Virus record (IMG/VR): IMGVR_UViG_3300025411_000047
Coordinates: 1 to 33,247 of that record
Strand: one strand, 5' to 3'
Length of the DNA: 33,247 bases
From: a virus
In this document: positions 1 to 33,247 of the stretch, in pieces
Layout of the letters: the number at the start of each line of letters is the position of its first letter
Position numbering within the stretch: position 1 is the first letter of the stretch
Position numbers and translations under genes: made by a program
The notes under the pieces: generated by a model
Databases searched by the model: none
Told to the model about the DNA's origin: nothing
Seen by the model: the letters and a program-made list of their open reading frames with translations, nothing else

Positions 1-279
1 GATAAGATAATTGTCAAGCCAGATGTTCGTGTTTTAAGCGAAGTGATTATTGTGAACAATAAAGAAGCTGAGAACATGGGAACAGTAGTAGCAGTAGGCC
101 CTGGCAAAAAGCTTTCAGCAGATCGCAGAGAGCCTATGCCTATTGAAATTGGCACAAGAGTCCGCTTTGGCACTATGAATGATGACCCCAAAGAGGAATA
201 TTTAAAGTTCACGCCTGTAGTTCACAATGGCGAGAAATGTTTAATAATGAGCTGGCAAGACGTTTGCTGGGCAGAATAG
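1..279 (+). CDS. GroES-like co-chaperonin (5' partial)
   Basis: The reading frame is open from the first base of the window and ends with TAG at 277-279, so the start codon lies upstream. The translation begins DKIIVKPDVRVLSEV, then has the Cpn10-type stretch GTVVAVGPGK and ends EYLKFTPVVHNGEKCLIMSW. This matches the order in GroES: an N-terminal D-x-hydrophobic-VKP strand, the VVAVGPGK core strand and a late KY/KF strand. GroES forms a heptameric lid on GroEL and helps fold substrates; phage versions (T4 gp31 type) help fold capsid proteins. Being next to the packaging and capsid genes fits that role, which is inferred here. The internal GTG and ATG codons at 52 and 76 are not needed as starts. 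Confidence 0.8.
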   Translation, partial: DKIIVKPDVRVLSEVIIVNNKEAENMGTVVAVGPGKKLSADRREPMPIEIGTRVRFGTMNDDPKEEYLKFTPVVHNGEKCLIMSWQDVCWAE

Positions 280-285
280 GCAATT

Positions 286-450
286 ATGGCAACCAAACCT
301 GGCTTATATGCCAATATCCACGCTAAACAAGAACGCATCAAACGTGAAAAGGCTGAAGGCAAGCCTGTAGAGAAGATGCGTAAGCCTGGCACTAAAGGTG
401 CGCCAACAGCTAAAGCTTTTAAAGAATCTGCAAAGACTGCGAAGAAATAA
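286..450 (+). CDS. Small basic protein, 54 aa
   Basis: ATG at 286 opens a 54-codon frame ending TAA at 448-450. The product is Lys/Ala rich, starting MATKPGLYANIHAKQERI and containing KMRKPGTKGAPTAKAF. I recognise this pattern (GLYANIH..., RKPG(S/T)KGAPT) as a recurring uncharacterised small protein of environmental phages, but no function is known to me. The stop overlaps the next start by one base (TAATG), which indicates translational coupling. The high positive charge suggests nucleic-acid or virion association, but this is only inference. Confidence 0.7.
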   Translation: MATKPGLYANIHAKQERIKREKAEGKPVEKMRKPGTKGAPTAKAFKESAKTAKK

Positions 451-719
451 TGAAACACGACAAACCTATCCCACACAAGACTACAGGCAAAGGTAAGACC
501 TACAACCCTACAGAAAAGGGTGCAGGCATGACAGCCAAGGGTAGAGCTGAATACAACGCTAAGAATGGTAGTAATCTCAAAGCACCAGCTCCAAATCCTA
601 AGACTAAAAAGGATGAGGGTCGTAAGAAATCATTTTGTGCAAGAATGGAAGGCGTAGTTAAGAAAGCCAAAGGCCCAGCAGAACGAGCCAAGGCATCATT
701 GAAAAACTGGAATTGTTAA
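450..719 (+). CDS. Small basic protein, DUF6321-like, 89 aa
   Basis: ATG at 450 shares its A with the stop of the preceding gene. The 89-aa product is very rich in Lys. It has a conserved-looking tail with KKSFCARMEGVVKK followed by AKASLKNWNC, which resembles the RRKSFCARM ... LRKWNC signature of the uncharacterised phage family DUF6321 (from memory, no search run). The N-terminal half repeats short K/G/T motifs (TGKGKTYNPTEKGAGMTAKG). Two Cys residues (near the SFCARM motif and at the C-terminus) are the notable conserved positions. Function unknown. It belongs to the run of small basic proteins before the terminase genes. Confidence 0.7.
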   Translation: MKHDKPIPHKTTGKGKTYNPTEKGAGMTAKGRAEYNAKNGSNLKAPAPNPKTKKDEGRKKSFCARMEGVVKKAKGPAERAKASLKNWNC

Positions 720-728
720 GGGGGTAGC

Positions 729-1100
729 ATGGATTACATTAAAACCAAATTAAAAGCGATTTGGGCGTGGGTGGAGAGCAAGATAGGCTCAGACCTTACC
801 CAAGAAGAAATGGATCGTATTGTGCGTTTTAAGCAAGAAACAGCACCATGGCCATTTCCTGCGCCAGAAGTAAAAAAGCGCAGAACATTCCCTAAAAAGT
901 TAGAGAAATTAAACAGTAAGACAGTAAAAACCATCATTAAGGAGAAGCAAGTGCCATTAAAGAAATCTACAAGCGCAAAAGCGTTCAAAGAGAACATCAA
1001 AACCGAAGTTAAGGCAGGTAAACCAGTTAAGCAGGCTGTTGCTATCGCTTACGCTGAAAAACGTGCTGCTGCTAAGAAACCAGCAAAGGCTAAGAAATGA
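729..1100 (+). CDS. Small basic protein, 123 aa, with likely internal GTG start at 951
   Basis: ATG at 729 follows AAGGGGG at five bases, a strong ribosome site. The product has two parts: residues 1-74, beginning with an amphipathic stretch (MDYIKTKLKAIWAWVESKIG), and residues 75-123, a Lys/Ala-rich unit VPLKKSTSAKAFKENIKTEV with KPVKQAVAIAYAEKR. The second unit looks like a free-standing family of about 50 aa in phages (MPLKKG...NIKTEM.AGKPQKQAVAIAL). It has its own in-frame GTG at 951 behind AAGGAG with six-base spacing. Either two proteins are made from one frame or an originally separate gene was fused. Function unknown. It ends ATGA-overlapped with the next gene. Confidence 0.7.
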   Translation: MDYIKTKLKAIWAWVESKIGSDLTQEEMDRIVRFKQETAPWPFPAPEVKKRRTFPKKLEKLNSKTVKTIIKEKQVPLKKSTSAKAFKENIKTEVKAGKPVKQAVAIAYAEKRAAAKKPAKAKK

Positions 1101-1279
1101 TCACTTTAACCATTCAACAAGTAAACGAATTGCTACAAGCATTAGGTAATATCCCTTATGTATATAGCAAACCATTAATTGATGGTATCAATCAGATTGC
1201 TCAACAACAAATGGCTGAAGCTGTTGTAAAAAAACAACAGTCAGAAGAAGTAAAAGAGCCTGATACATCACTCTCATAG
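1097..1279 (+). CDS. Small hypothetical protein, 60 aa
   Basis: ATG at 1097 overlaps the previous stop (ATGA), with AAAGG eight bases upstream. The product starts MITLTIQQVNELLQALGNIPY and continues with a predicted helix, then a charged tail (KKQQSEEVKEPDTSLS). It resembles small proteins of uncertain function found before terminase genes (LTxQQxNxxLxxLGxxPY). No catalytic motif is visible. The stretch encoding VVKKQQS carries one copy of a palindrome (1221-1240) that recurs elsewhere in the genome, so part of the coding sequence may also be a regulatory site. Confidence 0.6.
   Translation: MITLTIQQVNELLQALGNIPYVYSKPLIDGINQIAQQQMAEAVVKKQQSEEVKEPDTSLS
1221..1240. repeat. Palindrome CTGTTGT-N6-ACAACAG, copy 1
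   Basis: Perfect 7-bp inverted arms CTGTTGT and ACAACAG around six A residues. This copy is inside the 1097-1279 gene, 58 bp before a second copy. Other copies are at 1280, 5032, 8746 and 26749, always with a six-base centre. Likely a protein-binding site or a short RNA hairpin. The role is inferred. Confidence 0.6.
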
Positions 1280-1297
1280 TGTTGTAAAAAAACAACA
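1280..1297. repeat. Palindrome TGTTGT-N6-ACAACA, copy 2, before terminase genes
   Basis: TGTTGT (1280-1285), six A, ACAACA (1292-1297), lying in the 29-bp gap between the stop at 1279 and the small-terminase start at 1309. Core sequence and spacing match copy 1 exactly. The position directly before the packaging genes suggests a regulatory role. Confidence 0.6.
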
Positions 1298-1308
1298 AAA
1301 TCAAGAAG

Positions 1309-1599
1309 ATGGAAGAAAACACGAATAATTCAAGAGGTGGACAGCCTGGTAACAAAAACCAGAGCAAGAATAAGCCATTTCTAGATGCTATGCGTAGAGC
1401 TTTGGCTCAGAATCCACAGAAGATTGCCAGCATTGTTGATAAAGTGCTTGAGAAAGCAGAAGAAGGTGAATCTTGGGCTGTGAAAGAAGTAGCTGATCGT
1501 TTAGACGGCAAAGCAGTCCAAGCAACCACATTTGAAGATGCAGAAGGCAATTCATTGCTACAAGCTATTGAAGTCAGGTTTGTAAAGCCAAGTGAGTGA
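1309..1599 (+). CDS. Probable terminase small subunit, 96 aa
   Basis: The protein would recognise phage DNA and load the packaging motor. It begins with a hydrophilic, Gly/Asn/Lys-rich segment (RGGQPGNKNQSKNKPF), then has helical segments FLDAMRRALAQNPQKIASIVDKVL and WAVKEVADRLDGKAV. That arrangement is seen in short terminase small subunits and in DUF5681-like proteins. The gene immediately precedes the large subunit and overlaps it by eight bases, which is the main support. It has only 96 residues, shorter than P22 gp3 (about 160). The ribosome site is weak (AAGAAG next to the ATG). The assignment is positional plus family resemblance. Confidence 0.65.
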   Translation: MEENTNNSRGGQPGNKNQSKNKPFLDAMRRALAQNPQKIASIVDKVLEKAEEGESWAVKEVADRLDGKAVQATTFEDAEGNSLLQAIEVRFVKPSE

Positions 1600-2881
1600 A
1601 ATCACACCAGAAATTCGCCAAGCTGTTAGTGCAGTTGATTTTCCAATCAAGCTACAGTTTCTATTCGAGCCATCACGCTTTAAAGTGGCCTATGGTGGGC
1701 GAGGGTCTGGAAAATCTTGGGGATATGCCAGGGCTTTGCTTGTAATAGGTGTTAAAAAAACAATTAGAGTTCTTTGTGCTCGTGAGTTTCAAAATTCTAT
1801 TGCTCAATCTGTTCATAGATTATTGGCAGACCAAATCATAGCTATGAAACTAGAGTCATTTTATGAAGTGACTCAAAACCAAATTAGAGGCAAAAATGGC
1901 ACAGAATTTAACTTTGTAGGCTTAAAAAACAATCCAGCAAATATAAAATCTTATGAGGGAAGCACTCACGTTTGGATAGAAGAAGCGCAAACCGTAAGTG
2001 ATCGAAGTCTTGAAATTCTTATTCCTACAATAAGAACGCCTGATTCAGAAATATGGATTACATTCAATCCTGAGCTAGAAACTGACCCTGTATATCAGCG
2101 ATATGTATTAAATCCACCTGATAACTGCAAAACAGTCAAAGTTAACTGGCAAGACAATCCTTGGTTTCCTGATGTTTTAAGACTTGAAAAAGATGCTCTT
2201 TTTAGTAGAGATAGGCAAGCTTACAACACAGTTTGGGAAGGTTTATGCCGTCAGACGGTAGATGGTGCTATCTTTGCTAAAGAAATGACAATGGCAGAAC
2301 TTGACGGAAGGTTAACAAATGTTCCATACGATCCAATTAAGCCTGTTCACGCTGTATTTGATTTGGGCTGGGCAGATGCTACTGCTATTTGGTTTGTTCA
2401 GTTTATTAGCCAGGAAGTCAGACTAATCCGTTACTACGAGAACACTCAGCAGACAATCGCTCATTATCTTGCTAAAATACAGTCCTATGGATACGTTATC
2501 GACACTTTGTGGCTACCTCATGATGCAGGGAATAAAACTCTATCTAGTAACGGTAGAAGCATCGAAGAAATCGTTAGAGCTGCGGGATACAATACTAGAG
2601 TCATTGAAAGAACCCCGATAGCAGACTCAATCAACGCTGCACGAATGATGTTCAATAAGTGCTGGTTTGATCGCAATAACACTCACGATGGTCTGCAATG
2701 CTTACGTCACTATCGCTATGACGTTGATCCTGACACTAAGCAGTTCAGCCAAAAGCCATTGCATGACAACTACAGCCACGGTGCAGATGCTTTCCGTTAC
2801 ATCGGCTTGATGGTGAACGAACCAAGAAAAGCACCTAAACAACCAAAAACTTATCAACTACCTAGCTCATGGATGGGCTAA
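1592..2881 (+). CDS. terL: Terminase large subunit
   Basis: ATP-driven packaging motor with a nuclease that cuts concatemeric DNA. The start is GTG at 1592, overlapping the end of the small subunit; 429 aa is the usual size for PBSX/Terminase_3-type subunits. Visible motifs: Walker A GGRGSGKS at residues 35-42, Walker B VWIEEA at 127-132, and a coupling-like segment WITFNP near 155-160. The RNase H-like nuclease domain follows, with acidic residues in AVFDLGWADAT (Asp257), LPHDAGNK and the C-terminal HGADAFRY. All expected parts are present and the frame is intact. Docking to the portal encoded next is expected from the family. Confidence 0.95.
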   Translation: MSEITPEIRQAVSAVDFPIKLQFLFEPSRFKVAYGGRGSGKSWGYARALLVIGVKKTIRVLCAREFQNSIAQSVHRLLADQIIAMKLESFYEVTQNQIRGKNGTEFNFVGLKNNPANIKSYEGSTHVWIEEAQTVSDRSLEILIPTIRTPDSEIWITFNPELETDPVYQRYVLNPPDNCKTVKVNWQDNPWFPDVLRLEKDALFSRDRQAYNTVWEGLCRQTVDGAIFAKEMTMAELDGRLTNVPYDPIKPVHAVFDLGWADATAIWFVQFISQEVRLIRYYENTQQTIAHYLAKIQSYGYVIDTLWLPHDAGNKTLSSNGRSIEEIVRAAGYNTRVIERTPIADSINAARMMFNKCWFDRNNTHDGLQCLRHYRYDVDPDTKQFSQKPLHDNYSHGADAFRYIGLMVNEPRKAPKQPKTYQLPSSWMG

Positions 2882-2938
2882 AATGTGTAGTAAAAACACA
2901 ACAAATGTCTTAAAATCGGGCAAAGAATAAGGAATCTT

Positions 2939-5014
2939 ATGGCATACGATAGAGTTGCAGACGAACAATCAGATGGCAGAATAGAAGAAGCCAAGCAGTT
3001 TTTACGACTGTGTAATGACTCTGACAGCAACAATCGTGCTGAAGCTCTTGACGATGTGCGCTTTGCAGCAGGCGATCAATGGCCTGTAGATGTGCAAAAT
3101 AGCCGTGTATTAGAAGCTCGCCCATGCCTGACAATCAATAAGCTAGATGCTTATATTCGTCAAATCTGCAATCAACAACGCCAGCAACGCCCACGCATTA
3201 AAGTGCATGGCATGAACAATGAGTCAGATGCAAAAGTAGCTGAGATCATTACAGGCATTACACGTCACATCGAGAATCAATCTGATGCTGACCAGGCTTA
3301 TGACCATGCTTTTGAGTATTGCGTGAAGATGGGCTGGGGTTACTGGCGTGTTACTACAGACTATGTAAGGGATGACAGCTTTGACCAAGAAATCTACATT
3401 AAGCGTATTGAAAACCCTTTTACTGTGTATTTTGACCCTAATAGCGTTCAGCCCGATGGTAGTGATGCTGAAAAATGCTTGGTTACAACCGTTGTCAGTA
3501 AAGCTGTGTTCAAGACAATGTATCCAGATGCAGAATCTGAGCAAGGATTTTCCAGTCGAGGAACGGGAGATACGGAATCGGAATGGGTCACAAAGGAAGA
3601 TATACGCATAGCTGAATATTTCTACACAGAGCGCACAAAAGAGATGCTGTTACAGCTCTCAGATGGCACAACAGGCTTTAGCGATGAAATCCCTAAAAAA
3701 GAAGTATTAGAAGCTGCTGGCATTACTGTCGTAGATAAGCGTGAAACTTGGCGCAAAAAGATTAAATGGTGCAAGCTAACAGCTATGCAAATCCTTGAAG
3801 AAGGCGAATGGGCTGGCAAATACATTCCTATTGTGCCAGTTTACGGTCAAGAAGTGCGTGTTGACGATAAGCACAAGAAGTTTGGTCTTGTTCGTATGGC
3901 TAAAGACCCACAGCGTATGTATAACTACTGGTCAACTGCTCTTACTGAATCTGTTGCACTTGCACCTAAAGCTAAATGGCTCTTAGCAGAAGGTCAAGAC
4001 GAAGGTCATGAAAACGAATGGGCAATGGCTAACATCAAAGCTATGCCTGTATTACGTTACAAGCAAACTGACATTGAGGGCAGACCAGCTCCAGCTCCTA
4101 CACGCTTACAGCCAGAACCACCACCATCAGGCATCGTTACTGCATTGCAAGGCTTAAATGGCGATTTACAAGCTGTTGTAGGTATTTTTGATCCTAGCCA
4201 GTTGCCACAAGGCAATATGTCAGGCAAAGCATTGCAAGGTCAGCAAATGCAAGTGGATATGACCAATTTCCACTATTACGACAACTTAACTCGTTCTATT
4301 CGTCATACAGGTCGCATCATTCTTGATTTGATTCCTAAGATTTATGACAGAGAGCGTGTCATGCGTATTATTGGCGATGACGGCAAGCCTGAGATGGTTA
4401 CTATCAATCAGCAAGGTCAAGACGATCAAGGCGTAGCTAAAGTGCTAAATGACGTTACTGTTGGTGAATATGACGTAGTAATGGAAACAGGCCCTGGCTA
4501 CAACTCTAAACGTCAAGAAGCTGTCGATTCAATGGTTCAGATGTTGTCAGTTGATCCTAACTTAATGCAACAAGCAGGCGATTTGATCTTTAGAAATATG
4601 GATTTCCCTGGTGCAGAAGTCATTGCTGATCGTCTTGCAGCAGTTAACCCTATGGCGCAAATTGACGATAAGTCACCAATCCCACCACAAGTTCAAATGC
4701 AGTTGGCTAATGCACAGCAACAAATTCAACAGCTACAACAAGCTCTGCAATCTGAACAAATGGACAAGAAATATCGTGCAACTGTTCAACAACAAGTTCA
4801 ACAGGCTGAAACAGAGCGTGAAATGATGCGTTTGAAAGTTAAACGTGAAGATGTTATGACACGCACAGACACACAAGCTCACGACACAGTTATTAAGACT
4901 CAAACTCAGCTTGAAATTGAGCAACTAAAAGCGCAATTAGCTTTGGTTTTGGCTCAAATGAATAAAACTACTAGTAAAGAAGCAGAAGCAGAAGCTGTTG
5001 AACGAGCTATTTAA
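2939..5014 (+). CDS. Portal protein, P22 gp1-like
   Basis: Forms the dodecameric ring at the capsid vertex through which DNA enters and leaves. The 691-aa product compares with about 725 for P22 gp1. The N-terminal part contains RFAAGDQWP and ARPCLTINKLDAYIRQICNQQRQQRP, typical of the P22-like portal family; the middle part has the IENPFTVYFDPNS segment. The final 110 residues form a Gln-rich coiled coil (MQLANAQQQIQQLQQAL), like the helical barrel at the portal C-terminus. The start is ATG at 2939 after AAGGAA. The 57-bp gap before it holds an imperfect palindrome TGTGT-N7-ACACA (2884-2900). The gene lies between terminase and scaffold in P22 order. Confidence 0.93.
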   Translation: MAYDRVADEQSDGRIEEAKQFLRLCNDSDSNNRAEALDDVRFAAGDQWPVDVQNSRVLEARPCLTINKLDAYIRQICNQQRQQRPRIKVHGMNNESDAKVAEIITGITRHIENQSDADQAYDHAFEYCVKMGWGYWRVTTDYVRDDSFDQEIYIKRIENPFTVYFDPNSVQPDGSDAEKCLVTTVVSKAVFKTMYPDAESEQGFSSRGTGDTESEWVTKEDIRIAEYFYTERTKEMLLQLSDGTTGFSDEIPKKEVLEAAGITVVDKRETWRKKIKWCKLTAMQILEEGEWAGKYIPIVPVYGQEVRVDDKHKKFGLVRMAKDPQRMYNYWSTALTESVALAPKAKWLLAEGQDEGHENEWAMANIKAMPVLRYKQTDIEGRPAPAPTRLQPEPPPSGIVTALQGLNGDLQAVVGIFDPSQLPQGNMSGKALQGQQMQVDMTNFHYYDNLTRSIRHTGRIILDLIPKIYDRERVMRIIGDDGKPEMVTINQQGQDDQGVAKVLNDVTVGEYDVVMETGPGYNSKRQEAVDSMVQMLSVDPNLMQQAGDLIFRNMDFPGAEVIADRLAAVNPMAQIDDKSPIPPQVQMQLANAQQQIQQLQQALQSEQMDKKYRATVQQQVQQAETEREMMRLKVKREDVMTRTDTQAHDTVIKTQTQLEIEQLKAQLALVLAQMNKTTSKEAEAEAVERAI

Positions 5015-5025
5015 TGTTGTAAAAT
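4998..5025 (+). promoter_or_regulatory. Putative promoter TTGAAC-N16-TAAAAT before scaffold/capsid genes
   Basis: A -35-like TTGAAC (4998-5003), 16-bp spacer and -10-like TAAAAT (5020-5025) overlap the end of the portal gene. Predicted transcription would start near 5032 and read into the scaffold and capsid genes. The same layout occurs at 7991 and 8717, which strengthens the call. No experimental support. Confidence 0.45.
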
Positions 5026-5049
5026 GGCAACTGTTGTGTTAAAACAACA
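5015..5049. repeat. Tandem palindromes of the TGTTGT-N6-ACAACA type
   Basis: A perfect copy, TGTTGT-GTTAAA-ACAACA, lies at 5032-5049. Just before it, GTTGT-AAAATG-GCAAC (5016-5031) has the same 5-6-5 geometry with one mismatch. The pair overlaps the -10 and predicted start of the promoter at 4998-5025, as an operator would. Alternatively it is a hairpin in the transcript leader. Confidence 0.55.
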
Positions 5050-5061
5050 AAGTAATACCTA

Positions 5062-5077
5062 CCTGTGGGTTCACAGG
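5062..5077 (+). promoter_or_regulatory. Leader hairpin before the scaffold gene
   Basis: CCTGTG (5062-5067) and CACAGG (5072-5077) form a six-pair stem with a GGTT loop in the untranslated leader, 21 bases before the scaffold ATG. There is no T run, so it is not a typical terminator. It may stabilise the abundant capsid transcript or affect translation (inference). Confidence 0.4.
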
Positions 5078-5098
5078 GTTAATTCTTGAGGGAATCTC

Positions 5099-6022
5099 AT
5101 GTCAGAAGCAGAAGTAGTAAGAACAGCATCAAATGTAGTAACAAGTGAAAATTTAGCTGATTTCCATGCTGAAAAATTAGGTTTAGCTAGTGATGAAGCT
5201 CCTGTTGAGGCTGCGCCAGTTGAGGAAACTCCTGACACAGAGCCAGCAGTTGAAGCTCAAGCTGAGAGTGAACCAGAGGCAGAAGAAGAAGCGGAAGTAA
5301 CAGACAAGCCTAAACAAAATCCCAAACTTGAAAAGCGTTTTTCTGAGCTTACTAAGCGAGCCAAACAAGCTGAGGCAGAAAAGCAAGCATTAGAAGCACG
5401 TTTACAAGAACTTGAAAGCAAAGTAGCCCCACAAGCCTCTATTCAAGAACCTGATGTATTGGGTGAAAAACCCCAAGCCAGCCAGTTTCAAGATGCTTTT
5501 GAATATGCAGAAGCATTAGCTGAATGGAGCGCAGAAAGGGCATTAATTGAGCGTGATAAAGCAGAACAGCAACGCAAAATCGAAGAACAGAGAAACGAAG
5601 TAATCAAGTCGTGGACTCAAAAACTCGAAGCTGCTAAAGCTGAATTGCCTGATTTTGACGATATGGTAGCTTCTAGCCAAGTGCAAGTGCGTGATGAAGT
5701 GCGTGATGCAATACTAGAATCAGATGTAGGCCCACAAATCCTATATCACCTGGCATCAGATGACGATTATGCTCAGAAATTGGCAGCAATGCCTACTAAT
5801 AAAGCACTCAAAGAATTAGGGAAATTGGAAGTTCAGTTTGAGCGTAAAGAAGCTCAGGCTGAAGTCAAAAGCGAACCTGTTGCTCGTAGTAAAGCTCCAG
5901 CACCTATTAAGCCCCTTACAGCAGGAAAAGGAACGTCTGACGTATTAGTTGACACAAATGGTCAATTTCACGGCACATACGCTCAATGGAAAGCTGCAAG
6001 ACAAGCTAAGAGGATTCGCTGA
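5099..6022 (+). CDS. Scaffolding protein
   Basis: Guides assembly of the procapsid and is lost or degraded before DNA filling. At 307 aa it is close to P22 gp8 (303 aa). Composition is typical: a strongly acidic Glu/Ala/Pro region (residues about 35-75), a long charged coiled coil from about 78 to 112 (KRFSELTKRAKQAEAEKQAL), further helices, and a basic C-terminal helix (QWKAARQAKRIR). In P22 the basic C-terminal helix-turn-helix binds coat protein, and the same is expected here. GAGGG before ATG 5099 serves as ribosome site, partly exposed in a small loop between ATTC and GAAT. It lies directly between portal and capsid genes. Confidence 0.85.
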   Translation: MSEAEVVRTASNVVTSENLADFHAEKLGLASDEAPVEAAPVEETPDTEPAVEAQAESEPEAEEEAEVTDKPKQNPKLEKRFSELTKRAKQAEAEKQALEARLQELESKVAPQASIQEPDVLGEKPQASQFQDAFEYAEALAEWSAERALIERDKAEQQRKIEEQRNEVIKSWTQKLEAAKAELPDFDDMVASSQVQVRDEVRDAILESDVGPQILYHLASDDDYAQKLAAMPTNKALKELGKLEVQFERKEAQAEVKSEPVARSKAPAPIKPLTAGKGTSDVLVDTNGQFHGTYAQWKAARQAKRIR

Positions 6023-6056
6023 AATACCCATTTAAATATACATAAAGGAAATAATC

Positions 6057-7541
6057 ATGGCAAATAATTTGCTAACCATTTCCAAGATCACTAACGAAGC
6101 ATTGATGGTCTTGGAAAACGAATTAACATTTACAAGTGAAGTTGATAGAAATTACGATGACCAATTTGCCGTTAAAGTAACAGCGGCTATTTACCACTAA
6201 GTGTAAATAGAAAATTCTCTCTGATTGACTTGGAAGCCTAGAAGTGGGCGACAGGGCGCAAGCAAGACAACTGTGCAGCGTGAACGACTAAGTGAGAGAA
6301 CCCGAGAGGGATGCGATAGTCTGAACAGAGCCATAACCAAAAGAAAGCTCTGAGGGTAAGTCGAAGAACATACCCCGCCCGAAAGGGTCAGTAAGCGAAA
6401 GCCGAAAGTAACAGAATGTGTTGGTGGTAAGATCGGTAACACTGTTAACGTGCGTAAGCCAGGCCGTTTCATCGGCACAACTGGCCCAGCATTGAACGTA
6501 GAAGATTTCAATGAAACTTCAGTTCCTGTAACCCTCAGCACTCAATTCCACGTTGATACTCAGTTCACAACTCAAGACCTAGCTTTATCTCTCGATATGT
6601 TCTCTGATCGAGTATTGAAGCCTGCGGTGGCGGCTATTGCTAATAAAATCGACCGTGATGGCACATTGCAAGCTGCTAACAACACAGCAAACATCGTAGG
6701 AACTGCTGGTACTCCCCCAACTGGTTTGATCACTTACTTGACCGCTGCTGCTTACCTTGATTCTGAAGGCGCACCTCGTGATGGCCGTCGTTCTTGCATC
6801 GTTGAGCCATTCACATCTGCAACTATCGTTGACAGCTTGAAAGGTTTGTTCGTTCCACAAGAAGCTATTGGCGAACAGTATCGTAAAGGTTTGATGGGTC
6901 GTGACTCTGCTGGTATGAACTGGAAGATGGATCAGAACGTGGTAGCACACACATTCGGTTCTTTTGCTGGCTCTGCTACTGTTAACACATCTACTGCTGC
7001 TGGTTTCTTGACAAGCGGTTGGGCTGCTTCTAGCACAATCACTTTGACTTTGACTTCTGGTGTTTCATTGAACCAAGGTGATACATTCACAATCGCTGGC
7101 GTTTATGCAGTTAACCCACAGAACCGTCAAGCTTACGGCTCTAACAAGTTGCGTAACTTTGTTGTAAACCAAGCTGTTTCTGGCTCTGGTGGCACAATCC
7201 AAGTTAACGTATCTCCTGCTGTTATTACTGCTGGTCAGTTCCAGAACGTATCTATCCCTACAACCAATGCAACTGCTGCTGTGACATTCTTCAACAGCTC
7301 TGGCACAGTTTCCCCACAAAACATCATCATGCATCGCAATGCGTTTTGCCTTGCGGTAGCTGATTTAGAGCTGCCAGAGGGTGTTCACTTTGCAGGTCGT
7401 GCAAGCGACAAGGAAATCGGTCTGTCAATGCGTGTAGTTCGTCAATACACCATTAACAACGACTCTATTCCTACTCGTTTAGACGTTCTGTATGGTTGGG
7501 CTAACTTGTATCCTGAACTCGCTTGCCGTGTTGCAGCTTAA
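6057..7541 (+). CDS. Major capsid protein, P22 coat-like, split by a group I intron: join(6057..6172, 6419..7541)
   Basis: The main shell protein. Exon 1 starts at ATG 6057 after AAAGGAA and encodes MANNLLTISKITNEALMVLE through NYDDQFAV. Read straight through, it stops at TAA 6198-6200 after 47 residues. Exon 2 resumes with GGKIGNTVNVRKPGRFIG and runs to TAA at 7541. Joining 6172 to 6419 gives an uninterrupted 412-aa protein reading FAVVGGKIGNTVNVRKP, which aligns without a gap to the FGVAGAKIGT..NVRKP region of P22-like coat proteins as I recall them (P22 gp5 is 430 aa). An insertion-domain-like beta segment spans about residues 205-300 (FTIAGVYAVNPQNRQAYG). Without splicing no complete coat protein could be made. 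Confidence 0.93.
6173..6418 (+). ncRNA. Self-splicing group I intron in the capsid gene, 246 nt, no internal ORF
   Basis: The core can be folded by eye. P1: exon GCCGT (6168-6172) with guide GCGGC (6183-6187), ending in the required U-G pair. P10: exon-2 TGTT (6419-6422) with AACA (6179-6182), directly beside the guide. P2: 6188-6209. P3: TTCTCTC (6215-6221) with GAGAGAA (6294-6300). P4/P5: TTG-A-CTTG (6225-6232) with CAAG-A-CAA (6263-6270). P7: GACTA (6286-6290) with TAGTC (6317-6321). P8: CCC-GAGA-GGG (6301-6310), then J8/7 ATGCGA. P9: CAGAGC (6326-6331) with GCTCTG (6347-6352). Three more hairpins follow: GGGTA/TACCC (6354-6375), CCC-GAAA-GGG (6378-6387) and GC-GAAA-GC (6395-6402). The intron ends in G6418 as the class requires. 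Confidence 0.93.
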
Positions 7542-7567
7542 TTTTTAACGGATAAAGGAAAATAATC

Positions 7568-8005
7568 ATGGCAAATCCAGGACCAGCAGTAACAACATCG
7601 ATTCACCCACAGCTATTAGGCTCTAACCAAGCATTGCGTTTGATCGCAACTGCTCAAGCAGTTAGCCTATCTAATACTGGTGATACCGCAGTAAACGTAA
7701 TTGACGTTACCAACTATGTTCCAGTTTCAGTTATTACAGCTAACGCTAATAACGCTGGTGCAGCAGTTTCTAGCATCTCTAGCATTTACTTAGGTGTTTA
7801 CACAGCATTAGCACAAGGTGGTACAGCAGTTTATACAAAAGCTGCTTTGGCAACCAACACAACCACAGCAAACGCTTCTGTTGTGGCTGCTACGTTGACC
7901 GCAAGTGCAACAAACGCTCAAACTTTGTATGTAAACGTATCTTCCGCTACCGCAACTGGTACGATTGATGTTTATGTATATGGTTACGACTTGTCAGCAC
8001 AGTAA
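7568..8005 (+). CDS. Small virion protein, 145 aa, possible capsid decoration
   Basis: ATG at 7568 follows AAAGGAAAATAATC, the same leader as the capsid gene. The product is rich in Ala, Thr, Val and Ser, with no charged clusters, and should be mostly beta-strand (VSLSNTGDTAVNVIDVTNYV, SSIYLGVYTA, TLYVNVSSATATGTIDVYVY). That composition and its place after the coat gene suggest a structural or decoration protein of the head. I do not recognise a named family. Transcription probably ends at the terminator at 8021-8051. Confidence 0.65.
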   Translation: MANPGPAVTTSIHPQLLGSNQALRLIATAQAVSLSNTGDTAVNVIDVTNYVPVSVITANANNAGAAVSSISSIYLGVYTALAQGGTAVYTKAALATNTTTANASVVAATLTASATNAQTLYVNVSSATATGTIDVYVYGYDLSAQ

Positions 8006-8018
8006 TTTGTTGTAAAAT
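7991..8018 (+). promoter_or_regulatory. Putative promoter TTGTCA-N16-TAAAAT
   Basis: TTGTCA (7991-7996), 16-bp spacer, TAAAAT (8013-8018) at the 3' end of the preceding gene. A transcript would start near 8025, inside the terminator stem, so the stem would be incomplete or right at the 5' end and might allow read-through into the glycosyltransferase gene. The same layout occurs at 4998 and 8717. Confidence 0.45.
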
Positions 8019-8020
8019 TA

Positions 8021-8051
8021 AAGCCCACCCCCTAAAAAGGGTGGGTTTTTT
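8021..8051 (+). terminator. Rho-independent terminator after the capsid genes
   Basis: CCCACCC (8024-8030) pairs with GGGTGGG (8039-8045) across the loop CCTAAAAA, followed by six T (8046-8051). The preceding AAAG extends the stem into the T run. This is the clearest intrinsic terminator in the window and should end capsid-region transcripts. Confidence 0.9.
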
Positions 8052-8065
8052 ACTAAGGGGAATTA

Positions 8066-8746
8066 ATGAAAAAAGTAATGATCGGTATGCCTTGCTATTC
8101 AAGTAAGGTTCATTTCCAAACAATGCGCTCACTTTTGCTAGATGCAGTCAATATTATTGGGCGTGGCGATAAATTTAGCATGGCAGAAGATTTAGGCAAT
8201 AGCGATATTGCAGGATCACGAGGCGCATTATTTGGCGTTTTTGCTCGTTCTGAGTGCGATACGCTTGTATTTATTGATGACGATGTATTTTGGGAGCCAG
8301 GCGCATTAATTCAGCTTATTGACTACCCTGTAGATGTAGTTGGGGGCATTTACCCTAAAAAACAAGACCCTTTAGCTTGGCCGTTCAAAATAGCTGAAAA
8401 AGAAGAATACCCTGTTGATCCAGAAACAGGTCTTTTAGAAGTCTTAGGCTTGCCAGGTGGCTTTTTGAAGATTAGCAAAAACTGCGCTCAAAAGATGATT
8501 GAAGCTTACCCACGTCAAACATTGCGTAGCACAAGCGAACATACTCAGTTTTGGCCATTATTTGACCCTTACGAAATGCCTGATGGCAATCGTTTAAGCG
8601 AAGATTTTAGCTTTTGCCAAAGATGGATTGATATTGGTGGCAAAGTATGGGCAAATCTTGAATTTGAGCTAGGTCACATTGGCTATAAAACTTACAAAGG
8701 AAGTTGCGGAAAACACTTGAGAGAAGCAGAAAACAATGTAAAATAG
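8066..8746 (+). CDS. Glycosyltransferase, GT-A fold, 226 aa
   Basis: Predicted to move a sugar from a nucleotide donor to an acceptor. The N-terminus VMIGMPCYSSKVHFQTMRSLL is the usual first Rossmann strand of GT-A enzymes. Residues 67-76 give LVFIDDDVFW, in which DDD (71-73) serves as the metal-binding DxD motif. GGIYPKKQ follows, then the acceptor-side SEDFSFCQRWIDIGG and the final FELGHIGYKTYKG with a late metal-binding-type His. The start is ATG 8066 after AAGGGG. The gene stands alone between a terminator and a new promoter, within structural genes. The target could be a virion protein, phage DNA or host surface; the sequence does not say which. Confidence 0.8.
   Translation: MKKVMIGMPCYSSKVHFQTMRSLLLDAVNIIGRGDKFSMAEDLGNSDIAGSRGALFGVFARSECDTLVFIDDDVFWEPGALIQLIDYPVDVVGGIYPKKQDPLAWPFKIAEKEEYPVDPETGLLEVLGLPGGFLKISKNCAQKMIEAYPRQTLRSTSEHTQFWPLFDPYEMPDGNRLSEDFSFCQRWIDIGGKVWANLEFELGHIGYKTYKGSCGKHLREAENNVK
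8717..8744 (+). promoter_or_regulatory. Putative promoter TTGAGA-N16-TAAAAT
   Basis: TTGAGA (8717-8722), 16-bp spacer and TAAAAT (8739-8744) at the end of the glycosyltransferase gene. A start near 8751 would drive the small virion proteins and fibre genes. It is followed at once by a palindrome of the recurring type (8746-8761). Confidence 0.45.
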
Positions 8747-8761
8747 TTGTAGATTTACAAC
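8746..8761. repeat. Palindrome GTTGT-N6-ACAAC
   Basis: GTTGT-AGATTT-ACAAC, the same half-sites and six-base spacing as the copies at 1221, 1280, 5032 and 26749. It overlaps the predicted transcription start of the promoter at 8717-8744, as at 5032. Confidence 0.55.
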
Positions 8762-8785
8762 ACACCCCTTTGCAAAGGAAAAAAT

Positions 8786-9112
8786 ATGTCTAGCACTACC
8801 ATCACTCGTGGCAATTCTCACGAAACTTTTTATATTACCCCATCTATTACCCCTGCTGCTGTAGCTGCAAATATCTCTGCTGCTCAGACTTTTAGCGTTG
8901 CAGGTTTGCAAACTACTGATATTGTGCTAGTTCAAGGCTATAACGGCACACAAACAGCAGGCATTGTTATTGCTGAAGCTGATTGCTTAACTGCTGGCGT
9001 ATTGTCAGTTCAGTTTGCTAACGTAACTACTGCATCTGCTACCCCTGCTTCTGGCGCATATACAGTTCAGATTACTCGTTTAGAAGGCCCAGCACCTACT
9101 ACTGCTGTTTAA
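8786..9112 (+). CDS. Small virion-associated protein, 108 aa
   Basis: ATG at 8786 follows GCAAAGGAAAAAAT. The product is Ala/Thr/Val rich with alternating hydrophobic residues predicting beta-strands (TFYITPSITPAA, TFSVAGLQTTDIVLVQGYN, GVLSVQFANVTTASATPASG). There are no charged clusters and no signal peptide. The composition matches the neighbouring small proteins at 7568, 9122 and 9485, so this is probably part of the head or fibre structure. I recognise no named family. Confidence 0.6.
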   Translation: MSSTTITRGNSHETFYITPSITPAAVAANISAAQTFSVAGLQTTDIVLVQGYNGTQTAGIVIAEADCLTAGVLSVQFANVTTASATPASGAYTVQITRLEGPAPTTAV

Positions 9113-9121
9113 GGATAAATC

Positions 9122-9475
9122 ATGGCTAACGTATCAGCATATCGTTTTGTAGGCCCTACAACGGCTATTAGCGTTAGTGGCACTTCTTCAACTTCTGTAA
9201 CTATCGTTCCTAACGGCAACGATCAGCCTAACTTTTGTGGGTTTTTAAATACTGGCGCAAATCCTGTAGCTATTACGATTGCTCCTGCTATTGCAGGCAC
9301 AACGACTACAGCTCCTGCTGCCGTATTGCCCACAGGTGGTAACACCAGCCAATCATTTGTTTTGGGCGTAGCAATGTCCCAACCTACTGTGATTGCTGTT
9401 CCACCTAGTTTTGCAGTTACAGCGATTGGAACAAGTGGCACACTATATGTAATGCCTATGGTAGATCAAAACTAA
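9122..9475 (+). CDS. Small virion-associated protein, 117 aa
   Basis: ATG at 9122 follows AAGGATAAATC. The 117-aa product is Ala/Thr/Pro rich and beta-predicted (TAISVSGTSSTSVTIVPNG, NPVAITIAPAIAG, SQPTVIAVPPSFAVTAIGTS). Its organisation resembles small phage proteins that form a single beta-sandwich. It is spaced nine bases from both neighbours, in the same orientation. Function not recognised; structural role inferred from composition and position. Confidence 0.6.
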   Translation: MANVSAYRFVGPTTAISVSGTSSTSVTIVPNGNDQPNFCGFLNTGANPVAITIAPAIAGTTTTAPAAVLPTGGNTSQSFVLGVAMSQPTVIAVPPSFAVTAIGTSGTLYVMPMVDQN

Positions 9476-9484
9476 GGAATCAAT

Positions 9485-9955
9485 ATGTCAAATCCAGGCG
9501 TTGCAAGTAGCTCAGTAATCAATTTATTGCCAGTTCAAGCTGAATATGATGCCAACGGCAACTGTTTAGGTTTATACGGTCAAGGTGGCAATCCATTACA
9601 GACACCAGTAAATGCTAGCAGTTTAGCTGTTGAAGGCAATTTAGTAATTTCAGGTGCTAGCCCTACTTTAGGTTCAGGTTGGGGAACCAGCCCTACTATT
9701 CTTGCTAACAATACTTTTTGCTTTAAAGTAACAGTCGGCACAGGTGGCGCAGCTAACGGAACTATTAATCTTCCTACAGCCCCTAATGGTTGGCTAGGTT
9801 TTGCTGCTGATGTAACAAGCGGTAATGCTGTATTTTTGCAATTAACAGGAAGCACAGCAACTTCAGTTACATTCACTAGCTATTCTGTTACAACAGGTGC
9901 TGCTGCTAATATGTCTGCTGGAGATGTAGTTTTAGTTAACTGTATTGCCTATTAA
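9485..9955 (+). CDS. Small fibre- or head-associated protein with LLPVQA N-terminal module, 156 aa
   Basis: ATG at 9485 follows AAGGAATCAAT. Residues about 12-45 read VINLLPVQAEYDANGNCLGL followed by YGQGGNPLQTPVN. The next gene, a long fibre, begins with a related segment (QNLLPVQAYFNLDGSFNTFI, then GQGQPFYASIN), so the two proteins share an N-terminal module, perhaps for docking on the same partner. The rest is beta-rich (TFCFKVTVGTGGAANGTINL, GNAVFLQLTGSTATSVTFTS) and resembles a small sandwich domain. It may be a short companion of the fibre. Role inferred. Confidence 0.6.
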   Translation: MSNPGVASSSVINLLPVQAEYDANGNCLGLYGQGGNPLQTPVNASSLAVEGNLVISGASPTLGSGWGTSPTILANNTFCFKVTVGTGGAANGTINLPTAPNGWLGFAADVTSGNAVFLQLTGSTATSVTFTSYSVTTGAAANMSAGDVVLVNCIAY

Positions 9956-9964
9956 AGGATAGTT

Positions 9965-12478
9965 ATGGCTACAGGCCCAGCTTTAACACAGGATCAGAAT
10001 TTACTACCTGTTCAGGCTTACTTTAACTTAGATGGAAGTTTTAATACTTTCATTGGTCAAGGTCAGCCATTTTATGCTTCTATTAACCCAAGTCAATCTG
10101 GGCTTAATATTACTAATAGCACTATTAATAGCACTACTATTGGTGCTACAACACCTTCTACAGGTGCTTTTACAAGCATTAGCACGACAACAGGAACAAT
10201 TAGCTCAAACGCTTCTAATCCTACTGACATTGTCAATTATTTAACATTGCAATCTTATGCAGCAGGAATTAGCTGGAAAAACCCTGTAACCGTTGCGACA
10301 TTGACAAATATTACATTGTCAGGGACACAAACCATTGATGGTGTAGCAGTAGTTGCAGGCAATACAGTATTAGTTAAAAACCAATCAGATAATACAAAAA
10401 ATGGTATTTACCAAGTAAATACTGGCGCATGGACTTATGCAACTGGTTCTACTACATGGGCGCAATATGTCAGCGCATTGGTATTTATAGAATACGGAAC
10501 TCAAGCAGGATCAGCATGGTATTGCACAGCACAACCAGGTGGCACACTTGGCACAACTGCAATGACTTGGAGTAATTTTAGCGTTTCTACAAGCTATTCT
10601 GCTGGCACAGGTTTAACTCTTACAGGCTATACATTTAGCATTACTAATACAGGAGTGGCTGCATCTACCTATGGTTCTGCTACTGCTACCCCTGTTTTTG
10701 CTGTAAACGCTCAAGGTCAAATCACTAGCGTTACAAATACAACAATTACACCTGCCATTGGGTCTGTAACAGGATTAGGCACAGGAATGACAACATTCTT
10801 GCAAACGCCTACATCTGCCAATTTAGCAGCAACAGTAACTGACGAAACAGGTTCTGGAGCTTTAGTATTCGCTACTAGCCCTACTTTAGTTACTCCTGCT
10901 TTAGGAACGCCTGCAAGCGCAGTTTTAACAAACGCTACAGGCTTGCCTTTATCAACAGGCGTAACAGGCACACTTCCTATTGCTAATGGTGGCACAGGCC
11001 AAATAACTGCTTCTGCTGCGTTTAATGCTTTAAGCCCTGTTACTTCAACAGGCGATTTAATTTTAGGAAATGGTGTTAATAGCGCAACTCGTTTAGGCAT
11101 TGGCACAAACGGTTATGTATTAACATCAAACGGAACAACAGCATCATGGTCAGCATTGCCAAGTAACGTAACATCATTTAGCGCAGGAACTACAGGATTT
11201 ACGCCAAATACAGCAACAACTGGCGCAGTAACGCTGTCAGGCACATTAAACGTAGCAAATGGTGGAACAGGCGTTGCAACTCTTACTGGTCTTGCTTATG
11301 GCAATGGCACAAGTGCATTTACTGCTGCAACTGCCTCTCAAGTAGTTTCTGTTATTGGTTCAACTGCTGTTACTAATGCAACTAATGCTACAAATATTGC
11401 AACTACAGGAGCTTCTAGCTCTGCAAGTGCCTTTTATCTTGGATTTGTAGCTTCTAATACATCAGGAAATCAAGCCCTTACAACTACTGCTGCACTTAAT
11501 TTTGTGCCTTCAACAGGAGTTTTATCGGCAACTAGCTTTACTGGCGCAGGAACAGGATTAACAGGAACAGCATCAAGCTTATCTATTGGTGGAAATGCTG
11601 CAACTGCAACTAGCGCAACTTCAGCTACAACTGCAACAACTGCAACAAACGCTACAAATACTGCAATTACAGACAATACAAGCTCAAGTGCAACTTGGTA
11701 TCCAACCATTGTTTCAACTAATACTGGTAATTTGCCACAAACAACTAGCTCAACAAAGCTATCTTTTGTGCCTAATACAGGCGTATTAACTGCAACAGGA
11801 TTTAGTGGTTCAGGAGCTTCTTTAACATCATTAAGCGCATCAAACATTAGTGCTGGAACATTAGCTATTGCTTATGGTGGCACTAATGGCTCTGCAACCC
11901 CTACTGCTGGCGCAGTTCCTTATGGAACAGGAACAGCTTATGCGTTCACTTCTGCTGGCACAAGCGGTCAATATTTGCAATCTAATGGTTCTAGTGCGCC
12001 TACTTGGGTTACACCTTCTAGCGGTGCAGTAGTTCAGGTTAAACAAGCACAAACAAATACACAACAATCAATTAGTGGTGGAACTTTTACAGATTTAACC
12101 AATTTAACAGTAAACATAACCCCAACATCATCAAGCAATAAAATTTTAGTAATGGTGAATTGCTGGTTAAGCTGTAACGGTAATACTTATGATGTTTATT
12201 CTCGATTATTGCGTAATGGAACTGTAATTGGCACAGGTTCAAACGATACCGCTGGATATGCTGGAAATGCTGGTTATCGTGTTTTAAGCGATGGGCAAGC
12301 AACCTATAGCATTTACCAAAATGGATTTATTTGGACAGATTCACCAGCTTCAACTTCAACTCTTACATACAAAGTTCAAGCAAATTCAAATGGTTCAGGA
12401 TGCACTTTTAACTACAGCGCAAGTGGTGGTTATTTTTATATGTATTCAACTATTACTGTAATGGAAGTTACACCATAA
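9965..12478 (+). CDS. Long repetitive tail-fibre-like protein, 837 aa
   Basis: Probable host-contact or appendage protein. Residues 1-45 carry the LLPVQA/GQGQPF module shared with the preceding gene. Residues about 98-190 form a module seen in many phage fibres (NPVTVATLTNITLSGTQTID, GNTVLVKNQSDNTKNGIYQV). A long Thr/Ser/Ala/Gly-rich repetitive shaft follows, with recurring ANGGTGQ-type motifs (PIANGGTGQ, NVANGGTGV, AIAYGGTNG) and LTNATGLPL. The last 135 residues look like a jelly-roll tip (SSSNKILVMVNCWLSCNG, FIWTDSPASTSTLTYKVQAN, TVMEVTP). The start is ATG 9965 after AAAGGATAGTT. The low-complexity DNA is a candidate for recombination with other fibres. Confidence 0.8.
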   Translation: MATGPALTQDQNLLPVQAYFNLDGSFNTFIGQGQPFYASINPSQSGLNITNSTINSTTIGATTPSTGAFTSISTTTGTISSNASNPTDIVNYLTLQSYAAGISWKNPVTVATLTNITLSGTQTIDGVAVVAGNTVLVKNQSDNTKNGIYQVNTGAWTYATGSTTWAQYVSALVFIEYGTQAGSAWYCTAQPGGTLGTTAMTWSNFSVSTSYSAGTGLTLTGYTFSITNTGVAASTYGSATATPVFAVNAQGQITSVTNTTITPAIGSVTGLGTGMTTFLQTPTSANLAATVTDETGSGALVFATSPTLVTPALGTPASAVLTNATGLPLSTGVTGTLPIANGGTGQITASAAFNALSPVTSTGDLILGNGVNSATRLGIGTNGYVLTSNGTTASWSALPSNVTSFSAGTTGFTPNTATTGAVTLSGTLNVANGGTGVATLTGLAYGNGTSAFTAATASQVVSVIGSTAVTNATNATNIATTGASSSASAFYLGFVASNTSGNQALTTTAALNFVPSTGVLSATSFTGAGTGLTGTASSLSIGGNAATATSATSATTATTATNATNTAITDNTSSSATWYPTIVSTNTGNLPQTTSSTKLSFVPNTGVLTATGFSGSGASLTSLSASNISAGTLAIAYGGTNGSATPTAGAVPYGTGTAYAFTSAGTSGQYLQSNGSSAPTWVTPSSGAVVQVKQAQTNTQQSISGGTFTDLTNLTVNITPTSSSNKILVMVNCWLSCNGNTYDVYSRLLRNGTVIGTGSNDTAGYAGNAGYRVLSDGQATYSIYQNGFIWTDSPASTSTLTYKVQANSNGSGCTFNYSASGGYFYMYSTITVMEVTP

Positions 12479-12852
12479 TGATATATTTAGCACAAGCAAT
12501 TTATAGTTTATACACAAATGCAACTAATATTATTAATTCAACAGATATAAATACTGTTGAAGTATATGATGCAAATAACAATTTAATTGCTATTGATAAA
12601 ACTGCTGTTACTGCAAAAAATGATGAATTAGCTGCACAAGCACTATTAAATAATTGCAAAAAACAAGCATCAGAATTGCTTTATGCAACAGATTGGACAA
12701 CTATTCCTGACATTACAAATACTGCAAATAATCCTTATTTAACTAATCAAGCGGAATTTATTGCTTATCGAAATACAGTAAGGGGATTGGCAGTAAATCC
12801 AGTAGCTAATCCTACTTTTCCAACAGTTCCAACTGCTCAATGGTCTGCATGA
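12478..12852 (+). CDS. Fibre-associated / tail assembly chaperone-like protein, 124 aa
   Basis: ATG shares one base with the fibre stop (TAATG), so the two are translationally coupled. The C-terminal half reads ASELLYATDWTTIPDITNTA, PYLTNQAEFIAYRNTVRGLAV and FPTVPTAQW. This matches the pattern of phage tail-fibre-assembly and XkdW-type proteins, in which a helix is followed by DWT..PD, a second helix with YR..(I/V)R and a P.(V/L)P...W end. Those proteins act as chaperones or connectors for the fibre encoded just upstream, and the gene order here fits. The N-terminal half is Asn/Ile rich and less informative. Confidence 0.65.
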   Translation: MIYLAQAIYSLYTNATNIINSTDINTVEVYDANNNLIAIDKTAVTAKNDELAAQALLNNCKKQASELLYATDWTTIPDITNTANNPYLTNQAEFIAYRNTVRGLAVNPVANPTFPTVPTAQWSA

Positions 12853-13163
12853 TTACTTACACTTGGAAGCTTCTTCAAATGTTTATAGATAGTGATGAAA
12901 TTTGTGTTCATTACAATCTAAAAGCAGAAGATGGCGATAACTTTGTTGATACAGAAGGTTATCACACATTTAGCAAATCTGTCATAGATGTGCCATTAGA
13001 AGAAGCAAGAGAGCAAAATATCATTGCATGGCTTGATAAAGATACAGCTCAAGATGACGTAAATCTAATAAAATTAAACCTAGAAAAACAGCTTTTAGAG
13101 TTAAAAAAAGAAACAAAAGTTGGTTTGCCTTGGTTAGCTAATACATTTAAGGTTCAAATATGA
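12849..13163 (+). CDS. Hypothetical protein, 104 aa, downstream of fibre
   Basis: I chose ATG 12849 because it overlaps the previous stop as ATGA, the usual junction in this cluster. An in-frame ATG at 12840 would add three residues. The product begins [20 protein letters not shown], contains [21 protein letters not shown] and a C-terminal charged helix ([20 protein letters not shown]). The pattern of a Trp-containing first strand, a central region and a late helix resembles small phage proteins found after fibre genes, but I cannot name a family. It overlaps the head-completion gene by four bases. Confidence 0.6.
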
Positions 13164-14131
13164 CCACTCCGTATGACATCATTTCTCGTGCATTAAAAGA
13201 CATAGGCGCATTAGAGGCTGGTGAAAGCCCGAGCGCAGATGCAGCGCAAGATGCGTTTGATATGCTCAATGACCTTGTAGATCAATGGTCAAACGAAGAA
13301 ATGATGGTTTATTACAAGAATGAAATTGTTTTTCCTATTGTTGCAGGTCAGACTCAATATACGATTGGCCCTGGCGGTCAAATTGGCGCAATCATTACAG
13401 GCTCGATCTCAGGCACAGTTTTAACAGTTACAGGCATTAGCTCTGGCGCAATCTGCGTAGGGCAAACCCTTAGTGGCTCAGGCATAGCATCAGGCACAAA
13501 GATTGTCGCAATGCTCACAGGAGCTGGTAATAACGTCAACGAAGCAGGCACATATCGTCTAAACATTAGCCAGACTGTAGCTTCTGAAACTATCAATCTT
13601 TATTATCAACGCCCATTAAGCATTGATTCAGCGTTTGTTCGTATTAACACCAACTCTAACGGTGTTCCTATTGTCAACGGTGGTTTGGACTATCCAATCG
13701 CTGTTTTGGCAGTAGAAGAATACGAAATGATTGGTTTAAAGACTTTGAATGGCCCTTGGCCAAAAGCTTTGTATTACCAGCCAAGCGAAACATTAGGCAA
13801 CATCTATGTATGGCCTAATCCTTCACAAGGCGAAATGCACATATTTACTGATAATTTGTTTCAAAATTACGGTTCTTTATATGACAGCATAATCTTGCCA
13901 CAAGGCTACACAATGGCTCTTAGATGGTGTTTGGCAGAGCGTTTAATGCCGATGTATGGCAAAGCTTCACCTACCCAAATTGGCATGATTAACGCTTATG
14001 CTGCACAAGCTAAAGCGACTGTAAAACGCATTAATATGAAACCTGTTCAATCTGCTCGTTTTGCTGATGCTATGCTTGCAAGCCGTCAAAAAGATGCTGG
14101 TTGGATTCTATCTGGTGGATTCTTTAGATAA
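13160..14131 (+). CDS. P22 gp4-like head-completion (adaptor) protein with inserted module, 323 aa
   Basis: Binds beneath the portal after packaging and holds the DNA in. Residues 1-75 ([40 protein letters not shown]) are typical of the gp4/HK97-gp6-like adaptor fold, and the segment [20 protein letters not shown] and on forms the rest. P22 gp4 is 166 aa; the extra length is partly an inserted beta-rich unit at about 78-149, [20 protein letters not shown] to [14 protein letters not shown]. Related units occur in the next gene. The start ATG overlaps the previous stop (ATGA), and the gene ends TAATG with gp10. Confidence 0.82.
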
Positions 14132-16260
14132 TGGCAGATTTTGGCTTTGTTGGCGCATCTTATGTCGCTCCTAGCATCTATCAAGATGATCAAGAGTGCA
14201 TCAATTTTAGACCTGAAATTGACCCTGCTAAAGGTCAGGGAGCAAGAGGCGTTGTTGCTTTATATCCTACTCCTGGTCTTACTAACGTAGTCACACTTCA
14301 AAACGCTCAAGCAGTTCGTGGCATGAGAACTGTAAGCGGTGGAAACTATTGCGTTGCAGTATGTGGGCCATACGTTTATGTATTGAACTCTACTTTTACC
14401 CCTACCATTATTGGTCAATTAAATACTTCAACAGGGCAAGTAGGCATTACAGATAACGGTCAAAACGTCTATATTGTTGACGGTTCAAATCGTTATACAT
14501 GGCGCATTTCTAACCCATCTGCTGCTGTATTTCAAGGCACAATTTCAGGCACAACTTTGACAGTAACTCGTGTTATTTCAGGCACAATCGCTGCAAATCA
14601 AGCATTGTTTGGCATTGGAATTACTAACGAAACAGTAATTGTTAGCGGATCAGGATCAACTTGGACTATTAATCAAAGCCATACCATTTCTTCTGCTATT
14701 CAAATGAATTCAGCAACAGTAGCTGGCGTAATAACAGCAAGCATTTCTACATCTACATTAACTGTTACAGCCGTTTCAAGCGGAACAATTTATCCTGGTC
14801 AAACTGTTCAAGGAACAGGAGTTACTGCAAATACTGTAATTACAGCTTTAGGATCAGGAACTGTGCTAAGTCAGTCTATTGCTACAGCAGGCACAGGATA
14901 CGCTGTAAATGACACCATAACGGTCTTAGGCGGTGTTTATGGGTCAAGCCCAGCTACTTATGTAGTAACTGCAATCGGTGGCTCTGGGGCTGTTTCTACG
15001 CTTTCTCAGACATTTGCTGGAGCATACACTTCTACACCCACAAATCCAGCTTCTACATCAACAAATGGTAGCGGATCAGGGTTAACCCTCAATCTGACAT
15101 TTGGAACAGGAACAGGCAATACAGGCAATTATGTTTTAAGCGGATCACAAACTGTTGGCTCAGAAACTATGTATTTGCTTAACTTTAGCGTTTTGCCTAG
15201 TTCTGATGGTGCATTTAGTGGAGCTTCTGTAGTAGATATTGTTGATAATTACTTTGTATATAACAAACCTAATACCCAGCAATGGGCAGCATCTAATATT
15301 CTTAGCCCAATTACTTATGGTCTAAGCTATGCAAGTAAGTTTACAGGCCCTGACAATCTAGTTTCTTTAGTTTGTGATCACGGTCAAGTTTATCTTTTGG
15401 GCGAATCAACAAGCGAAGTCTGGGCAGATCAAGGCACATTCCCATTCCCATTTCAGCGTATTCCTGGCTCATCAAGTCAACATGGTATAGCTGCGCCATT
15501 TTCTATTTCAAGATTAGGCAATAGCTTTGCTTATGTAGCTAAGAACAATCGTGGTCAAGCTGAAATCGTAGCAATGAATGGATATTTCCCACAAAGAATA
15601 TCTACACACGCTGTAGAAAATACGCTTGTAAATCAAAAAATATCTGATGCCATTGCTTATACTTATCAGCTAGAAGGTCACGAATGTTATGTTGTGACAT
15701 TTCCAAGCCTTGATATTACTTGGGTTTACGACATAGCCACTCAACTTTGGCACAAATGGTTATGGACAGATAGCCAAAATAACTATCATCGTCATCGCTC
15801 AAATTGCTCTGCGTTCTTTCAAAACGTAGTTTTAGTAGGCGATTATCAAAATGGTCAGATTTACCAATTAGACCCTAATAATTACACAGATAATGGCGAT
15901 GCTATACGCAGATTGCGTAGATGCCCTCATTTAGTATCAGATTTTCAACGTCAATACTTTGACGAATTACAAATTCAGTTCCAGCCAGGCGTAGGTTTAG
16001 AAGGTATTACTGATCCACCTTTGAACTTGGAAACTGTAGGCGCAAACCCACAGGCTATGTTGCGTTGGTCATCAGACGGTGGCTCAACATGGTCAAATGA
16101 GCATTGGTCACAAATTGGTAAAGTTGGTAAATACAAAAATCGTATTATTTGGCGCAGATTAGGCTGGGCAAGGGATCGTGTTTACGAAGTTGTTGTGACT
16201 GATCCTATTTTTGCTTGTATAGTGTCTGCTAACTTAAAAGCAAGCGCAGGGGAAAACTAA
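14131..16260 (+). CDS. P22 gp10-like packaged-DNA stabilisation protein with inserted modules, 709 aa
   Basis: Second head-completion protein, binding gp4 and forming part of the tail hub. Family signatures: VAPSIYQDDQECINFRPEID at residues 12-31, GGNYCVAVCGPYVYVLN, and the C-terminal half with SIYS-like segments GQVYLLGESTSEVWADQG and ECYVVTFPSLDITWVYDIAT. P22 gp10 is 472 aa; the extra residues come from inserts between about 135 and 350. One unit (GTISGTTLTVTRVISGTI, 136-195) resembles the gp4 insert. A second copy (200-350) is itself split by a different Gly/Thr-rich unit (about 244-325, TAGTGYAVNDTITVLGG). The frame is intact. Confidence 0.85.
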   Translation: MADFGFVGASYVAPSIYQDDQECINFRPEIDPAKGQGARGVVALYPTPGLTNVVTLQNAQAVRGMRTVSGGNYCVAVCGPYVYVLNSTFTPTIIGQLNTSTGQVGITDNGQNVYIVDGSNRYTWRISNPSAAVFQGTISGTTLTVTRVISGTIAANQALFGIGITNETVIVSGSGSTWTINQSHTISSAIQMNSATVAGVITASISTSTLTVTAVSSGTIYPGQTVQGTGVTANTVITALGSGTVLSQSIATAGTGYAVNDTITVLGGVYGSSPATYVVTAIGGSGAVSTLSQTFAGAYTSTPTNPASTSTNGSGSGLTLNLTFGTGTGNTGNYVLSGSQTVGSETMYLLNFSVLPSSDGAFSGASVVDIVDNYFVYNKPNTQQWAASNILSPITYGLSYASKFTGPDNLVSLVCDHGQVYLLGESTSEVWADQGTFPFPFQRIPGSSSQHGIAAPFSISRLGNSFAYVAKNNRGQAEIVAMNGYFPQRISTHAVENTLVNQKISDAIAYTYQLEGHECYVVTFPSLDITWVYDIATQLWHKWLWTDSQNNYHRHRSNCSAFFQNVVLVGDYQNGQIYQLDPNNYTDNGDAIRRLRRCPHLVSDFQRQYFDELQIQFQPGVGLEGITDPPLNLETVGANPQAMLRWSSDGGSTWSNEHWSQIGKVGKYKNRIIWRRLGWARDRVYEVVVTDPIFACIVSANLKASAGEN

Positions 16261-16499
16261 TGGCTACTCAAGGTTTATGGGGAAATAATCAGTCTAATTC
16301 CTATCCAAATACACCTGTTCTTGATGAGCAGACCAAAATGCCTACAAGAGCATGGCAACAGTATTTTTTGAATTTATTAAACTTTACAAGCGCAACGAAC
16401 GCAACAAAAGGAACAGGAACGCTACCAAGCAATCCTGTGGGATTTATAAACATAACTGTGAATGGTAAGCCATTTAAAGTGCCTTACTACAACGTATGA
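16260..16499 (+). CDS. Small structural-cluster protein, 79 aa
   Basis: ATG overlaps the gp10-like stop (TAATG). The 79-aa product reads MATQGLWGNNQSNSYPNTPV, MPTRAWQQYFLNLLNF and ends INITVNGKPFKVPYYNV. The C-terminal VNG-PF-VP-Y pattern and central RAWQQYF helix occur in small phage proteins placed after head-completion genes, as I recall, without a known role. It occupies the place of the P22 gp26/gp14 region but is far too short for a tail needle, so I do not assign that function. Confidence 0.6.
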   Translation: MATQGLWGNNQSNSYPNTPVLDEQTKMPTRAWQQYFLNLLNFTSATNATKGTGTLPSNPVGFINITVNGKPFKVPYYNV

Positions 16500-16942
16500 T
16501 TGAATATAAAAATGATGATTGGCTTGAAAATTTAACAGAATTAAAGGAAATAATTAAAGATCACTATGAGGAACTATCGGTAACTAAGACTTTTCCGTTA
16601 GACCCTGATTGGGATGCTTATAAACAGATTTTAGATAGCGGTAAATTAAGATTTATAACTTGTAAAGAAGATGGCAAATTAATCGGTTACATCATATTTT
16701 TTGTGATGCCACACCTTCATTACAAGACTTGTTTGACAGCTTTTGAGGATATTTACTTTTTAAAGAAAGAATACCGAAAAGGGCGAGTAGGTTTAAAAAT
16801 GTTCCAATTTGCAGAAAAACTGCTAAAGGAGCAGGGAGTAGATAGGGTGCTTTATAACACTAAGGTTCATTCAGACAATAGCAGTCTTTTTGAATATTTA
16901 GGGTATAAGCTTATTGATAAAGTCTTTACTAAGATGTTGTAA
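16496..16942 (+). CDS. GNAT-family N-acetyltransferase, 148 aa
   Basis: Predicted to transfer an acyl group from acyl-CoA to an amine. The N-terminal helix and strands are followed by FITCKEDGKLIGYIIFFV (strand pair, residues 53-70), then DIYFLKKEYRKGRVGLKMFQFAEKLL, which holds motif A with the CoA-binding loop R-K-G-R-V-G at 94-99. The end reads FEYLGYKLIDKVFTKML, typical of the last GNAT strands. Size and motif order are normal. It sits between head-completion and ejection genes and overlaps its neighbour by ATGA, so it is part of the late operon. The substrate is unknown and could be a virion protein or a host protein. Confidence 0.8.
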   Translation: MIEYKNDDWLENLTELKEIIKDHYEELSVTKTFPLDPDWDAYKQILDSGKLRFITCKEDGKLIGYIIFFVMPHLHYKTCLTAFEDIYFLKKEYRKGRVGLKMFQFAEKLLKEQGVDRVLYNTKVHSDNSSLFEYLGYKLIDKVFTKML

Positions 16943-16977
16943 AAATGCGACAATTAGGGCATTAAATTGGAGAAATC

Positions 16978-17793
16978 ATGGGTGCAAGTGCAGCAATCGT
17001 AGCAGCCCCGATAGTGGGAAATGTAGTAGGTGGCCTTATTGGGGGTCAAGGCGCATCGCAAGCTGGTCAAACAGCAGCGAGTGGCGCACAACAGGCTCAA
17101 AACACTTTACAACAAAATCTTCAAAATTTAAGTCCTAATTACCAACCCTATATTGATTTAGGCAAACAAGGCACGACTGCATTATCTAGTATGTTGCCAT
17201 ATTTGACTAATCAGTTTAGCAATGCCGATTTAAATGCACAATTAGCCCCTAATTACGCTTTTCAGCTAGGTCAAGGCCAGCAAGCTACTTCTCAAATGCA
17301 AAATGCTTCTGGTGGCGCAATGAGTGGCAATGCTGCCAAAGCTTTGCAAGATTACACCCAGCAAACAGCAGGAAATGCTTATCAGCAAGCTTTTAATAAT
17401 TATCAGACTCAACGTGGCAATATTTTCAATACATTGTCTGGCATAGCTAATATTGGTCAAACAGGCGTTGCAAATCTTGGAAATCTTGCTACAGGCACAG
17501 CACAAGGTATTGGTCAGTTGCAAACAGGCGCAGCAAACGCAATCGCAGCAGGTCAAGTTGGCGCAGCAAACGCTTATGGCGGTGCAGCACAAAACTTAGG
17601 CAATACAGCATTTTTAGGTTCATTGTTAAATCAAAATCCTGCAATGAATTTATTAAATAGTTCTCCTACATCTTTAAGTTATATGAATAACATTGGGGCA
17701 GGTAGTGGATCAATGGGTTTGTTTGGTAATGCCTCAAATGGCTTAGGAGCTGGTGGATCGGCTGATTATCTATCTATGATTGGATTGGCATAA
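16978..17793 (+). CDS. Ejection / DNA transfer protein, P22 gp7-like, 271 aa
   Basis: Probably packaged in the virion and released into the host envelope with the DNA. The N-terminus has a Gly/Ala-rich hydrophobic segment (SAAIVAAPIVGNVVGGLIGG) followed by a Gln/Ala coiled region, then NAYQQAFNNYQTQRGNIFNT, a recurring motif in gp7-like proteins. The rest is Ala/Gly/Asn rich. Position as the first of three genes before the SLT-domain protein matches P22 gp7-gp20-gp16. ATG 16978 follows TTGGAGAAATC. The 35-bp upstream gap contains GTTGTAAAAATGCGAC, a weak relative of the recurring palindrome. Confidence 0.75.
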   Translation: MGASAAIVAAPIVGNVVGGLIGGQGASQAGQTAASGAQQAQNTLQQNLQNLSPNYQPYIDLGKQGTTALSSMLPYLTNQFSNADLNAQLAPNYAFQLGQGQQATSQMQNASGGAMSGNAAKALQDYTQQTAGNAYQQAFNNYQTQRGNIFNTLSGIANIGQTGVANLGNLATGTAQGIGQLQTGAANAIAAGQVGAANAYGGAAQNLGNTAFLGSLLNQNPAMNLLNSSPTSLSYMNNIGAGSGSMGLFGNASNGLGAGGSADYLSMIGLA

Positions 17794-17794
17794 T

Positions 17795-19003
17795 ATGGCA
17801 ACTTATGACGTTTCTACTGTAGCTTCACAGATTCAACCACCACAACCTACAAGTTTGGGCGATATGCTCAACATTGCTCGTGGCGCACAAGCATATCAAC
17901 AAGCACAACAAGTTAATCCTATTGCGGTTCAACAAGCGCAAACACAATTAGAAGCTTCTAGAACAGCCCTTGCTGAAAAAAAAGAAAATCTAGCTGATCA
18001 AGCTTTAACAGCATTAAGCCTTGACAGGGATATTCTTGAAGGCAAAGACCCAGAAAAAATTACTAAAAAAATTGTTCAACAACGTGATCTTGCCATTAGA
18101 AAAGGTGCTAGTTTTTCAGAAGCAGAAAGAACGGCAGCGCATTTAATTAATATTGCACATGAAAATCCAGCAGCAGTTATTGATCAATTAGGAAACATTA
18201 GGCGATCTATGATGACTGCTCCTGAAGTTCAAGCAGGTTTATCAGGTCAGCAAATAGTTGGTGGAACAGATATTTCTGGCAATCCAACCCAATATGTTCG
18301 TGATCCTAATACTGGTGCTATTGTTCAAGCTCCATTGCCTGCTGCAGGCGGTCAACAAATGCGTATTGCGCCAGGCGAAACTACTGAAACATTGCAAGGA
18401 TTTCAAACAGAACGAGGATTGGCAAAACAAGCTGCAACTGCTGCACAACCTGCTCTTACAAACATTCAAACAGTTCGTAAATTTTTGCCTTTGGCACAAA
18501 CTGGCAAATATTCAGAAGCTATTGCAGGTATGCAATCTGTTCTTGGTAATTTGGCAGGCGATACAGCAGAAGAAAAAGCAGCATCTGCAAGAGATATTAT
18601 TCAAAAAAATATTGCTGATTTAGCATCGCAAAAGAACGCTGCATTAGGCGGTAAATTTGCAGCAGATTTAAACGCAGCCCAAGAATCCATTGCATCTGCT
18701 GGAAAAAACCCAACGGCTATCTTGAAGTCTATGCAACAACTTGAGCCATTAGTTCAACATTCATTAAATTATCAGCAAGGCTTAGAAAAAGTAATTAATA
18801 AATACGGTATTCAAAAGAAACGTCAATTTGATAATGAGATGATTGATGCTTTTGATCCACAAGCGATGATGGTATATAACGCTTATAAGTCTGGTGATAC
18901 AGCAGAATTTAAAGAATTAACCAAAGGAATGTCAGAAACCAAAAAGCGTGAAATTGCATCTAAAATGCAAAGATACAATTCATTAGCTAATGGAGAACTG
19001 TAA
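17795..19003 (+). CDS. Ejection protein, P22 gp20-like position, 402 aa
   Basis: I chose ATG 17795, one base after the previous stop; an upstream in-frame ATG at 17780 adds five residues but lies inside the preceding gene. The product begins MATYDVSTVASQIQPPQPTS and is dominated by Gln/Ala-rich helices (QQAQTQLEASRTALAEKKEN) with a more ordered second half (NIQTVRKFLPLAQTGKYSEA, RQFDNEMIDAFDPQAMMVYN). No enzyme motif is visible. Ala/Gln-rich helical proteins in this slot are virion ejection proteins. A start codon follows its stop immediately. Confidence 0.7.
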   Translation: MATYDVSTVASQIQPPQPTSLGDMLNIARGAQAYQQAQQVNPIAVQQAQTQLEASRTALAEKKENLADQALTALSLDRDILEGKDPEKITKKIVQQRDLAIRKGASFSEAERTAAHLINIAHENPAAVIDQLGNIRRSMMTAPEVQAGLSGQQIVGGTDISGNPTQYVRDPNTGAIVQAPLPAAGGQQMRIAPGETTETLQGFQTERGLAKQAATAAQPALTNIQTVRKFLPLAQTGKYSEAIAGMQSVLGNLAGDTAEEKAASARDIIQKNIADLASQKNAALGGKFAADLNAAQESIASAGKNPTAILKSMQQLEPLVQHSLNYQQGLEKVINKYGIQKKRQFDNEMIDAFDPQAMMVYNAYKSGDTAEFKELTKGMSETKKREIASKMQRYNSLANGEL

Positions 19004-21064
19004 ATGGATGATTTTGCAGCAGCCCTTGGTTTAAAAACAGAAAACAAAAATTCATTTGATGTTGCTTTAGAAAAAGAAGGTGTTTTAGGAACACCCAAAG
19101 AACACTTTATTCGTTCTTTATATCAACAAGAATCTTCTGCAGGCAAAAATACGCAAACATCTAATGCTGGTGCTGTAGGCGGTATGCAAGTTATTCCTGC
19201 TACTTTTAAATCAGTTGCAGACAAAAATTGGAATATTGCAGACCCAGAACATAACGCTAGAGCTGGTATTCGTTACGCTTTACAACTTTTAGATATGTCT
19301 AAAGGAGATGAAAAAGCAGCAGCAGCAGGTTATTATGGTGGGCCAAACGGTTTAATAAAAGCTCAACAAGGCATAGCTGTTCGTGATCCACGCAATCCTA
19401 ATGCACCAACTACATTGCAATATGGCGAACAAGTAGCTGATAGGGCTAATGTAATGCGTGATAGTTCAGATTTTGAAAGTGCTTTATTTGGTAAACAAGC
19501 ACCTGAAGAAGAAGCAAAGATTGCAAAAAAAGAAGAAAAAGATAAATTAAGTTCTTTTGCAGCAGGCTTTGGTGGTGCAATATCTAAAACAGCAGGAGCT
19601 ATTGAACAGCTTGCTGGTAAGGGAATTGGTTTGGTTGCTCCTGAAGCAGGCAAAAAAATTGAGCAACACGCTTTAGAACAAATCAAAAAAACTCAAGAAA
19701 TTACTGAGCCATTTATTCAAGCTAATCCTAAAACTGCTTTAGCTGGCGAAGCTGCAGGTTTAATTTTAAATCCTGTAAATAAAGTAATACCTGGTGGACA
19801 AACAACAGGAATGGCAGGAACATTGGCTCAAGGTGCAGCCCAAGGCGCAGCAGTAAACGTATTAACAACTCCTGTAACTGATGAAAACAAATCATTTTTA
19901 ACAGAAAAACTAAAACAAGCATTTATTGGTGGCACAGCAGGCGCAGTTGGTGCTGGTGTAATTAAAGGTGCAGGTGCATTGGCAGAACCAGTAACTAATG
20001 CTTTAAGTGATGTTGGTCAAAAAGCTGTTAAAACTTTGCGTGATGCAGGTGTTCCTGTTGATGTAGCTCAAGCTACAGGGTCAGCTTTCTTGAATAGAAC
20101 CAAAGCTGCTCTAATGGACAACCCATTTACAGCAGGCAAAGAAGAAGCATTTGCTGCAACTCAAAAAGCTGCTTACAACAAAGCTATTGCCAAAACTATG
20201 GGTGAAGATGCTACTGCAATCACCCCTGATGTAATTCAAAAAGCCAAAGATCGCTTTGGTGAAAATTACAATCAAATTGCATCACGCAACAAAGTTATTC
20301 TTGATGAAGATTTGCAAGCACATTTAAATTCCATTAAAGATCGAGCAGAACAAGTATTGACCAAGGAAAACTTCCCTACTATTGATAAAGCAATTAACAA
20401 TATTGTTAATAAAGCAAATGCAAATAATGGCCAATTAGACGGTCAACAATATCAAGCAATTAAAGAAGTTTTAGATGATATTTCTGCTGGTGGCGGTAGA
20501 GAAGCAAGATACGCTAAAGACTTAAAAGAAGCATTGTTATCAGGATTAAGCAGAAGTGCAGAAGCATCAGGCAATAAAGCTGATGTTGCTTTGCTTAAAG
20601 AAACAAATCGTCAATATAGCAATATGAAAAAAATTGAAGATGTTGTTCTTAAAAATCCCCAAGGCGATGTAAGTCCATCTTTATTAAGCAATTCTTTAGC
20701 CACTAAAGGTAAGCGTTATTCTATATATCAAGATGATCCTGAGTTGGCTAATTTGGCTAGAGCAGGTAAATTAGTATTAGAGCAAAAATTGCCTAATAGC
20801 GGAACAATGGCAAGATTTTTAGCTCAAAATCAAATTACGGCATTAATTAAAGCTGGTTATGGAAAAACTGCACAAGCAGTTATGAATAATCCTGCTGCAG
20901 CTCAATATTTAGAACAAGGTGTTGCGCCAGGCGCATTGCGTAATATTTTAAATATTCCCAAAGCTGCAGGTGCTTATGTGCCAACTTATGCTGCAAAACC
21001 AGGGGTAGCTGGAGCTACAGCTTTGCGTGAAATGATCAATTTAAGAAATAGGGAACAACAATAA
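19004..21064 (+). CDS. Ejection protein with lytic transglycosylase (SLT) domain, P22 gp16-like position, 686 aa
   Basis: Likely opens the peptidoglycan during DNA entry. Residues about 30-125 form an SLT domain: HFIRSLYQQESSAGKNTQTS with catalytic Glu43 in QQESS, AGAVGGMQVIPATFK (the GxxQ-type core), and NARAGIRYALQLLDM followed by AAAAGYYGGPNG. The remaining 550 residues are helical and Ala/Lys/Glu rich, with Gly/Ala-rich stretches (GTAGAVGAGVIKGAGALAEP) that may insert in membranes. ATG 19004 directly follows the previous stop, and GGAG lies eight bases upstream. It is the last of the three ejection genes and overlaps the tail gene by TAATG. Confidence 0.85.
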   Translation: MDDFAAALGLKTENKNSFDVALEKEGVLGTPKEHFIRSLYQQESSAGKNTQTSNAGAVGGMQVIPATFKSVADKNWNIADPEHNARAGIRYALQLLDMSKGDEKAAAAGYYGGPNGLIKAQQGIAVRDPRNPNAPTTLQYGEQVADRANVMRDSSDFESALFGKQAPEEEAKIAKKEEKDKLSSFAAGFGGAISKTAGAIEQLAGKGIGLVAPEAGKKIEQHALEQIKKTQEITEPFIQANPKTALAGEAAGLILNPVNKVIPGGQTTGMAGTLAQGAAQGAAVNVLTTPVTDENKSFLTEKLKQAFIGGTAGAVGAGVIKGAGALAEPVTNALSDVGQKAVKTLRDAGVPVDVAQATGSAFLNRTKAALMDNPFTAGKEEAFAATQKAAYNKAIAKTMGEDATAITPDVIQKAKDRFGENYNQIASRNKVILDEDLQAHLNSIKDRAEQVLTKENFPTIDKAINNIVNKANANNGQLDGQQYQAIKEVLDDISAGGGREARYAKDLKEALLSGLSRSAEASGNKADVALLKETNRQYSNMKKIEDVVLKNPQGDVSPSLLSNSLATKGKRYSIYQDDPELANLARAGKLVLEQKLPNSGTMARFLAQNQITALIKAGYGKTAQAVMNNPAAAQYLEQGVAPGALRNILNIPKAAGAYVPTYAAKPGVAGATALREMINLRNREQQ

Positions 21065-21783
21065 TGGCATCAGTTCTACTCTCACCAGTTGGCAATGGCC
21101 AACAATTCTTTGATAACAATGGCGTTCCTTTGGCTGGTGGTTTGATTTATACCTATCAAGCTGGCACAAGCACCCAATTAGCTACCTATACAGACAATGG
21201 TGGAACTATTGCTAATGCTAACCCTATCGTATTAGATAGCTCTGGTCGTGTTCCATACGAGATTTGGATGTTTGTAGGATATAGCTATAAGTTTGTTATT
21301 CAGACTTCTTCTGGCGCATCTATTCAAACATTAGATAATCTATACCCTATTTTGCAAAATGCGCCTGCTGTAAGCGGAACAATCCCAAGCGGATTAATTT
21401 CTTTATGGTCAGGTTCTACAGGATCAGTTCCAAGCGGTTGGTATCTTTGTGATGGAACAAACGGCACACCTGACTTACGAAACTCATTTATTGTAGGTGC
21501 AGGCAATTCATACGCAGTAGGCGCAACAGGCGGTAGTGCAGATGCTATTGTTGTAAGCCATACCCATACAGCATCAGTTACAGACCCTGGTCACTTGCAC
21601 GTTTATCAAATGCTTACAGGAAGTGGCAGTCAATACTTTGGTTCAGGTGGTCAGCAAAGTGGCGATAGAAATACAACTACTGCAACTACAGGCATTTCAG
21701 TAACAAATTCATCAACTGGTGTAAGCGGAACTAACGCTAATTTGCCACCTTATTATGCTCTTGCATACATTATGAAAAGCTAA
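21064..21783 (+). CDS. Tail protein: head-binding domain plus phage collar domain, 239 aa
   Basis: Residues 1-100 (NGQQFFDNNGVPLAGGLIYTYQAGTS split over strands, ANPIVLDSSGRVPYEIWM, YKFVIQTSSG) resemble the P22-tailspike-type head-binding domain, which anchors an appendage to the portal/tail hub. Residues about 115-239 resemble a tail-collar domain: IPSGLISLWSGSTGSVPSGW, YLCDGTNGTPDLRNSFIVGAG, and a His-rich HTHTASVTDPGHLH, then a C-terminal LPPYYALAYIMKS. No enzymatic tailspike domain is present, so this may be a short fibre or an adaptor for the long fibre at 9965. It starts one base inside the previous stop. Confidence 0.8.
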   Translation: MASVLLSPVGNGQQFFDNNGVPLAGGLIYTYQAGTSTQLATYTDNGGTIANANPIVLDSSGRVPYEIWMFVGYSYKFVIQTSSGASIQTLDNLYPILQNAPAVSGTIPSGLISLWSGSTGSVPSGWYLCDGTNGTPDLRNSFIVGAGNSYAVGATGGSADAIVVSHTHTASVTDPGHLHVYQMLTGSGSQYFGSGGQQSGDRNTTTATTGISVTNSSTGVSGTNANLPPYYALAYIMKS

Positions 21784-21785
21784 TT

Positions 21786-21992
21786 ATGGTTGAAATTGAT
21801 CCAGTTAAAGTCGGGGTAATGTGGCAAAAAGTAGAAGCTATGGAAAAAGAAGTAGCAGAAATGCGCTCTGACATCAAAGAATTACTTGCTATGGCTAATA
21901 AAGGTCGTGGTGGCTTTTGGGTAGGTATGATGGTTGTATCAGGCATTAGTTCTTTTGTAGGCTTTATTGCACACTATTTCAGCACAAAATGA
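21786..21992 (+). CDS. Small membrane protein, XhlA-like, 68 aa (lysis cassette)
   Basis: The 68-aa product has an N-terminal charged coiled coil (MWQKVEAMEKEVAEMRSDIK ELLAMANK) followed by one transmembrane segment (GFWVGMMVVSGISSFVGFIA) and a short tail. That is the arrangement of XhlA/hemolysin-type accessory lysis proteins, which bind membranes beside the holin. It opens the lysis cassette. ATG 21786 lies two bases after the previous stop. The assignment is by architecture and position. Confidence 0.6.
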   Translation: MVEIDPVKVGVMWQKVEAMEKEVAEMRSDIKELLAMANKGRGGFWVGMMVVSGISSFVGFIAHYFSTK

Positions 21993-21995
21993 CCT

Positions 21996-22445
21996 ATGAT
22001 CGACCCATTCGCACAAGGGGTAAAAACTCTTAGCGAAAGCCTTGATGCCACTCGTAATGCTACTAAAGGCCTTACAAAAAGCATAGAGGGTATTCAGCAA
22101 GAAGGGTTAGATATAGCACAACGTAAAGCGCAAGAAAGGCGCAGAGCGTTAAGAGAAGCAGAATTAAAGAAGCAAACAGCGTTGATTAAAGCGTTGGAAG
22201 ATTGGAAACAAAAAAAGCAAATTAGCGACAAAGAAGCACAGCTAAAAATAGATTTTGTAAAGAAGTATGGCGCAAAAGAATGGGAAGCAGTCTTGAAGAT
22301 AAAGCTAGACATTGAGAATCTTGAGCGCAAAGAAAATGAGGCATTTCAGCACGATGCTAAAGAAATACAGCGTGTAAAATTGTATTGTTGGATAGCAGCA
22401 TTAATAGTAACTTTATGGCTTAAATTTGTATTAGGAGTAATTTGA
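21996..22445 (+). CDS. Membrane-anchored coiled-coil protein, 149 aa (lysis cassette)
   Basis: The N-terminal 120 residues are highly charged and helical (QRKAQERRRALREAELKKQT, WKQKKQISDKEAQLKIDFVK), and a single C-terminal transmembrane helix (LYCWIAALIVTLWLKFVLGVI region) ends the protein. This tail-anchored layout is not a standard holin, and I cannot name a family. Its place between two small membrane proteins and before the spanins suggests a part in lysis or its timing. The stop overlaps the next ATG (TGATG). Confidence 0.6.
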   Translation: MIDPFAQGVKTLSESLDATRNATKGLTKSIEGIQQEGLDIAQRKAQERRRALREAELKKQTALIKALEDWKQKKQISDKEAQLKIDFVKKYGAKEWEAVLKIKLDIENLERKENEAFQHDAKEIQRVKLYCWIAALIVTLWLKFVLGVI

Positions 22446-22681
22446 TGGGCGATATATTTACACACATACTTACTGGTAAAGATAACCAGACCCATGACAT
22501 TGCAAAATGGGCATGGATGCTAGGCTTTGTGCTAGTAGGCGCATCTGCGATCTTTTTAATCTATTCTGGCAAAGAAATCAGTTTAACTGAGCTTGCTGGT
22601 GCTTTAGGCATTGTGTCAGGTTCAGGCGCAGCATCAGTAGCTGGCAAACACATGGCAGGGGCAGAGCCTGATCCACAATGA
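22445..22681 (+). CDS. Putative holin-like membrane protein, 78 aa
   Basis: ATG 22445 overlaps the previous stop and is preferred over the in-frame TTG one codon earlier. The product has an N-terminal polar segment, one transmembrane helix (WAWMLGFVLVGASAIFLIYSG) and a second, Gly/Ala/Ser-rich, weakly hydrophobic segment (LAGALGIVSGSGAASVAG), ending acidic. Small size, one or two membrane segments and its place directly before the spanin and lysozyme genes suggest a holin, which would open the inner membrane. The sequence alone does not prove this. It ends ATGA-overlapped with the spanin. Confidence 0.55.
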   Translation: MGDIFTHILTGKDNQTHDIAKWAWMLGFVLVGASAIFLIYSGKEISLTELAGALGIVSGSGAASVAGKHMAGAEPDPQ

Positions 22682-23106
22682 ACTTTTTATTTAATTTACT
22701 TGGCGGTCTAAGTGGACAAACTTACATATATATTGCTCTTGTATTTGGCGGTTTTTCTAGTGGTTTTTATATTGAGCATTTGCGCTTTTCTGACTATGTG
22801 GATCAAGTCAAAATTGTCGCAGAGAAACAGCTTGCAGAGAACAAAGCCAAGATCAAAGAACAGGAGATAATTAATGAAAATGTTGCAAAATCTTATCAAG
22901 ATAACATCAGTAATATTCACGCTTTTTATGGCAGGATGCTCGATACCAGTAGCGGTGCAATGTCCCCCAACGGCACAGCCACCATCACAATTAATGGTCA
23001 AGCCTATAACTTATTATCTGTTGCCGAGCAATGCGCCCAAACAACCCAACAACTAGAGTCATTACAAGACTGGATTAACCAACAGGTAGGATTAGATGCA
23101 AAATAA
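22678..23106 (+). CDS. Inner-membrane spanin (Rz-like), 142 aa
   Basis: Inner half of the spanin complex that fuses inner and outer membranes at lysis. It has an N-terminal signal-anchor (TYIYIALVFGGFSSGFYI, residues 15-32) and a charged periplasmic coiled coil (VKIVAEKQLAENKAKIKEQEI), then a tail. The outer-membrane partner is encoded inside it in another frame (22874-23056), the classic Rz/Rz1 nested layout, which makes the call firm. It overlaps the previous gene by ATGA, and the endolysin start at 23096 lies inside its last codons. Confidence 0.82.
   Translation: MNFLFNLLGGLSGQTYIYIALVFGGFSSGFYIEHLRFSDYVDQVKIVAEKQLAENKAKIKEQEIINENVAKSYQDNISNIHAFYGRMLDTSSGAMSPNGTATITINGQAYNLLSVAEQCAQTTQQLESLQDWINQQVGLDAK
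22874..23056 (+). CDS. Outer-membrane spanin lipoprotein (Rz1-like), nested in the inner spanin gene, 60 aa
   Basis: ATG 22874 in the +1 frame relative to the surrounding spanin gene. The product has a Lys start, a hydrophobic core (LIKITSVIFTLFMAGCS) and a lipobox ending M-A-G-C, with Cys22 as the lipid-modified residue. The mature part is about 39 aa and proline rich (CPPTAQPPSQ). Signal, lipobox and Pro-rich body are the hallmarks of Rz1-type o-spanins. AGGAGA lies eight bases before the start. It would span the periplasm together with the inner spanin. Confidence 0.85.
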   Translation: MKMLQNLIKITSVIFTLFMAGCSIPVAVQCPPTAQPPSQLMVKPITYYLLPSNAPKQPNN

Positions 23107-23617
23107 CTTTAAAAATTGCCTTGAGCTTGTATTAAAATCAGAGGGTGGATGGGTAAACAATCCAAAAGACCCTGGTGGCGAAACTAATCTTGGCGTTACA
23201 AAAAAAGTCTGGGAAGAATGGGTTGGGCATGAAGTCAAGACTATGCAAGGTTTGACACCCGAAGATGTAGCCCCTATGTATCAAGCTAAGTATTGGATGT
23301 CTTGCTATGCAAACCAACTTCCTGTAGGAATCGATTATATGGCGTTTGACATGGCTGTAAACGGTGGGCCAGGGCGTAGTGTCAAATTATTGCAAGAGTG
23401 CCTTGGTTGCGTTCCTGATGGCACTATAGGGCCAAGAACCATGCAATTAATTGATCAGAAAAAGCCAGAAGATATTGTAGAAGCATTTAGTCAGCGTAAA
23501 ATTGACTTTTATAAGTCATTAGCGACTTTTGCTACCTTTGGCAAAGGCTGGCTAAAACGAGTAGAAGATGTTAAACAAAACGCATTAAAAATGATTGGAG
23601 AAACAAATGGCAACTAA
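23096..23617 (+). CDS. Endolysin, glycoside hydrolase family 108 lysozyme, 173 aa
   Basis: Cleaves the glycan strands of host peptidoglycan. Residues 15-19 carry SEGGW, the GH108 catalytic motif with Glu16. NPKDPGGETNLGVTK follows, characteristic of the family (NDPxDxGGxTNxGIT). The second half has the peptidoglycan-binding-type segment: YMAFDMAVNGGPGRSVKLLQ and VPDGTIGPRTMQLI. The length is normal and no signal peptide or anchor is visible, so a holin is needed for release. The start overlaps the end of the inner-spanin gene by 11 bases. Confidence 0.92.
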   Translation: MQNNFKNCLELVLKSEGGWVNNPKDPGGETNLGVTKKVWEEWVGHEVKTMQGLTPEDVAPMYQAKYWMSCYANQLPVGIDYMAFDMAVNGGPGRSVKLLQECLGCVPDGTIGPRTMQLIDQKKPEDIVEAFSQRKIDFYKSLATFATFGKGWLKRVEDVKQNALKMIGETNGN

Positions 23618-23816
23618 TTTTAAAATTTCAGAACATAAGCAAAAACCTACAAAAACAGGTCATTATGTTAAAGATTCTGAACATCGCACAGAAGATCGCA
23701 TTGAGCGTTTAGAAGAAAAGCTTGAAAAGCACATGAGCTTGCCTATGGAAAAAGCTCATCACCCACACCAATCAAGTCAGAAAGAAGCCCCATTGCCTTC
23801 AATGAGAAAATATTAA
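23607..23816 (+). CDS. Small charged protein, 69 aa, end of the late operon
   Basis: ATG 23607 is preferred over ATG 23595 because GGAGA lies just before it and the upstream codons overlap the endolysin end. The product is hydrophilic with a short charged coiled coil (EDRIERLEEKLEKHMSL) and a His/Pro/Ser-rich tail. No family recognised. It is the last rightward gene before the convergent leftward block, and its stop lies inside a 9-bp inverted repeat shared with the opposing gene. Confidence 0.6.
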   Translation: MATNFKISEHKQKPTKTGHYVKDSEHRTEDRIERLEEKLEKHMSLPMEKAHHPHQSSQKEAPLPSMRKY

Positions 23817-23834
23817 AAGTTATTGCTTTTAATA
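23811..23834. terminator. Possible bidirectional terminator at the convergent junction
   Basis: TATTAAAAG (23811-23819) and CTTTTAATA (23826-23834) form a perfect nine-pair stem with loop TTATTG. Both stop codons, for the rightward gene (23814-23816) and the leftward HNH gene (23813-23815), lie in its left arm. The stem is AT-rich and the flanking T tracts are short, so termination strength is uncertain. Confidence 0.45.
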
Positions 23835-24295
23835 ATGTTTTCTTTGGCTGGAATTATTTGTAAATTCCAAGGAACATGAAGTCCTGATACAGTTTTTCCC
23901 TGTATTGGGACAATATGATCAACATGGTAATTTAAGCCACAAGCTCGTAAAGCAGCGCAATATTGATAAATTGAATCAATTTCTGCTTTTTGCGTTGCAT
24001 CAAGCCAAGGTGGAACTCTTTGCAATTTAGCTGCATTTCGTTTTGCAACTCTTTTGGCACAATTTTCTGGATTGTTTCTGGCCCATTTAAGAGAAATTTC
24101 CTTGGATCTTTGTGGATTTTTATCACGCCAAGCTTTTGCTAAAGAATTGATATGCGCTCTATTTTCTTTAATACATTTCATGCAAAGTGCTTGGTCGGTT
24201 CGTCTTATTTCTACATGACCATTCTTACAAGGTTTTCCTGTGAAATAGTATTTCATGCCATTTTTTAAGGCATCTTTTCTTGAAATTACTTCCAT
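23813..24295 (-). CDS. HNH endonuclease, 160 aa, free-standing
   Basis: Probable site-specific DNA endonuclease. An N-terminal zinc-finger-like part (PCKNGHVEI with Cys23 and His27, then C-MK-C at 38-41) precedes the HNH core: YHVDHIVPIQGKTVSGLHVP with His124, Asp126, His127, Asn144 in PWNLQ and Asn153 in KENIIKSN. A mid-section of Lys/Arg/Asn repeats may bind DNA. Such genes are often mobile homing endonucleases. It has its own close TATAAT and sits at the end of the leftward block, overlapping the rightward gene by four bases, as an inserted unit might. A link to the capsid intron is only speculation. Confidence 0.88.
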   Translation of the reverse strand: MEVISRKDALKNGMKYYFTGKPCKNGHVEIRRTDQALCMKCIKENRAHINSLAKAWRDKNPQRSKEISLKWARNNPENCAKRVAKRNAAKLQRVPPWLDATQKAEIDSIYQYCAALRACGLNYHVDHIVPIQGKTVSGLHVPWNLQIIPAKENIIKSNNF

Positions 24296-24302
24296 AAAGA
24301 AT

Positions 24303-24308
24303 ATTATA
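24303..24308 (-). promoter_or_regulatory. Consensus -10 TATAAT before the HNH gene
   Basis: On the minus strand TATAAT lies eight bases before the HNH start codon, so transcripts would be leaderless or nearly so. No good -35 is seen 16-18 bases upstream (GATTTA at best). The 15-bp gap between genes leaves little other room. Confidence 0.35.
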
Positions 24309-24310
24309 AT

Positions 24311-24739
24311 TCAAAATATCTGAGTTAAATCAGCAATTTTAAACATAGTGATGGGGCAGTCGTAAAACAACTCCCCTTTACTTACATATTTGTTATGGAC
24401 TTCAATCAATGGGCAATTTGCTATCAAGTCTGCTTTCACCCAATAAGCACGAGATAAGTCCTGAGTTACGGCAAAAAATAGAGTCGGCAGACCTTCCCGA
24501 AATAGCTTGTCTTTGCGTTGCCCTACGTGGATGGTTTGATGTCGATCAAAACCTTCTTGACGAACTTCTACCTCAAGCAGCCCAACTGGAGAACCTGATC
24601 GAAAGCAGATTAGATCAACTCCATACTTATTAGGGTTATCTTTTACTTCTAAACCCCATTTCATTTTGACCCACTCGCTTACAACTTTGCGAGCTGGGCC
24701 ATCATATACATCGTGTAAATATTGGCTAAATGGCTTCAC
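24311..24739 (-). CDS. Putative PD-(D/E)XK-type nuclease-like protein, 142 aa
   Basis: Residues 38-60 read NKYGVDLICF then GLLEVEVRQE, giving a D-x13-E-x-E arrangement (Asp42, Glu56, Glu58). This resembles the PD-(D/E)XK catalytic core with the Lys replaced by Glu; a preceding helix (KVVSEWVKMKWG) supplies the fold's first helix. A basic segment follows (HVGQRKDKLFRE) and beta-strands (TLFFAVTQDLSRAYWVKAD). It may be a small endonuclease or a decayed one. It overlaps the upstream membrane-protein gene by four bases (ATGA) in the leftward operon. Confidence 0.6.
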   Translation of the reverse strand: MKPFSQYLHDVYDGPARKVVSEWVKMKWGLEVKDNPNKYGVDLICFRSGSPVGLLEVEVRQEGFDRHQTIHVGQRKDKLFREGLPTLFFAVTQDLSRAYWVKADLIANCPLIEVHNKYVSKGELFYDCPITMFKIADLTQIF

Positions 24740-24951
24740 GCTCTAAGAATAATAACTAATAGCACAAAGCATATTGCAACGATATAAGCTACATTGCACC
24801 AATATTCAAAGCGTAACTTAGCAGGATCGCCAATAAGCCATTTCTGTATTTCAAGCATATCAGGGTCTTGTTCTACATATTTAGGCTTTAATGGATTCTC
24901 ATCATAACGAGAGCCAATCAATACTTTGCCATTGTTTAGAAAATCATTCAC
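24736..24951 (-). CDS. Small membrane protein, 71 aa
   Basis: The start is GTG 24951, inside the overlap with the preceding frame (AAGTGA). The product has a polar N-terminal 48 residues (NDFLNNGKVLIGSRYDENPL) and one C-terminal transmembrane helix (VAYIVAICFVLLVIILR). No family recognised. Tail-anchored layout; ATGA overlap with the downstream gene shows it belongs to the leftward operon. Confidence 0.6.
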   Translation of the reverse strand: MNDFLNNGKVLIGSRYDENPLKPKYVEQDPDMLEIQKWLIGDPAKLRFEYWCNVAYIVAICFVLLVIILRA

Positions 24952-25181
24952 TTTTCTTGTGCCTTTCTTAATCCATACTTTTGCGGGTTTTCAAAACAAT
25001 CAACAATATCTTTCATTTCCCAGTCTGATGCGTTACCAATCCATTGTTTTCCGTCATGCCTAAATTTTATTGTTCAGAGCAATACGTTGTTAAAGTAAAT
25101 TGGTAAATCAATACTTGGTGGCTCTTCAATTTGAGGATTAAAAACCGTTAATGCTTTTTTAGCTAATTCATTAGGTGTCAT
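24948..25181 (-). pseudogene. Small gene split by an in-frame TGA (35 + 41 codons)
   Basis: ATG 25181 opens MTPNELAKKALTVFNPQIEE ... YFNNVLL and reaches TGA at 25074-25076. The same frame continues without a usable start as TIKFRHDGKQWIGNASDWEM ... RKAQEK to TGA 24948-24950. The second part looks coding: it has Trp/Asp-rich strands and ends in the same RKAQEK-type tail and downstream GTGA overlap as neighbouring genes. Other genes here end in TGA, so the codon is a stop. Explanations are a nonsense mutation, sequencing error, or read-through. The first part is intact and could still be expressed alone. Confidence 0.6.
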
Positions 25182-25279
25182 TTCTCTTGTTCCTTTTCTA
25201 AAGTTACTTTGAATGTAACAAACCAAAATCCTATATAAAAACACTTATCAACATATGCAATTCCTAATAGCTTACTCAT
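25178..25279 (-). CDS. Very small hydrophobic protein, 33 aa
   Basis: ATG 25279 overlaps the previous stop (ATGA), behind AAAGGCACAAGAGAA. The product MSKLLGIAYVDKCFYIGFWF then VTFKVTLEKEQEK has an aromatic-rich hydrophobic middle and a charged end. Its stop overlaps the next ATG in the same way. The regular coupling at both ends supports translation even though the gene is short. No known family. Confidence 0.55.
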   Translation of the reverse strand: MSKLLGIAYVDKCFYIGFWFVTFKVTLEKEQEK

Positions 25280-25638
25280 TTCTCTTGTGCCTTTCTTAGT
25301 ATTGCTCTAGCAAAATCAAATGCTTGTTGTCTAATCATTGCTGTCATTGCTCTTGCTATACTATCCCCATGGTCTGCGGTAGCTTCAATGGTTTGAAAGA
25401 ATTGCAACAACATAGTTTCTTTGCCAATTTGCTCTATTTCCTCATCTGTTAGTGTCTTTGCTGGATAACTAACATACTCACCAGCCATGTGACTAGCAGT
25501 TCTGTCAAAAGATTCGTCTGCTGGATGGGTGTAGAGTGGAATATCATCCCAGCTTTCTTTTTCATTGGTAACTATTGTGTCAGTAAAACCAAACTGCAAT
25601 TCATTTTTACCTATCCACGCTACTGGTTCATTGTTCAC
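25276..25638 (-). CDS. Hypothetical phage protein, EPVAW/YTHP type, 120 aa
   Basis: I chose GTG 25638 (product starting MNNEPVAWIGKNELQF), because AAAAGGC lies seven bases before it and related phage proteins begin with M(N/Q)xEPVAW as I recall. The middle reads WDDIPLYTHPADESFDRTAS, followed by LTDEEIEQIGKE and a C-terminal helix (MIRQQAFDFARAILRKAQEK). The YTHP motif and late LTDEEI are common in small phage early proteins of unknown function. It overlaps the genes on both sides. An upstream TTG (25671) is possible but less likely. Confidence 0.65.
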   Translation of the reverse strand: MNNEPVAWIGKNELQFGFTDTIVTNEKESWDDIPLYTHPADESFDRTASHMAGEYVSYPAKTLTDEEIEQIGKETMLLQFFQTIEATADHGDSIARAMTAMIRQQAFDFARAILRKAQEK

Positions 25639-25855
25639 TTTTTTTGCCTTTTTTCTCAACGTGCATTGCAAGCAAAGACTCTACCCTAAGCTGTAACCTA
25701 TCGTGCAAGCTTTCACAAACATCACGACAAAGCCATAAAGTGCCACTTTCAGCATCACTAGAAATCTTCTCAGCTACTAGCTCAAGCACATTGCCAAGGC
25801 AGCTTAACTGGCTTGAAATTTTTTCTAATTCCCCTGCTTCATCCCATAAACTCAT
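25628..25855 (-). CDS. Hypothetical early protein, 75 aa
   Basis: ATG 25855 overlaps the previous stop (ATGA). The product is acidic at the start and mainly helical: MSLWDEAGELEKISSQLSCL, NVLELVAEKISSDAESGTLW, LCRDVCESLHDRLQLRVESL, with a Lys/Glu tail. It is probably a small helical-bundle protein. Three Cys residues are present but not in a metal-binding pattern. No function known to me. Confidence 0.6.
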   Translation of the reverse strand: MSLWDEAGELEKISSQLSCLGNVLELVAEKISSDAESGTLWLCRDVCESLHDRLQLRVESLLAMHVEKKGKKSEQ

Positions 25856-26100
25856 TTTTGATCCCTTGCTGATGTTGACCAGAGCTGCTCAATAATTTCT
25901 GATGCGCCCATCTTAATTAATTCATTTTTATAAAAGAATCTAGCTACATACTTAGCTTTGACAAATCCTGTTTCCTGTCTGATGCTTGGCCCTACATAAA
26001 CACCAGGATTGGTGTAATGAGGCACATACAAGATATTTCCTACTTTGTAGCATTTGTAAGCCTTTGTTTCAGGAACTGCGTATTCAGTATCCATAACCAT
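25852..26100 (-). CDS. Hypothetical protein, 82 aa
   Basis: ATG 26100 is the likely start, with ATG 26094 an alternative two codons later. The product begins MVMDTEYAVPETKAYKCYKV and alternates strands (GNILYVPHYTNPGVYVGPSI) before a helical end (YKNELIKMGASEIIEQLW). No family recognised. It overlaps the upstream gene by 17 bases and the downstream one by four. Confidence 0.55.
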   Translation of the reverse strand: MVMDTEYAVPETKAYKCYKVGNILYVPHYTNPGVYVGPSIRQETGFVKAKYVARFFYKNELIKMGASEIIEQLWSTSARDQK

Positions 26101-26302
26101 AATTTAATCCTTCTTTTGCGTTGTATTCGTATCCAAAAGCGTAAAACAATGGTGAATTAGCCATCATTACGATTTTGCGTTTTGCTTCTAAAGAACTGCC
26201 CCTGCGCTTTAATAACAAAGCCAAACAAGCTCTGTTTTTAAATAATTGCTTGCCAGAATAAGACCTCATAAATTCTATTTTGAAAGCAGATTTGTCTAGC
26301 AT
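26084..26302 (-). CDS. Hypothetical basic protein, 72 aa
   Basis: I chose ATG 26302, which overlaps the stop of the 26-aa gene before it (TAATG). A longer version from 26362 would run through that gene in another frame. The product MLDKSAFKIEFMRSYSGKQL then FKNRACLALLLKRRGSSLEA is basic and helical, and ends EYNAKEGLNYGYGY with a Gly/Tyr repeat. No known family. Confidence 0.55.
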   Translation of the reverse strand: MLDKSAFKIEFMRSYSGKQLFKNRACLALLLKRRGSSLEAKRKIVMMANSPLFYAFGYEYNAKEGLNYGYGY

Positions 26303-26382
26303 TAGAACCCCCATGCAAACATTGAGCCAAATAATACGCCCAGCAGTATTACGCCAATCCAATCAAGTAATGTAATTTTCAT
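26302..26382 (-). CDS. 26-aa single-span membrane peptide
   Basis: ATG 26382 lies three bases after AGGGGGA, a very strong ribosome site for this genome. The product, MKITLLDWIGVILLGVLFGS then MFAWGF, is essentially one transmembrane helix. Its TAA overlaps the next ATG. Despite its size, the ribosome site and coupling support translation. Similar tiny membrane peptides occur in phage early regions; the function is unknown. Confidence 0.6.
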   Translation of the reverse strand: MKITLLDWIGVILLGVLFGSMFAWGF

Positions 26383-26402
26383 AAATCCCCCTAAATAAAA
26401 GT

Positions 26403-26466
26403 GACAGGTCAAGGTCATGTTAAATTCTGCGCACACGGCTCATTTGAACTGTATCAATGACCTGTC
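26403..26466. repeat. Long-range inverted repeat GACAGGTCA ... TGACCTGTC
   Basis: Nine-base perfect arms (26403-26411 and 26458-26466) enclose 46 bp in the gap between the leftward genes at 26473 and 26382. It could be a leader structure for the downstream small genes, a looping operator pair, or a weak terminator. No T run follows on the minus strand. Confidence 0.4.
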
Positions 26467-26472
26467 GTAAAG

Positions 26473-26643
26473 TTAATAATTATTTAAAATAATACGAACT
26501 TCTGTTTCATTTTTTGCTTCATAGTCACGGCAAACTGGAAACTCATCGCCATTTGACAATACAGCGATCCAAGCACCACCAACAGTAGCTTTGATGCGTG
26601 GGTTGTAACGTGCTTCTTGTTTGTAAATTTCTGTAACTTGCAT
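26473..26643 (-). CDS. Small hypothetical protein, 56 aa
   Basis: ATG 26643 follows GGGGGATTAAAA, a strong ribosome site. The product reads MQVTEIYKQEARYNPRIKAT, GGAWIAVLSNGDEFPVCRDY and ends EVRIILNNY. The pattern suggests a small beta-sheet protein of about five strands. I do not recognise it. It has its own upstream noncoding space and may start a transcription unit. Confidence 0.6.
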   Translation of the reverse strand: MQVTEIYKQEARYNPRIKATVGGAWIAVLSNGDEFPVCRDYEAKNETEVRIILNNY

Positions 26644-26832
26644 TTTTAATCCCCCGACTAAGTTAACTCGTTATTGAGTGATACCAGTTTATGAGCGTTT
26701 TTGCAAAAAATAATTGACCTAGATCAAGAAAACTAAAAATATTTTAAGTGTTGTATTTTTACAACAGGGTGGGGCTGACTCCTCACGGAAGGATGTAATG
26801 GTCGGGGGAAACCAAGCCAGCCCCATAAAATT
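26644..26832. other. Noncoding gap with palindrome and inverted repeat
   Basis: No gene is visible in these 189 bp. The gap holds a perfect TGTTGT-ATTTTT-ACAACA palindrome (26749-26766) and an inverted repeat GGGGCTGACT / AGCCAGCCCC (26771-26824) with one mismatch and a 34-base loop. It also holds TTGACCTAGATCAA (26714-26727) and a weak minus-strand promoter-like pair, TTGCAA, 17 bp, TATCAC (about 26668-26706), leading to the gene at 26643. The GC-rich repeat may end or attenuate transcription from the exonuclease gene. Confidence 0.5.
26749..26766. repeat. Palindrome TGTTGT-N6-ACAACA in the leftward region
   Basis: TGTTGT-ATTTTT-ACAACA, the same half-sites and spacing as copies in the rightward late region (1280, 5032). 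Its presence beside leftward early genes means that whatever binds it, or its RNA role, is not limited to late genes. Confidence 0.6.
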
Positions 26833-27603
26833 CTATAGACCCGATTTTAACTGATAAAAACGCAAAAGGTGGAAAAAGCACTTCAAACCCTTTTGTAAGT
26901 CTGCTTCTTCTATTTCGCACAGCTTTACTTCGTTAGTTAGGCCATTGACAAACATAATCCCACATCTAGCACCCTCTAAGCCTAGCAACTCACGGTAAGC
27001 TGCCATCTGCATGATATGATCATCGTATGGAACGACCTTTTCCAAGGGGGTTTCTTTTGTCTTAAAATCTACAACCACGCCTGGTATGCCCTTAACTTTA
27101 TCTGCTTTGGCGTGTAAATCCACTTTGCCACCAAACTTTAGTTCTGTATGGCTAGCACTTTGCTCTGGAATCCATAATCTAGCCCCATACGCAGCTTGTA
27201 GGGCGTTTTCTATGTTACGGCAATAGGTAGGGATTGATTCAAGCAAAATACCGTCAAAGAAGCTCTCTATGATGGCGTGAATGGCACTACCACGTTCTGC
27301 TGCTTGCTTGCCTTGGGCTTTACTGTCGCTTAATACTCGACTAAGCCACTCGGATTCTTCTTCGCCTTCTAAGCGAGGTAATGTAAGCGCAGCGAGGATG
27401 GCCTGTTCTTGTTTCCATCGGTCAAGACCTGGCTTTGCTGCGACTCCCAAGATTGTTGTAACTGATGGCAATAAACCGAGTTTTTTAGCATCTCGTAAGG
27501 TTGTGTTCCTTTGTTTGCCATTCGCACCGATGATTTCGTAGGCTGGATTGCCCATTTCGTCATACCAATGCCCACTTTCACTTGTCTGATCCTTTATTAG
27601 CAC
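26833..27603 (-). CDS. RecB/Cas4-like PD-(D/E)XK exonuclease, 256 aa
   Basis: Likely resects DNA ends for phage recombination. The N-terminal SVTTILGVAAKPGLDRWKQE and GSAIHAIIESFFDG (residues 105-118) are typical of phage RecB-family nucleases. The active site is KFGGKVDLHAKADK with Asp162, followed by GVVVDFKTKE with Asp179 and Lys181, then HIMQMAAYRELLG, the QxxxY motif of this family. All expected residues are present. The start is GTG 27603 after GGGAAG. It lies in one operon with SSB-like and ERF annealing proteins, a standard phage recombination set. Confidence 0.85.
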   Translation of the reverse strand: MLIKDQTSESGHWYDEMGNPAYEIIGANGKQRNTTLRDAKKLGLLPSVTTILGVAAKPGLDRWKQEQAILAALTLPRLEGEEESEWLSRVLSDSKAQGKQAAERGSAIHAIIESFFDGILLESIPTYCRNIENALQAAYGARLWIPEQSASHTELKFGGKVDLHAKADKVKGIPGVVVDFKTKETPLEKVVPYDDHIMQMAAYRELLGLEGARCGIMFVNGLTNEVKLCEIEEADLQKGLKCFFHLLRFYQLKSGL

Positions 27604-27814
27604 TTTTTCTTCCCCTTTTTGGTTTTACTTCATCCGTGGTTATATCGTAAACAATCTCTACTGCTGGTGGCACAATTTCTACTTCATATTGCGCTGGGAT
27701 TTCTTGACCACACCAATCCGATGGCATTTTATTAACAACCACAGGATTGAGCTTACAAGCTCCCATCATATCATTTTGGTTAAATACAAAAAACTTACAA
27801 GATTTGCAAGTCAT
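27578..27814 (-). CDS. Small Cys-rich, possibly zinc-binding protein, 78 aa
   Basis: The start ATG overlaps the previous stop (TAATG). The N-terminal half has Cys3, Cys6, Cys19 and Cys35 (MTCKSCKFF, GACKLNP, SDWCGQE), a C-x2-C-x12-C-x15-C layout suited to metal binding. The second half is Val/Pro/Glu rich and ends in a basic tail (KPKRGRKSANK). It overlaps the exonuclease start by 26 bases. Small proteins with this opening (CxxCKFF) are common in phage early regions, without known function. Confidence 0.6.
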   Translation of the reverse strand: MTCKSCKFFVFNQNDMMGACKLNPVVVNKMPSDWCGQEIPAQYEVEIVPPAVEIVYDITTDEVKPKRGRKSANKGSDK

Positions 27815-28020
27815 TAGATGCCTTTAGAGTAATTGGTAATTCTCATGCTGTCCTCTTGGAACACGCATAAGTCTGATGCAACTAGCAGAACCGCTTTAAT
27901 GACTGCTGCTAAATCTTCTGGTGTAAAGCTAATGAGTTGTTGTTCTTCGTCAACTCCAACCCCTTGCCATACTTTTTCCGTGTATTTAGTTTCAATAATG
28001 TCTTTAATTAAGTTCTGCAT
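27814..28020 (-). CDS. Hypothetical early protein, 68 aa
   Basis: ATG 28020 follows AAGGAGAACATT, a near-perfect ribosome site. The product is acidic and helical: MQNLIKDIIETKYTEKVWQG, ISFTPEDLAAVIKAVLLVAS, ending SMRITNYSKGI. No catalytic motif. It sits between the SSB-like and Cys-rich genes. Function unknown. Confidence 0.6.
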   Translation of the reverse strand: MQNLIKDIIETKYTEKVWQGVGVDEEQQLISFTPEDLAAVIKAVLLVASDLCVFQEDSMRITNYSKGI

Positions 28021-28031
28021 AATGTTCTCCT

Positions 28032-28289
28032 TTAGAACGGAACGTCATCTACAAATGGGTCTTTCTTGGGTAACTCGTCAGACCCTGCTTCTTTAAATCC
28101 TTGTGGGATTTTTTCTTTGCCGATTGAAATACTGAAAAACTTGCCCTTTTTGCCTTCTTTAACCCAACCCGAAAGCCAATGCTCTTTACCATTAACCATA
28201 ATTGTCCCTGTGTAATCAGGATGGTTATCAGTCGTTTTACGGTCATTTTTAAATAAACTCCCTGAGCCTTCTTTTGGTGTATATGCCAT
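28032..28289 (-). CDS. SSB-like protein with acidic DDVPF tail, 85 aa
   Basis: Probable single-stranded DNA-binding accessory. The body is a small beta-rich unit ([50 protein letters not shown]) and the C-terminus is DPFVDDVPF. That tail matches the D-D-(I/V)-P-F tip with which bacterial SSB proteins recruit partner enzymes. The short length and lack of a full canonical SSB domain make this SSB-like rather than SSB. ATG 28289 follows AAAGGAAAGAAA. It lies between ERF and the exonuclease, as expected for a recombination set. Confidence 0.65.
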
Positions 28290-28299
28290 TTTCTTTCCT

Positions 28300-28737
28300 T
28301 TATAAAATATCTTTGGCTATTGACTTCATTGCACTACTAGACTTGCTTTGCACGGCAGCATTTGCATCGTCATCGGCTTGAACTACACCGACAACTGCTG
28401 CAAGCGCATATCTACGCATATACGTCAGCGCAGAACCAGAGCCTTGTGCATCAGGCTTTGATACAGGTAAAGACATTTCTTGACCAATCCACTCACCAGA
28501 ACTGTGAGCTAAAATTGTTGTCATTGACATTGTGCCGTCAATATATTCGCCAGGAAACTGCATAACTGAGAGGCCGTTTGCAGCCAAAAGATCACGGCAA
28601 GCATCCCACACAGACTCCAAGTCAGCATACTTAGACTTGAAGAACGGATTTGCTGAATCTTTTTTTGCATGGCTCAATTTCCCCTGAACGATTGACAAAG
28701 CTGTTGCTAATTTAGCGATTGATTCTGATTGATTCAC
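28300..28737 (-). CDS. ERF-family single-strand annealing protein, 145 aa
   Basis: Anneals complementary single strands made by the exonuclease. The sequence follows the ERF pattern: [40 protein letters not shown] (the hallmark [11 protein letters not shown]), [19 protein letters not shown], and [19 protein letters not shown], followed by DDDANAA. It is shorter than P22 Erf (204 aa), lacking much of the C-terminal region. The start is GTG 28737 behind GGGGGAATAA, one base after the previous stop. It has no Met alternative nearby. Confidence 0.88.
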
Positions 28738-28902
28738 TTATTCCCCCAATTCAATAATTTCATTGTATTTTTTTTCAAGCTCGTATAAAGCATCTCGCAA
28801 AATATCAGCTTTTAAAATCCAACTCTGTGATTCAAAATCTTCTGTATATTTAATTTTGGTTTCATCACGGTCTAGCCAGCGCACACTAAAAGCATTGATC
28901 AT
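28738..28902 (-). CDS. Small hypothetical protein, 54 aa
   Basis: ATG 28902 overlaps the previous stop (ATGA) with AGGAG upstream. The product MINAFSVRWLDRDETKIKYT, DFESQSWILKADILRDALYE then LEKKYNEIIELGE is acidic, with a strand-rich start and a long C-terminal helix. Its stop is one base before the ERF start. Unknown family; the spacing shows it is part of the recombination operon. Confidence 0.6.
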   Translation of the reverse strand: MINAFSVRWLDRDETKIKYTEDFESQSWILKADILRDALYELEKKYNEIIELGE

Positions 28903-29093
28903 TTTGCACTCCTAAATACAACTGCAAAGTCATCAAACAATGGTGCTAATACAGAGCGTTTGTTGCGTGGCTTACCACAGGCATGACGAATGATGTCAAT
29001 TTGATCTTGTGTAGGCCATCCACACTCCATTGCATCTAATGCTTCTTCAAGTTGTTCTTCATGCTCTAACATCAGTTGGTGTAATTCACCCAT
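28899..29093 (-). CDS. First leftward early protein, 64 aa
   Basis: ATG 29093 follows GGGGGAACGAA. The product is acidic in its N-terminal half (MGELHQLMLEHEEQLEEALD, AMECGWPTQDQIDIIRHACG) and basic later (KPRNKRSV). It is the first gene after the leftward promoter at 29135-29162, so it would be among the earliest products. Its form, short with a helical start and a loop containing WPTQDQ, is not diagnostic. Function unknown. Confidence 0.65.
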   Translation of the reverse strand: MGELHQLMLEHEEQLEEALDAMECGWPTQDQIDIIRHACGKPRNKRSVLAPLFDDFAVVFRSAK

Positions 29094-29134
29094 TTCGTTC
29101 CCCCGAAAAATATAGCGAAATTGCTACACTATTG

Positions 29135-29162
29135 ATTGTAAGCATATTTACATAGGTGTCAA
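29135..29162 (-). promoter_or_regulatory. Leftward early promoter TTGACA-N16-TACAAT
   Basis: On the minus strand, a perfect -35 TTGACA (plus 29157-29162), 16-bp spacer and -10 TACAAT (plus 29135-29140). It faces the leftward recombination operon. The operator at 29137-29152 covers most of the -10 and most of the spacer, so repressor binding should block polymerase. Confidence 0.75.
29137..29152. promoter_or_regulatory. Operator 1, TGTAAGCATATTTACA
   Basis: A 16-bp inverted repeat (arms TGTAA and TTACA) inside the leftward promoter. It shares the outer TGTAA/TTACA bases and length with operator 2 at 29191, whose centre is 54 bp away, about five helical turns. Confidence 0.7.
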
Positions 29163-29169
29163 CAACTAT

Positions 29170-29198
29170 TTGCAAATTAACAACATAAGGTGTAAGAT
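29170..29198 (+). promoter_or_regulatory. Putative rightward promoter TTGCAA-N17-TAAGAT
   Basis: TTGCAA (29170-29175), 17-bp spacer, TAAGAT (29193-29198). Transcription would start about 29205-29206, at the A of the repressor ATG, making a leaderless message as for lambda cI. Each hexamer matches consensus at four of six positions, so this is weaker than the leftward promoter. Confidence 0.5.
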
Positions 29199-29206
29199 TG
29201 CTTACA
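29191..29206. promoter_or_regulatory. Operator 2, TGTAAGATTGCTTACA
   Basis: A 16-bp perfect palindrome apart from its four-base centre (arms TGTAAG and CTTACA). It covers the -10 of the rightward promoter and ends on the first base of the repressor start codon, so binding would give autorepression. Confidence 0.75.
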
Positions 29207-29439
29207 TGAAGCTAAAACTATCAGATTCAGCAATAATTGATTTGCTGGGGGGATCAACAAAAGTCGCTAAACTTGCAGGGGTTACGCCTAATGCTGTATC
29301 AATGTGGCGTAAAAACAACATTCCTTATGAAAAGTTTGTAATATTGGCTGCCACGCTTGAGCGTGAGTCAAAAGGATTAATAACACGCAAGGACATATTC
29401 CCACAGTCCTGGCACTTAATATGGCCTGAAATACAATGA
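29206..29439 (+). CDS. Cro/YdaS-like DNA-binding repressor, 77 aa
   Basis: Predicted helix-turn-helix protein that controls the divergent early promoters. The HTH spans residues about 8-38: IIDLLGGSTKVAKLAGVTPN then AVSMWRKNNIPYEKF, with the turn at LAGVTPN. The C-terminal SKGLITRKDIFPQSWHLIWP with EI is the (V/I)TR.D..P ... IWPE end seen in Cro/YdaS-type regulators. ATG 29206 is chosen because operator 2 and the predicted start point end there; an upstream TTG at 29170 would add 12 residues but no better ribosome site is seen. It lies directly before replication genes, the cro position in lambdoid order. Confidence 0.85.
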   Translation: MKLKLSDSAIIDLLGGSTKVAKLAGVTPNAVSMWRKNNIPYEKFVILAATLERESKGLITRKDIFPQSWHLIWPEIQ

Positions 29440-30164
29440 GAATAGTCTGTTGGTTTAGTTGCGGAGCTGCTAGTGCAGTTGCCACAAAAATAGCGATTGC
29501 TGAAAATGCTGGCAAATATCCTTTGGTTATAGCCTATACAGAAGTAAAAGAAGAACATTCTGATAACAAGCGATTTCTGGCTGATTGCGAAGAATGGTTT
29601 GGGCAAAAGATAGAAATACTTGGCAATGACAAGTATGAACGGTCAATTTACAAAGTATTTGAAAAAAACTTTATTCGCACCCCAAAAGGCGCACCATGCA
29701 CAAGAGAGCTAAAAAAGCGCATTAGACAGCGTTTTGAGCAGGTTACAGACCGTCAAGTGTTTGGATATACAGCAGAGGAACAAGCTCGCTTAGATCGCTT
29801 TATAGATGCCAACAATGATGTGGATATATGGACACCATTGATTGACAAAGGGTTGGGTAAAGAAGATTGTTTAGCTATGCTTAAAAACGCCAATATTGAG
29901 TTACCAGCTATGTATAAACTTGGTTATCACAATAATAATTGCATAGGTTGCGTAAAAGGTGGCATGGGTTATTGGAATAAAATCAAAGTTGACTTTCCAG
30001 AGCATTTTGATCGCATGGCAAAATTAGAGCGTTTTAAGAAGCAAACCGTGTTTAAGGATAGGTATCTTGACGAATTGAAACCTACAGATGGAAATTACCC
30101 TCAAGAACCTAACATTGAATGTAGTATCTTTTGTTATATTGCAGAACAAGATTTAAAGTATTAA
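29436..30164 (+). CDS. PAPS-reductase-like / adenine nucleotide alpha-hydrolase family protein, 242 aa
   Basis: The N-terminus VCWFSCGAASAVATKIAIAE is a variant PP-loop (S-C-G-A-A-S instead of S-G-G-x-x-S), which binds ATP or an adenylated sulfur compound. Then come KEEHSDNKRFLADCEEWFGQ, a Cys-containing GAPCTRELKKR and a C-terminal NCIGCVKGGMGYW. The Cys pairs could bind a metal or Fe-S cluster. These features fit phage members of the phosphoadenosine phosphosulfate reductase superfamily (which includes DndC). The real reaction in phages is unclear; nucleotide or DNA modification, or sulfur use, are possible. ATGA overlap couples it to the repressor. Confidence 0.78.
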   Translation: MRIVCWFSCGAASAVATKIAIAENAGKYPLVIAYTEVKEEHSDNKRFLADCEEWFGQKIEILGNDKYERSIYKVFEKNFIRTPKGAPCTRELKKRIRQRFEQVTDRQVFGYTAEEQARLDRFIDANNDVDIWTPLIDKGLGKEDCLAMLKNANIELPAMYKLGYHNNNCIGCVKGGMGYWNKIKVDFPEHFDRMAKLERFKKQTVFKDRYLDELKPTDGNYPQEPNIECSIFCYIAEQDLKY

Positions 30165-30171
30165 AATCTAT

Positions 30172-30238
30172 GGACAGGCTAGGGTCATTCCCGAAAAGTC
30201 GATTCGTTACCGACCTGCCAAGTCCACCTTTGTAACGG
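30172..30238 (+). ncRNA. Candidate H-type pseudoknot leader before the replication gene
   Basis: In the 93-bp gap before ATG 30258, GGAC/GTCC (30172-30175, 30222-30225), GGC/GCC (30177-30179, 30217-30219) and GGTC/GACC (30183-30186, 30212-30215) stack into one stem. CGTTAC in its loop (30205-30210) can pair with GTAACG downstream (30232-30237). A further GCTTT/AAAGC hairpin (30238-30242, 30248-30252) lies next to the start codon, which has no clear ribosome site. This could be a riboswitch-like or protein-binding translational control. I match it to no known class. Confidence 0.45.
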
Positions 30239-30257
30239 CTTTAAACGAAAGCGCATT

Positions 30258-31004
30258 ATGAATTTTTACCCATTCCATATTGGGGACTATGCTTCCCATA
30301 CGAGGCATTTAAGCATTATTGAAGATATAGCTTATCGCAGGCTTATTGATGCTTATTATCTTGCTGAAAAGCCTTTAAATGGCGAACCTGACTTAATTGC
30401 TAGAAGCATTGGTATGCGTGAATATGAAGAAGAAGTTGAATATGTTTTGACTTTGTTTTTTGATTGCACACCAGATGGGTATATAAATAAGCGAGCAGAC
30501 GAAGAAATAGCCAAATATCGTGCTAAAGCTGATTCTGCCAGAAATGCAAACAGAATCAAATCAGAAAAGATATTAGCTCTGAAATCAGAACCGAATCACA
30601 ACGTAACCAAGAACCAAGAACCATTAACCAATAACCATAGTGTTGAAGTCGCTAAAGCTCCCAAGGCTAAAAGATTAAATGTTGAACAGTTGCCTGAAGA
30701 ATGGCAAGTGTTCTGCAAGACAGAACGCCCTGATTTAAATCCACAAGCCATTTGGAATCAATTTAGAGATTATTGGATAGCTCAAGGTGGGCAAAAAGGT
30801 GCAAAATTAGATTGGTTTGCGACCTGGCGTAATTGGGTAAGAAACCAAAAAAGTGTAGTAAATTACACAACCGATAAACCAGTTCAAAAGTGGGATGCAA
30901 GCTTGGCTGGTGTAATGGCCAAAGGAAAAGAACTTGGAATCTTACCAATACAAGGCGAAACAGAAGGACAATACAGAGAGCGAGTCAAATCAGGATACGC
31001 ATAG
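30258..31004 (+). CDS. DUF1376 (YdaU-like) replication protein, 248 aa
   Basis: Probable replication initiation protein. Residues 1-90 are a DUF1376 domain: MNFYPFHIGDYASHTRHLSI, IAYRRLIDAYYLAEKPL and PDGYINKRADEEIAKY. A polar linker with repeated Asn/Gln (about 100-130) leads to a C-terminal region with EEWQVFCKTERPDLNPQAIW, YWIAQGGQKGAKLDWFATWR and NWVRNQ, a DNA-replication-type segment in such proteins. The place after a Cro-like gene matches lambdoid O-like replication genes. No helicase gene is present in the window, so a host helicase may be loaded. Translation may depend on the structured leader at 30172-30238. Confidence 0.8.
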   Translation: MNFYPFHIGDYASHTRHLSIIEDIAYRRLIDAYYLAEKPLNGEPDLIARSIGMREYEEEVEYVLTLFFDCTPDGYINKRADEEIAKYRAKADSARNANRIKSEKILALKSEPNHNVTKNQEPLTNNHSVEVAKAPKAKRLNVEQLPEEWQVFCKTERPDLNPQAIWNQFRDYWIAQGGQKGAKLDWFATWRNWVRNQKSVVNYTTDKPVQKWDASLAGVMAKGKELGILPIQGETEGQYRERVKSGYA

Positions 31005-31200
31005 GCATAGATGCGCTATTCGCTATTTGTGTCATCTGCGCCACAAAAAAGGATTAAGTTGGTTTAGAAACTACATTAGCGATAAAAACTTTAGTAAAGT
31101 GGTATTAGACGATTTTTTTGAGCAATACAAACATGGAAACAAGGGGGAATGGGGAACATGGATAGAATCATCATCGCAGCAACAGGGATTGGGTATTTAA
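30934..31200 (+). CDS. Small hypothetical protein, DUF7696-like, up to 88 aa (start uncertain)
   Basis: The frame begins with TTG 30934 behind AAAGGAAAAGAAC, overlapping the replication gene by 71 bases. The convincing part is the second half: RCAIRYLCHLRHKKGLSWFR, SKVVLDDFFEQYKHGNKGEW and GTWIES. It matches the pattern (R.L..L...KG..W...; .QW.KGN.GE.G.W) I associate with the uncharacterised DUF7696 family. No ATG occurs in the first 60 codons. A start further down is possible. Function unknown. Confidence 0.55.
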   Translation: MESYQYKAKQKDNTESESNQDTHRHRCAIRYLCHLRHKKGLSWFRNYISDKNFSKVVLDDFFEQYKHGNKGEWGTWIESSSQQQGLGI

Positions 31201-31301
31201 TTGTAGGAATAGAGCAGTTAAGAAAACAATCTATACCTAATGCTTTTATTTGGTTTGGGTATAGCTTTGCTCAAATTGGCTTATGGATGGCTTTGAAATA
31301 A
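31158..31301 (+). CDS. Small two-span membrane protein, 47 aa
   Basis: ATG 31158 follows GGGGAAC. The product MDRIIIAATGIGYLIVGIEQ, LRKQSIPNAFIWFGYSFAQI and GLWMALK has two hydrophobic segments separated by a basic turn (EQLRKQS), so a helical hairpin in the membrane is likely. Its TAA overlaps the methyltransferase ATG. Overlaps the preceding frame by 43 bases. Unknown role. Confidence 0.6.
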   Translation: MDRIIIAATGIGYLIVGIEQLRKQSIPNAFIWFGYSFAQIGLWMALK

Positions 31302-32143
31302 TGGGGGAATTAAATGAGTTGGCTCTTTTCGCAGGTGCTGGTGGGGGAATACTTGGGGGACATTTGCTTGGATGGCGAACAGTCTGTGCAGTCGAATGGG
31401 AAGCATACCCAGCAAGCGTATTGTGCGCCAGACAAAATGACGGACTTCTCCCGCCTTTCCCGATTTGGGATGACGTTCAAACCTTTGACGGAAAACCTTG
31501 GAGAGGAATTGTTGATGTCATATCTGGGGGATTTCCATGTCAAGACATCAGCGCAGCAGGAAAAGGAGATGGGCTTGACGGAGAACGGTCAGGAATGTGG
31601 AAAGAGATGGCAAGGATTATTGGCGAGGTTCGACCCAAATACACATTCATTGAGAACAGTCCAATGCTCACTTTTAGAGGACTTGAACGAGTCCTTGCAG
31701 ATTTGGCCTCGATGGGGTTCGATGCGGAATGGGGAGTGCTTTCAGCAGCCGATGTTGGAGCAAATCACAGAAGGGAAAGAATATGGATTGTCGGAAAAAA
31801 TACCGAACAACGTAGATTTTTTTCACACGCCATGCACAACAGGGATAGATGGTGGCAGCAACAGTCGCAAAGCATTGAAGAAAAGAATATTTCCAACGCC
31901 CAATGCGGAAGATTGGAAAAACAGGGGGAACATGAGCAATCCATCAATACAACGAAGGTTGGAGATTGGCAAACAAATTACCCTCAGTATGGTAGTTCAC
32001 CCGACTTCTGGAAATTTGAACCCAACGTGGGTAGAGTGGTTGATGGGCTGGCCGATAGGGTGGACAGACTTAAAGCCCTTGGAAACGGACAAGTGCCACT
32101 TTGTGCAGCTACAGCCTGGAGATTGTTAAATGAAAGAATTTAA
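31301..32143 (+). CDS. C5-cytosine DNA methyltransferase (Dcm family), 280 aa
   Basis: Methylates cytosine in DNA, probably shielding phage DNA from host restriction. Motif I is LFAGAGGG (residues 9-16); motif IV has GGFPCQDIS with catalytic Cys80; motif VI is FIENSP (116-121); motif VIII is NHRRERIWIV (155-164); motif X is ALGNGQVP near the C-terminus. The target-recognition region is short (about 165-240) and Gln/Asn rich. Start ATG 31301 overlaps the previous stop; the upstream in-frame ATG 31283 lies inside that gene. A second, almost equally long reading frame (31314-32129) runs through it on the same strand. No restriction enzyme partner is visible. Confidence 0.93.
   Translation: MGELNELALFAGAGGGILGGHLLGWRTVCAVEWEAYPASVLCARQNDGLLPPFPIWDDVQTFDGKPWRGIVDVISGGFPCQDISAAGKGDGLDGERSGMWKEMARIIGEVRPKYTFIENSPMLTFRGLERVLADLASMGFDAEWGVLSAADVGANHRRERIWIVGKNTEQRRFFSHAMHNRDRWWQQQSQSIEEKNISNAQCGRLEKQGEHEQSINTTKVGDWQTNYPQYGSSPDFWKFEPNVGRVVDGLADRVDRLKALGNGQVPLCAATAWRLLNERI
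31314..32129 (+). CDS. Overprinted gene inside the methyltransferase, MSWLFSQ-type protein, 271 aa
   Basis: ATG 31314 lies six bases after GGGGGA, the strong ribosome site also used at 26382, 26643, 28737 and 29093; the methyltransferase start itself has a poor one. The frame runs 271 codons and its TAA is immediately followed by ATG 32130. The product begins MSWLFSQVLVGEYLGDICLD and contains WPRWGSMRNGECFQQPMLEQ, FPTPNAEDWKNRGN and EWLMGWPIGWTDLKPLETDK. I recall these motifs from uncharacterised proteins annotated on their own in phage genomes, sometimes as methyltransferase-associated. The function is unknown. Confidence 0.7.
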   Translation: MSWLFSQVLVGEYLGDICLDGEQSVQSNGKHTQQAYCAPDKMTDFSRLSRFGMTFKPLTENLGEELLMSYLGDFHVKTSAQQEKEMGLTENGQECGKRWQGLLARFDPNTHSLRTVQCSLLEDLNESLQIWPRWGSMRNGECFQQPMLEQITEGKEYGLSEKIPNNVDFFHTPCTTGIDGGSNSRKALKKRIFPTPNAEDWKNRGNMSNPSIQRRLEIGKQITLSMVVHPTSGNLNPTWVEWLMGWPIGWTDLKPLETDKCHFVQLQPGDC

Positions 32144-32459
32144 TCCACATGATTCGATTGAGTTTATCTATCAAAAAGCTCCTGACTATGCGAAAGCTAA
32201 GGGTGAATTGGCGCAACTCGAAGCCTTTAAACACTCTTTGCGCTCAATCAAGATGGCGCAAGCGGATGGGGCATCCATTGCAGCTAAAGAAATGGAAGCA
32301 TACCGTAGCCCTGAATACCAAGAGCTATGTAAGGCTATAGGCACAGCCACAGAGCAAGCAGAAAAGTTAAAATGGCAACTTGAAGCAGCAAAAATGCGTT
32401 TTGAAGCTTGGCGCACAGAACAAGCTAACAACAGACAAATAGAGAAAATGACAACATGA
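32130..32459 (+). CDS. Hypothetical coiled-coil protein, 109 aa
   Basis: ATG 32130 directly follows the stop of the overprinted frame and overlaps the methyltransferase end by 14 bases; GGAG is nine bases upstream. The product is helical and charged: APDYAKAKGELAQLEAFKHS, DGASIAAKEMEAYRSPEYQE, KLKWQLEAAKMRFEAWRTEQ. The central YRSPEYQELCKAI and the end (RFEAWRTEQANN) resemble small phage proteins found near recombination or replication genes. No catalytic motif. It ends ATGA-overlapped with the next gene. Confidence 0.65.
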   Translation: MKEFNPHDSIEFIYQKAPDYAKAKGELAQLEAFKHSLRSIKMAQADGASIAAKEMEAYRSPEYQELCKAIGTATEQAEKLKWQLEAAKMRFEAWRTEQANNRQIEKMTT

Positions 32460-32620
32460 CAGATTACGCTGATAACTTATTAAAAATTAATAGACTTACA
32501 AAACATTTTCTTAATGCCGTATTGAAACAGCGTAAGACAGAAGCGTATTTAATCGCTTGTGAAATCACAGAAACAGCTCAAGAGCTTGAAGATTGGGCGA
32601 GTAAGCATAGTGTCCACTAA
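32456..32620 (+). CDS. Small helical protein, 54 aa
   Basis: ATG 32456 overlaps the previous stop (ATGA). The product MTDYADNLLKINRLTKHFLN, AVLKQRKTEAYLIACEITET then AQELEDWASKHSVH is entirely helical, with a pattern of alternating charge. Its end overlaps the Ref-like gene by 11 bases. No family recognised, but the coupling on both sides supports it. Confidence 0.6.
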   Translation: MTDYADNLLKINRLTKHFLNAVLKQRKTEAYLIACEITETAQELEDWASKHSVH

Positions 32621-32900
32621 AAGTGAAAAGAACGCTCTCCGTAAGATTGCAGAACTCGGATGTATTTTATGTTCCGAAGTCCTTGGGTTTGAAGGCACTC
32701 CGTCAGAACTCCATCACATACGCAGGTATGGAAACAAGCGGTCTGCATCCCCTGTCATCCCATTATGCCCAGAACACCATCGGGGAAATAGTGGCGTTCA
32801 CGGATTGGGTCACAAAGGTTTTAGCAATAAATGGGGCGTTACCGAGGCGTGGTTATTGGAACGAGTCAATCAGAAACTTGGAAAAGGAAATGGCGAATGA
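32610..32900 (+). CDS. Ref-like RecA-associated HNH nuclease, 96 aa
   Basis: Probably a small HNH-type nuclease related to phage P1 Ref (RecA-dependent). I chose GTG 32610, giving MSTKSEKNALRKIAELGCIL; an upstream in-frame GTG at 32559 lies inside the previous gene. The zinc and catalytic parts are CILCSEV, SELHHIRRYGNKRSAS, VIPLCPEHHRGNSGVHGLG, and WLLERVNQKL, in the order of the Ref_1 family. C-x2-C and C-x2-HH are the likely metal ligands. P1 Ref is longer (186 aa) with an N-terminal extension missing here. Confidence 0.78.
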   Translation: MSTKSEKNALRKIAELGCILCSEVLGFEGTPSELHHIRRYGNKRSASPVIPLCPEHHRGNSGVHGLGHKGFSNKWGVTEAWLLERVNQKLGKGNGE

Positions 32901-33103
32901 CAACATTCACTACGGAAGACCGATTGGCAGCTAAAGCTCAAGAGGATCAAAACCTAATTCAAACGAGATACGGTGCGCTCTATTACGAAACTCCTTATCG
33001 TGGTGAGTCCACTTGTTTGTCTTGTGACGGCTCATGTGGATACATTCATGGCACAAAACACGCATCACAGTATCAAGATGACCACAACGAGCAGCTGAAA
33101 TAG
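32897..33103 (+). CDS. Small Cys-containing protein, 68 aa
   Basis: ATG 32897 overlaps the Ref-like stop (ATGA), with AGGA nine bases upstream. The product MTTFTTEDRLAAKAQEDQNL continues with RYGALYYETPYRGESTCLSC and DGSCGYIHGTKHASQYQDDH. C-x2-C-x3-C and His residues could bind a metal. From 32931 it is antisense to the HExxH gene, so one of the two may be a shadow. The ribosome site and coupling favour this one being translated too, but with less certainty. Confidence 0.5.
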   Translation: MTTFTTEDRLAAKAQEDQNLIQTRYGALYYETPYRGESTCLSCDGSCGYIHGTKHASQYQDDHNEQLK

Positions 33104-33227
33104 TAATGGTATGCTCGTATTCCTCGCCTGTATCGTATAGATAAGTTCCCATAGTTTGTGGGTCTTTATCTACTACAAACTTGATTTCGTCAGGCAAAGG
33201 CATATCCCAGCGATCAAAAGGCTTCAT
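32931..33227 (-). CDS. SprT-like/HExxH metallopeptidase-like protein, 98 aa
   Basis: Minus-strand frame starting at ATG 33227 (or further right, beyond the window). The product MKPFDRWDMPLPDEIKFVVD, TYLYDTGEEYEHTITISAAR, TVMRVLCHECIHMSRHKTNK and WTHHDKEFRNRAHRISFELG has a clear HExxH zinc motif at residues 60-64, followed by a late His-rich WTHHD at 73-77. That suits a minimal SprT-like zinc peptidase. It ends FDPLEL. The substrate is unknown. It is the only leftward gene in the right arm and overlaps the rightward gene by 173 bases. Confidence 0.72.
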   Translation of the reverse strand: MKPFDRWDMPLPDEIKFVVDKDPQTMGTYLYDTGEEYEHTITISAARCGHLDTVMRVLCHECIHMSRHKTNKWTHHDKEFRNRAHRISFELGFDPLEL

Positions 33228-33247
33228 GCAATAGATTGCTGAATACA

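Follow-up and report, generated by a model that had tools for sequence, protein, structure and literature searches.

A candidate Cro-only early transcription switch with two operators and a predicted leaderless repressor message in P22-like podoviruses

In phage lambda, the cI message starts at the AUG, and a small Cro-type protein acts at OR and OL on the early promoters of both directions; CI is also present and the sites are six in number. In phage PY54, both the cro and the cI messages have been shown by RACE to be leaderless (PMC4488713). In this phage, which is temperate and possesses CI, Cro binds to one operator only, at a distance from its own promoter (PMC4488713). In prophage CP-933P the leaderless gene is that of PaaR2, the CI analogue, whereas the part of Cro falls to YdaS (PMC8630535). 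Both P22 and CP-933P have divergent promoters overlaid by inverted repeats and a CI-type repressor on the other side, namely, c2 and PaaR2. Virulent Streptococcus thermophilus phages keep cro-like genes in genomes devoid of an integrase (PMC5338259); their hosts are unrelated to those considered here, and they are the only useful case found in the literature on Cro-only lytic phages.

The locus described here resembles these systems in some features and differs from them in others. It lies in a window of 33,247 bases (the whole stretch of DNA analysed), an IMG/VR record of a bacterial virus known from metagenomes alone, whose structural genes (portal, scaffold, and ejection protein) are of the P22-like podovirus type. 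As in PY54, its cro-like message starts at the AUG, here by prediction, whereas here both promoters carry a candidate site. With P22 Cro (PF14549) and CP-933P YdaS it shares a family match over the cut-off, the best structure matches, and the overlap of divergent promoters and inverted repeats; unlike in those two phages, no CI-type repressor was found on the other side, and the gene predicted to be leaderless is the Cro-like one and not the CI analogue. The action proposed for its small Cro-type protein on both early directions is that of lambda, but no CI was found, the sites are two, and both early promoters fall within one short intergenic region. As with the virulent streptococcal phages, a Cro-like gene is kept and no integrase is seen. 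Each element of the switch has a precedent, and no description was found in the literature searched of a wide phage group that combines two operators and two early promoters with a leaderless Cro while lacking CI.

The intergenic region (29094-29205, 112 bp) separates a leftward ORF of 64 aa from a rightward ORF of 77 aa. The former (28899-29093, minus strand) is the first gene of the leftward operon, matches nothing in Pfam or PHROG, and occupies the place that CI holds in temperate relatives. In the same operon, also on the minus strand, are genes for an Erf-like single-strand annealing protein (28300-28737; Pfam and PHROG searches), a protein similar to single-strand DNA-binding proteins (SSB; 28032-28289, PHROG search), and a PD-(D/E)XK exonuclease-like protein (26833-27603; Pfam and PHROG searches). 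The rightward operon, on the plus strand, continues beyond the 77-aa gene (29206-29439) with a phosphoadenosine-phosphosulfate-reductase-like gene (29436-30164; PHROG search) and a DUF1376/primosomal-type replication gene (30258-31004; Pfam and PHROG searches). Relatives of the 77-aa protein are abundant in IMG/VR, where 46 loci were retrieved with the window protein as query and at least 546 by a profile search; about 100 related loci agree with the reading of the region as a Cro-only switch.

The 77-aa protein belongs to the P22_Cro/YdaS family of helix-turn-helix (HTH) repressors, with scores above the curated cut-offs for both P22_Cro (PF14549, 34.1 bits, cut-off 30.2) and YdaS_toxin (PF15943, 31.1 bits, cut-off 30), and it also matches PHROG transcriptional repressors. 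When a profile built from 26 relatives was run against the PDB, it matched P22 Cro at 7e-6. The AlphaFold model consists entirely of helices (pLDDT 78), and the top solved structures returned by Foldseek are Xfaso 1 Cro, YdaS, N15 Cro, and P22 Cro, all of them weak matches (E 0.02-0.3). Model, structure matches, and profile match together point to an all-helical Cro fold. A role as a toxin, suggested by the name of the YdaS_toxin family, was considered and rejected, as YdaS has been argued to be a Cro analogue (PMC8630535).

Two promoters are predicted in the intergenic region. The leftward one (29135-29162, minus strand) consists of TTGACA (29162-29157), a 16-nt spacer, and TACAAT (29140-29135); with 11 of 12 consensus matches it is the best of the region, it is kept in most relatives, and its transcript is predicted to start at 29127-29128. 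The rightward one (29170-29198, plus strand) has TTGCAA (29170-29175), a 17-nt spacer, and TAAGAT (29193-29198). It is weak by consensus (8 of 12 matches, under the threshold of the promoter scan), and its -10 element ends 7 nt ahead of the ATG at 29206, which is the predicted start of the transcript.

This arrangement is widely conserved. Among 35 distinct upstream regions, a TTGnnn -35 is located 16-18 nt ahead of a TAAGAT-type -10 in 33, and the distance from the end of the -10 to the ATG is 5-9 nt throughout (6 or 7 nt in 30). The layout is kept even where the proteins are just 48-62% identical, as in MW202674 (TTGCAA-17-TAAAAT-6-ATG, protein 53% identical) and MW202520 (TTGAGT-18-TAAGAT-6-ATG, 48%). 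Since an in-frame stop lies within 15 nt upstream of the ATG in 17 of the 35 regions, the choice of this start codon is supported. No conserved Shine-Dalgarno sequence precedes the cro-like genes across the relatives; its energy ranges from +0.7 to -4.1 kcal/mol in all of them but L111, compared with a median of -5.55 kcal/mol for the 38 other genes of the window. In L111 the layout is lost and a Shine-Dalgarno sequence is present instead. The conserved -35/-10/ATG geometry and the missing Shine-Dalgarno conservation argue for a message that is likely leaderless, as the sequence-only reading had predicted from the window. A message starting at the AUG would allow promoter, operator, and start codon to fit in 39 bp.

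The same reading had placed two 16-bp operators of the TGTAAG..TTACA type on the two promoters, one on the -10 of a consensus leftward promoter and the other on the -10 and start codon of the Cro/YdaS-like gene, and both placements hold. O1 (TGTAAGCATATTTACA, 29137-29152, minus strand) reads TGTAAG-CATA-TTTACA on the plus strand and spans four bases of the leftward -10 together with most of the spacer; its conserved half is TGTAAGCA. O2 (TGTAAGATTGCTTACA, 29191-29206, plus strand) reads TGTAAG-ATTG-CTTACA and covers the -10, the predicted start site, and, with its last base, the A of the ATG. The two putative operators are the sole zero-mismatch matches to TGTAAGNNNNNTTACA (TGTAAG-N5-TTACA) in the 33,247 bases. 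A third operator was not found, as the window holds no further exact site and looser matches are no more numerous than expected by chance. The presence of two matching sites on divergent promoters beside one repressor gene is thus a confirmed observation.

What did not hold among the relatives at large is the symmetry of the sites. In 31 sequences thinned to less than 97% identity, the left half of O2 (TGTAAGAT) is invariant at all 8 positions and the left half of O1 has a mean conservation of 94%, equal to that of the leftward -35. The right halves average 65% (O1) and 71% (O2), no better than the third codon positions of cro taken as baseline (71% conserved, 7 of 75 invariant), and many relatives are without a good palindrome. 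Because the right halves are poorly conserved, the conserved form of the candidate operators is asymmetric, with one strong and one loose half; symmetric palindromes of the TGTAAG..TTACA type appear only in the window and its close kin. As the conserved half-sites overlap the -10 elements, part of this conservation may pertain to the promoter and not to the operator.

The candidate sites are linked to the Cro-like protein by the way in which half-site and recognition helix change together, a link that is purely correlative. The helix NAVSMW or NAVSQW is associated with the half-site TGTAAG, and helices of the PAAVSQW type are associated in phages with TTAAG. In prophage and temperate homologues, PSVxxW or ASVSGW accompanies TTAGG-N4-CCTAA (e.g., GTTAGGAAATCCTAAC), and three sites of this type occur in Acinetobacter phage Ab1656-2. 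In these temperate homologues the corresponding intergenic region contains inverted repeats of 6-4-6 spacing, and this spacing is common to the clear operator cases. Rules relating helix to half-site in lambdoid Cro proteins have been described (Hall et al. 2005, as cited in PMC4488713). Chromosomal genes of Acetobacteraceae-type bacteria for related HTH proteins with the helix PAAVSQW were also noticed (L126, L127, L129, L130, and L132); several TTAAG/CTTAA words lie upstream of them, as in the TTAAG phages.

Of the two features of a lambda-type CI-Cro switch, a CI gene opposite cro and an integrase, neither was found. None of 33 window-type records contains integrase PF00589, serine recombinase PF00239 is absent from the window and its relatives, and an S24 CI repressor was seen in none of 15 window-type records. 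The same searches detected PF00589 in Ab1656-2 and an S24 repressor in both temperate phages tested. A CI-like gene lies opposite most of the prophage and temperate Cro homologues; of eight ORFs tested opposite the prophage homologues, six have an HTH over the cut-off and a seventh one below it, and five have S24. These data bear out the absence of an integrase and of a second repressor noted in the window, and they favor the suggestion that the switch may serve timing and not lysogeny.

From these elements, the early control region of these P22-like podoviruses would keep the Cro half of a lambdoid switch, with no detectable CI or integrase. Upon infection, host sigma-70 polymerase would fire leftward through the 64-aa gene and the Erf, SSB, and exonuclease genes and rightward through the genes for the Cro-like protein, replication, and a DNA methylase. 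The Cro-like protein, whose message most probably begins at the AUG at a predicted start site, would build up, bind O1 and O2, in each case through the one strong half-site, and block both promoters at their -10 elements. As a result, early transcription would stop and the repressor would limit its own synthesis, with timing as the likely purpose. We assign a probability of about 0.7 to this reading, namely, that a podovirus group in which CI and integrase are undetected times its early transcription with Cro alone. Such a remnant of a lambdoid switch, with one repressor and two sites in 112 bp, would be carried by a phage group that seemingly does not use lysogeny, and relatives of it are found on hundreds of metagenome contigs. 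Its compactness would allow a rebuild on a plasmid, and it could provide a direct test of the use of Cro alone in a lytic cycle, while the matched changes of helix and half-site offer a natural set for testing the specificity rules of Cro.

Other explanations can be weighed against this timer. The TGTAAG words might be nothing else than two -10 regions, with accidental palindromes and a Cro-like protein which binds elsewhere or to host DNA. Indeed, the TGTA of O1 lies within TACAAT, the TAAG of O2 within TAAGAT, and the right halves are not conserved. However, the TG ahead of TAAGAT and the AAGC past TACAAT are likewise strongly conserved, two inverted repeats that match each other as closely as O1 and O2 do were present in only 6 of 20,000 random regions (Markov-1, from the intergenic region), and in the temperate homologues, with their 6-4-6 repeats, the half-site follows the recognition helix. 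This explanation appears unlikely. It is about as hard to credit that the repressor message starts further upstream, with a leader lacking a Shine-Dalgarno sequence, and that the promoter adjacent to the ATG is unused; the modest consensus of TTGCAA-TAAGAT would suit such a start, but the conserved spacing of -35, -10, and ATG among the 35 upstream regions does not, and no other rightward promoter of at least 9 of 12 was found by the promoter scan in the intergenic region.

A full lambda-type lysogeny switch, with CI and integrase located outside the window or of an unrecognised type, must also be considered. Judging by synteny with L011, L022, and L024, about 1.8-2 kb are missing between the end and the start of the window, temperate homologues do have CI opposite cro, and in a distant relative, G017 (L051 and L056), a second HTH_3 ORF at 221-867 diverges from the Cro-like gene and is possibly a CI without an S24 match; because of this second HTH ORF, the limits of the CI-less group are provisional. 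Against this, the search for an integrase beyond the window gave a negative outcome in the relatives: neither PF00589 nor S24 CI occurs in the four complete ones, i.e., the circular GenBank records MW202674 and MW202520 and two genomes whose terminal repeats measure 127 and 123 bp (G019 and G021), and the stretch missing from the window contains, in L024, a phosphoesterase-like ORF and small ORFs with no integrase. Moreover, the place of CI is held by the 64-aa ORF, and bacterial genomes contain no relative detectable with the window protein and only relatives at 51% identity or less when scanned with the profile. A complete switch is therefore very improbable. Still more doubtful is a carrier state, non-integrated and with immunity, in which the leaderless Cro-like repressor would silence the genome in some cells by itself, with no CI.

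The leftward leader is predicted to be structured (MFE -13.8 kcal/mol, z -2.88). Hairpin 1 (29112-29127, minus strand), with which the leftward transcript is predicted to begin, has the stem TAGC/GCTA and the loop AATTTC; in hairpin 2 (29093-29108, minus strand), the loop contains or adjoins the Shine-Dalgarno GGGGGAA, and the 3′ arm includes the A of the start codon. The stems covary in relatives, both arms being replaced together, as ATAGC/GCTAT, ATGGC/GCCAT, CTAGC/GCTAG, ACCGA/TCGGT, and ACCAA/TTGGT for hairpin 1 and as TTTCG/CGAAA, TTACA/TGTAA, TCTAA/TTAGA, TTTAA/TTAAA, and TAGTT/AACTA (the last in L113/L114) for hairpin 2; no clear hairpin 2 is seen in L105 and L107. When arms were reshuffled among stems, the observed pairing was reached by 16 of 40,320 arrangements for hairpin 1 and by the native one alone of 120 for hairpin 2, and pair counts in the alignment concur. 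Hairpin 1 may act as a 5′-end stabiliser or a protein site, and hairpin 2 may be a way of presenting the ribosome site. A nut/boxB site was rejected, the hairpin core GCAATTTCGC being found once in the window with no rightward copy.

Some further elements were noticed. Between the reductase-like and DUF1376 genes, a non-coding element (30160-30256) is conserved where the flanking genes differ; it resembles int-alpA RNA (RF02996; E 3.6e-5) with 32.2 bits, below the cut-off of 35.8, and in relatives eight pairs are changed on both sides, including a pseudoknot that joins the P3 loop with the 3′ tail. L003 contains a match to int-alpA (2213-2279, minus strand) that does exceed the cut-off. At 25276-25466 lie two stretches of about 40 bp, several copies of which are present in related loci, L008 among others; they are probably paralogous small genes. 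Finally, a related phage has a tRNA gene among its early genes (L017, 2565-2637, minus strand).
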